Part shown: positions 1 through 64,000 of the stretch, in pieces
How positions within the stretch are numbered: position 1 is the first letter of the stretch
How the letters are laid out: each line of letters starts with the position of its first letter
Source: Eutypa lata
Taxonomy: Eukaryota > Ascomycota > Sordariomycetes > Xylariales > Diatrypaceae
Reading direction: 5' to 3'
Length of the DNA stretch: 64,000 nt
Assembly: GCA_022661535.1 (NCBI GenBank)
Contig: JAKULF010000010.1
Coordinates: 2,790,001 to 2,854,000, forward strand
Made by a program: the position numbers and the translations under genes
The notes under the pieces: model-generated
What the model was told of the DNA's origin: nothing
Databases searched by the model: none
What the model saw: the letters and a program-made list of their open reading frames with translations, nothing else

Positions 1-963
1 GGCCTTCTTCGGACAAGTATGATCAGACAAAGACTATTATTTCCTTAGCACTATCTAGCAATATCGTTGTTGTTGATGTTGCACTTCTCGAGGACTTGCT
101 TTGTCGCCTTGGTATCATCATTGAACAAAACGATTGAAGCCTGCCATTGTTGCCGTCCGCGGTATGGTCGCGAGAATCAACCTAAGAGATTGAGTCTTGA
201 TATCAAAAGACACCGTATCTACCCTTTATCCTACTTAGTTCCCTCCAACTGAACGAAAAAGAGCTTGGAAATAGAATATTCCCTTTCGAAGTTCTGGTGA
301 CAGGTCTATGACGAAATATGATAACGGCATTGTTGATGACGTTGGCTTAATGTGACAATTGTTGTTGCATAGTTCCTCGTTGAAATGCATGGAAGAGCCT
401 GCCTTCAACCTTTTTCGGGCTTTGTTAGAAAGTGTTTCAGATGAAAAACAAGCGAGAACATTTCGGGACAAGGGGATCATAACAGCAATAGTATTGCCAG
501 GACATGACTTACCAGAATGAAGGTTGAAGTCTTATCCATCATGGTCCCTCAATGAAAAAAAAGAACGGTCATGATAGGAAAACTTTGACAGCTTGGAACA
601 CCCTGTTCCTAACCCTCGTTTCTTTCGTAAATGCAACAACCGTTACCCTCAAATTCCCTTCTTTCCCCCTTCATGACACCGGTGGTACAAATGGACGGCG
701 AATCTGAGGATGACGGACCTTGGAGATGACAGTTTGGCGTCACCACAAAACAATAGTAAAGCTTGATTGGCAGTAAGTAGTAGAGAGTTGAAAAATCTGA
801 CAAGAACAGACATGAAGTACGAAATTAAAGCCAGGGTTGTAGTGAAAAGGATACGTTATCCGATGGAAGAGGTTCGAGAACTTGTTATTCGATGGAGGTG
901 TGACTGTCGAAGAAAACTTAGAACCGATAATGTTGCAAAACGTGTAGCAGCCGGCCGAAACCT
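1..963. other. Left-edge stretch without a supported gene
   Basis: Only short overlapping open frames (60-80 codons) on both strands, without recognisable domains, splice-site patterns or codon bias. The right end probably holds the 3' untranslated region of the minus-strand gene that stops at 964. The left edge is cut, so the end of a neighbouring gene cannot be excluded. Confidence 0.5.
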
Positions 964-1893
964 TCAACCCCAGAAGGTAGCAGCGTCCTCTTCTTCATCA
1001 TCCTCGGAGTCCTCTTCAGACGATGTGTCCGCCGCCGCCGCCGCCGCCTCCTCCTCCCTCGCAACGCGACTACACCTAGCAGAAAGGAGTTCGTGCAACA
1101 CCATGCCCGTACCATCGCTGCGCAGTAGATCGTCCAGATTCACGATCTCGGGGACCGCCTTCCAAGGGTCGTTGGACCATGGGTTTGTGGCGATGACCTC
1201 CTTTGAGAGCCTAATAGACGCGTTCCCCGGAAGGTTGAGGGGCGCCCAGGGGTTTCCCCACACCCCTGTTCGAATGGCCTCATTGATGGATGCTTGGTCT
1301 CGCTCAATTCTCTCCTCAGCCCAGGGAACTTTGAAGCGGGCGTTTCTCGGGAGGACGAGAATGTGGGTCGTATGGGCAGGCACTGGAAGCTGTCTGATTA
1401 TCTGGCACAGACGAACGAACTGGGGTGAGGGTTTGGTCTGGACCATTGTGTATGCGTCGCTCACATTCTGCGAGAGTAGCCAAGTCATAAAGTCAGACTG
1501 CGTGGCGGGTGGCGCCGGCTTCTGGTTGTCTATGGCGCGGCTGATGGGGTTCTTGACGGTAGATCCTGACTTGTAGAACTCGGGGGAGGAAGGATTGAGA
1601 GACTGATCACGCGGGATGGGGGCGGTTAGGCTTCTCGAAGGCAATGTCAGATGAGCTCCGGATCCAGAAGTAGGATAAGGGAAGGATTGTTGCTTCGTCC
1701 AGGACCAGTCAATGATATGTTGCTGCGGAATCTGCGGAGGCATCGGCTCGCCACTCTCGTTCGTCGTGGTGTTATCCATCTCAAGGCCATTGATCTCGAG
1801 ATCGTTGATCTCGGGGTCATTCATATCGGGATCCTGCATTCTGGAGTTGTCCGTTTCACGGTCTGCATCAAAAGGTATACCAGAGGATGCCAT
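964..1893 (-). CDS. Hypothetical protein with acidic C-terminal tail
   Basis: Single-exon frame of 309 codons, ATG at 1893 and TGA at 964. I do not recognise the family. The N-terminal 45 residues contain a degenerate tandem of short acidic units (DPDMND, DPEIND, DLEING, GLEMDN), as if a hexamer had been duplicated. The middle (about residues 130-260) is the most protein-like part, with conserved-looking hydrophobic and tryptophan-containing segments (FMTWLLSQN, VRLCQIIRQLPVP, ILVLPRNARFKVPW, NPWSNDPWKAVPEI). The C-terminus has an alanine run followed by a strongly acidic Ser/Glu/Asp tail ending in FWG. There is no signal peptide or membrane segment, so a nuclear or cytoplasmic location is plausible but inferred. 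The opposite strand also holds a long open frame (767-1576), explained by composition. No intron was needed; an extra upstream exon is possible. Confidence 0.55.
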   Translation of the reverse strand: MASSGIPFDADRETDNSRMQDPDMNDPEINDLEINGLEMDNTTTNESGEPMPPQIPQQHIIDWSWTKQQSFPYPTSGSGAHLTLPSRSLTAPIPRDQSLNPSSPEFYKSGSTVKNPISRAIDNQKPAPPATQSDFMTWLLSQNVSDAYTMVQTKPSPQFVRLCQIIRQLPVPAHTTHILVLPRNARFKVPWAEERIERDQASINEAIRTGVWGNPWAPLNLPGNASIRLSKEVIATNPWSNDPWKAVPEIVNLDDLLRSDGTGMVLHELLSARCSRVAREEEAAAAAADTSSEEDSEDDEEEDAATFWG

Positions 1894-3511
1894 GGTGCTT
1901 GATGGGATGGGGTACGGGTGATGTGTATTGTTGATGACCGTACGTGGGGAGGATGAAAGAATGATGGTAGAGGACTAGGCAGACTTGGAAGAAACACGAT
2001 ACATTGATTTGTATGAAGAGATTTGTTGCAATCGTGAAGTGTGCATGGTTTGTTAGTCCGGTGTGAGGAAACGAAAAGGGAAGGAAGCGAGGGGTAAGTA
2101 GGGTAATAATCAAAAATAATAATCACCTGCAGGTGAGGAAAGTCAATATAGGGTAAGGAGTGCCGGCTAAAATTAAGGGGTCGACGATATAGAGCAAAGT
2201 TCGTTATGGCGGAGCTGTGAACATAGGTGCACGACCCCTTCTTACGGGGGGAGTACAATGAAGACTGAACTATATATTACCCAGACAAACCTTTCACCTG
2301 GAGCATCTAAATGATAGACTCAACTGTTAACTTAACGGCCCAGATAGGACTTAGAGAGCAGCCCCTTTCCCATTGTATGGGGGGCGGGAGTGACCGATGA
2401 AGCCCATCTCCTGAAAGATATTGTCTAGTTAATTTCAAATTTCTCTTCCATACTTACACAAATAGAGAGCCAATATCGCAGCTATTTCCTAAAGTCAGTT
2501 TTTCACGGTGGTATAAAAGGCGTTAACCCTATGAAACTATATGTTGCTAGTTAAACCTCTGGGGGGCTCGGCTTGTGTTGTTGCTATATTGGATCTCGAA
2601 TGCTCTAGCTAATTAAAGGTGCTATGCAGTTTTCTAATCACATATATGTTCTTACCAAAGTCTCTGCCCTGATAGCACACTGGTACCGCAGCTTTGGCAT
2701 AATAGAATCCTTTCATGAAATGTGACACTTATACAGATCCTATTATTGTGTACCATATATGCATTGTAGTTACGTACGTATGTATGCATCGAATATCGTC
2801 ATGTACCTTTTGTCTACACCGCTAAGGCTCACTCAGAAGCAAGTCTAGCAGAAATTAAACCACCACAAATGGAGAGGGAGAAGGTATAATACACTGGTAT
2901 CTATTGCCTATTCACATAGCCATAGCGTCGGCATAGACATATATACCTGGCTAGACTGGACTGCCGCTAGGTACGAGATACTCTACATCCATCCATCCAT
3001 CCACCCACCCGTCCATTGACCCGCTTCGCACATGCCTCATGTGCTCTCTGTAGGTACCTAGCTCGCTAGCTAGATGTACCTTATATCATAACAATACCGG
3101 ACCTAACCTCCTAACTACCCCCTAGCCCAGTAATCCGCAACTACTTCATACAAACAAACAAGATGATCATGAGCCCGTAACCCATCATCATCATCGTCTT
3201 CGTCGTGCTGTGAAGCTTCATCCATATACCGTCCTTCCAGTCCACGGGAGTCATAAATATTTCCGTCATTTATCATCATCGATCCCAAAAGAAAGAGACA
3301 AATGCCAATTGCGTCGACCTATACACTTGGGGAACTCCCAATGGAGCCCTAGGAAGGGCAACTCAGACGAAAAAAAACCTATTTATGCGCCCCGTCCTCC
3401 ATACGCGCCAGAGTAGAAACCGTCGACGTCGTAAGCGCCATGGTGGTTAAAATTCTCTATGGGGAACTGCCAGGGAGAAGCAGTGACTCCAGGTCCGCCG
3501 CGGCCACCATC
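1894..3511. other. Intergenic region with (CCAT)n microsatellite
   Basis: About 1.6 kb between the 5' end of the 964-1893 gene and the 3' end of xrn1. No convincing coding frame. It contains a CCAT/CCAC tetranucleotide run at about 2987-3020 and ATCATC repeats near 3183-3200. The part just below 3511 should carry the xrn1 3' untranslated region. Confidence 0.6.
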
Positions 3512-6500
3512 CTATTCGGCCGGCGCTCCTCTAGAGCCCCTGCCGTATCCGCCACCGCCTCTTCCACGACCACGTCCGCGTCCACGTCCGCCACCGCGGC
3601 TATCGAGGCCGGCGGGAGGCGGGACTGCGTTGTACGACTGTCGGGGGAAGCCTTGTCCATTGTTATCTTGTCCCTGATGACTGCCTCCTCGACCACCGCC
3701 TCGATAACCACGTGCTCCGCGATCACCCCTCGGGCTTCCACGGCCGCCGCGACCGCCGGAGTTGCCGTTTGCTTGTTGCTGGTACGGCTGACCATTAGGC
3801 GCTGGCCGGTAGACTAGGCTGCTGTGCTGGAGATGGGGAACGCCGTTCCCGTTAGCGTAGCTACCCCTGCCATTGGCTTGATGGTGGAAGCCGTTTATAG
3901 CCCCCCGGAAGCTACCCCTAAGAGGTCCCGGCGCGGCGGCATCATGAAGCTGCCCTCTACCAGTGCCGTACCCACCGGGCTGTAGCGGTGTCGTTTGCGA
4001 TTGGGCAGGGCGTCTCTCTGCCCCGGACTTTGAGAGCGCAATAACTTGCTTGTTCGACAAGTTGAGGACTGCGTTGGCCGGGACGGTTTGGCCTCGGAAC
4101 GCGTCGCAACGGCCACCCAACGTCGTACCATTCATGAAAGTGTCATCGCAGAGCACGTCCAGCATATGATGGCTACCAATCTCGCTGATACCAACGACGG
4201 TGCCCTTCGAGGCCATGGGGATCTTTCCAGCTGCCTGAACGTACACAAGCCGATCACCTAATCGGAATCTCTGACCGCCAAGCCGTTGCTCAGCATCCTT
4301 GGGCTGCAACAGCGCAGATCGAGGAACCCCCTTTAGTTTCTTGATGTCGGCCTTCGAGCTAGCCTCCTTGGTCGCATCTACGGCCTTTTGAAGTTCCATC
4401 ACCACCTCTGAATCCAGTTGCTCGGCATCAAGAGGAACCCTTTCGAATTTACTCGTCTCGATGGTCTTGAGCCAAGCCCCGATCTCCTTGACTCTCGCAC
4501 TAGCGGCATCCTGATCCGGCCAAAGGTCGGTCTCGTCTATTTCTTTCCCTTGTGGGTTTTGCATAATGGCGGCAAAGAAGTCAGGGAATTTCGTCATGTA
4601 CTCAATGATCAGCTTTTGCGCCGCAGGGCTAAATTCCCAGCCCGTGTTCGATTTCCTGGAATATCCGAGGACCTTTTGTTTCCTGGCTTCGAATTTTAGG
4701 TTCAGTCCTAGATTCACCCTCATATTCCCACCTATCGTATTGACATAGAATGCCGATGTAATCTTGCTGAGAGTGAGTGGGTGAAGGCTAAGTTCTCTCG
4801 CAACCGCATAGGAGGGCTTGTAGTGGTTTTGCCGTTCGGCCTGGAAAATAATGTTCCTCGCAAAGTCAGGTTCCTTCGCAAGTGGAACCGATACCTTGAT
4901 ATCGGCTCGATTATCGCCATGTCCCTCCACTTGTACCGGACGTCCGTAGGCATAATCACCAAGGAAGAAGGCCCGGGATCCCACCGGAAACTCCTCCTCA
5001 AGGGGTATGGCAGCTCTTTCTATAAACCGCTCGTCCTCACTGACGACCTCGTCCACGATGACTTGTGCGGCATAATCCGTCTCCATACCGGGGATGGGTC
5101 CGTACTGCTTGATAAAAGCACCCTCGTCCGTCTTGGTGAGCCCCCTCAGCATGTCGACATGAACCAAGCATTCGACAGAACCAGTAATGATACCAAGTCG
5201 TTTGCTGTAGAAATTTTCTATACGGGAAGACTTTTTGGCCCATTCATCAATCTCTTTGCCAGAATGGTGGTTCTGTACGACTTGACCCGAACCATCACCG
5301 GCTAAAGTGTAATCAAAGAGCTCGTCGGAAACACGGACAATCTTCGCTTCTTGTAGGAAGGGATATCCAACAAAACATCTCTGCCCTAACTTGACCCTCG
5401 CAGATTCTACTCGGCTTCGTAGGTCAACGTCAGCAAGCGTCACAACCATGCTCTCGTTACGACTTTCCTGTTGGAAGACATTGACTCCGTGGAAGCCCAA
5501 AGCAGCATTGTACGGCAGTGTGGTAAGACTTGGAAAGCCTGCTAAGGCATCGATACCTAATTTAGCACCATTGACCAACCCGACATATAACTCTAACCCA
5601 TCAGTTGTCGGAAGGTCGAAGATGTTCTCAACGCAGTGACAGTAAGGAATGTCGGGGAAAATTCCTACCAGTGAGGAAGGATATGTGAAGTTGACGTTTG
5701 GGTCATGCGTGAACTTCAAGGAGACACCAAAGCCATTTCTGGATTTTTCATCAGGCGAAAGAAGGTCGTTCTTGGTAGCCATACCTGATAAGAGACGTTT
5801 CTCATCAATGAAGGGGATCTTGACAACAGCCTCCCATTCCATCTTCTTGCCATTCATGTCAAGCTCGAAGTCTCTGGGATAGAAGTCGATGATAGGTGAA
5901 TTTGGGTCAGTCATCAGCTCGTGATATACCGTGGGAACAATCTTCTTGCTTCGATCTGGCAAAACACCCATGAGCTGTTCAAATGGCCTAAAAGGTTGCC
6001 CAAGTTTGAAGTTCATGTCGGCATTGAATCCCTTCTCCACATCTAAGGACGATTAGTAGACTGCAAAACCGTTCTGAAATGATTTATAGTTACCTGAGAT
6101 CATAGGAGAATAATGATAGGCGTAGAACCATGGCCAGGAAGCAACTCCCCTATAGTAGTAAAACAATACCCACTGAAGGCCCTGGACGTAGTTCTCGCAG
6201 AGCTTCGTTAGTTCTGTCTGCTTGTTTTCGGGTGTCCACTCCTCGAATTTTTCGGCATAGTACTTGTCCTTCCATTCCAAAAGCTTCTCTTTGTACTTGG
6301 TTTGCATGGATGCTTGCGCGTCTTCAGCAGAGACGTCAATGACCTGGGAATTATCATAACGCTTCATGACACGCAGTAATGCTAAGTGCCCTTCTTCCTC
6401 CTCCTCTTCTTCTTCTTCATCGGCACCTTCAGGCTTGGCTGGGAAAGATATAATAAGGCGACGGTGCCCATCATCATCTTCCTCTGTACGCCATTCAAGG

Positions 6501-7925
6501 TGGAGATTGTCGGCTGCATCTTGAACAAACTTCCGATCTGCAGCTTTGAGTTCACTGCCGAGATCAAGGGGTTCTGTAGAACGCTTGTGAACGAATTTTC
6601 GAACCTTCTTCCATAACTCCTTTTGAGCACTTGATATGACAAGCTTTCCCTTAGACTTGGCTACTTCTTCGCCGTTCGTTTCGGCCAGCTGCTTGCTCTT
6701 CAGCCATTTTGAGTCAGCGTGCTCATGCTCGAAATGCCGATATTCCTCCTTAGAGAGCTCCTGTAGAAGTGAACCTAGACGTTCGAGATTGATCACACCC
6801 TCTTCGTTGATATACCCTTCGCATTGGGGGAGAATCTGCTTGTAGATTCGGAACATCGTAGCTAAGGCCCCTTCGTTGATATGGAGGTATGGGAGGTTTG
6901 GTAGGAAATCATTTCCAACGAAAAAGGCCATGAGAATGAAATCGTCTATAATCCGCTCCATATCAAAAGGAAATTTCAAAGCGCCGTCTTTTTTTAGATC
7001 CTGAACTTCCAACTCTAGATACTCCCGGACGATGCAGAGATGCATCAAGTAGAAATTTTGATGTTCCAACTCTTTAGACTTAGTCTTGGAAGCGCGACCA
7101 AAGGTGACTTCCTCTCGCAGAAGACAGAAATGAGGGTCGTGACTGAGGAGTCCAAGCATGATGAGATCAGCATCCAGGCCATAGAGACAATGTCGGACGT
7201 TGGAAGAATAATCAGGCTGTGCCTTGGCATTCCTGATGTACTCCATAATCTTGTGCTCGCCTTCTCCAGGTACCTCGTGGCCAGAAAGAACGATATCACA
7301 GCCCTGCCAGTCGCTGTCTTCTGATACCTTCTTATTGATGAAGTACTTCAGTTGCTGGGTCAACTTGGCCATAAACTCGGTACCGGGGGTGATGCAGTTA
7401 CTGTCGAAGGGATCGTCCTTTGGCAACTCGACACCCTCTCGAACGGCCTTGTCGCGAGCCTGCTCAGCATCTAACGCAGTTCGGAAACGACGTGCTCTCT
7501 GCTGGTTCATCTTAGCCCGAGGGGCGACACCGTCTATTGCCATGAAAAACAGCTTCTTGGGTTTAATCTTCCCGAAAAGGTGTTCGATGTAGTTGAAGAT
7601 GCGTATGAACATCTCCTCTTCGCTCAGACGGAAAGAGGTGTCGTGAGTATCTTTGTGGGTGCAGTTGTGTATAATACCATTCATATCCAGCTATACAGGT
7701 CAGCGTGGGAAATATCAGAGGCGGGAAGCTACAGGATGTCGTACGTAAAGGTTATCGAACTCGGGAATCCGATTCTCAGCAATGAGCTGAGAAATAGCCG
7801 GATATCGCTCCGAAAGCCATCGGAAGAACTTGGGAACACTGTAGGAGCTGTTAGTACATGCCATTGCAATGCGCATCGTCTAATATGCAAAGTAGGGCAA
7901 CATAGGAGGAGAGGACTCACCCCAT
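3512..7925 (-). CDS. xrn1: 5'-3' exoribonuclease 1 (Xrn1/Kem1)
   Basis: Cytoplasmic 5'-3' exonuclease that degrades decapped mRNA. Four exons on the minus strand: 7921-7925, 7745-7838, 6094-7690 and 3512-6042, encoding 1408 residues. The first coding exon is only ATGGG; joined to the second it gives the family-typical start MGVPKFFRWLSERYP. All introns are GT-AG (82, 54 and 51 nt). The acidic metal-binding residues fall at the yeast positions: D35 (LDMNGI), D86 (AIDGVAPRAKMNQQRARRFR), E176 and E178 (GEGEHK), D206 and D208 (GLDADL), and the VGNDFLP aspartate near 294. An acidic Glu run near residue 430 is followed by the linker and the D1-D4 region needed for activity. The C-terminus is long, low-complexity and RGG/Gln/Asn-rich, typical of RNA-binding tails. 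Length is close to other fungal Xrn1 proteins (about 1400-1530). Divergently placed from hat2 with about 1.1 kb between the start codons. Confidence 0.97.
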
Positions 7926-9053
7926 TCTGTCGACGTATACTTGGTTAGACCAATATGCAGGGTATCTCAAGAAATTGGCTCAATAATGAAAATGCGCCAG
8001 AGAAGAAAGCCAGCAACGGAAGTAAGGGCTTTCGATGGGTATAGTCAGAAAGAAGGAAAGGTAGACAAAGAAGCCGGCAACCTGAAGAGAGATTGTTGTG
8101 TGGTAAAATAAAGATCCTATATTGGAGAGAGAAAAAGCCAACAAAAATGATGTATCCGGTGAACACCTAAATAATGCATTTGGTGACAGACTAGTCAGAG
8201 AGGGATAACTAATTTTATATGGAAGTTTCCGCTGTAACCATTATTAGGTATGAGGCTGTCGTTGTCACTACGGCTGTTGATAAGTGAGTCGTCGTCCGGT
8301 GAGGAATCATTGACTAAGTAACTAAAGTAGCAAGTAACCTTCATGATGCGGGCACATACGATACAAAGTCAAAAGTTATGGCCTGACTTATCAGGTTTAT
8401 GTAATCATGCACTAGTCTATATTAAGACTAGTGGTGCAGTTAAGTGGATGACCTTCCCTTTAATATACATACATACATGCCTCTGCATAGACTGTATGTT
8501 CCTCGTAAGGAGCAAAGAAATGAACGTATATTGCTTGAAGTTTCCTGTTTAAAGCCATACCTACCCTCGAATATCTGTCTATATGATTGCCTATATACAA
8601 TACAATACAATACATTGTTTTTAAAATAAAAGAAAATTAATGGAGGGTTTGCTAAAGATGCAGCTAGCCTTTAAACCCCACAACTGAGGTAAGGCCCCAT
8701 CCTTTCTTCTGAGCCGCACTCAGACAACCTACACAGGTACCTATGCACGGGCCTGTTACTTTAGCCTGCACTGCTTGCTATGTAGCTACAGGGTACCTAC
8801 CTGCCTATGCAGCTCTGAGAATTACATTTTACACTTTACGCGCACCGCGTTTCCTCTGTCGCGAACCTCAGGTCCTGAGGCTTAAAACCACCGATTGAAC
8901 ACACCAGCCAGCGCAATTTTTTTATTTCGCCTGGCATCACAACCATCGCCACTGCAGTTGAATTGCCTAGAATCCACTGGAATTAACACCTGGAGTTTCA
9001 TATTCCACAGGCTGTATTCCTTTCAGGTATCTCTAACACATCAACTATAAATC
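7926..9053. promoter_or_regulatory. Divergent promoter region between xrn1 and hat2
   Basis: 1.1 kb between the start codons of two divergent genes, so it must hold both promoters and 5' untranslated regions. I see no coding frame. A short stretch around 8695-8830 contains repeated TACCTA/GGTACC-type motifs of the kind scattered through other intergenic regions of the window. No single TATA box stands out. Confidence 0.6.
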
Positions 9054-10687
9054 ATGGCGCTTCCCCAGGTTGTCGACGATGTTGACGGTTTGTCTTTCCC
9101 ACAAATCTTCTCTCAATCTTAAACTTAGCATTATTGACATCTCCTTCTAGTCGACATGGATAGCCAAGAGATTGATGAGGATGGAGCCCAGAGACAGATC
9201 AATGAAGGTATTTTCTAATTCTTCTATACCTTGTCATCCAATTAGGTAATAATCTAACCTTGCGCAGAGTACAAAACATGGAAGAAGAACTCTCCTTTTC
9301 TCTATGACATGATTCTAAGGTAAGACATCTATACATATACACACATATATATATATATCCCTTGAAGTTCGGCTATTTCACGACTGGGTACATGCTAACT
9401 CAACCCAGCACTGCTCTTACATGGCCTACTCTCACCGTCCAATGGTTTCCCGACGTCAAGGAACCCGAGGGCAAGAATGTTCGCATCCACCGGGCCTTAA
9501 TAGGCACCCACACATCCGATTCGTCGACTCTGCCTAACTACGTCCAAATCGCCGAAGTCGAGATTCCCAAGTCCGTTCGCCCTAACGCGCGCGACTATGA
9601 CGAGGAGCGGGGCGAGATAGGTGGCTACGGCAAGATAGAGACGCCGCCTATGAAATGGAACATCGTGCAGAAGATTGACCATCCAAGCGAAGTCAACAAG
9701 GCTCGATACTGTCCACAGAACCCCGATCTCATCGCGACTCTAGCCGTCAACGGCGACATTCTCATCTTCGACCGAACCAAGCACAGCTCTGAGCCCAATG
9801 GTAAGGTTAATGCCCAGATTATGCTGGAAGGTCATAAGCAAGAGGGCTTTGGTTTGGATTGGAACCCCCACGTGGAAGGGTCTTTGGCTTCAGGAAGCGA
9901 AGACCAGACCGTTTGCCTTTGGTATGTATCTCGAATTACAAAGTCATGCGATCCCTAAGCTAATATCAGAAAAAGGGACCTCAAGTCGCTACAAAATGGC
10001 AGTTCAACCTTGAAACCATCACGCCGATACACCCATCACACCAATATCGTGAATGATGTTCAGTATCATCCCATCTCGAAGAACTTCATCGGCAGTGTCT
10101 CGGACGATTTGACTCTGCAGATTCTAGATGTCAGACAGCCTTCTACCACTCAGTCGTCAATGGTTGCCAAGGATGGACATAGTGACGCCATCAACTCTTT
10201 GGCTTTCAATCCATCTACCGAGGTCCTGGTCGCAACTGCTTCCGCCGATAATACTATCGGCATCTGGGATTTGCGTAATGTGAAGGAGAAAGTTCATACT
10301 CTCGATGGTCACCAAGATGCCGTCACTTCCATTTCTTGGCATCCCCACGAAGCTGGAATACTCGGCAGTGCTAGTTACGACCGGCGCATCATCTTCTGGG
10401 ACCTCAGCCGGGTTGGTGAGGAGCAACAACCAGATGATCAAGAGGATGGTCCTCCTGAGCTGTAAGTCTAATCAAGCCTCCATACTCGCCGGCTATCTTG
10501 CTAACTTGACAGCCTATTCATGCATGGTGGCCATACAAATCACCTCGCTGACTTTAGTTGGAACTTGAACGATCCCTGGCTGGTGGCCAGTGCGGCTGAA
10601 GATAATATGCTACAGATCTGGAAAGTCGCGGAATCCATTGTCGGCAAGGACGAGAGCGACATTCCGCTTGATGAGCTTGGCAGGTAA
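9054..10687 (+). CDS. hat2: Histone acetyltransferase type B subunit 2 / RbAp48-like WD40 protein
   Basis: WD40 histone-binding chaperone; Hat2 pairs with the Hat1 acetyltransferase to bind and acetylate new histone H4, and relatives serve in CAF-1 and other chromatin complexes. Six exons: 9054-9087, 9151-9207, 9268-9319, 9409-9921, 9976-10461, 10513-10687, giving 438 residues. The N-terminal CAF1C/RbAp48 helix (INEEYKTWKKNSPFLYDMI, then STALTWPTLTVQW) is diagnostic, followed by WD repeats ending in LW, IWD, FWD and IWK. The phrases YDEERGEIGGYG and GHTNHLADFSWNLNDPW are typical of fungal Hat2. Splicing is supported by frame continuity across all five introns (51-89 nt); the fourth acceptor is an unusual AAAAAG at 9975. 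If the donor GTAAAG at 10684 is used, the protein instead ends in a further exon, 10800-10899 (see findings). Assignment to Hat2 rather than Msi1 is by remembered similarity. Confidence 0.9.
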
Positions 10688-10799
10688 AGAAAGAGGTGGC
10701 ACGCACACGCACACGCATAGCCGATCCGATCCGATTCGAAACAACACGAGAACTAACAACTTTGGGAGCTGGTAGCCGCTAACATTGGGTTTATGGCAG

Positions 10800-10899
10800 G
10801 TCTAAGGTGAAGAAGGAGTACCAGAGATATCTCTACGATAAGGAAAGGGAGAGACGCTCTGAACGGCTACGGGAACTTCGTTCGCCAAAGCCCGCGTAA
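10800..10899 (+). CDS. Possible alternative last exon of hat2
   Basis: Reading through the donor at 10684 gives a stop at once (TAA, 10685-10687). Removing 10684-10799 (GTAAAG...GGCAG, 116 nt) instead keeps the frame and adds 32 highly charged residues beginning SKVKKEYQRYLYDKERERR and ending KPA before TAA at 10897. The added tail is Lys/Arg/Glu-rich and looks helical. Both forms are in frame, so this may be real alternative splicing or a fortuitous open frame. Known fungal Hat2 proteins that I recall end near the first stop. Confidence 0.4.
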
Positions 10900-12420
10900 C
10901 TACTAGGCGTATGGGCGGTGGCAGATGTAGATAGATACCCTCTGTGTTGCTGTGGTTAGGACAGCACTCTACGGCGATTTGGGCTCGGTATGGCATCATG
11001 ATGCGTTTCCGTGGCAAGAGGAAATGTGGCACATGCTCTTGAAACCAGTTCAGCATGTTGACAAGAAAAATTCATTGATTTACAGCTCTACTTTTATATG
11101 CTATGTTTTAGCTATAGTCTTTAGTGATGGCCACCAGGGTGTTCCACGACCTTCTGTAAAGCTATCTCAATCATCCAAACTTGCTGCAGAGGCAGTTTTA
11201 TTTTACATTTGTCGATATAGGGTTGGCCTACCCTACTGAACGTCCTCAAGCTTTCACAATCACACGATGCATAGCCGATGTAAGCCATACTGATCATCAC
11301 ACTCGCCTAACAAGCCACAATGATATCGCCAAGTGCCCCTTAACGGGACAAACGCTCATTTTAAGGTACTTATCCGTTTACTGTCCCTTTACAGTGCAGC
11401 TTGTTCGGGTTTAAGTGCCGTTCGATCATGATAAATTGTCTTGGGAGTTCTAGAGCGACCCATGGCCCGGTCCAGTTTTGTGGCGGCTGTCTCAGGGGTA
11501 TGCGTATCGGCTCACCACCATACATCTACACCATTATCTGGAAGCTCTGACTAATGGGGAGTTATGGTTTCCCTGACTAAAGATTACTCTTTATCTTTGA
11601 TGGGGAGCCTTCTTAGATCATACACTGTCCAGGTCTAAGTTAGAGATAGTCTACAAGTAGGTTCATACGACAAACTCCCTATTTGCATATTAGGACCAGG
11701 GGATAGGAAAGGCTCCGTCTATACGTATAGAAGAGGCTTATAGGTTTCTAGCGGCGCAACCCGTAATAGGAAGTGTCACCCGGCAATCTCATATCTCCAG
11801 GGCAGAGGATCAGTCAGGTCCAGAATGCGGGGAACGGCGCGGCTCTCCCTATCGGGTTTCGACTGCCGGTGCCAAGGGAGGGTCTCGCTATATATCCGAG
11901 ACGACAGCTACCACATCGTATTCCCAGAAACTGGAATCCCCAACTCCCCTACCAACAAAACAAGCCTGCTGCCGTCAAGCCGATTTGGTAGGTGAATTTA
12001 GAAATTAGCGCGAGGAACCATTATTGATGGGAAAGCCCACCCCCCCTCCCCGGCGGTAATAACAACAACTTCCTAAGGACAAGCAAGGATGGGTTTTAAG
12101 GATAAGAAACAACGTGGCTAGACGATAACATCCTGCAGGCCAAGAAATACATATAGAGATTTTTACCAGCCAGTCGTATCACGTCCCGAATCGATATACC
12201 AAGATGGCCGGCGGATAAGAGAGCCTCGAATCAAGATGGGGGACCTTAGCAACCTTCCCTATTGGTATCATGAAGCCGTCTTCTATAGCATCTTCTATGC
12301 CACTTTCTCCCCCTATTCCTAAGCTACTTCCTAATTGAACAAAGTCAACGCGGAGCCTAGATTCAAGATGGGGGGTTTCACGATAACATCGTGTAAGCAC
12401 ACCGGCTAGAGACACACACA
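10900..12420. other. Intergenic region with direct repeats upstream of the protease gene
   Basis: About 1.5 kb without a credible coding frame. Near its right end a roughly 23-bp sequence occurs twice, at 12221-12243 and 12353-12375 (shared core TCAAGATGGGGG, two or three mismatches overall). A related ACGATAACATC element is found at 12122 and 12380. They lie 150-310 bp upstream of the protease start codon and could be upstream regulatory elements. Confidence 0.5.
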
Positions 12421-12424
12421 CACA

Positions 12425-12432
12425 TATATAAG
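12425..12432 (+). promoter_or_regulatory. Probable TATA box of the deuterolysin gene
   Basis: TATATAAG about 100 bp upstream of the ATG at 12531, directly after a CA dinucleotide run. Spacing suits a fungal TATA element with a transcript start near 12460-12480. Confidence 0.55.
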
Positions 12433-12530
12433 CGGCGTCGCCCGCCGTCATCCACAGACACGTTTAGGGGTCAACCAACCAACAAGTCACAAAGGCTTAG
12501 ATTCGCTCACGCAAGTAGCTGCTAGCCAAC

Positions 12531-13925
12531 ATGAAGTTCTTCGCTCGCCTTTCCTGTCTAGCCGCCTTGGCTAACGCCGCCGTCGTCGACCTGGCGAAGA
12601 GGGAGTCACCCCTCGACGTCCAGCTCGAGATGGTCGGCAACAGCGAGGTCAAGGCCAGCATCACCAACACTGGTGATGAGGCCTTGAAGGTCCTCAAGAC
12701 GGGTAGCATCCTAGACTCCCGGCCCATCGAGAAGGCCGAGATCTTCCAGGGAGGTAAGAAACTCCAAAAAAAGAATTAAAACCAGAAAAAAACCCTCCCA
12801 AAAAGAACCTACCACCTAGTCTCGTACCTTGGAGTAGGTTGTTTTCACAGAAGGATCTTTGCTAACATGAGAGACTTGGTACAAAAACTCAGCCGACAAG
12901 GTCGCCTTCAGCGGAATGCGAATCTACGTGCGGGCCTCGGAGGCCGGCGCAGAGGACTTCCAGACCATCGAGGCGGGCGAGACCGTGGCGGTGCAGTGGG
13001 ACGTAGCCGAGGTGCACGACCTAAGCGCCGGTGGCGCCTTCGACATCGCAGCCACGGGCTACTTCAAGTACGCCTCCGCCTCCGCCTCCGCGTCATCTGT
13101 CACCGATAGTAGTATCGGTAGTAGCCTCGAGATTGCGGGCGAGGTCCCCTACAGCTCCAACGTCCTGACGGCGCAGGTCGACGGGGCGTCGGCAGCGCGC
13201 GTGCGCCGCGACTGGCACGACGACATGGAGAAGCGCACGGCGGTGCAGAGCGACTGCAGCACCTCGCAGAGGAGCACGATCAGCACCGCGATCGGGATCT
13301 GCCGCACGTACGCGTCCAACGCGGCGACGGCCGCGTCCTCGGGCTCCGACGCCAAGGTCACCGAGTACTTCAAGTCGGCTACGAGTAGCACGCGGAGCAC
13401 GGTCTCGTCGGTGTTCAGCCGGGTCGCATCCGAGTGCAGCAGCAGCTCGTCTGGGAACTCGCGCACGTGTAAGTACCTATTGAAACAAACACACACACAC
13501 AAGTTGATGATGTCCTACCTACCTACCGGTGCCTTTCACGTTCTGTTATTGGAATAGAACCTTCCACAAGATATGATATGATAATTTTAAAAATGGCATA
13601 CTAACTTAATTTCTTAACCAAAATAGACTGCTCGGACCGCGCCAGTGCCTGCAGTGGCGGTGTCATCGCCTACACCGTCCCCGCCAGCTCGTACATCGTC
13701 TACTGCACGTCGTGGTTCAGCTTACCCGCCCAGACGAGCACCTGTCACGGTGATGACCGCCCTTATGTTATTGTTCACGAGTCTACCCATCTCTCCCAGG
13801 TTGGCGGTACCGATGACTTTAGCTGCTATGGCTACTCGTGCGTGCGCAGTCTGTCTGCGTCGCAGAACCTTCGCCATGCCGATACGTATGCGCAGTTCGC
13901 GAACGCCATCGCGGTTGGTTGCTAA
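12531..13925 (+). CDS. Secreted deuterolysin-type neutral metalloprotease (M35)
   Basis: Zinc endopeptidase of family M35 (neutral protease 2), secreted as a preproprotein. Exons 12531-12753, 12893-13468 and 13627-13925 give 365 residues; both introns (139 and 158 nt) are GT-AG and keep the frame. Residues 1-17 form a signal peptide (MKFFARLSCLAALANA). A propeptide of about 170 residues ends at a Kex2-type Lys-Arg near residue 189 (DDMEKR, then TAVQSDC), leaving a mature enzyme of about 176 residues, the usual deuterolysin size. The catalytic zinc motif HESTH is at 317-321, followed by GGTDDFSCYGY at 326-336, the aspzincin GTxD signature that supplies the third ligand; it has one residue more before the YG than the usual GTxDxxYG. 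The mature part has several paired cysteines. An upstream TATA box and a downstream AATAAA flank the gene. Probably used in extracellular protein breakdown. Confidence 0.94.
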
Positions 13926-14304
13926 ATCTGGCGGGCCTGGGTTGCCCTTACTTAGGTGGGAGTCTTATGGGATGATGCTGCTGCTTTTTTTTTTGGATAT
14001 TATGTAAGGGTTGTTAATAAAATCTCGTTGTGTTCAGGTTTATTTGAAAAGTTCTTGTTGTTGATCCCCATATGTATCTGAATATAAAGACTAAAGCATG
14101 TACTTGGCGACGCTTCTTAGTGAAACATTATATTTTATGAAATGCTACCAGTGACCGTGAAGCGCGAGAAAAAGGGAAATCACAAGTGGGAGTATTTTGC
14201 GACTTTCAAGATTCCAGTGTTGCATGCCGCGATTATGAAGTCTCGCTCGGGGAAGTCAAATAATACATTGTGTGTCCTGCCTCATGTATTGGTTCTCGAA
14301 TATC
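13926..14304. other. Convergent intergenic spacer
   Basis: 379 bp between the 3' ends of the plus-strand protease gene and the minus-strand glycoside hydrolase-like gene; it should hold both 3' untranslated regions. No gene seen. Confidence 0.6.
14016..14022 (+). terminator. Candidate poly(A) signal of the protease gene
   Basis: AATAAAA about 90 bp after the stop codon at 13925, preceded by a T run (13986-13994) and followed by a GT-rich stretch. Fungal poly(A) signals are loose, so this is only a candidate. Confidence 0.4.
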
Positions 14305-17300
14305 CTAACAGTCCACTTCAACATGCTCGCCCCATCCGAGTATAACACTTCCGACTAGGCCGTATTCCTCATATGGCATTGTTTTATATGCCGCACGTTG
14401 CCCTGCAATAATTCCAATAACCCTAACATCGTCCGCATCGGTCTTGATACGATTGAACAGTGTGGTTGATACTTCGATCCTGATCTCGTAGTCCCTTCCA
14501 CTTTCTAAGTGGTCCAGAGTTAGAGTTGGGTTGACGGGGTCAATTGGGCCAAGCCACTCGTTATCGAGATACACCCTGGCGGTGTGCTGAATGAGCGGGA
14601 GTGTCAGGATACCAACAAGGTCGGAGAACGTGGCATTTGAAGATGAGGGCACAGTGAAGGTCGTAACATAGTGACCAATCCCAGATGTAGGATTTAGGGA
14701 GTCATCGATTTGGTTCCATGGTACAAGAGGAATGTTATCAAAAGTATGATTCGTGATCTCGGTCTCCACAGCAAAGCGATCGGGCGCTGAGTGCCAATCT
14801 TCAATGACCAAATTCCAGGTCGTGAGATTCAGGGGCGCAGGGAGTGACGGGTCAAAGCGAGATATCCTGCCAGATGCTGAGGTAAGGTCTGTTCGACCAG
14901 TGACAATGGCATGTATCTTATTACTAGAGCTCGATTGAATAGTGTGGATATCTCCCGATGTACTAGGGAACGAGCATTGCGATGAAGTCTCTATAGGATT
15001 TAGCGCGAGGATAAGAGTCTCATTCGACATGAGCGAGATTGGGATAGTTAAGGAGGAGTTGGTGGCGGTGTACTGAAGCAACGGAGATTGAGACCCTGTC
15101 CAAGCGTTGAGAATATGGGGAGAGACGCCCGAAGCAGCAATCGTTGCTGTGCCCTCGACGGCAACATCTTGATCATTAAAAAAGAAGATACGATCAACAT
15201 CGGTTGAAGAACGCCAGACAGGATAGACTGGACTCGACGAGCATGCTAAGCTTACTCGAGGTGCTATGCCCAGCTCCGCGAGTGTCCCGGGGAGGTCATC
15301 AATGTGATCAACTTGGTAGACATTGTCAGCAGATAAAAGGTCGGCTATGGCCGTGTTGAGGGTATTGTAGCTGGATAGGCTACGATGTTCCAACTGGCTT
15401 TTCATGGGTCCGATAAGAATCAAGGGTAAGCCATCATCCGCCTTCTCCTGTAGGACTTCTGCGACTTCTGCACTCGGGATGCTTTGGTTGTTGACGATGA
15501 GGGCCCTATATTCTGGAATACCCAGTGCTTGGTTCCTGACAAATGCATCAGGGGATGCGAGATTCTCAGGCGCGAGGTAATCGTAGGTATATCCTGCATT
15601 TGTCAGCATTCTAGAACAGGTGCGAAACTATGAAATATTGCTTATAAGCAGCTCCTATGCAACCCCTGTATGATATACCGTTTGAACGTTTAGGCGCGTT
15701 CTCTATCCAGAACCAAGCCCATCCCATTCCCAAACATATCACCAGAGCAATATTTATTACTATTAACAAACAATCCACTTACCAAGATCTAGTAGGTTCG
15801 TCGAGTTGTACTTCTCTACAACCTTCCAAAACGGTTCGTAGATGTAGAACGCAAGGTCTACTCTTGGAGAACCCTGCTGAAGAACCCACTGGTTTCTGGC
15901 AATATAATCTAAGGAATCCCTCATGTGCTGCCAAGCGGGTTGGATCTGATTCCACATCTCCGTGAATTCGTAGTAGAAGGTTGTATACCCAGGCCATGTT
16001 GTATTGACGTATGAGCATGATGCTGGGAAGCCGTGAATGACGTTCATTGTGAACCCGCCTGCAAAAGACCGTTTGATCATCTGCAGAAGGCTGGGAAGGA
16101 GCAGACTATAGGGAGGAGTCCTTACTGCGCCCACCTCGGTTGAGATGACGCTTTTGTTAGCCAGGTGGGCGGGGCCTGTGAATTGGCGATACACATCGGT
16201 AGTCTGTCCGAAGCCAAGTGATTCACCCTCCGGTGCGTCGACCAGAGGAACGTCGCCAAACTGAAATATGTTAATTGGTAATAAAGAATTGTGTGACTAG
16301 AGTATATTACCACTTGAAGGGGCAAGTTATATGCCACTTGGGTTCGGAGTCCCTTGCCAAAGGAGTGCGCCCACTCCCGGAGATGCGATAGATAGTCTTT
16401 GTAGCCATCATTCAACACTTCCCGATAATCCTCATCATATGAACCACTTGCAACGAGTGTTTCATTGCTAAATGCGTATGTCTCGTCATATACCGGTATC
16501 ATACCGCCCCACGTGTTCTGAGGCCCAAATATCAGGGGTAGATTGGGAAGCAGATCATAGCCTAGAGTAGCTTGAAAGCGTTCCAATAAACCTGGTGTCC
16601 AGAATAGCGCGGCCACTTGCTCCATACTATCCTCCCAGGCTGCCCAGAAGTTAGTTCTCAAATGTTGGGGAGATGAGCTGGTGAGCGTCCTTACCATACT
16701 TTCCTACTGACCTCAGAAGGTCAGCAACTTCCTCATCAGACAAGATGTATTCATCCCAGAAATCTGTAACCTTAAGGGCACCATCCTTGCTGAAATGGTC
16801 GACGGTCCAAGATCCATTGCCAATGAAGTTAGTAGCGTTAGAACCGCCATCACACGCCCTCTGGTTCGTGAACGTCTCCCAAAAACTGAAGACTTTCCAT
16901 GTTTTGGTATCATCAGGTGGAGTCCACGTCACTGTCAAGTTCTCCTTTACCAAGGGCGTAAGGTCGATGAACGAGCTTTGATTGAGATATACCACAGAGG
17001 TCTCTTCCCCTTCTATGCTTGTAAGTACTGCTGTTATGAAGGTTGGGAGCATGAAACTCACTACTAAGAACCTGGTAAGCAATGACAGAAACCAATTTTG
17101 GGGTACCCCATTGCTCTAGGGGATGCATGAAGTCTAATGCGCTTAAGATATAATCCGAGGGTGGGGTAGGAGGCGGAACCAGACCAGGAAAGCCTTCAGA
17201 AGGAGTAACGGTTGTATCTTCAAATACCATTAATACTTCCATATATAGGGGTATTGTAGATATATATTTAGTAATATGACGTACTTCCCATGAGCAAATG

Positions 17301-17788
17301 TACAGCTAGGCCAGAAGTTGCAGCCTCTGACGGAACGCCCTGTCCTTGGTTTGGGCCCAAGGCAAAGTCCATCAACAGGCCTGCATCCTGGGCAGCCTTT
17401 AAAGAGTCTTTGAACAAAGACACGAAGGCTGGTGTCCCGAAGCCAAATACATTCCAATCGGGTAGGTGTGGATCTGGGATATGGTTACGTCTGAAACTTT
17501 CCTCACCAAAGCCGTAATAATAGAAAGGGAGGAACTCCAGTCCACCTGCCCCTGCGGCTTTTACATCGTGGATATCTTTGCTAACCAACTCGGCCGGGAC
17601 ACTCGCGTCAGGTAACCTAGCCATTTAGCACGTAGTTGATCCAGGGGGACTTGCAGAACATACCAGTAGCGAAATTTTGCTCGATATTCCGGCAGGGGGT
17701 CTGAAAACCCAATTCGGCCAGGCTGCTCTGGTAAAGATGAACCAACGGCTGTGAATATTAGGAAGCCCAAGAGTGAGATGAGAAACAT
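14305..17788 (-). CDS. Large secreted glycoside hydrolase-like protein (GH106-like, putative)
   Basis: Seven exons on the minus strand: 17664-17788, 17285-17616, 17062-17235, 16700-17012, 16311-16656, 15783-16260 and 14305-15593, giving 1018 residues with frame kept at every junction (introns 47, 49, 49, 43, 50 and 189 nt). Residues 1-17 are a hydrophobic signal peptide (MFLISLLGFLIFTAVGSS). WLPDASVPAELVSKDIHDVK, AGAGGLEFLPFYYYG and VISTEVGAV followed by FAGGFTMNVIHGFP recall fungal secreted proteins assigned to or near family GH106 (alpha-L-rhamnosidases). The C-terminal 150 residues look like a galactose-binding beta-sandwich (YVTTFTVPSS, ARVYLDNEWLGPIDP, ending ILGWGEHVEVDC). Many N-glycosylation sequons fit secretion. 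For intron 3 an in-frame alternative acceptor at 17028 would give an implausibly short 34-nt intron, so I chose 17013. Substrate is not deducible from the sequence. It is convergent with the protease gene. Confidence 0.75.
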
Positions 17789-18263
17789 TATTGGAACATC
17801 GATGTTATAACCTGTAAATAATAGAGGAAGTTCGGTCCGATTTCGTGGAAACCTATTGAAGCAAAGGTTGACGTATTGGGAATCTAATTCGCACAGGATG
17901 CCGATTCAATAGTATGTATACAACAACATACATCAATGATTACTCAATTGCCATTGACGTAGCTTGTGACATCTACTCATGGAGTATCTCCGAATGGGTG
18001 AGTTTAATAGTGACGCGGACGACGTGATGGCGCCCATATATATATTGATGGATCCATTTTAATCTTTCAAGTTACGCAGTCCTGCTTTATAGGCTAAGAT
18101 ACCTACGGTGCCAAATGCGTCGGGCCATGTATTGTACGGCGCCTTTTTTCGGACTATTTGCTGCCGAATGGCATTTGAAAAGAGATGTGCCAACTTTGTA
18201 GTTGAGTTGAGGGTAATGAAGAGTAGGTAAGTTATGTGTGATACACATCTGCCGGTAGTACGA
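17789..18263. promoter_or_regulatory. Promoter side of the GH106-like gene
   Basis: Non-coding sequence upstream of the minus-strand start codon at 17788, running to the large hairpin at 18264. No coding frame. TATATATA at about 18037-18046 is the only TATA-like string and is 250 bp away from the ATG. Confidence 0.45.
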
Positions 18264-18362
18264 TACCCGTGGGCCTATGGAAGGGAACCGCAGGCCCTAC
18301 CCACTTCGCATCCGATCCGAAGTGGGTAGGGCCTGCGGTTCCCTTCCATAGGCCCACGGGTA
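18264..18362. repeat. Perfect 45-bp inverted repeat with 9-nt loop
   Basis: Left arm 18264-18308 and right arm 18318-18362 are exact reverse complements over 45 bp, separated by the 9-nt loop CATCCGATC. The outermost bases beyond the arms (A at 18263 and A at 18363) do not pair, so the repeat is sharply bounded. The arms are much more GC-rich than the surroundings. A transcript from either strand would fold into one uninterrupted 45-bp stem. It lies about 480 bp upstream of the start codon of the GH106-like gene. Transposon foot, small-RNA precursor, or regulatory cruciform are all possible; nothing in the sequence decides. Confidence 0.95.
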
Positions 18363-19500
18363 ATCCTCTTGTGAGGAGATGAGGGGGCATTTCCCGGTCA
18401 TAAGGACCTAGCAAAAGATCGGCAATGCTAAGCGTAGGGGTCTGGATTGAACATATACATACTTACTGATACTTTTAACAACATCGAGGTTGTTAGGTGT
18501 AGCATAGCGAATATATTCAACAATTGGTTGCGTTTGTATAGTTGGTAATGATTGTAAGCTTCATAGTTAGAATAACTAGCAAGTAAGCTTGTTTTGATTC
18601 TAATACCAAGATTCATCATTCATCATCTGAGTTCTGGAGATATGTAAGATTGCGGGGAATACCCCTATTCATTATAGCCTCCAAACAGTATTTACGACAT
18701 CTAGTTAGTCTCGCCTCGCCCTTCAGGCTCGAGGCTTCTCATACAACATATCATTTCATAGAAAGGACAACAGGTAATCCAGATTCATATCCCATTTACA
18801 ATGTTATCCTCGATTCAGGCGCTGTTGATTGAAAGGGGCGTGGAAGTATAAATTGTTGATTGGGGTCACAGTCTGTGGTTGAGTGGGGTTAAAGCTTTCG
18901 CGGGAGAGCAAGGATACCCCAACTTCAACTTAGTACGCGTATTCTACGTATCTGGAAGGTCTTCGTAGATCTCGGACCAAGCTGGAATTTCCTACGGACT
19001 GATATTATGACGATTCCGGCGTCAAGGCGAATTATAGGCCCGAATATTGACTCCAATTAGTGTGGCTCTCCATAGTTTCGCAGCAGAGGATATGGGCTGT
19101 TAAAACAACAAATATCAATACAACGTCGAGGAACCACTACTGCACTGGTGGAATAATATTGGTAGCAGGATACTGAGGATGGCCGAACCACATTGAAATG
19201 GTTGATACCGTGAGTTCCCGGGCAAGATCTCTCATGACGGTGAAACTACGAAGTGTCTATATATTCTCGTGATATAAGTCCTGTTCTATTATTGGAATAA
19301 TCTAGTTAATAGTGCGGTGGTTTGTAATGAACATATTCTGCTTATGTTAATAGAAACTTCATAATGGCTCTTCTGTATTATGTTATATGAAATGGGGTAA
19401 AGGATTTATGTTAAAAAGGCGAAGGCTGAGATATACCGGAACCAAGCTAGCAAGTAACGCCACCACTGCAACGCCGTGGTAATCAAATAATGGCCATTAA
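18363..19500. other. Gene-free stretch left of the RIP block
   Basis: 1.1 kb of ordinary-composition DNA without a supported gene, between the hairpin and the sharp onset of AT-rich DNA near 19501. Short frames of about 60 codons lack any domain or splice support. Confidence 0.6.
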
Positions 19501-19682
19501 GCTTATAACGTAATTTATATGGGATTTTTATATATTGTATAATTTATAACGTAATTTATCGAAGTTATAATTAATAATTATCGATTATTATTAAATATAA
19601 TTTATAAATCTTTTATTAATAATTAATATATATTTATATATAAAATATTAATATATAATTCGTAAATATTATTATAATTTAT

Positions 19683-19897
19683 TATTAATAAATAAAATGC
19701 TTTAATAACGGTTTATAATAATAGTAAAAGATTAAACATCGAAAGTGTTTTAAGGTATTACGTGTAATATTTAAAGTATAAAAATTAATATATAATTTAA
19801 GTTTATAATTAAATTAATATAAACTTTTTTAAATAATAATATATATTTTATTTTTCGAAAGTTATTTAAAATTAATATTTATTTACGTATTTTAATA
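19683..19897 (+). repeat. Left LTR (215 bp)
   Basis: Aligns without a gap to 26671-26885. By eye there are about 25 differences, every one a transition (C/T or G/A), as expected when two copies were mutated independently by RIP. It starts TATTAATAA and ends TTTTAATA, consistent with TG...CA ends changed to TA...TA. The sequence before it is TTTAT, the target duplication. Confidence 0.9.
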
Positions 19898-22800
19898 TAA
19901 TAATAATTTCGATTTTATAAATTAATAATTAAAAGATTTATACGAAAATAAATACATTATTTATAATAACGTTTTATTAATTTTAATTTAAAGAATTTAT
20001 AAAGAAAATTAATATTAATAATAACGAAAAATAAACGAACTTTTAATATTATTAAAGATTATAACGATTACGTTATTAACGGTATTTATTTTTTTTTTCT
20101 TTATTAAATTAAGTTATAATTTAATATTTTATTTTTTTAATTTAATTAAAACTTTAATAATTAAACGACTTTTTTATTTATTTAAATAATTTTATTTTAA
20201 TAATAAAAAAGTTATAAAACTTTATAAATAAATTAATTATTTAAGTTAATTTTTTAACGTTATTATATTAAATTTTTTTTTTATTAAAATTAAATATATA
20301 ATTTTTTTTTTATTAATATTTATAAATTATTATAAATTTAATAAGCTTTTTGTAATAATAAACGATATTAAAAGTATTATATATAATTTTATAAAAAAAG
20401 TTTAAATCGAAAAACGAGTTATATTAATAATGAAAGTTTAATAATAAAAGATAATAAATTAATATTAAAATGATATAAACGTTATTATAAAATAATTTAA
20501 AAATATATAAATATAAAATTTAAATTTATGCGTAAATAATCGTAACGTTAAAATTAATTTTAATTATATAATTAATAAGTTAATGTAAAATAAACGTATA
20601 AACGTTATATTTTAATAATAAATAAATATATAATTAACATTTAATAAAACTTATATAAAATAAACGTAAATATTAATAAATGCGTAATTATTAATAAATA
20701 TAAATTTATTTATTTTATAATATTTTAACGTTATAATATTAAATGTAAAAAATATATTATTTAAAGTAAAATTAAATTTAATATTTATTTTATTAAAGCT
20801 TTAATTATAAGGTTTATTTAAATATTTAATATAAAATAAATAAATAAGTTATTTATTTTTTTTTTCATTTAAATATATAAATATTTATTTTTTTTTTTAT
20901 AATGTTAATTTTATAATAAATTAAATTATATATTAAGTTTATTTAAAATTTTCGTACTTTTTATAATTTAAATAATTATACTTTATAAACTTTTATTATA
21001 ATATTTATAAATAATAATTTAAAACTTTATTAATAATTACTTTATTAAAAAGTTATTATAATTTAATTAATATCGAAATAACGAAATTAAATAAACGAAA
21101 AAACCGTGTTTTTTTTTTCTTATATTATTATAAAAAAAATTAATAAATAAATAAATTTAATAAATAATATAAAAATATATAAAGTATAAGTTTTAATAAC
21201 TTAAACTTAAGTAATTTAAACTTAAATAATTTTAATTATAATATTCGAAAAGTTTATTTTTTTAAATTTTTAAAAATAAATAAAAGCTTACGTAAATTCG
21301 TTAAAAAAAATCTTAAAAAAAAATAAAAGAAATTCTTTTTCGAAATTAAAAAAGAAAATTACTTTAAAGATTTCGATAATTAAAAACTTTAACGTAATGC
21401 TTTAAGTTTTATTTTAAAAAAAATTAATTATAAGAAAAATATAAAGTTATTTAAATTTATTAAAATTAAGTTTATAAAAGTTATTATAAAAACTTATAAA
21501 TAATATTTTTAATAATTAATTATAAATATAATTTTAAAAATTAAAATGTTAAAAACTTTATAATTTATTTTTTTAATAATTAATATAATACGTTAATAAA
21601 GTATTTAAAATAATTTTTATAACTTTAAATATAATAAAAAAAAATTTTTTATTTTTATTATATAATTTTAAAAATATATAAAAAAAATAAAGTTAATTAA
21701 TATAAAATTAAATAAAGTCGTTTATATTATAATATTTATAAACGTTATAAAAAATAAAGTTATTTATTAATATAAAATTATAAGTTTTATATTATAAATA
21801 ATTAATTATTTTATTTATAAACTTATTAAAAATTTTAATATTAAATTTTAAAATTAAATAAAAAGCATTAATAAATCGTATAAAGATGTAAAGTTATATA
21901 TTTAAAAAAGTAATAATAATAAAAAAATAAAAAAATCGAATTTATAAAAAAGAAATTAATTTAATAAGCTTTTCGTAAACGATAAAAAAAAGTTTTTTTA
22001 CTTTAATTATAACAAATATAAATATATATTTCGATATTATAAAAACGAAAAACGAAAAAGTAATAATAATAAAAGCAAAAATAAAAGTAAAGATAAAGTT
22101 ATTAATAATAATAACGATTATAATAATTATAATTATTTAATTAAATTTAACGATTTAATAATTTTAATTAAATTTAAAAATATATATAAAGGTTTTACTT
22201 TTTTAATTATTATTTTTATAAAGCGAAATATATTAAAAAAGTTATTTAAATAATATAATAAATTAACTTTTAATATTATATATTAATAAATTAAGTTAAA
22301 AGGCGTTATAATTTTAATTTTTATTAAGCAAAAAAGCGTTAAAAACGAAAAAAATATTAAAAAAATCGTATAAAAAAGCGTTTTAAACGTTATAATTATT
22401 ATTTATTAAATAATAATTTTTTAAATATATTTTATAAATAATATAAAAAACTAATTATTATAAAATAACGATTTAAATATTAATATTATTAATAACTTTA
22501 ACGATTTAATTAAAAAAACGATTAAAAGTATTAAATAAAATCGCTTCGTTATTAATATTAAAGTAAATTTTATTTATATTTTAATTATTAATATCGTCGT
22601 ATAATAATTAATTAAACTTAATAAATTTCGTTTAAATTTAATAATATCGTATATTTTAATTATTAAAAAGTTTTCGTTTAAAATATTTTTTAATAAAGTA
22701 TAATATAAAAAAACAATTATTTAAATTATAATATTTTAAAGTCGTTAAATAAAAAAGCTTTTATAATAATTAATATAAAAAGATAAAAGTTTTTATTATA

Positions 22801-25800
22801 AATTTTTAATATATTTAAACTTAAAATTAATAATAATAAATAAAAATATGTATTAAAAAGTAATAATAATAAATTAATTATTTTTTAATATATAATATTT
22901 AAGTTTAATAATAACGAAAAAGTTATAATAAACGAAAACATTATAAAAAAAATCATTTTATAATATTATTAACTTTATTATTTTAATATTAAACGCTTAA
23001 TTTAAATTATTAAACGATTTTATAATATAAACTTTAAGTTTAAAAATATTAAAGCTTTACTTTATACGGCTTATAATATAATAAAAATAAAAAAGTTTTC
23101 GTTAAAAAACACTTAAAAAAAATTAACTTATATAAGCGAAATTATATAATACGATATAAATATAATATAACTCGTATTATTACGTAATAACTTATATTAT
23201 AATTTAATAATTAAGAATTATAATTAATATTATAATATAAAGTTAATAAAAATTAAAAGTAATATTTAATAATATTTATAAAGTTATATTAAAAAAATAA
23301 TTTAATATTTTATTAATTAACTTTTTAATAAAAATAAAAAAAAAAAAATAATTTAAATTTTAAAATTAAATAATAAATAAAAATTTAATATATTTAAAAT
23401 AAATAAATTTTATAAAAAACGTAATATTAAACTTTAATTATCGTTATTTTATAATTAATATTAAAATAAAGTTATAAAACGCATTATTAAATTTATATAA
23501 AACGAAATTAAAGTTTATATAATTTAAATAAAAGTTTTTATATATTTTTAAAATTACATTATAAAAATAATTATTAAAATAATTAATAAAATAAATTAAT
23601 TATTAATTAAAAATATAATTTTTATAAAGATTTATTAAAAAAATTTAAATTTTAATAATAATTATTTACTTTATTACGAGCATTTATATATTTTAAAATT
23701 ACGTTACGTTATATTTATCGATTAAAAAAAAAGTTTAATTTAAAAAATTAATTAATTAAAGTATAAAAAGTATTTTTTTAAAATACGAAAAAAAAAGTAA
23801 TTATATTATATAATTAATAAAAAAAAAACGTTTCTTTATAATTTTTTATATTATAATATATAAAGACTTTACGAAATTAAATGTTTTTTTTAATTTAAAA
23901 AACATTATTTAATTATTTTTAAAATAAGTTTAAAAACAACTTCGTTATTAAATTAATAAAAAAAATAAATAAAAAATTAATATTTAAAACGATAATAATA
24001 ACGTTATATTTAATAATAAAACGAATAAAAAAAATAAAAAACAACTTATTAAACGTAAACGTAATCGTTTAAAAAAAAAAATTTTTAAACTTTATATATA
24101 TAACGTTTTTAAAAAACATTTTAAAATTATAATTAAATTATATTAAGCACGATTTATTTAAAAAAACGAAAATATTAACAAATATAATTTTAAATTTGAT
24201 TTTATTAATAATAATATCGTAAATAATTAAAAACGCGAATTTATAAACTTTAATAACGCTTTTAAAATAATAATATAAACTTACTTTTATATATAAATAA
24301 TATTTTTACTTAAAAAAAAACGATATAATATTTTCGAAAACCTTTATAAAATATTAAACTTTTTTAAATATTTAAAAACATATAAATTAATAACGATAAT
24401 ATTTAAAAATAATTTATTATTAAAAAAAGCTTTAATAAGCTTTAAAAAAAATTTATAAATAAAAATAATATTTATAAAAATATAAAAAAATATTAATTAA
24501 AAATCATTTAAATTTATTTTATTAATTAAAACAATATACGAATATTTAATAAACGTTATATAAATATTATTAAAAAAATTTACATTAATAAACGATTTTA
24601 AAAAGTTAAAAGCTCGTATATATATAAAAGAATTTATATAATAAAAAAATATTAATTATAATAAAATTATTATAATTATAATTTAAGTTATATATTAATA
24701 AATCCTTATAACTTTTATAACTTTATACGATTAATACATTATATAAATAAACTTTATTATAACGTATTTTAATAATAAATTAAAAAAAAACTATTTATAA
24801 AAATATTTTCGTTATTAAAAAAATACTTTAACGTATATTTTAAAAAAAAAAAAATATAAATATAACTTAAGTTATATTATTTAATTAATAAACTTTTTAT
24901 ATAAACTTAAATAAATTAATATAACTTAATAAATAAAAATTAAAATTATTTTAAAATAATTAAACTTTATAACTTTAATATTAAACGATATTATTTACTT
25001 AAATTTTAAAATAAATAATATTATAACTTTATACGTTAATAATTTTTTATTATTTAATGTAAATAAAAAACGTTTTATAAAGTTTATAAAAGTTATTATC
25101 GAAATAATTATTATTAAAAACTTAAGTAAAGTTAATTAATTTTTAAATATTTATATTATTAAATTAAGTTTTATTAATAATATACGCTTAAATTAATAAT
25201 AATACATTAAAAGATTACTTTAAATAATAAATATAAACAATATAAAACCATTATTTACTTTATTCGTTTTAAATTATAAATAATATATAATTTAAAATTA
25301 AAAAATTATTATTAAAAACGAAACATTTAAATATATAAGTTTAATTAAAAAGTTTAACTTTTTAAATTACGTAATTAAATTCGATATAATTTATATAACG
25401 TTTATTTAAATTCGATTTATAAATAACTTATTATTAAAATATATAAATTATATTAAACGTTTATCGAAATATATAAATAACATTATAAATTTATCGATTT
25501 AATATTAAACTTTAAATAAAAAACATTTACATTATAAATATAATAATTTTAAATTATTTAAAGTAATAAATTTTAATTATAATAATAATTTTAATTTAAA
25601 TAAATTAATTATAAATTATATATTTTACATAATAAAAGCTTTTATTATATAAATTTTAAAGCTTTAAATAATTATTACTTATTATATAATAAAAGCTAAA
25701 TACGTAACCTTAAGTATTATAATAATAAAAGTAATTAATATTAAAAACTTTTTATAAAAACTTAATTTAATATTTAAAAAACTTATTATTTTATTAAAAA

Positions 25801-26670
25801 ATAATATAAATATATTAAAATAAATAAAAAAAATTATAATGTTTAAAAAAAAGCGTTATATTTAAATCGATTATTATTATATACGTTAAAAAATTAATAA
25901 TAATTATATTAAAATTTAATATATTAAAACGAATAAAAATTTAATAAATAAATTTATTAAACTTTTTAATTAAAAAGTTTTTAACGAATTCGTAATAAAG
26001 TTAAACTTAAAATTAATTTAAAAGTTATTTAAAAAATTAAAAAATATATTAATTAATAAGTAAATTAAATTAATTAAAATAATAAAAAAATAATATTTAT
26101 TAAACTTTCGTTATAAAAGAAAAAAATCGTTATTTTTTAAAACCTTATATTATCGTAATATTTTTTTTATAATTATCGTATTTATTTAACTTAAAAGCTT
26201 TTCTTTTTAACATTTAATTTAAAAAATTTAAAATAACTTTTAAATTAACTTAGCTTTTATTAAATAAATTCGTTTTTATTAATTATTTTTTTTAACATTT
26301 ATAATATATAATATAAAAAAAAAAATTAATAATTAATAACTTTTAATTAAGGTTTTTCGTTATTTTTAAAGTTAAAAATTTCGAACTTTATTTAACTTTA
26401 TATAATTAATAACGTATTAATTAATAATATCGTAAGTTTTATATATAAAATTAAAAAATTTATTAATAAATAATAATTTAATTAAACTTTAAACGTATAT
26501 ATATAAATAAAGTTATTAATATTACGATATAAATAAAGCTAATAATTAAATAATTAAATTACGAAAATAAATATAAAAATTAAAAGTTTAATTTTAATAA
26601 ATTTATAATTTAATTTTTTAAGTTTTTTAAAGTTTTAAAAGAATTAATTATTTATTAATATAAAAAAACG

Positions 26671-26885
26671 TATTAATAAATAAAATACTTTAATAATAAT
26701 TTATAATAATAATAAAAAATTAAATATCGAAAATATTTTAAAGTATTACGTATAACATTTAAAGTATAAAGATTAATATATAATTCGAACTTATAATTAA
26801 ATTAATATAAACTTTTTTAAATAATAATATATATTTTACTTTTCGAAAATTATTCGAAATTAATATTTATTCGTATATTTTAATA
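26671..26885 (+). repeat. Right LTR (215 bp)
   Basis: Gap-free partner of 19683-19897. It is slightly more mutated at its left half (more A where the left copy keeps G) and less mutated near its right end (CGAAC and TTCG kept where the left copy has T/A). Followed by the target duplication TTTAT at 26886-26890 and preceded by the polypurine-tract relic. Confidence 0.9.
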
Positions 26886-27171
26886 TTTATATATAAAAAA
26901 ATAATCGTTAAGTTTCGAAATAATTAAATAATTTATAAAATTAATAACGAATATTTTATAACGAATATTAAAGTTTATTTTTATATTTTAATAAAAATTA
27001 AAATATTAAAATTAAAATTATAATATTTATTTTCGATTTTATTTTTAATTTATTTTTAAACTTTAATTATTTATATAATAAATATAATTTATTATATAAC
27101 GTAATTATTAACGTTTATCGTAACTTATTAAATCGAAGGTATTAATGTATTATAAGTAACGCAATTTATAT

Positions 27172-28773
27172 AACCGGCTGGTAAAGTGGATTGCATTATT
27201 TGCCAGCTTAACCGGAACAAAATAGATATATGTATAATGTTGCTTGGGAGGAGTTTACACTCATTTGTATGGAGTTATGTGATCCGCCAATGTTTCTAGC
27301 AGCTTTCGTTTCCACAATCAAGCTAGAATATACGTTGTGGTTAGGGCATTGCTATTACCCCGAAGACATGAGTTTATGATGGGTGCCTAGATATCTCGTT
27401 AGCCTTGTCTTGCTATATTTCTATTCTTGAGCCCCTGTATGGGACTGATAATATTTGGCCGCAATAGGGCAGGTGATAGCACAAATTTTGTCTGATGTTT
27501 GATGTTAGATTTAGGCCTCAGCAGACTTCGTAGCGGCTTCTGCAGCGAGATTAAGTACAACATGACTTTATTGCCGTTTGATGGCTTTAAAATATTTCGA
27601 TTATCTATGTCATATTATTCATATATCATTAACATACAGCCACATTTAAATATAAGAATTAAACTGATTGACTCCAATGAAAGCGTAAACAAGTGCTGGT
27701 TGATTAGGAGGCTGTTAACAGACACGATGATGCAACGCTCTGAAGGTAGGAGCCAGGGGGCTGGGGAATGAACTTTCATCAAGTCGAGTTTTGTCTGTGC
27801 TGTCTAAGAGGCAGTGTCCAGAACTCCTATATCAGTATCTGGCCTACCTTCATCACAGAACTGCAAGGGCAATGGGATAGATATATCTGGCATCGGGGTG
27901 AACCTTATAGGTGATCTGACCGGCACTTAGACCATTGTGGGCTTCTACAGAAGAGGTTGCTTGAGTCCCGGTGTGTGCATTAGCAGGATCTAGCTAGGAA
28001 TTCACCCTGGATGATTGTGTTAGCTCGTGTGGTGAATTAGCCTCTTGTTTTCTACCTTGTGACTGGTCCGTGACTGCTTAGGTCCTTGATGGGCTTACAT
28101 GATGATCCAAGTGCTGTAGGTAGTTATGAATAGTTGATGCGGTCAATTGTATTGTTATTCACAGAGATATGAGATAATTTTGGGGCAGGGCTTGGAACAT
28201 CAGTTACTGCTACTGTGCGTAAGTACCTGAGGCAATTCCTTTTCCCTAAGACACACTTTGCATGTTGAAGTTACAGCAGAGAAGGTTGAAAGTATGATAG
28301 TGTTAGCATAGTTGCTGCCGACTTATAAGATTATATGAAATAGTGATCTGACAAGGAGCAGTCAAGAGTGATATAAATACCTACTGCAAAGCTGACTAAT
28401 ATCCTCGTGCTCCACCTAGGGCATGTATGTATTATTTTTAAGCTATAGAACTCCCGACATAAATACGAAGTATAAAATAACCAAAAATCCAAATGGGCAC
28501 CCAGGTAGGTGTATAGAAGGCAGATACAGGTATATTAAACAGTAACCAAGACTAAAATAGTTCATAGCTTTTCATTATCATTAAATTATTATTTAGTTAT
28601 TACCCCATTAAACAAATGTATGTATTTATACCCCTGTTAATTTGTGGTGGCTTGTTGGTGTCAAAGGTGGGTCCACGATACCAATCAAATTCTCAATCAG
28701 CTTCAACTTTTAGTAACGTGTTCGTACGTGTCACCAATATCGCCGTCTACTCACATGAGATATGGAGTAGAAT
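27172..28773. other. Gene-free stretch right of the RIP block
   Basis: Normal-composition DNA resumes at about 27172. Frames of 70-90 codons at 27499-27771 and 28616-28877 show no domain or splice support. The right end should contain the promoter of the gene whose first recognised exon starts at 28774. Confidence 0.55.
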
Positions 28774-30424
28774 ATGCGCTTTCAATTCGGTTTGCGAGGC
28801 AAGGCGATACGTCCCCCACGTTTAGCAAAGAGGCCTTCAACTACAAGGCCCAAAGTCGCTTCACCTGCGCCTTCTGATCATCATGTGGTACCAGGCCCCT
28901 CTCACACCCAGGAGGCCCGTGTATCGGTGACGCCGTCCCCTAGCTACAGGTCGAGCCGCACTGAGGCTCCCTCGTTTTCGAAGAGTTTTCAAAACAACGA
29001 TGCTACTACATCACCGCATTTGCCAATTAGTCTGCATCCTTCTGCACGCTTGGTGCCAAGTCACCGACGCGGGCCGCCAAAAACTTACTCGACTGGTGTA
29101 TGTTCCCAAGTGAAGTCAAACCAACCGAACAGTCAATGTCAACCGCCCATCTTACAACTATGACGGGGACTAAGTGATTTACAGTTATTTGGCACGCGTT
29201 GGATGCCCGAGGGCACTGGAAAATCGATCGCAAAAATAGATGTCCCATCACTTCCGCCATCTAAAATGCCAGTTTCATGTAAAACGCCTTATAGAAAGCT
29301 CGCTACTTACAATTTGGTTTATTCCGACGGCCTAAGTCCTTACACGATGTATATTCCTGGTATTGCTGTCTATCCGAGAGAGAGAAAGGAGAAACCAATA
29401 CTTGTACTGACGTTCATCAGGTGCACCGGCATTCTTCACACTATGTGAAGTGCCTAAAATTATAAGACGGACAGAATCACAAGGGCGAGTGGAAAGGTTG
29501 GCACGAAAACAAAAGCGAAATTTAATAAACTCAGCCATGGCGAGACAGTTGTTCGTCCCTTTTACAGAGTGGAGGCCCATCTTGCAAGCAGTCAAGTCTC
29601 TAAGTCCTGATTTCGTCTTTGATGGAGTTGACCTGCTAGCATCTCTCTCCAAGCTCAGCAGTCTTCTATCCATGTGCAAAGACTCGGATACCGGGGATAT
29701 TCACTTTCACCTTACTCTTGTCCATAATACGTTGATAATTAGCAACGAAGGCCGGATGCCCGAGAAGGACACCATGCTAACCAAAGTTCATCGCCTAAAT
29801 TCCGTTGGTAACGACTTTGAAGAAGCTTTTACTGAATGGCCCCAGGGGTTGGAGGATAGTGACAGCCATGTACGGGTCTTACAGTATGACCTGGGGCATC
29901 TGAACTGCGTAATATCTGCGGGGGTTGATGCCTGTTTAGGCAAATCGGTCTCGACACAAGATACACAACCAACTGGAGAATCGACGTTTACGGGATCTAG
30001 ATTGATGATTTCCCGTGGCTTCAATACCGACTCTCCTGTCGCTGAGATAAAAGCCTCTTGCGACATTTGGCCAAGGACGCTTGTCCAGCTGTGGTTTAGC
30101 CGGGCCGACGCGTTCATTGGAGGTGATGTGACGCCCGAAAGAAAATACATTCTTGTTAATAAAATCGAAATCAAGGACACGGCTGATCTATGCGACGAAT
30201 GGGAGACCGACGAGGAGAACCAGACCGCTTTAAGAAGGTTGACCGCTCTCATCTCCCAGCTACGCGAGATCGTCAGAGGCACAAAAGACAAGCAGTGCTA
30301 TATAATTCGAGAAGGAACCTGGCCTCATCTCTCCAATCAGTTACATGTTTTCACCGTAGAAAATGGCGAGGCCCCAGGCTTTAGGAATGACGTCGGCAAA
30401 TACTGGCGAGGTGGTCCTGAATGA
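28774..30424 (+). CDS. Fungal protein of the family often mislabelled 'geranylgeranyl pyrophosphate synthetase'
   Basis: Proposed exons 28774-29097, 29185-29359 and 29421-30424 (500 residues). Both introns (87 and 61 nt) are GT-AG and restore the frame; the first has a GTATGT donor. The N-terminal 110 residues are Pro/Ser/Arg-rich and low-complexity. The core begins around LATYNLV and TMYIPGAPAFF and continues as a conserved fungal domain: FVFDGVDLLASLSKLSSLL, FHLTLVHNTLIISNEG, FEEAFTEWP, SHVRVLQYDLGHLNCVISAGVDACL, IFDLKT-equivalent VAEIKAS, LVQLWFSRADAFIGG, and ENQTALRRLTALISQLREIV near the end. From memory this pattern belongs to a Pezizomycotina family widely annotated as geranylgeranyl pyrophosphate synthetase, yet the Asp-rich DDxxD motifs of prenyl synthases are absent, so I do not accept that function. 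No signal peptide. True function unknown. The start codon and any further upstream exon are uncertain. Confidence 0.75.
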
Positions 30425-32460
30425 GAGTAGTTCATCCAACCTCATCGATTTGGAAGAGAACATTGAGTAATTCCCAGCATCCACATTACAGCTGAGAGTC
30501 CAAGAACTACTCCGAGTATTGATAATACCTGCCAGGAACTGTTCCATACATTTGGGAGAGTACCAACCTCCTATATTCTCGGGGTCTTGGGGAGGAAGGC
30601 ACCTGTGGTCCCATGAGACCACGTGCGGAAAAACAGTCTTCACTGAGATAGCCTTTTTTTTATTCCCAGTCTATTTTGAGGCGTCAAGACCAAGCAGGAG
30701 AGCTCGACCAAGGTCTATAAAGTTAAAGAGATGGATATAACGACGTTGGCCATTCGATACCTCTGTTCCTGAAATGGCAATAGTGCTATATATTGACTAT
30801 GTCAAGCTATGCTAGAAGTAAGGACAGATGTCGTTCATGGAGCAAACCTAAATATGTATTCAACTGGAAATACTGATTACCATCACGGGGAGGTGGTTTT
30901 CCCTGAATAGAACAGCCTATCAACAAGAATGCTAAACCCCCAAATTGGAGAGCTGTTGGGCCCATGTGTGACAAAGATGTGAAGGCTTGGAATTGAGGTT
31001 CTATTCAACTAATAATTTTCTTTGGTCCTAAGGTCCACAAGGTTCTTCTGTCTGCTCTGTACGACCTGTAGAGTCGTCTGCTATATATACACAAAACAAA
31101 GGTACGTATCTGTAATATCCTATTGCCGTCCTAACCGCTGATAATAGCTGTTGGCTCTTATTAGGCATCTATGCATTCCTGTGATCATCGTGTGACCTCC
31201 AAATATTGATGTGTTGGCCTTCAGCTGCATTCCTTTGCAGCTGTCCTGCAGCCAACACACACGGCTCCATTCCCCTTGTGACACCATGTCTTTAAAAACG
31301 TATCCAAACTCTCGAAACAGAAATAACAAAACTACCCAACTTACTATATTCGCAACTGTCTAGGGAAGGGATATTTCTTACCTCCCTGGAAAGATGCCCT
31401 CTTACATCTTGACGCTGTTTAGAATCTGTGATTGGTAACACTATGCGATTACCTTATAGTAGGTATTGTGTCATACCTGAAGGAAGTAGTGAGTGCACTC
31501 AACTCTGGCGTTATTATAACTTTCTTGCGATAGTGAAGGGCTACTATGGTCACTAAACCCATCCATTCATTTGTGTACTTATGGCTCCTAAACCATTCCT
31601 TGTCCTGATAACTTGGATAAAACTATGAGGTCCTTCCATAGGAATTTATTGTCTAATCCATAAATCTCCATATCACAGGTATCTACCCATGTCAATTCAA
31701 ATTACTACATCACTTTTTGCGTCACCGATTAGACCATGTCCTCTGTTGATATTGATAGACAAGACTAGTACTCAATCGCAGAAGAAAGCGTCTGGGTCGG
31801 ACACGTTACTTTGCAAATCATCCGGTCGAAAATGAAATATTCGTTATCAGCGAAGTTTTAGCATTGTTATAAAATAATGAAGTTTTTATCAGGAGAGGAA
31901 ACGATCATATGTTCAGTTTTTGACTTCCATAAAAACGCATGTCATAGGACGGCTGTGTCAGCTCCCTCGGTAGACTTAAACAGTTGCTAGAAATAAATGT
32001 GAAATGTTGGTGACAAGCTCAATTTTACCGATTCTGGGGTTGAGATCTCCCCCTTAATGCATCAACGTCAAAAAAAAAAAGGGGGGGGGGATGATATTTC
32101 AGTAATGACGTTATGTACTTCGTATCTCCAACGGTTTCCGCCGGGACCGTGTGCGGATACCGTGCGTAACTTTGGTACGCACATTACACTAAGCTAGATC
32201 CATCACGACGACATTATCCACAACGCCGAAATTAGGACATATATTTAAGCACGCCATATCCCATCGTCGTCCCTTCTTCAGCCACTATTTTAGCTTGGTC
32301 CTTAACTACATCTATACATACTTAGGTATACAGCACGGCATTGACATACCGGAAAATTGTCTCTTTGTCTGCCTATTTAAGCAGTAGCAGCCGCAGGACC
32401 AACTAAATAAAGTCTCCAAGAAGAAAGCAAGAAACTTTCCTTCTATTGAAAAAGGAAAAC
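30425..32460. other. Intergenic region, caf16 promoter at right end
   Basis: 2.0 kb without a credible gene. An imperfect hairpin sits at 31211-31258 (GTGTTGG...CCAACAC outside, CAGCTGCA...TGCAGCTG inside). A poly-A/poly-G run lies at 32070-32090. ATATTTAAGC (32240-32249) and CCTATTTAAGC (32372-32382) are TATA-like strings upstream of the caf16 start codon at 32461; the second is about 85 bp away. Confidence 0.55.
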
Positions 32461-33327
32461 ATGGCGGGAACAAACCCCAAAGCGCCCGAGGTCAGCGTCA
32501 TGAACCTCTCGTACACCTTCCCCGGCTACGCAACGGGCCTATCAAACGTGACGCTCTCGGTGCCCCCCCGCAGCCGCACGCTCCTGATCGGGGCCAACGG
32601 CGCCGGCAAGACGACGCTCCTCCGACTGCTGGCGGGCAAGCGCCTGGCGCCGGCGGGGACGGTGTCGGTGTCGGGGGCGGACCCGTTCAAGGAGGGGCTG
32701 GAGGGCGTGACGTACCTGGGGCTGGAGTGGGTGCTGAACCCGATCGTGCGGACGGACATCGGCGTGGCGGAGCTCCTGGCGTCCGTGGGCGGGGACGCGT
32801 ACCCGGCGCGGCGGGACGAGCTCGTGGCCGTGCTCGACATCGACGTGGCGTGGCGCATGCACGCCGTCTCGGACGGGGAGCGGCGCCGCGTCCAGCTCGC
32901 CATGGGCCTCGTGCGCCCCTGGACCGTGCTCCTCCTCGACGAGATCACCGTCGACCTGGACGTGCTGAGCCGCGCCGAGTTCCTCGCCTGGCTCAAGGCC
33001 GAGACCGAGACCCGCGCCTGCACCGTCGTCTACGCCACCCACATCCTCGACAACCTCGCCGGCTGGCCCACCCACCTCGTCCACATGCACCTGGGCCGCG
33101 TGCGGGAGTGGGGCCCCACCGAGCAGTTCCTCGGCGCCGACGGCGGCGCCGCGCTCGGCAGTACGGGGAATAGCCGCCTGGGCGAGCTGGTCCTGCGCTG
33201 GCTGAGGTCCGATTTGAAGGAGCGCGGTCCGCGGAACCAGAGGACTATGGGTACGGAGGGGCTGACGTACGCGTCGACCGGCATTGGTGGGTATGGCCTC
33301 GAGAATACCCCGGGTCCTGGGAAATAG
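32461..33327 (+). CDS. caf16: Caf16-type ABC ATPase (CCR4-associated factor 16)
   Basis: Soluble single-domain ABC ATPase of 288 residues, the size of yeast Caf16 (289), which associates with the CCR4-NOT complex and Mediator-related factors. No transmembrane segments. Walker A is GANGAGKTT, the signature motif is the variant [15 protein letters not shown] (SDGER in place of LSGGQ), Walker B is [14 protein letters not shown], and the H-loop is YATHI. The [10 protein letters not shown] and DEITVDLDV phrases are typical of the Caf16/ABCI group. Single exon; the ATG at 32461 is preceded by GAAAAC. An in-frame TTG 15 bp upstream is not a likely eukaryotic start. The coding region is strikingly GC-rich with G or C at most third positions, in contrast to AT-rich sequence on both sides. 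The glycine/threonine-rich C-terminal 30 residues are probably disordered. Confidence 0.92.
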
Positions 33328-33857
33328 ATGAGGGACGCAATGGGTCGTCGGCCATGCTATGGTCGGATGATGACTGGCTTGTGTGTTTTTTCTCTTTTTT
33401 TTCTTTCTTTCTTTTTTCTTTTTTAAAAAAAAAAGGGGTGGGAGGGCCAGAGCGGGGATCAAACAAACTGTGTTCGTGGGGTAGGGACATATGGGAAGGA
33501 AATCCTCAACGAACGAGCATATGAAGGCGTTTTGTTTTGGTCTTGCATTCAACGGAAAGATTAAGGGCGAATGGAGGCTTATGACTACGAAATGACGTTG
33601 CGATGCATCTTAACATGCATGGAAGATACCCTTTCAACAGGATAGAATATTGGTAGAAAAGGATGACACTTCAACGCAAAGTGATTTGTGCATAATAACA
33701 TGGTAGATGTATCAATTCTTTTGTCACCGTGGTGCAATTTTTTATCCCTTTGACATTGTAGGTGACCTAAGGCATGTAGTCGGTTTTTATAGCGTGCTTG
33801 CTGATATCTCTCCTTAAAAGAGCCTATGCGGAAGTACATTATAAGTCCATGGTGCGC
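33328..33857. other. Convergent spacer with pyrimidine tract
   Basis: 530 bp between the 3' ends of caf16 and the CENP-I gene. A T/C tract followed by an A run lies at 33387-33434. No gene seen; it should hold both 3' untranslated regions. Confidence 0.6.
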
Positions 33858-36378
33858 TCAAGCCTTCTTCATCAACGTTGTCATCGTGTTATACATCAAC
33901 TCTCCAACGCCGCTCATGCCGTTCTGCTCCAAGTACCCCAACACTCCTAGTCGGTATTCGTCCCAGGTTAGCCTCAAACCACCATCATCCGCTAGCGAAG
34001 CGAGCGTAGCTCTAGTAATAGGGCCGGCATGCCTAATGCCGAGCTCGTCCTTGCCCCTTTCCAGTTCCGCGTCCTCCAGGCTGCGGAAGTACGAGATGGA
34101 CATCAAGCCCAGGACCGGCGAGTGAGAAAGCGAGAATAGCGACGTCAGAGAAGCACCAGTATCAAGCCCTTTCACGTAGACGGATAGATTATCAACTAGA
34201 GGTTTAGGAATGAGGCAGCCGTGGGAATTATTGTCTTTAGCATTAAACGCCCTCGACCGCCAGAGACAATTGCAGATGTCCATTAGGAAGCCGTTGAACC
34301 CGTTGACATACTCGGGCGTGTAGTCGGAGCGCGACGTGGCCATGGCCTTTTGCAGACCTTCTTTGTACTTGGCCAATACGCCGCAGAGACGAGATACAAT
34401 CGTCGGGGAGGAGGCGAAGTAGAGGATGTATACCAATGGAGAAGGTGGAATGACAACCCGGACACGGGATGAGTTGCGTGCCCCTGATATTAGAGACGCG
34501 CTTTGCTCGTAAAAGTCTAGAACTAGCAAATGAGTAGAGATGCTAGATGATGTTTGAAGGAGCGTCAGGCAAAGACTATTAACATGGATGGTCAGGTTCG
34601 CAACAGCAGAGTTTGCCTGTGCTGATAGTTGATCGACCGATACCAAAGCCACTGTCCAACGCCGGAGCAGTGAGGTATAAAACCTCAGCATATCTGCTTG
34701 AGATTCTGCTGTGCCGTCAAAAACTCTGGATTCGAGGGGCTGGAAAACGCTGACATATAGCTCTTGGCCTCATTAGCGTTAGATCACATATATTAAGAAC
34801 ATAATACTGACCTTCAAAGTCGATTAGAGGAGTGTAAGACAAAATCTCGAGTATAACTTCTTTGCCATTGCGACCATCCCATTGCCTGAAGTATTCACCA
34901 AGAAAGGCTAAGAGTAGCGGTGGGGTACTCTACCATGATGGGTTAGTAGGGAAACCCGACTCTAGCGATCTTTTTCACTAACCTTCGTGGTTGAGACGTA
35001 ATCTCGAAGAATGCCAATAATATATAAGGGGTTAGCATCAGAGTCTCCGCCCATCACATCATGTGCATACGAGGACAGCCAGTTGTTGATACGCTCGTTG
35101 GCCTCAGCATCTGGCTTCAAGAGCAGAAGTTTCTGAAGAAGAGGATCGCCTAGGACCGCTATTAGCTGATTTGGTAGCTCTACCCTCTCGAGCTTCTTAA
35201 CGAAGCCATCAACGTTTTCGATCTCCTCAAGGGTAACAGCATTCTATGAGTTAGTTAGTGATTTTGTTCGTGAAACAGTAAAGAAGTGGTTAACACTGAC
35301 TTCAGTGACATGTGATGTATGCACTTCCGGAACCACAGCGCCGTTGTTGCCTCGCACTCCATTGTTCCGATGGCGGCTGACTCGAAAGCCATCTAACGGC
35401 CTCTTAGATCTCGAGATGACAAGCTCGGCATGAGCTCGTTGGATCGCATTGAGTCTTTCTCGCCACTCAGGGTCGGGATACTACAAGCAAGCATGAGTTT
35501 TCTGATACCTAGACGGATTCCTTGAAAGGACATACATTAAACGGGGATGCCTTGCCCCGTGTGGCATCTCCGACTATAATCTCAGGGTAGTAATTCTTAA
35601 AGACTCGAAGCAAGCCCGTCAGAGCGGGATCATTCCCTGTTTGCCTTGAGAGATGTAGTCTAACACGAATGAGTATGTGACCTTTATTTTTATTTTTAAC
35701 ACCGCGAGTTCCTTAACGGCATAGCACTCACAAGCTCTGTATCCTGTAAGGTCTCACATGCTTGCGCCGGGTGATGAGGACAAGCAGATGGCATAATTGT
35801 GTCCTGTTAATGTGAGCGATAGTCATCGGCCAGTTTCCCTAGATTGACTTACCGAAGTGCGGCTGTGTCGAGCAAGTTGAACAAGACCGAATATCCCCGG
35901 GCTAATGCATCCTGGCTTTGCATGATATGGTAGATCATGACAAGCCATCTTAACAACACCCCCTGGATAGCCAGAGATGGCTTAGACCTGCCATGTCCCA
36001 TGGAGCCGATCACCTTGGTGATGACATCGTTGTCAACAGGAGTTGCCGGATAGAGGTTCCTGACGATGCTTGCTAGACTAGCCTGGTCGAGATGATTCGG
36101 AGTTGTTGCCAAATCAACTAGCTCGTTCAATTCGATTGGTAATAACCCTCTATCGTATGACAAAGAGTTCAAGGACTCAATATCGGGCTTAATGCTAGTT
36201 CCCCGGCGCTTTGCGGGAAGCTTGGAGGCTATGGGGATTGTTAGTTGAGCTGACAAGCTGATCGGATTTGGAAGGTTTCTTGCTACGGGGAGCTAATTAC
36301 CATGCAGAAGTGCTTACCTTGAGCGATCTTTGATATAATTTCTCCGAGCTCGGCCTCTTCATCTTCATGTTGGGACAT
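33858..36378 (-). CDS. mis6: Inner kinetochore protein CENP-I / Mis6 (Ctf3)
   Basis: Component of the constitutive centromere-associated network, needed for CENP-A maintenance and kinetochore assembly. Eight exons on the minus strand: 36318-36378, 35853-36228, 35732-35803, 35536-35659, 35301-35480, 34983-35243, 34812-34929 and 33858-34768. They encode 700 residues, in the range of Mis6 and Ctf3 (about 670-730). All seven introns (43-89 nt) are GT-AG and frame-consistent; donors include GTCAGT and GTTAGT. Diagnostic segments are NHLDQASLASIVRNLYP, KPSLAIQGVLLRWLVMIYHI, LFNLLDTAALR joined to TQLCHLLVLITRRKHVRPYR, then GNDPALTGLLRVFKNYYPE and HPDPEW-like YPDPEWRERL. The rest is helical HEAT-like sequence. 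The N-terminus starts MSQHEDEEAELGEIISKIAQ. It is convergent with caf16. The assignment rests on remembered family sequence, with strong agreement in the N-terminal half. Confidence 0.92.
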
Positions 36379-39300
36379 GCTGGCAAGTGACGAAAGACGC
36401 GTCGGGCGGTGTAATCCTTGGTAACGTTGTGATCATACCTTGTCAAATGTTAAAGGATTTGCAAAAAGACTACTTAGGTATGCATGTACTTTCATGACAA
36501 TACGAACCAAGCTTCAACACACCTACCTGTATCTAGCCACGATCCTATAAGGAGGTCGTGATGTGATTATGCGCGATCTCGTTTACGCGTCAATCTTCTG
36601 GGGATCGGTTGACGCGTAGCCGCAAACCGAGCGAGGGCTCCTAAGCTATAATGGGGCAGAATGGGGTAGGGTTTGCGCGTTCAGGGCTGTGAGTACCTGG
36701 TTTGTACCTGAAGTACAAATAAGCGACCTGCGTTTAGCGCTAAATGGGGACGGGATATCCGGGGGATTCGGTGCAGAATCAATCCTTCCCCTCGGCCCCA
36801 GCCGATGCTAATGCTAGTGCTTTAGGGACCGGGGAATTCTGTATTGTTGCCGCAACACAATGCTTGTAGTACCTACTTACATGCTTATTGACATACCTAC
36901 ATACATAAGTACATATGTAGGTACTGGTAGCAACTTTATGTCGCGGTCAAGTTCCACAGACCCCGAACCCTATCCCGCTAGGGTATCTTCCCGCTTCTTC
37001 CCTCCCTAGCATATATATTTATATCCATGCCTACGGGCTTGAGCCGGAATACAGGAATTAATTGCTAGGTAGTAGAACACTATAATATCTACCTTGTAGG
37101 TAGGGATTACCCATCATTCCATTGTGTGAACGCCTGACAACTGCAAGTGCATCAAGTTACCTTTTGAGGATATATCGCCTTTTCCGGATGACGCGTTGTC
37201 CATTACACTGAATGGAGAGGGGCATAATGGTAATCAATAAAATATCCAGATATAAGTTTTATACATTTTGAGAGACCGAGAGATGCATATTCGGCTTGAT
37301 TTCAACCGGCTTTATGTAGAATAGGCAGGAGAACATGACATTAGATTTGACTATACGAATAGTTATACCTAAGAAGTAGTTAAAGGTGACGACGCCTAGA
37401 TAGGTATTATAGCTGCGGATTATCGCATTATTATTCGCTTTTTCCGACCATCCGCGCTAATAAGTAAGCCGCCATGATCCTCCAGTTACCTAGTACAGAG
37501 TTACCACACTTTCATTTCGTCACGTCACACCTCCCATCAAGCCTGCAAGCCTACCTGTGTTACCCCCAGCCACAGACCCAGCTCTCCTTGAAAGCGTCCG
37601 TTTCCGTCTTAGGCTTTTCTGATTTCTATCCGAGCTTCATGCAATCCATCGTACAGATCCAATAATAAGCTTACTCGTAAGGTCCCGCCCATGCCATTTT
37701 TCCATGCAAAAACTTTGTATTCCTTCTTAGGGTAATCTGGGGGCGCTTCTTTTAGTCTGAAAGTCATCATCAATGGCAAACCCTGTCGTCCTTTATCCGC
37801 CAGTCCGCCAGCATCGGCGTGACCGCCAACTATGTAGCTGCGTAGGTAACCAACTACCGACCTAAGTTCAGTCGGGTAACCGAATGTTGCGGCGCCGCTC
37901 TACCGCATTAGACCCCCACGGATCCCTCCACGACACCCACATACGCCCTACTAGGATCCCAGCTAACACGTTTGTGTACCTTGAAAAAAGCCCGTTCAGA
38001 ATCTTTCCAGTATTATCTACGTCGGCCTGTAAAGACTATGCATGGTGGTACCATATACACAAGCAGGTATTGACTGTCGGCTACATCAGCGACATGTCAT
38101 TATATTCTTGGCACCGCGTATTCCATCGCGGACGATTGTAGCACGTATCTGACTGTGTTACCATTAGGAACAGCATCTTAACGTGTTTAACCACAGAAAA
38201 ATACCATCAATGAGACAGGAAAGAACAGAAGTCCAATAACCTCCAGCTACAAACAACTTGAACTACTATGCAGCAGCAGTCTTATCTGACCTAGGTACTG
38301 CTTTCTTACTAACTATACAATCATCCCGCCAGGGTGAAGCGCGAAGAGTCAAGGCTAAGCTAGATCTGGCATGCTAGCCGATAGACGCCGCACTGGCCGT
38401 AGCCGAAGCTGTTCAGCAAGTTCCAACTTCCTAACTTATTATTACTTACCCCTAGGTAGGTAGATAGCCTATATCCATCAGGTATGCATTACCGCTGACT
38501 TCTGTTATTGCCCACCCTCGGTGAGAGTTACCTTATTATTCTCAGTCAAGCTAGCTACCATGTAGGTAGCTACATGGCGACGTGACCTACTACTCAAATA
38601 TACCAACGCATTATGCTCCTCCAGCGCATCCGGAGCTTGTGTAACGTCGTTGTAACCAGCCCACACGAAACGAAGTATGTACCTAAATGTGCGAATTAGA
38701 GCTAAGCGCTCCATGTTGGCACCTCGGCATTGGACGTCTATGAGTATTCCGCGTTGGTTACGATCAAGTTTAATGGATACAACAGCCTTATTTGGGCAAA
38801 CCACCGTCCTACTCCATGACCTCTCATCCCTTTCACACCGCGGTACCGGCCCTTCTTTGATTTCATCAGCCCCTGAGCCCCCGTGTCATGTCCCAACTCC
38901 ACGTAAACTATCCGGAGCAACCATTCACGAGGGCGCCATGCTACCTACGTACGGGAATATTACGCTAGCTAGTTGAGTCAAACCAATTAAGTCACCCTAG
39001 ACCCCGCATTAAGTACAATGTCCGTCATCACGAATAGCTCCAGTAGAATGCTAGCAGGCAACTTGGACAGCATCCATTATAAGTGTATCTAAATTTCAAC
39101 GAAGCAATGGATTGGGTAGTGTCAAGGCATGTGCGTCTGTCCTTGTGCTCTCATACCATAGTCCTCCGTTGCTCTCTCTCTCTCTCGGAGGGATTTGAAT
39201 ACATGTGCGCCTCAGGCGGTCCTACACTACACTCCCCAAGCAATGTGAAGTTTCGGGTTGCAATATTTATAAAGAGATAACCACCCTCCTTTTGACACCC

Positions 39301-40269
39301 ATTGATTTTCAAATTCCCCCCCATTGTATATATATGTCTTACAGCGTTACACTCTCTCCCTATTTTATTGCGTTGAATCAATAAGCAATATTTATTTTCT
39401 CATCGTTATCATTATCATTATCATTTTATCATTATCGTTATACAAATAGTTACATATTTGAACAGGTGTAGACCGTAGTCAACCTTGTTTTCTGCGCCAA
39501 GCCACAGCTGAGGTTTAAATATAACCGGGTTCAAGTCTATCATCATCGCCTTGCCTTGGTCTCTCATTGCCGCGAAACCACAACAAAGCCCACATCCAAG
39601 TCCCAGCCCTGCGCTCTGGAAGCCACAGACGCTAGTGTGGAATTTCTGTCGAATAGTGTGTGGTACCGGTGCATCGAATCAGTAACGGGTCTTCCCTTTG
39701 AACCCTTGAATCCCTTCCATCCTTGGTAGTAGTACCGCTTAATTGGGTTAAAGCGATCCCCGTTAGAAAGGTCGGAGGGCCCTCCTTGCAGTCAAGCTCC
39801 CGCACACCCACGCACACGCCCACGTCAGGACCTCGTCGGCCTTAGGTTGATGAGACTACCTGTGGAATTCGGGATTTGTTGATTAATGTTCACAAAAGGC
39901 AGCAGAAACCGAGGGAATAGCTAACTAATCACCGAAACATTGCTGACGAATCCGGATTTGCAACTTTTGATATTTTTGGGCCGAGAAAAAGACGATTACT
40001 CATCGAAGAATAAGGGTATATGAAAGAAAAATTGTGCACAGTTGGTTAACGATGCTTATGTCATAGGGAGTTAGGAGTCGGTTGTGATAGGGTGAGTAAA
40101 TTTAGGATTTGCTGACTCTCGAGCGTGGTCACGGCTTACCTGGGTTTCACCACGCCCCAATACCAACATACCTGGGGTGCTAATAATAACATGCCGGTCA
40201 GATAACGCTATTTAAAAGGCAGAGTTGCGGCCGTCACAATTTCCACTACGACCAGCGACCCTCTCAGCC
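36379..40269. other. Long intergenic region (3.9 kb)
   Basis: No gene I can support; the longest frames (63-99 codons) lack domains and overlap on opposite strands. The left 150 bp should be the CENP-I promoter. Clusters of TACCTA/TAGGTA strings occur at 36865-36930 and 38445-38590. A (CT)n run sits at 39173-39186 and a TTATCA-type hexamer run at 39397-39440. CTATTTAAAAGG at 40208-40219 is a likely TATA element for the gene starting at 40270. Confidence 0.55.
40208..40219 (+). promoter_or_regulatory. TATA-like element upstream of the GH3C/GNAT gene
   Basis: CTATTTAAAAGG, about 50-60 bp before the first in-frame ATG at 40270. Such closeness leaves only a short leader, and argues that the N-terminally short protein is what is made. 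Confidence 0.45.
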
Positions 40270-41916
40270 ATGATACCAGGTCACGGTGCAGGAACGTCCG
40301 GACCCAAAGCGGTTTATCAAAGGTCTGAGGTAACCATCGTAAAAGACCGCCAGTCATGCATTCCTCTGACCAGGATCCTCCAAGATGGCGACATCGTAGC
40401 CCTTCTGACGCCCGTCGTCCCTCCGGCACAAGTACAACTAGAGGCCAAGAATGACCGCGATCCTTTTGAACCTTTAGGGAGGGCGCTCGCCGAGAGACAC
40501 CCGTGGATCCGGCATGTCCCTTACACCTCCCGAAATGGCATCACGAGCACCCATGTGGGGTTTATCAAACGAGCTAAAGCAGTCATCTTCGTTATATCCG
40601 GGCTTCCGGTCGCTGGACAGTCTTCTCAAGTTGAAATGGCTGAAATCGCACGGGCTATCGGGGAACAGCGACCTCAGATCATCGTAGCCTGTCAGAGCGT
40701 GGACGATCTAGGGCTACTGGAGGCGGATTTCTCTACGATCATTGAACTGCCTGGTTATTCGTCATCGCATCTACAAGAGGCGGCCGCGATCCTCTTTGGC
40801 GAGGCTGCAACACCAAGAACTAATGTCCTAGATGTGGATAAAATCGTGGAACCACCCAGGTTTTGGCCCCCGGATGCATGGGACTGCACCAAGGATGATA
40901 TTACTCCTATTCATGAGCTTTGGAATCAATGTCTCCCTGACCAGTTCCGCCTGGATAAGTTCGGGTTGAAGTCGTTACTACAGCGAGACGGTTACGCAAT
41001 GCACTTTATCGCGCAAGACCCCGAGAGCCGCGAAACTATTGGGTTCTGCGCCACGTATACCACATTCGTGGACCAAGGCGGCGAGCGCCTCATAGGATCG
41101 CTAGCCATGATCCTTGTGAAACCATACTACAGGAGGAGAGGCGTCGGGCGGAGCCTTTACGAGCACGCGTTCCGGCAGCTCAAGAGGATACGTGGGGTGG
41201 ATCGCATCCAGCTCGGCTCCACCTTCCCGCGACTTTTGTACGGGATTCCCGCAGAATTTTCGTCGGTGGAATGGTTCGAGAGGCGGGGATGGCGCATGGA
41301 CTGCCAAGGGCCGGGCCGCGGGCAGGAGGTGTGCGATCTCCTTCTAAAAATGGATGATTGGCCGAGCGGCTTCCCGGCGGTTTCCTCCGGGTTGAATTTC
41401 CGGCAGGCGACGTTCGACGACTTCAACGCGATCACGGACTTCGTGGAGAAGGAGTCTTCTCGCAAGGACACAATGGGATGGTACGATCAGTATGCGAACC
41501 TGGCCCGGGATGGGCGTTTTAGCGACATCATACTGGGTTTGCAGGGCTCTACCATCATTGCTACTGCGATGGTTTACACGCCGAATGATGGTAGTTCCGT
41601 TGCACAGGATTTACCCTGGGCACGGACGATTGGGGCCGATGTTGGGGGCGCTACATGCATCTGCATCACAGGTTGGTACCAGTTGCTGTTGCTGCAGTGT
41701 CAGATTGCTAAGTTGACTGCAGATGACGATCTTATCATGACCAATAGCAAGGACACCGTGATGATTAGGTTACTCGATGCCTGCGTATCGGTGCTGAAGA
41801 AGCAAGGGATGAATCAACTATTTCTTGATGGCGTCAAAGGGGGTTATGATGGATTTCTATCAATTGGTGAGCCTGATCGGTGCCTAGGTTTTACGCCCGA
41901 GGATATTAACGTCTAA
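40270..41916 (+). CDS. GH3 C-terminal-like domain fused to GNAT acetyltransferase domains
   Basis: Two exons, 40270-41671 and 41723-41916, giving 531 residues. Residues about 15-200 (TRILQDGDIVALLTPVVPP, FEPLGRALAERHP, RAKAVIFVISG, QIIVACQSVDDLGLL, ELPGYSSSHLQEAAAILFGE) resemble the C-terminal sandwich domain of GH3 beta-N-acetylhexosaminidases. Residues about 215-370 are a GNAT domain with the acetyl-CoA loop RRRGVGRSLYEHA and the ending VEWFERRGWRM. A second, degenerate GNAT unit begins near GLNFRQATFDDFNAITDFV. Fungi have a known long architecture of GH3 NagZ-like barrel plus these same domains; here the catalytic barrel is missing and the protein starts at MIPGHGAGTSG. The 51-nt intron (41672-41722) is a multiple of three and contains no stop; removing it restores CICITDDD. 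Role possibly in N-acetylglucosamine or amino-sugar metabolism, by inference. Cytoplasmic, with no signal peptide. Confidence 0.78.
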   Translation: MIPGHGAGTSGPKAVYQRSEVTIVKDRQSCIPLTRILQDGDIVALLTPVVPPAQVQLEAKNDRDPFEPLGRALAERHPWIRHVPYTSRNGITSTHVGFIKRAKAVIFVISGLPVAGQSSQVEMAEIARAIGEQRPQIIVACQSVDDLGLLEADFSTIIELPGYSSSHLQEAAAILFGEAATPRTNVLDVDKIVEPPRFWPPDAWDCTKDDITPIHELWNQCLPDQFRLDKFGLKSLLQRDGYAMHFIAQDPESRETIGFCATYTTFVDQGGERLIGSLAMILVKPYYRRRGVGRSLYEHAFRQLKRIRGVDRIQLGSTFPRLLYGIPAEFSSVEWFERRGWRMDCQGPGRGQEVCDLLLKMDDWPSGFPAVSSGLNFRQATFDDFNAITDFVEKESSRKDTMGWYDQYANLARDGRFSDIILGLQGSTIIATAMVYTPNDGSSVAQDLPWARTIGADVGGATCICITGWYQLLLLQCQIAKLTADDDLIMTNSKDTVMIRLLDACVSVLKKQGMNQLFLDGVKGGYDGFLSIGEPDRCLGFTPEDINV

Positions 41917-43787
41917 TGTCAATACTAGGTTTTCATAAATGGGCCAGGTATCGAGATTTATGGCAGAAGGTGTGAGCGACAGTCTCAACATCAGCTCAAA
42001 CACCATCGCACGTCTCGGCTTATGCCTATCCAGTCAAACCAATCCTCCGGCCACATGTCCTCCCGATCGTGCTTACCCCTGCCCAGACATTCGCCGGAAT
42101 CAGATTTCTCGTCAGCATAGCACAACATGAACGAACCTACGGTCTAACAAAGCATTTACTACGGTGAACACGGCTCTAGGTTGTTTCTGGAAAACTGAAG
42201 GATCCACTGCTCTCGACTTCATGAAGATTTTTTCTTCGTCTCGAAGTTAAAACCTGCCTAGGCAGGCTGATTCAGCCCGCAGTGGTCTTTTTGGGGGGAG
42301 GGTGCCCGCCCCCGCGCCCAACCTAGGACTACATAATATGTGGCCCCTGAATTCGCCCAATGGCGAAACGTCAGCCCAGCTAGAATGGTGACACATGACC
42401 AAATATCAACTGAAGGTATCATGTCATCAGCCCCGACGTTTCCGGTGAGCGATATCGGTTACTACGAAGAACCCAAACCGATGCGACGACGAAGATGAAC
42501 ACCGACCGAAGGATCGAGCCATCAGCAAGTAAAGCACCGAGAGCGATGGATACCATTTCTCTGAAAATTATTCTTACGGACGACACTTAACTAAAAGAGA
42601 GGAGTAAAGTGGATAGGCTATGATATATGAAGGGATAGTGTCGAACATCGAAAAATTTGGCCATAGGGTTGGTCCTGCATGTCGATGCAACGCATGTCCA
42701 AGTATTGTTGGAGGTGATGTTTAGCCGATCTAAAAAGAAGCCAGGATAGGTCTACGGTTGGTGCTCAGCTGCAAAGATTGGGATCAATTGGATAGGCAGG
42801 CCAATGGTACTACGGCATAACAGTCGTAACAAGTTATTACCGCTAGATGAAAGATTATGAAGAGACTAGGTATTGTAACTGGATGCGACACAAATCCAAG
42901 TTACCGTGCTGCTCATAGCGGAGGCGCTTATTGGATGGTATTGTACTTTTAGCAAGCTCACTGGTTTTAGGGGGGGAGAAATAGGCCAAAATCTATAGGT
43001 TGATAAATGATCCTGTCAAACCCTTAGAGTCTAGAAGTTACCAATGAACAACCGAAGAATTCCTTATGGTGGGCACCGAGCGGCTTGGACCGCGCGGGAC
43101 CGAATATACTACCGGATCTAAACGTTCTCTCCCAACATGGCTTCCACGAATAATAGTCTCTACTAGTAATATAGTATCCGCATGTGCCTCCGGGGTACCT
43201 TGAGCCAAGCCAACGACCCCTGGGTGGGGAAAGAAGGTCAACTTTGATTTTGTTTTGGCGCCATCAGATCCATAGTATAGATACCTACGTAGGTAGGTAG
43301 ACAAAGAAACAATGCAACTCTGCCCGCTCCGAGGATCCTTGCCGAATCCGACATTGGAAATATCCTCGTGCGACCCAAGCCGCTTACAATCTGGGGGAAC
43401 ACAAGGGTTATGTGTCATCCACATTCCCCACCCACTCCCCCATTTGCGGCTCTCCCCCATCTCCTCTTCTTTTATATATGTACAACGGCGGCCCTCCGTG
43501 TTGTTGTTGTTGTTGTATGATCGCCGGCTTTAAACGAAACCTGCCGTTAACCCGGCCATGCATGACTGAACCGTGACCCTCTCTCCATCCACTCAAGGGC
43601 GTCTAAATCCCACCAAAGGTCCAATGCATGGGAACAGCACTACTTAGCGACGATTCGTACTTACGTACCTTACTTACAAACCGTACATCCTCAAATCTTA
43701 ACCATAATTTGTAACTAATCAATGTCGTGATTGGGGCAAGAATGCGACGCAGCATAGTCCTACGTATGTCTATCTCTCTCTATCCAC

Positions 43788-43817
43788 GCCCTGCCCTGCC
43801 CTGCCCTGCCCTGCCCT
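43788..43817. repeat. (CCCTG)n microsatellite
   Basis: About six tandem copies of the pentamer CCCTG, followed by the degenerate continuation CCTATCCTATC. Confidence 0.85.
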
Positions 43818-45120
43818 ATCCTATCTAGGCCATCCGCACAACCGCGCAAATCACAGGCCAGAACTACCGCCGCCCCCAACCTCCGAAATAAAAGAGAAGG
43901 AAGCAGAGAAGAAAAAAAAAACAAGAATTTAAAAAGCAGACGTCGCCTCGCAGACTACCCACCTAGGTAGTGTAACCTCAGGCGAGTGGAACGAGGACGT
44001 AGAAGGAGCCGATGGAAGAAGAAAAGACTCATAAATGAATGAATGGATACGGATACGCACGCGGTTACACAAGAAGTCCGAGATGGCATTACATTACATA
44101 CGAAACCGACTTAGAGCGATGTTGCATGGCTGGCGACTATCCCCCCCTCCTTTTCCCAGTTCCCTTCGCGCAGTGGCGGCGCCGGCAGCAGCGGCGACAG
44201 GATTTTCACAAATAAAGGAGAGCTGGATGGCGTCCAATGCCCGCCCCTATTAGTTATTGCCATCAATCAATCCAGATTACGCACGAAGAAACACCAACCC
44301 CGAAACAATTCCGTTGCCAGTCAATTAGTCAGTCTTCCCTCCCTCACGTTTTTTTTTTGCTCCTCTTCTTCTTGCATGATGATGCTGACCTCAACCATTT
44401 GTGTAACACACCCCGCAGGAACATGGGGGAATGCCAAGAAGAAGAAGAAGAAGAAGAGGAAGAGAAAAGTAATGAATGATACAGATCCAACCCAATTTCA
44501 CTACATACTTACATTCTCGCGCTTCCCATGCAGAGCTCGCCAAACGCCGGAATTGGAAACCGGGGCGAGCGAATGAGAAGTGTTACCTGCTTACCTATCT
44601 CACAGTTACCTCGTGTGTGACATCGAAGGTATACCTAAGCAGGTAACACGTAATAAAGTCGTCTACATGATGACTATTAGCCGTAAGCTGCGTTTTTGAT
44701 TTCTTTTTCTTTCTTTTTTCCTTTTAACTTTTTTTTCTTCGTCCCTTCTCTTCTCTTCGAAGGATCAATTAATATCAACGGACAATGCCGATAGATCTAC
44801 TTGACGACAAGGACATCAAACCAGCCGGGAGGCGTTCGTGTAACTTAGAAACCCATTTGTATATTACTTACCTTAAGTACCCAAGCAGACCCCGTGCCCG
44901 CGTACATGTGCCTACGTAATATACTATACTGAATTGAACACCGAGATTTCCGAATTTGGACTTCAAAAACGAAGGGGTGGAAAAGGACTTCGAGAAAGAA
45001 AAAAGCTTACTTGAACCTACATACATAGATAGTGACCTGATTGATCGACATTATCTTCCCGACAAGGCTGTTTCCCCCCGCATCAGGGATGCTGCTGAGA
45101 GGAGGCTGACTGGCTCATGG

Positions 45121-45161
45121 TTGATTGATTGATTGATTGATTGATTAATTGATTGATTGAT
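45121..45161. repeat. (GATT)n microsatellite
   Basis: About ten tandem GATT/TGAT tetramers with one AATT variant, ending at GATCGATAACC. Confidence 0.9.
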
Positions 45162-45518
45162 CGATAACCTAACGATAATAACAAGAGTTCCAACTAGTTA
45201 AAACTTTTGATTTCTTTTTGTCCTCTCTTCTACGCCCTTTGCTGTGTGGTGGGCATGGTGGGCGACGACATGCAACCGTCACCCACTGCATGCATATGCA
45301 CGCATGCACACACACATACGACAGATACATACATACTTACCTACATATAACTAAGTAAGATCTTAAAGCGCATGATGGCGCTGCTGCCCGGAAATTGCTC
45401 GCCAATTACATACTTAAGTATACAAGCAAGAAACGAGTAATAAATACGATGCATCTCTTTCCCGAAATAAGCAAGCGAGCAGCCCTATCAACCGTCATCA
45501 ATATTCTCCATCGTGAGC

Positions 45519-45528
<10 letters not shown>

Positions 45529-45549
<21 letters not shown>

Positions 45550-45573
45550 GGCGACGGCGGCGGCGGCGGCGAC
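45529..45573. repeat. (GCA)n/(GCG)n triplet repeat
   Basis: A run of CAG triplets passes directly into GCG/GAC triplets. It would read as poly-Ala or poly-Ser/Gln in a protein, but no flanking coding context supports that. Confidence 0.85.
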
Positions 45574-46357
45574 AGCATCCCGTGGTAGGACCTAGATAGG
45601 TAAAAGTCGCCGGGATGATACTGACTGGCTACTGACGTGAATTTTGCTGCAGCACTCATCTCACCCCATCTAATCTCACTTGGTTACACACGCTCATGCA
45701 CGCATACACATACGCATACTTAGACATATAAGATATCTTAGGCACATACATAGAATATTTCTGAACAGCTCATTATAAATACACCAATTAGTCACGTAAC
45801 CCATGAGCAAAGCTTTTACTAACAGCTGCTATCCGAGCAGCCCAGTCAGCCATAGCTAGCGCTCTCCAGAGAAACATCGAGTCCAGCAGGTATGTAGACA
45901 AGATGGCGTCTACATAACTACTCCGTGCCGAAGGTAGCGTAGCATTCTACCATCCAATGCGGGGGCCCAACTGCGTCTTCTACACGATTTATACCTATGC
46001 GCGCGCAAAAGCCACATATATGAGTAAGTAGGCATATACTTAAACACACATATAGATACATACGCACGCGCATGCACACACACACATACATGCATACTTG
46101 AATACAAAAGGGGATAGGAGAAGGGGGATACTAGGTAGTATGTAATCATGAGGATAAGCCCTACCGCTAGCCGACTACCTACTTCAACCGAAAAGAAAGA
46201 AGAAGAAAAAGCCACCGGTCTAAGTGTAGCCGAAGGGCGCATATAATACATTTAGGTAAGTACTCAAGCAGCTGGCGACGTCCCATCGGGCCCGCTTGCG
46301 CCGTCGGTAAACCGGCTCCGAAGCTTTGAAGAGCTTACGGGTAGTTACCTTATGTAC

Positions 46358-46377
46358 CTATGTAGGTACCTACATAG
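46358..46377. repeat. Perfect 20-bp palindrome built from TACCTA-type motif
   Basis: CTATGTAGGTACCTACATAG is its own reverse complement. It sits in a 70-bp cluster of TACCTA, TAGGTA and TATGTA strings (about 46345-46410). Confidence 0.85.
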
Positions 46378-46667
46378 TAGGTATGTAGGATGTACCTAGG
46401 TATGTAGTTCGCGGGTATTGTATAATATATAGGCAGCTTATTAGCCGCGCTGGTCGGCTACTTAACTTGACTTGATGAATAAGTAAGTATGCTTGCATAC
46501 TGCTTAAAACGGATCATGTGTAAGGAAGGTATGATAACACAAGATGCAAGCTACAAGGAGATAGGAGATAAATTCGAGGGGATAAGAAGAGGCAGAGGAA
46601 GAGGGTGAAGATTTTGACTAGATTGGCAAGGGAAAACAGGTCTCATGTTTCACAGTTTTGCCTCTAG

Positions 46668-46890
46668 CGCTGCTTAGTCAATGATCTGTTTGAAGATATT
46701 GAAGGCTGGTCAGCTTTACAGGTCGCTGCGAGAGAAGGCCATATGAAGGCCGTCGAAAAGCTGCTCGATGTAGGGGCCGATGTTAACGTAAAAGCAATAA
46801 GGAGTACTGCGTTAAATGCTGCTAAAGAAAGAGGTCACTTCAACATTGTCTAAATGCTACTCGAAGCAGGCGCCGTTGACAATGCCGAAG
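46668..46890 (+). pseudogene. Ankyrin-repeat gene relic
   Basis: The plus-strand frame from about 46668 encodes two ankyrin-repeat units: GWSALQVAAREGHMKAVEKL followed by LLDVGADVNV, then STALNAAKERGHFNIV, an in-frame TAA at 46851-46853, and MLLEAGAVD. The stop stands where ankyrin consensus expects a Gln or similar residue, and CAA to TAA is a C-to-T change in a CpA context. A GTAAGT donor follows at 46891. A TAG closes the frame upstream of 46668 and no start codon is nearby, so both ends are lost. Probably the remnant of a larger ankyrin protein (for example of the NACHT-ankyrin class), degraded in place. Confidence 0.75.
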
Positions 46891-48469
46891 GTAAGTAAGT
46901 CCCTGATGGACCTATAATCTATATAGGACATAACATTGGTGTGTTTGCTACAATTAGGATGGCGATGGATATCCAGATCAAGTGGGTTGTGCTTTAAGAT
47001 AGACTACCTAGCTTCGTACGTTACAAACAACTTACATATTATGCCCAAGATATCACATAAGTCCCAGGCTATATTCTGTACTGCTTTGTTCTTTCTGAGT
47101 ATCCATCAAATAGTATACTCCAGTTTCTAATACCTTTGCTAATGAGGGTTTAAGGGGTGAGGTTAGATAGATAGATACTTTAGGAGAAGTCGAACACCCC
47201 TCTCACGCCCTTACCCTTATCACGCACCATCTCGATGATTCGAGATATTTACGTATTGACCTTACTTCACTTATAAACATAACTCTTTTGACTGACTTCC
47301 AGTTTCTAATGACTCTAACGACACGACTCTTGCTGCTTAATCACGCGCCCAAGGGGCAATTGACGAGGTGTTAGATAAGGGGTCCATTCGAGCGGCCTCC
47401 ACGGAAGCGTGGTATGACTGCAATCGACACCGATACGAAGGGGGCTTTTTGGACAAGACTGTAAGTAGAGTTGGTATGGGGATAGGGATGGATAGGGGCA
47501 GGTGCTCAACCCTCTCCTCAAGACCAGTCAGCTAGACAGATAGAGATGGGACATCGTAGCCAGTAGCTGTGGATATATACCTAGGTATTTACATACATAC
47601 CAACCGACGATGGCCTCCTCATCTCATGTCAGTCGAATCGCGGTAGGTGAGATATAGAAATACCTAACAATTTCTTAACATCGTCACTTGGTGAATATCA
47701 CGGCTGAAGAAGATTTGTGTTGCTTTAATTGATATCTTGTGAAAGGGTATATTCATAGGTCGGTTGATTGAGTAGTGATCTCATATACACTATATGCTCA
47801 GTCCCAAGGGAAAGTCGAGAACAGGGTAGATGATAGGATACAGTAGGTACAGTGCAGTATACGTATAAAATTGACGCCCGTTTTTTCCAAAATGTGTTAG
47901 CACCAGCAGCGGTCACACACATACACATATGTACGTAAGACCCAGGTGATCTAAGTTTTAAACAGTGAAAAGCAATCAAAGAATAACCAGGCGCGCACAT
48001 ATAACGACGGAGACGATGATAGGTGATAGTGGTGATGATGATGATGATGACCTCTACCTACATGACAAGAGGCCCCCTTCTAGAAAAAAAGCAGAAGAAA
48101 AATAAGAAAGGAAAAAAATCAAATTAAGAACTTTAGTGGTATCCTTCATTATCCAGACGCCTTGCAACCCTTGCCTTGCTCCCCACTCCCCCCTGCCTCT
48201 TTTGATCTGCTTCATTTTTGGACGCCGAAAGAAAAACAGCCAACCCAGCCACCAACACACAGTTTTTTTCTTCTTATTCTCATATACACACACATATTGA
48301 GTAATTATCTTTCTATCATCTCAGCAAGCCACCACCACCACCACCCCCACCACAAAAAAAAGGGGGGGAAACAGGTGTTAGGCTCCTTATTCATCCTTGG
48401 GAGTTGAGTGTATGTGCGTTTGTAATATATTCCCTTCCATCCTCTTCCTCCATCATGCATCGTATCAAA
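46891..48469. other. Gene-free stretch and tsc2 3' flank
   Basis: 1.6 kb with no supported gene. After a possible splice at 46891-46957 an open frame runs to 47130 but does not continue the ankyrin pattern. GAT triplets occur at about 48030-48048 and CCA triplets near 48328-48350. The part just below 48469 should carry the tsc2 3' untranslated region. Confidence 0.5.
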
Positions 48470-51400
48470 TCATGCCCACTTCGAGAAGTCCACGCTATCG
48501 ACTAGGAACTCGGCCCCGGTGGCGGATCGAACCTCGGTGTTATCCGTAGTCGCAGTGGAGAACGTCGAGGAGCGGTGCGAGGTCTGCTCGCTCGCCGTGG
48601 TGAAGAACGTGGCGACGGAAGACCGTCTCAAGCTGGTGAAACTATCGCGCACGGTGTTTCCGGTCTTCGCCGCCTCGAGCTGGGCGGAAGCGGGGTTCAT
48701 CATGGGATTGGCATGACCCATGGCGGTCCCGGGCGGCGACGGGTTCGCCCCACCGAGAGCAGCCGGCCTCGCCCCGTACTTCTCTCGCAGTCGGTTGATC
48801 TCCCTCAGACGGCTGCGCCACGGCGATATATACTCACCACCGGCGCGGCTAGCCCAAACGAGGCAGAACACCGACGCGTTTAGCGCAAGAAGCCGGATGA
48901 AGTCGGGCAGCGCCTTCAGGCTCACGATCTTCATCTCCGAAGCTGGCGAGATCTCCGGGAACCCGGGCCTGCTCATCACGTGAACTTTGTAGAACGACTC
49001 ATCAACATCGTTCGATGTCCTCTGCCTAGTAGCGACGAACGAAGCGCGCGATTCGGGGGTAATGACGATATTGACGTAATTAAAGTCCGAAGGGAAGGTG
49101 TCGAACTTGAATGGTAAGCCAGAGTCATTGAAGATGATATTGACGAAGTCGTTGCCGATGTGCCGTTTTTTCATGGTACACTGCGGGTCGTGATCAAGGT
49201 TGGTGGGCATCTGGGTGGTGACATGGAAAACGATCTCCGTTAGTCGATCTCTCCAACAGAATGTATATTGACCATCCGTGTCGTAGGACCGGTCGAGACC
49301 TTGAGTATTGAACTTGGCATTCTTGAGCCGGGTCAAAGTTCCTAGCCTGTTGAGAAATTTAACATAGTCGCCACTGCCGGATACATTGGAAAGGATCTCG
49401 GTTTCCTTGGTTTGACCTTCTCCGATATATATTACGCCCACTTTGTGACCATCTACAGTCGAAGTGTGGTCAAACATTCTCACCGCTCTGTTAACTGCCT
49501 CATCATCAGGCAAGGGAATCGGCCGCCCGTAGTCCGGTCCTTGGGGTATCGAGGCTAACAATAATACGAGTAGGTGGTTTGGTAGTACACTGTTAGTCGA
49601 CACCATATTGGTCTCCATTACGTTATCTCCAGGTGTTCGTTGATGAGGTGGCGTCGGTCTAAAGTTTTCACGTATAATATACGATGAAGTTCCAGAAGGG
49701 TGACGTTTGGTGATCTGGGCCCAACCTGTGCTAGTAGCTTGCTCGATTGTCACAATGCTATTCCCAATTAACCACCTCTTTTTCTGGATCTCTCCAAATC
49801 TAGCAGGAGTGAATAGAGGATCCGATTCAGACTCGTCAACATCTGCATAAGTTGCTCTCTGCAAGAAATCGATCGTGATTTGAGCTTGGTCGTCAGAATA
49901 TTGTGACCCGTCGACATCGCTGAAAAGGTTCTTTGCGATCCAGCCAACCTGGTTTACACGGTCCTGAAGTTTTAATGCCAGAAACCAGTTCGTGATAACC
50001 TGGAAACCGAGGGCATAAACATATTGGGGTAAGTCATCCGAAGCATTCGGGCGCACCTGACTCTCGGTAGTACTAGCTGTAGGCGGTGGGGTAGCGGACG
50101 AATCGCTAGCATAGCTCATCCTATGATGCTGCTTCTTATCCCTCACGTACTGCACGTACCGAAAGCAGATTCCAAAGACGATCCGGTACTCATCTTCCCT
50201 AAAGTTCACGTATAGGGAAGGAATACGATAGAGACAGGCAAGGAACTCGAGAATATGCATGGCGACTTGAGGTTGCGTGATGATCTGAGCCATCTTCTGC
50301 AAGATAGTCACTAGGACTTTGCCTGTCGATGTAGGCAATTCATGACAACAGATCGAAAGAGCGTGTATGCAGCATCTTGCACTTCGCTCCCAAGTGGCTA
50401 TGCCCTGCACAAAGGCGCGAACTATTTCGTCTTCTTCCGTCTTCTGGAAATATTGGTGATAACTGAGGATCATCGTTAGAGTGTGAAATAGACAGATAGC
50501 TACGTCTGCTCGCCGTAATCCACTAGCAACCGGAGGCTCTTGAAAATTGTTTTTACTGATCTGCTCACAGACTGTTCGTCTTAGCTCCTGTAATTGAGGT
50601 ACCGCGTCCCTGAAGATGGCGTGGTTGCTTAGCTGGGAAGGTAGGTGGACTAGCACAAAGCTATAGATCTCCCAGTCACAGCCCTGTTGAAGTAATTGCA
50701 GGACAGTTTCAAGCCATAGTCTACCCTGTAAGGTAGAGTCTTCGGAAAAGCTATCGGGTTGAGGGTCATGGCCTGGCTCAGAGGCGTACGAGCGTAGAAC
50801 TGGGCTTGCTGCTTGCGAAGCAGGTTCTGGCAGAGGTTCTGGGTCGTCTGACATCCATAACTGTTGTCTCATGGGTGTAATCTTGGCGCTACTCGTTGAT
50901 CGCATGATAAACCCCCTATCTTGCGGTTGAGTTTGGCTGAATGAGACACCACGGGATGCTCGAGTCGGAGCTCCGATCTCACCCCTTGAAAGTCGGCTAG
51001 AAGTAGCTACTTCTTCAGCAGTCTTCCGTGCACGAGATGCTTCAGTACGTTGTAGCAAAGACGCAAGACTAGTCGATTCAGTGTCAGGAATGATATAAAT
51101 TCGATTGGCCCAGTCAGCCCTTAAACGAAACAAGAGCTTCATAGCAGTGAGACGGGCATCTGTATCACTTCCATTGGACTTCACTATTGATATTAACAAG
51201 TGGAATAATCGAGTTGCTTTGGTAACGTTGTGATTCATCACACGCATTAACATCTGGACATAGCCCCTTGTTACAACATTAGAGGGCGTTTGCTTTACTG
51301 CACGCTTCACGCCTTCAAAGGATGCTTGGGGTTCAGGGCTTGGCGTGAGAGAAAATGACAGGGATGATTGTAGATTGGCACCATCAACAATATCCCGCAA

Positions 51401-53316
51401 TGTTTCCACGATGAAATTGAACAGTGGCAAATCTGCAGTGCTAGCAATAGCAACAGAGAATAAGATAAGTTCCTGAAGCAACAATATATCCCTTTCATGT
51501 ACCACGTTCGAGAGTAGCCTCCTCATTAAACCGGGGACGAAATCGGGCTCAATCTGATCATTGATGAGCTCGACCATGTCGTAAACTTCAGTGATGATTT
51601 GCAGTGCCTTGATGCGGACCTCGGTTGATCGGCCCTTGTTCGTGAAGAATGCATTTAAAATCAGATCCAAGTTCGACTCCCAATCCGGATCCGAAGGGAA
51701 ACAGGACCTGAATTCTTTGGCATAGTTTAGGACCAGGACAGCGGCTGAGTCGGGAAGATCACAGTGGACTTTGGCAAAGAAGAAAATGCAGTCATGCCTT
51801 TGAAGTAGGCCATTAGACTGTTGCTCAAGTATTTCTTCAATTCTGGTGATCAATATCCTCAACTCCTCAGCCTTATCCTTACTCGCGGGATCTTCAGGAA
51901 TACTGGAATCACGTCCCTCGTATGTCGACTTGCTACACGCAGCAGCTACATCGAATAGTGGTCCCCAATCCTCATCATCCAACATGGAATTCACATTGCC
52001 GTGAGCGTCACAGAAAAGGGCATTGATTAATCGAAGAATGTCAACATGCACCTTCCGAGCCGATGTAGTCTTGACCACAGTAGTGAGGCCATCAACTAAA
52101 AGGGGGTATGGTACGGCGGGATAGCCTTTCTCCGAACTCTTCGACACAAGCTTTTGGAGGATCGAGATAGCGCCCCTAACTTCTCGAATGTTCTCCGCCC
52201 GCTTGTCCGCATCCTTCGGTACATTCTTTAAAACCTCGAGCAGCAGTCTTACAGTGGCCTGTCCGTTGTGAGACCGACAGAGCATGCTGAAAGTGTGCCA
52301 TGCATCCTTTTGAAGAGATGGAACCATGTAATAAATTGAGCTTAGTACGTGCACACAACGCTGGAGCTTTTCTGGCGGTATGGCGCCAAAAGTCACAATG
52401 GCCTCTATAACGCCAATGCAGGCCCGGAGATCCTCCTCAACACTAGTCTTTAAACAGATATCGAGTAAAGCATCTATCAGAACCTCTGCAGCTTCATCAT
52501 CGGCGACGTTGAAGTTGAACTTGATCACACTGGTAATGTAGTGAAAGAGCTGGGTGAAATCCCTATCTTCCCCAGTAGCGATGGCCTTCCCCTGTGGACG
52601 TGACCCTTGTTTCCTCCTTGCAACCTTTACGGCATGAAATTTTGATATGAGCCATTTGGTCAGAAGCGGGAATACATCATAGTAGAAACCAGAGAGATTC
52701 CGTCCATTGTTCGTCAGGTCTACTAGAGCAGCAAGTTGCAAGTGGAAATCGTCCGGGTTTGCAGGAGCAGATAGTGTCCTAAAATACTCCATGCGCTCGA
52801 GATCGGTCGATGAAGAGTGTTTAACACATTCCGTGAGGAGTTGCCATCCGGCATGACGGGTCGGCGCGGCATTTGTCGAATCGATCAAATCTTTAGCGGC
52901 ATACCATATATCGAGGACCTAAATCCATCATGTTAGCTTGAGTACTGAATATTTACTTTCTCGATGCAGTCCATAGAACATACCGGGTTTAGAGGGTAGT
53001 CAGCTATAGCATAACGCAAAGTGTGGGCGGCAGCAACCCGCTCGCTCAGGGGACCATTCTTCAGCTGTTCAAACACCTCAGCATGTTGTTGCGGTAAATC
53101 GTGAGCGGCGGTCGAAGAACTACTGAGGTGTTGGGCGATCTGGGCATTAATCGATGTGCTGGATTGTAGAGAAACGGGAGGGGATTTGGATAGCTTAGCA
53201 GCACCGGCAAGCCCCTTAAAAACACTAGCAAGGCCACTGCCAGCACCACCTCCTCCAGTACTCTTTGGGTTCGAGTCCTGATGTGAATGAGCCTCATCTC
53301 CCGGTGACGGAGACAT
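48470..53316 (-). CDS. tsc2: Tuberin homologue, Rheb GTPase-activating protein (Tsc2)
   Basis: GTPase-activating protein for the small GTPase Rheb in the TSC complex, a negative regulator of TORC1. Two exons, 52984-53316 and 48470-52918 (intron 65 nt, GTATGT...TAG), giving 1593 residues. The N-terminal 110 residues are Ser/Gly-rich with a helical end (VFEQLKNGPLSERVAAAHTL). The long middle is HEAT-like tuberin domain. A Ser-rich linker around residues 740-860 could carry phosphorylation sites. The RapGAP domain spans about 1250-1440: DYGRPIPLPDD, KVGVIYIGEGQ, YTFCWRDRLTEIVFHVTTQM and KRHIGNDFVNIIFNDSG. The Asn of GNDF, about residue 1367, is the catalytic asparagine thumb of this class, so the GAP should be active. 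The C-terminus ends SVDFSKWA. I chose ATG 53316 (MSPSPGDEAH); an in-frame ATG at 53403 would add 29 hydrophobic residues and is less likely. Divergent from cse1. Confidence 0.96.
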
Positions 53317-55333
53317 GACTTTTTTCTGTCCTTCACCGACCCTTTGGCCGAGGGACACTAACCACCACATGATGTCAGCTATGAACCAAATGGTACATAT
53401 CAACTTTGAAGAAGCAAGAAATAAGGTCTACAAACAACGAGGGACAGAGAATGGTAGGCGCTGCCTCAAATATTGCAATGCTAGTGTGCATAACTCCACA
53501 TATAAATGTGTAGGATCAATAGGAAAAGCTATCACATCATCGCCTCATAGTTCAGTCAAGGCTCTGGTGTGGTAGATCACCCAACATAAAATAGAAAATA
53601 GGCCAGCAAATAAAGAATGACAACTGAGCTGCCTAGGACCAGAAGCCAACTTACAAGCAAACTGTGACTTGCATAAGGGAAGCAGTCACACCAAGACGAA
53701 TGGGATATGGCGATGGATCGCTACAGATTATGTAGGTATCAGGCTCGCCGGCCAGTGCAAGAAGCCGTTGCCGTGTAGGGTGTACGCCTGGTAATAAATA
53801 CACGGTAGGGCCAGAATGTGAAATGCGAAAATTGGTTGTAGCGCTAAAATAGGTAACTCAATATCAACCTCGGCTCCTTCCTTTCTTTCCATAAACTCTT
53901 TATCGAAAGTCTTTATCGGATAAAATGCTTACGCTTGTACGTCTCCAAGGATGAAAAATTCTTGTAAACCTCACTCTAATGGTGGCGGGGTGTCTCCTAG
54001 ATAGTGGATGTCGTCGCACATTTGAGAAACGTTGTGAATGGGAAAAAAGTCGAAAGCTTAGATGACAGCTGATAAGTTTTCAGGGGTACGTTGGAGGTGT
54101 TCAAATGTTGGTAGAGATACAGTAGTACTGGCGTAAACTTAAAAAGAAGGGTGTAATATATACATTGTAGATATAAAGTTCTAGGAAAGTAATTAGGTCA
54201 AGTAGTAAGTTAAGAGAACATTGAATATCATCGTGTGGTATTAACAGGAAGTAAAGAGATCCCCACTCATCAAGTTGGTATGCATGTATGTATATATAAG
54301 TACGTATGTACGTGTGTATGTAGTAAGAAAATAGGGAAACATCACCATCTAAAGTGAAAGTGATGAAGGGTTGAATGCAAGTTTGTGCAGGGTGCAGCTG
54401 GTACCTTTTTGCTGGTCCTCGTGCAGATTCGCAACATCACTTTTCCGCCCTAACCAATGATTACCCCTGACCGGTTCCTCTCTCATGCGGTGCAGCTCCC
54501 GAAAGTCCAGCAGCCCAGCAGCCCAGACAGCCAGATCAACCCACAGGTACCCACAGTGACGTGCGCAGCTGTGCCGGGCATCTTCCTTGCTTTTATCATA
54601 GATGTATTCAAAGTTTATTCTAGTAGTGTCTCTTTTTGCATACCTAGGTACATGTAGTTCTATGTAGTTAGGTACTTCACATTATATCTATAAATCCCTA
54701 CATATCTAAGGACTAAAACAAATAAGTGAATGTGTATAATCAGTTCAAGTTTGAGGTTGATACCTAGAACTGCGGTTACTTATGTTTTGTAAAAAGCTTA
54801 GGCAAGGTTCTACATAACTACCTAGATACATACCTAGGTTGGAACCTAATGCTGCTCTTAGGCTGGAGCCCTCCATGACGGGACCTCAGGTCCATCTCAG
54901 GTAACTTGTATCGGATCGGAAAATTCAATTCATCCTCTTAGGTAATTGCAGCCCTGGAGATGCCCTCCAGGTGCCCAGCTGCCCAGGTGAACCCGTTAAG
55001 TTCCACTAGACTAGGTATACAGGTAACCTGAAGGTTGATAGGCCGCTAAGATTTCAATTTAGTTCAGCTCCCCGCAATTATAACCCGTTGCCTCGTCGGC
55101 AGGAATCCATTCAATACGCCGATAAGTTAATAAAATCTGTTGTCCACTTTTGACAAGGCGGGGGGAGCTACGATCAGTACATTTACATCCCAACATTAGC
55201 ATAACAAACAAACAATCGTGACTGACACAGAATAATTGACTTCCACCTTTGACTTTCTACGCTCACTACCCTCCTCTTCCTCTATAACGAAAGCCGTTAG
55301 AACATCTCCCCAATATATCAAAGTCATTAAACC
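53317..55333. promoter_or_regulatory. Divergent promoter region between tsc2 and cse1
   Basis: 2.0 kb between two divergent start codons. No gene seen. It contains TATG/TACG tetranucleotide-like repeats at about 54283-54322 and dense TACCTAGGTA-type motifs at 54638-54680, 54815-54842 and 55008-55032. A C/T-rich stretch (55255-55285) lies just upstream of the cse1 start. Confidence 0.55.
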
Positions 55334-58300
55334 ATGGCTTCTGATTTGGGACAGATTGCCCAGCTGTTGGAAGCAACACTTGATCCAACCAAACACAGGA
55401 AAGGTATGCAACCTAATTTTCATGTTATAAATTACATCGCAGGGCCACCAGTTAACAGAGTCTTCCTAATTGTAGCCGAGGCTGCTTTAAAGGCTGAAGA
55501 GAAGAACCCTCAGTATTCACTACAGCTTCTCAAGATCGTCGCCACCGATTCCCTCCAACCCAACATTCGCCTTGCCTCTGCTTTATGCTTCAAGAATTTC
55601 ATTCGACACAACTATGTGGTATGTGCCATGTGGCGTGCGAAATACCCACTATACACCCTTCTATTTCTTGGTAGCATATGTCACTGATATTGGTTCTACG
55701 TAGGACGAGGACGGGAACTACAAACTCCCTATCGATGCGGTCAACACGATAAAGCAGGAGCTTATTGGGCTCATGATCGTTTGCCCCGCCACGATTCAAA
55801 CACAACTTGGCGAAGCGATCAGCATCATCGCAGATTCGGATTTTTGGGAACGATGGAACACCCTTGTCCGAGACCTCGTCTCGAGATTTACGCCTGCCGA
55901 CTCCAAGGTGAATAATGGAGTACTAGAAGTAGCACATTCTATATTCGTCAGATGGCGGCCACTCTTTCGCTCAGACGACTTGTTCACCGAAATCAATCAC
56001 GTCTTGGAAACCTTCGCTGTACCGTTCCTCGAATTGCTGTTTGTACGTTATTTATATACCAGCCTGCTTAGGGAATAGAGTCAGTATTGCTAACACATAA
56101 TTGCACACCAGGCTACCGATCAGCAGATCCAGGCCAACGCCGGCAATAAGGATGCGCTCAAGGGATATTTCGACACTTTGAGTCTGCTAACCAGGGTATT
56201 CTACGACTTATCATGCCAAGATATGCCACCCCAGTTCGAGAGCAACCTAGAACAGATCTCGACTCTCTTCCACAAGTACTTGACCTACGAGAACAAGCTC
56301 CTGGAAACCGACGATGACTCTGAGGCGGGTATTATTGAGACGGTCAAGGCTGACATTTGTGAGGTTCTCGAACTTTACGTCACCAAATATGATGACGATT
56401 TCAACAGATACACCCAGGTTTTCATTTCGAGCGCGTGGACACTCCTGTCATCGATCGGACCCGAGACCAAGTACGATAATCTTGTCAGTAAAGCACTGCA
56501 TTTTCTAACTGCTATTGCTGGCACTCAACAACATGCAACTGCTTTCCAAAACGAAGCCGTCCTCAGCGAAGTAGTCGAGAAGGTTGTAGTCCCCAATGTT
56601 GCTCTCAGAGAATCGGACCTTGAGTTGTTTGAAGATGAGCCTATCGAGTATATCCGACGCGATCTGGAAGGATCTGATACGGATTCCCGGCGACGAGCAG
56701 CTACGGATTTCCTAAGAAAGCTTCAAGAGAGATTTGAGGAGCTAGTTACCCGAGTCGCTGGTAAATATATCAGCCACTATCTCGAACAAGGCAAGACAGA
56801 TTGGAAACACAAGGATACTGCCATCTCTCTGTTCCTTTCAATTGCTGCTAAGGGCGCAGTCACGGCAGGGCATGGTGTCAGAACAGTCAATCCATTAGTT
56901 AACGTCGTCGAATTCTTCCAGCAGCATATTGCCAACGATCTGATATCCGACAGTGGTGTTGAGCCCATCGCCAAAGTCGATGCCATCAAGTACCTCTACA
57001 CCTTCCGGAGTCAGTTAAGCAAGGATCAATGGCAAGCTGCTTTCCAGCCCTTGATTCAGAACATGGCCTCCTCCAACTACGTAGTCTATACGTATGCATC
57101 GATTGCAGTTGAGAGGCTATTGTATCTCACCGATGACTCTGGTACCAGGGTCTTCGGAAGGTCCGATATCGAGCCCTTTGCCAAAGATCTCCTAGACCAT
57201 CTCTTCAAGCTCGTCGAGAAGGAGAACACGGCCGCAAAGATGCAGGAGAATGAGTACTTGATGCGCTGTATTATGCGAGTCCTCATCGTCATCCGAACGG
57301 GAGTCCTCGGATTTGTAGATATGGTGCTAGATCACCTTGTGGGAATCACAAACATTATCAAACAGAACCCGAGCAATCCTCACTTTTACTATTACCATTT
57401 TGAGGCTCTGGGGGCTATTGTGAGGTATGTCTACCCGCGTTCTTATCTCCTTTTCAACTTCGACAACGCAGCCATGCTAACTTGAGTAGCTGTGGTTCAC
57501 CCGAGGGCACTTCCAAGCTTGAGGATCGTCTGTGGGAGCCTTTCAACCTCATCCTCACAGAGGAAGTCAGCGGTAAGATTTCATATATCACCTACTCCAT
57601 AGGTAAGATACTAATAGTACCTTAGAATTCATGCCCTATGTATTCCAGCTTTTCGCAAAACTACTTGAAGCCACGCCGTCTGGGCCCCTTCCGAACTACT
57701 ACCAAGGGCTTATCTCTCCCTTGTTGATGCCTACCTTATGGGAAACCAGGGGCAATGTCCCAGCTTTGACAAGACTGCTTGCTGCCATCATCCCGAGGGC
57801 AGCCCAGTCAATTATAGCAGAAAACCAGCTGGAGCCTGTCTTAGGTATCTTCCAAAGACTAATCAGTAGCAAAAAGACGGAACTCAGTTCATTCGACTTG
57901 CTCGAATCGATTGTGAAGTCGGTTGGCCGGTAAGTTCGATCAAAATTGATTTCGAGATACACCTCGGTCTTATTCGCATGAAATGATTCCCTCAAAAATC
58001 AATCCCGGTGCACTAGTGCTTCAGCTAACTTCATCATCAGAACTGAGCTTGACAAGTACTTCAATACGATCCTGACTCTTATTTTTACCAAGCTTCAGAA
58101 CAACCCGTCGGATTCATACAAGGTGCGATTCGCCCGGTTCTACCACCTCGTGTCAGCAAACGTCGAGGCTGGCCTAGGCGCCGACTACTTCATCACCCAC
58201 GTAGACACAATGCAGAGCAATCTGTTCACGCAGGTGTACCTCAGCGTGATCCTGCCGACATCGGACCAGCTGGTGGCCAACGACCGGCGGCTGGCGGTGA

Positions 58301-58668
58301 TCTCGTTCGCCAAGACGCTGGGCGACAGCTCGGCGTTCGCGCAGCGGTACCAGAAGGGCTGGCGATTCACCTGCGAGGCCATGCTGAAGATGTTGGCCAA
58401 CGCGCCCAAAGTGACGCTCGGCGCCGGAGACGAGATCATCCGCGAGGCCGACGTCGACGACATTGGTTTCGGCCTCGGCTTCACCCCCCTCATAACCTGT
58501 CGCAAACTCCAGGGCCGGGACGAGTTCCCCGAGGTCCACGACCTCTCCCACTGGGTCCGCCAGTACCTGACCGACGCCAACCAGCGCCACGGTGGCGCCA
58601 TCGGCGGGTACATTCAGGAGCGCCTTGACGAGCAGGGCAAGCAGGCGCTCGCTATTTACATGTCATGA
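55334..58668 (+). CDS. cse1: Exportin Cse1/CAS, importin-alpha re-exporter (Kap109)
   Basis: Karyopherin-beta that returns importin-alpha to the cytoplasm with Ran-GTP. Seven exons: 55334-55403, 55476-55618, 55704-56042, 56112-57424, 57490-57572, 57626-57929 and 58041-58668. They total 959 residues, matching yeast Cse1 (960). Introns (53-111 nt) are GT-AG and keep the frame at every junction. The N-terminus has the importin-beta N domain (LGQIAQLLEATLDPTKHRKA, then QPNIRLASALCFKNFIRHNY), followed by CAS-typical segments DSDFWERWNTLVRDLVSRF, VLEVAHSIFVRWRPLFRSDD and IEYIRRDLEGSDTDSRRRAA. The C-terminal domain includes FTPLITCRKL and ends ALAIYMS. The start ATG lies in a good context (AAACCATGGC). 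The last exon is noticeably more GC-rich than the preceding ones. Confidence 0.97.
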
Positions 58669-61600
58669 TGAGCTAGCTATATTAGCTAGAGGGAAAGGCG
58701 GAAAGGAAACGGAGAAACGGATTGGGGCTGGGGTTCCGGGAAGCTGGAAGACCTAGTTAATCTGGTCTAATTGATACCACTAAAAAAGCAAAAAGGGGCT
58801 AAGTAGAGGGAATGAGGGAATTATTACGACTTGAGATGAGAGAAAGGATACGAATGTATAGATGAGTGAACCTTAGTGCTTATTGGGATCATCTAGACAC
58901 CAATCTTGCTGAGTTAGGAGTCTTCGACCACGTCGATGACAGCCCCCAAAATTAAGGAGAGCTTAATTGTAAGTACCTTAGGTAGAAATAAAATCGTAGA
59001 TAGCAGTTCCCATGGTCGCAAGAGTGGAATGTGTACTATTTGAGGAAGTGTTTGGTACAGCTCGTATGATGAGTGTGCACCCTCTTCAACCCGTACCTAT
59101 TTGTGTTGGATACTGAAGTGTAATGCACACATGTTCTTTCTTGGCTCCAACCTGGATTGTGATTATTGAGAGCTACTATATAGGTAAAGTATACAAACAC
59201 TGGCCATGAGACTTGCTCACCTTCCATTCTTCGTTTCGTTTCACTCCCAACACATCTGAGCTGAGTTATATGGGCTAGCTGCAAGATGTTGTTGTTGTTG
59301 GGGGGGGGACGAGATCTGGCCGGATGATAATAGCATAGTTGCTAAATATAACGACCCAAATCATCTGTTCCCTCCCATTCTCCTGTTATATATATACTCT
59401 ACTGTATCGAGTGCTCGCTCGTCAGAAGCTAGGATTTCAACTGTCACGACAGACGCTGCGTACCTACCTACCTACCTGCATGTGTCAGTAGGTATACCAG
59501 CTTACAGGTTGATCACAGATATTTCGGCCTCTCTGCTCTAGCTACGCCTCTATAGACTTCCCGTTGCGCATCTAGAGGATCTCATGAATTCGGCCAAACT
59601 CCAGCACATAATGTGTAAAGATATCATTAAAAATTTAAAAAAAAGGAGAGCATCTCAACTTTGCTCCGTCTGCCATTATCCTAGCTATAGGAGCAACTCT
59701 CGTCGCATCTCTCAAGAGAGCCTCGATCGTCTCCTCTTGGATGACTCTATCGCCAATTAGTTTCAGACTCGATTTTCAGGTAGATGACGCCATAGCCGGT
59801 GCTGAGGAGGAGGGATATATTTAGGATGTCAACTTTCTCAAGGCCATCAAACGAACGCGACTGCTCTGCTGCTCGCTAGCTAAAGCCTCGTTAAACCCGT
59901 CGACGTATGTTAAGCAGTGCGCACTTGGAAACACCCTCTCCACCCCCCGCCCCCGCCCTTCACCCCCCTTTTCGGAGCCTCGCGAAGGCGGTCCGTGGAC
60001 GGAGCGATCAGGGGGATGTTAAGACCTTGGAAAGGGGAAGGGGGAGGGGTGTTGTACACCCTGCCAGGATCGCACATAAAGCAGCCGTCTAGCTAGATTC
60101 CGACAATTTCCTTCTGGCCGCACCTCTGTATCCTTTTTTTCTTCTCACGACCTAGATCTAGTTACCCCCGCCTCCGTTGGTTTTAGGGAAACGCTTCGAA
60201 ATGTCCTCTCACTAGAATTTATGGCCTTATTGTCGGAGTGTGTATTAAACCTAAGGTTTACGGGACATGTAGATCGAGATACTGCTATGGCAGTATTTAA
60301 AAGACGAAGTGGTAATAGGAACAGACCAGTTATTAGTTTGCTCCTCTAATTTAATAAAAAGAAAAGGTTAGGGGGTGATACTAGGCACTATTCTTTTACC
60401 ATATGATTTCATGTTTCTTTGCTCATATCATTCAGCAGGTAACCCCTATCAAGGATGACCAGGATATACTTATAGGTGACATTCACATTTAAAGCAACTT
60501 ATAATGCTCATGTTTGAAGGATATATATCTAGCACATGATAATAACTGATTGGTCTATTAGGAAACTTGTTGATTTGAGATGATTCTAGATGTTGACGAA
60601 TAGTAGCATAACAGAAGAGGATCAGGAAAAACTCTCAGCTAGTATATCTCGTGATCAACTCGTGAATATCAAACAGAGTATGACTCAACTCTTCTGACTA
60701 TAGTTTTATAAAGTCCTACATCCAATGTCCTCAGACTAGTGTGTGTTCAAAATCTACCCACTGCCAACTTCAGATCAGTGTCAAAACATGTCTGTGTTTC
60801 GTGCAAAGTCGTTGGTCTCAAGCTAGAAGCCAAGGAAATAGATGGTGTAGGTATGTGTCTGGTGCACAACCTATCTACGCCTTACCAGTATTCTCCACCA
60901 GGAGAACAGCCGGGCAATCTAGATCCCCCCTCACAAGGTAAACCAGATGCCACCGCTGCTGAGGGGAAAGCTCAGTCCTGCTATGATCTAGGTACCCATA
61001 CCTACAAACTGGACAACCTTTAGCTCTACCGACATTGGAGGCAGCTTTAACTGCCAACCGCAACGCTCTAGTTAACTAAATGCCGAGCAGGCTAGAAAGG
61101 CAACAGCTAAAGACTACGTAGTAGATCCCCCTTCACCTACGGAAAGGCCTTCATTCCGAATACTGCTATCGAGGAGGTAGCTTAGGCTCCTGAAGACGTC
61201 GTCACACAGCTAGGGGATCGCTAGCTATCTACGTACATAGTATTCCCATTGCTAAAAATGATCCTAGCGGCCGATTATAACACTACAGATATTGGAGAAG
61301 ACACCTGTGATGTTTCAGTTGATGGAGGGAGGCATCAAAAGACGAGATCACAGACCAATATCAAAGAAACCGTCGCCAAGGAGGCAGCTCAGACTCCCCT
61401 CCTACTACATACGCACAGCCAGACGTTCGTCAATCGCCAAGTAACTAGCCTCTAAGTACGTAATATCGATCAAAACTAGTGCATACTTATGCATGGAACT
61501 TTCGGACCTTGAGATCGGGGATAAGTTTATGGTGTGTTCAGGGGCTGGTACACTAAAACTCCCCCAATGTTACCTAACTACTTACCTACCCCATGAGCTT

Positions 61601-64000
61601 ATTTCTGTTATTTGGAGATTCCAACATATGATAAACGAATCACTCATATCTAACTACTACCTACGTACATAGTTAGTATTGCACACATAGAGCTCTAGTT
61701 GTCTTTTTTACCACTACGTCCGTCGCCTTAACGACCGTGATGAAAGTTACTGGAATATCATCCACTACCTATATACCTATGTGAGGAAGCTTGTGACAGA
61801 CGGGTTTAACTCGGTAACAACTAGTTCTGCCTAGGTTGTCTACTAGTTACGTACGTAGCGTCCGAGGCCAGCGCCTGTCATCTCCGCTCTGGTATACCTA
61901 ACCCACACACCCACCCACCCATCTGCTCTCGTTATCTCTTAACTACATGCATATGTAGGCTTGGTAGGCATTGTGCATCGGATTTCAAACAAATAATACA
62001 ACTCCACTAATGCTGGCTGATCTGCGTAGCTAGTGAATGTCGGGGAGATCAGGAGGCTTAAAAGAGCAGCCTAGGTGGGGGAAGTCGATGTCCGAGCTGC
62101 GGCCTATCTATTCTCCACTCAGCCGGCGGGAAGTCAGAGTAGGTCGTCTTCATGAGTTTAAGTTTGGCTCACGCTATTATTTTAATTTGAAGCTGTATGT
62201 AGTTGGATGATGCATAGGAAAGTCTTCGTTGTTTGTTCATGTTATACCCGTCCATCCATCCGTCTGCCTGCCTGCCTATATTCGGTTGGGCTCCCAAGCA
62301 ACTAGTTCCCGTGATAGTTATACCTATCGATAGAGAGAACCACATGCTAACGTTTGGTAAGAAATTAGAGCAAGTGCGTTTGTTAGTGAAGCTAAGCAAG
62401 TCTATGACGAGTTGAAGTCCGTAGCTTCGTCGGTCCGTCGGATCTTGGGATTGGATCTTCGCCTAGGACTAGGCAAGTAGTTAAGGATCCCGTCGTTCAA
62501 TGCATCGTATCTTTTGCTCCGGATGCCAATGCTGTGACACTGTTTTGAAGCATATCCGGACCACCATCTAATTTACTAGAGAAGTGGTTCTTACATACCT
62601 ACCTAGGTAGTTTACATACATAGCTCCCGTGGGGAAGGAAGGGTAGAGCCGAGCGCGCGCGCGTGATGCACTGGCAGGGTCTTACCGGTAAGTCCTTGGT
62701 TATATGGAGCGTACGTTAGAGAGTGAAGACACAGTTCCCTGGCAGCCTGAAGAGTCGCGGTTCGCGTATGTACACAACTAGCTACATAGCTGGGATAGAA
62801 AGAAGTGAGAAGTTGGCGGCAGCTAAGTATGTAGTAGGTAGGTAACCGGGCTCATCGTCCATAATCGTTGGGGGCCTGAAATAACACACACCCCTATCTA
62901 TATCTCACGATTGCTAACAGACTAAGCTTTAGCTTCATACATATACGCATACATACTTACCTACGCATATGTATGCATGTGCCTGTCTTCTGCATTAGCC
63001 AAACCGATGTATGTATAGCAGATATGGGCTATAGTTATAGGTAGTAGGTAGTTACACAAAGGTGGTTTATAGCCGGAGTTACTGGACTTAATTAATGACC
63101 TAGATCAGAAGATCCAAACGCAGTCGTACAATACATAATCTCAACCGACGCTATCGAAAGAGTTCTCGTGGAGCTTCTTTCACTGCGTACCTATATATAC
63201 ATGAAGCATTACATTTCATGATTAGATTGCGAACGAAGGATAGAATGAATATATAATCATAGAGCTCAACATTTCCTTACTTCTTACTCATCACCTATTA
63301 GTTATGTACATAGTTAGCGTCGAATGTCAGAGGAGGTTAAAAAGCGTCTGCTAATTATCATCACCAACCCTGCCTATAGCGTTTCGTAATTTCGTCATTG
63401 TGGGCATCTATAACGCCTGGACCCCCCCTTCCCTTAATTCATGCGATCAGAACCCTCCCAGCGGCGCCCTACCAGCCTACATACATACATAGCTCTAAAT
63501 AAATGTTGCTTAATTACATAGCGAGCAAGCAAGCAAGGGCAGATCATCAAGTCCGGCAGCCTCGGCAAACCCATCAAGGGCGACGTTTCCCTCACTGCAG
63601 GCATATACCTGTTGTATTACCCGCGTGGGGGAGAAATCTGAAGAAAAAAAAGGAAAGGATTACACTAGTTACGTAGTTAGGCATGCAAGTAATGCGAAGA
63701 TACTTGCTCGACAGGTCATGGGATCCTAGCCAACGAAGACGAGACGAGACAAGACGAGACGAGACGGGATATCCACAGATGTTGTGGCACCCCATCGTTA
63801 ATACATCATGGTAGATTTCGTGATCGTTTGCAGCGCACAGGGCATTCACATCATGTAGATCAACAATAACGAAGAAAGACGAACACTATATGGTTCAAGT
63901 AAGAGTAAGATTGGGGTATCGAATATGGTATTGTGGTTTGTAATGCATAGTGGCAGCAGTATCCATTATACTACCAATTTGAAGGCTTTGCGCTCGACTG
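58669..64000. other. Right-end region without a supported gene
   Basis: 5.3 kb of non-coding-looking DNA. It holds simple repeats (GTT then poly-G at 59288-59309; CCTA at 59462-59476; GACGA pentamers at about 63737-63768), many CATA/TACCTA strings (61655-61680, 62595-62625, 62940-62970), and GA/CT-rich stretches. Between about 60740 and 61460 the sequence is less AT-rich and reads partly open in several frames (94 codons from 60739; 68 codons from 61249), possibly a decayed coding or transposon fragment that I cannot identify. Confidence 0.45.
63737..63768. repeat. (GACGA)n microsatellite
   Basis: About six imperfect GACGA pentamers, one reading GACAA. Confidence 0.8.

What the first reader, a model, noticed from the sequence alone, without database searches (positions are those of the whole stretch)
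18264..18362. Flawless 45-bp hairpin with a 9-nt loop upstream of a secreted-enzyme gene
Two 45-bp arms are exact reverse complements with no mismatch, sharply bounded at both ends, in otherwise unremarkable DNA and with higher GC. Random sequence would not give this. In a genome with active RIP, paired copies normally accumulate C-to-T changes, so an intact inverted duplication suggests it is recent, below the length RIP detects, or under selection. A transcript would be an ideal Dicer substrate (milRNA-like), or the site could act as a cruciform. It may also be a foldback transposon relic or an assembly artefact.
Basis: partly seen in the sequence, partly recalled or inferred. Interest (0 to 1): 0.75.

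Follow-up and report, generated by a model that had tools for sequence, protein, structure and literature searches.

The report
Shrunken transposon hairpin in a fungus
The perfect hairpin is most likely the two end repeats of a small DNA transposon left joined back to back after its middle was lost, so it is a tidy but fairly ordinary transposon relic and not evidence of a microRNA gene.

Summary
The hairpin is real: 18264-18362, two 45-bp arms without a mismatch, 9-nt loop. Its arm is the terminal inverted repeat (TIR) of a dispersed element family in the same 54.5-Mb fungal genome: four ~0.6-kb copies with AT-rich interiors, plus a sister TIR type. Nineteen of 20 ends compared start with TA. 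An ordinary TIR of this family contains an inner palindrome, CCACTTCG-loop-CGAAGTGG. Being a palindrome, its 9-nt stem is also a direct repeat between the element's two ends (seen in copies C20 and C14, lost in C2). The window hairpin is exactly outer TIR (37) + one palindrome (25) + outer TIR (37) = 99 bp. The simplest explanation is collapse of a longer element at these palindromes. Another copy is a 47-bp hairpin with a 4-nt microhomology at its junction. Nothing found supports a milRNA, and an assembly artefact is very unlikely. No parent with the window's own loop and no transposase with these ends was found, so the superfamily (TA suggests Tc1/mariner) stays open. New member of a known kind.

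The parts
18264..18362 (.). Whole 99-bp perfect hairpin (TIR-only element, TA at both ends)
18264..18308 (+). Left 45-bp arm
18309..18317 (.). 9-nt loop CATCCGATC
18318..18362 (-). Right 45-bp arm, exact reverse complement of the left arm
18264..18300 (+). Outer part of left TIR (37 bp), aligned to the outer TIR of the 624-bp family; contains stem GGGCCT/AGGCCC with a loop of its own
18301..18325 (.). Single central palindrome (25 bp), counterpart of the inner palindrome found in each TIR of the longer relatives
18326..18362 (-). Outer part of right TIR (37 bp), exact reverse complement of 18264-18300
18264..18265 (.). TA at the left terminus (candidate target-site duplication)
   Evidence: 19 of 20 ends start with TA
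18361..18362 (.). TA at the right terminus (candidate target-site duplication)

Best explanation
The hairpin is a minimal, TIR-only, non-autonomous DNA-transposon relic (a collapsed MITE) of a TA-bounded TIR family in this fungus. Shown: its arm is homologous to the TIRs of ~0.6-kb relatives and of a 3.0-kb stretch; TIRs of the relatives contain their own inner palindrome; the window copy is outer TIR + one palindrome + outer TIR, with lengths that add up exactly. Inferred: an older full-length copy lost everything between its two inner palindromes (single-strand annealing, replication slippage or end joining across the palindrome stems, which are also direct repeats), leaving the two outer TIRs facing each other. 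The 99-bp product is too short for RIP, so its arms stayed identical. It has no coding capacity and probably no function at this site. Whether it inserted as a 99-bp unit or collapsed in place is not decided.
For:: the arm matches four other places in the genome (best strand 83-88% over 46-58 bp); a 624-bp copy and three near-full relatives (616-624 bp; 80-86%), plus partial ones. TIRs of these copies share the TACCCGTGGGCC start (with C-to-T / G-to-A changes in some) and interiors are 7-15% GC; 19 of 20 ends start with TA (the exception, C18, starts CA; the right end of copy C7:9216-9831 was not recovered and is outside the count); in C20 the inner palindrome starts at base 36 on the left and its mirror ends 35 bases from the right end; its 9-nt stem is the longest direct repeat between the two 100-bp ends (likewise 9 nt in C14). 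The window copy divides as 37 + 25 + 37; differences from the C20 TIR lie in two predicted loops plus one T/C substitution. Second compact copy: C5:1942645-1942691, 47 bp, left-derived 32 + right-derived 19 with a 4-nt overlap. Of six incomplete copies whose junction I read, four (window, C1, C5:5279520, C18) have it inside the inner palindrome.
Against: No full-length parent with the window's own loop was found: no site but the two arms at up to 3 mismatches; E up to 10; 5 first-look candidates. No empty site was available, so TA could be the TIR end and not a duplication. In copy C2 the direct repeat is gone (longest shared word 6 bp). No transposase with these TIRs was found. The breakpoint cluster is small (4 of 6), was noticed after the fact, and leaves out three single ends whose other end was not looked at (C2:2842443, C2:2861221, C5:5948060). 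The 15-base start of the TIR at up to 2 mismatches is no commoner than its backward control (72 against 71 sites): only the 11 exact sites, and BLAST matches longer than the word, are evidence.
Confidence: 0.88

Rival explanations
1. Same TIR family and same kind of relic (so this overlaps with the best explanation), but the hairpin arose by fold-back copying: one TIR broke or stalled at its inner palindrome, the 3' end snapped back and copied the outer TIR, giving two identical arms.
For: Arms are perfectly identical. The inner palindrome of a single TIR folds as a 9-bp stem. Solo TIRs on C1 and C5 stop inside the palindrome, as expected if it is a breakage site.
Against: Perfect arms do not need copying: the two TIRs of the C20 copy are identical over their first 68 bases. 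TA at the far end then needs the copied end to have joined at a fitting place or to have transposed later. The 47-bp and 20-bp copies fit simple microhomology deletions.
Confidence: 0.12
2. A milRNA-like or other small-RNA locus: the transcript folds into a 45-bp duplex cut by Dicer and regulates genes.
For: Very stable fold (DNA parameters). [quoted passage not shown]
Against: No Rfam family in the window at gathering thresholds. The arms are explained by TE descent. No transcript or small-RNA evidence was available. PMC9757828 (passages read) advises great scrutiny of mi/milRNAs that overlap other gene products and counts TE homology as lower quality, while allowing that such loci may still be legitimate.
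Confidence: 0.04
3. Assembly or library fold-back artefact.
For: Perfect inverted duplications can be made during library preparation (recalled).
Against: Both arms end exactly at the family's TA-bounded terminus, with different flanks, and another compact hairpin of the same family exists on C5. The assembly has 29 contigs for 54.5 Mb.
Confidence: 0.02

Closest known systems
TA-flanked fungal MITEs, e.g. those of Mycosphaerella graminicola (PMC4522978; passages read)
   Same: Short, non-coding, TIR-bounded, TA ends, dispersed; that paper reports 8 of 13 MITE families with TA duplications, and no CpA bias in ten MITE families under 200 bp, which fits an unmutated 99-bp copy.
   Different: Here the interior is entirely gone, leaving a perfect hairpin. 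The 99-bp form itself was found once only. The TIR carries its own inner palindrome.
Tc1-Mariner elements and their MITEs in Sclerotinia sclerotiorum (PMC4188875; passages read)
   Same: TIR order elements with MITE derivatives of 481-813 bp; Tc1-Mariner elements insert at TA (recalled).
   Different: No transposase could be linked to the TIRs here, so membership is not shown. The 3.0-kb relative is longer than the 1.3-2.4 kb that the paper gives as general.
Foldback (FB-type) elements (recalled)
   Same: Most of the element is inverted repeat and can fold on itself.
   Different: No tandem-repeat structure inside the arms. Arms are only 45 bp and match ordinary TIRs.
Stowaway-type plant MITEs (recalled)
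   Same: TA target, stable hairpins.
   Different: Different host kingdom; no sequence link tested.

Membership tests
MITE (non-autonomous TIR element) | Terminal inverted repeats shared with dispersed copies | tested here: met
MITE (non-autonomous TIR element) | No coding capacity | tested here: met
   99 bp, fully accounted for by TIR and palindrome; no stop-to-stop frame of 90 aa or more overlaps it
MITE (non-autonomous TIR element) | Target-site duplication | tested here: inconclusive
   TA at both ends; nothing longer in the 6 copies for which both flanks were listed, read by eye; no empty site to prove duplication
MITE (non-autonomous TIR element) | The same form present in several copies | tested here: not met
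   The 99-bp form with this loop was found once; only the wider TIR family is multi-copy
MITE (non-autonomous TIR element) | Derived from a known autonomous element | tested here: inconclusive
   A 3,029-bp stretch has matching ends but an AT-rich interior with no Pfam match
Tc1/mariner (incl. pogo/Fot1) | TA target site | tested here: inconclusive
   19 of 20 ends start with TA, but no empty site shows that it is the target
Tc1/mariner (incl. pogo/Fot1) | DDE transposase between matching TIRs | tested here: not met
   Five DDE_1/DDE_3 places in the genome; within 1.5 kb on either side the TIRs match none better than E 0.099, in AT-rich DNA
FB foldback element | Long arms built of internal tandem repeats | tested here: not met
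   No direct-repeat family of 12 nt or more lies within the arms
milRNA locus | Stem-derived 20-24-nt RNA with strand and phase bias | not testable with these tools
   No small-RNA reads held; no Rfam match

The most novel reading that the evidence does not exclude
The TIRs of this family carry built-in palindromes, and because a palindrome's stem is also a direct repeat between the two ends, the family has a built-in route to collapse into perfect, RIP-proof hairpins. The window copy and the 624-bp type differ almost only in the loops of two stem-loops in the TIR (the sister type differs at a few other places as well), which would suggest that the stems, possibly as cruciforms, matter for transposition.
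Probability: 0.2. Interest if true: 0.45.

Novelty: new member of a known kind. Interest (0 to 1): 0.25.

Why it matters
It explains a striking perfect hairpin in a genome with RIP-like AT-rich blocks without invoking a new RNA gene. It also gives a concrete, testable route by which TIR transposons with internal palindromes could shrink to hairpins too short for RIP.

Tried and rejected
Considered and rejected: chance; known structured RNA (no match at gathering thresholds); further copies in the window (only the two arms; 20 of 100 shuffles also gave two or more hits at up to 3 mismatches, so that scan alone proves nothing); a link to the neighbouring AT-rich block (the 3.0-kb relative matches the block no better than it matches 8 of 8 composition-matched resamples; for the C20 copy the real block gave 8 matches against 0-4, with a best score inside the resampled range).

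Rows dropped: two of the three one-mismatch sites (C2:2213108, in apparently coding DNA, and C16:292965) were not counted as family members; the two-mismatch sites were ignored as background. In one search, of 53 matches only those reaching the TIRs were used; the others, about 66-80% over parts of the AT-rich interior, are probably composition.

Led nowhere: a full-length parent with the window's loop; a transposase with matching ends; six-frame reading of the AT-rich 3.0-kb relative (no Pfam family at E up to 1 for 12 of 12 translations); the TIR letters in print (eight papers with 11-letter matches, none about a fungal transposon by title); papers on RIP-escaping fold-back MITEs, MITE origin, RIP length, TA MITEs and milRNA-MITE links (listings only, apart from three papers of which I read passages). 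A second small palindrome in the window (44580-44649) found no relative in the genome.

Full report
Observation. The window contains a 99-bp perfect hairpin at 18264-18362: 45-bp arms, 9-nt loop, 64% GC. The next longest perfect hairpin in the window with a loop up to 60 nt has 16-bp arms and is in AT-rich DNA. Ten Markov-1 resamples of the 56.5 kb outside the AT block gave longest arms of 10-12 bp. Chance is excluded.

It belongs to a dispersed family. Searching the window's own genome (54.5 Mb, 29 contigs) with the 99 bp gave, besides itself, matches at C20 (two, facing each other, 624 bp end to end), C2 and C1. The 624-bp C20 element then found three near-full relatives: C7:9216-9831, C2:3031580-3032203 and C14:2305298-2305919. 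A sister TIR type (TACCTGTGGGCCTTTAGG...) occurs at both ends of a 3,029-bp stretch on C7 (170263-173291) and at single ends on C2 (two) and C5 (two). Further remnants are a 47-bp hairpin on C5:1942645-1942691, a 20-bp remnant on C11 and a degraded end on C18. The tool says that its counts are lower bounds. The 15-base start CCCGTGGGCCTATGG gave 11 exact sites and 3 with one mismatch; with up to two mismatches it gave 72 sites against 71 for the backward control, so the looser hits were not used.

Ends. I compared 20 element ends, the window's two included; 19 start with TA and one (C18) with CA. The right end of the C7:9216-9831 copy was not recovered and is not counted. In the six copies for which both flanks were listed I see no duplication longer than TA (by eye). 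Without an empty site TA may be a target duplication or simply the end of the TIR.

Anatomy. A single 624-bp-type TIR folds into two stem-loops, one with stem GGGCCT/AGGCCC and one CCACTTCGC-ATTC-GCGAAGTGG; the window half and the sister type fold alike. In the C20 copy the inner palindrome begins at base 36 and its mirror ends 35 bases before the right end. Its stem CCACTTCGC is the longest direct repeat between the two 100-bp ends; C14 also has nine (CCATTTCGC), but in C2 the longest shared word is 6 bp. The window hairpin reads outer TIR (37) - one palindrome (25) - outer TIR (37), the two outer parts being exact reverse complements. Against the 624-bp type it has two more bases in the first loop and three more in the second, so 2 x (35+2) + (22+3) = 99. 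Between the window arm and the C20 TIR the differences are in the first loop, one T/C substitution, and the second loop; against the sister type there are a few more outside the loops.

Mechanism. Because the inner TIR segment is a palindrome, its stems are at once part of the inverted repeat and a direct repeat between the element's two ends. A deletion between them removes the interior and leaves what is seen. Two other copies fit shorter microhomology deletions: the 47-bp hairpin has a 4-nt overlap between left- and right-derived parts, and the 20-bp remnant a 3-nt overlap, though its left five bases could be host DNA. Of six incomplete copies whose junction I read, four (window, C1 solo, C5:5279520 solo, C18) have it in the inner palindrome. 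This is a small, post hoc count, and three further single ends whose other end I did not see are left out. A fold-back copying origin is possible but not needed, since the two TIRs of the C20 copy are identical over 68 bases.

RIP. Against a least mutated copy, six other TIRs of the 624-bp type show 63 changes in the C-to-T / G-to-A direction and 10 others; four sister-type TIRs show 45 and 5 (sums). The reference was chosen as the copy with least change, which biases the direction, and CpA (26 of 63) is only slightly ahead of CpT (22). Over whole elements the picture is weaker: 60 against 40 for C2, 57 against 63 for C14, 68 against 16 for C7:9216-9831, gaps apart. Element interiors have CpA+TpG against ApC+GpT counts of 19/26, 3/13, 9/14 and 11/23 and TpA/ApT of 0.97-1.07. 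So RIP is likely for the family but not proven in every copy. The AT-rich block in the window is clearer: 8.7% GC and a (CpA+TpG)/(ApC+GpT) ratio of 0.15, against 1.13 outside. The 99-bp copy shows no difference between its arms. PMC4522978 (passages read) gives about 400 bp as the usual RIP threshold and reports MITE families under 200 bp without CpA bias, so an intact 99-bp copy is expected.

Superfamily. DDE_1 gives four places and DDE_3 one in this genome. None has the family's TIRs within the 1.5 kb held on either side (best E 0.099, AT-rich). Reading the 3.0-kb relative in six frames gave no Pfam match. TA ends suggest Tc1/mariner, but membership is not shown.

Surroundings. The hairpin lies 476 bp upstream of a minus-strand ATG (17788). 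A downstream exon of that gene has 37 homologues, 10 of them with precomputed PF17132. The site is 1.1 kb from the AT-rich block. The nearest named homologues of another window gene are from Monosporascus (37-41%) and of this one from Paraconiothyrium (49%), so the host is probably an ascomycete; I did not identify the species. Nothing found shows that the hairpin is transcribed or regulates the gene.

Verdict. A TIR-only, collapsed MITE-like relic: new member of a known kind, low-to-moderate interest. Superfamily and mode of arrival remain open.

Noticed in passing
window 19501-27100: AT-rich block, 8.7% GC, with a strong RIP-like dinucleotide signature, 1.1 kb from the hairpin.
   Followed up: partly
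window 44580-44649: Second small GC-normal palindrome: 14-bp perfect arms, 42-nt spacer; no relative found elsewhere in the genome.
   Followed up: partly
G000:C7:170263-173291 (L071, L066): 3,029-bp stretch with sister-type TIRs at both ends and about 1-10% GC inside, beside a right-hand TIR of ordinary GC.
   Followed up: partly
G000:C2:2842443 (L069) and C2:2861221 (L067): Two sister-type TIRs facing each other 18.8 kb apart, with AT-rich DNA on the inner side of both; may be one large or nested element.
   Followed up: no
L040, L042 (C20 and C2 copies): Interiors are 7-15% GC while one or both TIRs are nearly unmutated, as if degraded copies with working ends had been moved again later.
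   Followed up: no
window 12871-13922: M35 metalloprotease (deuterolysin / Aspzincin) gene pieces near the GH106-like gene.
   Followed up: no
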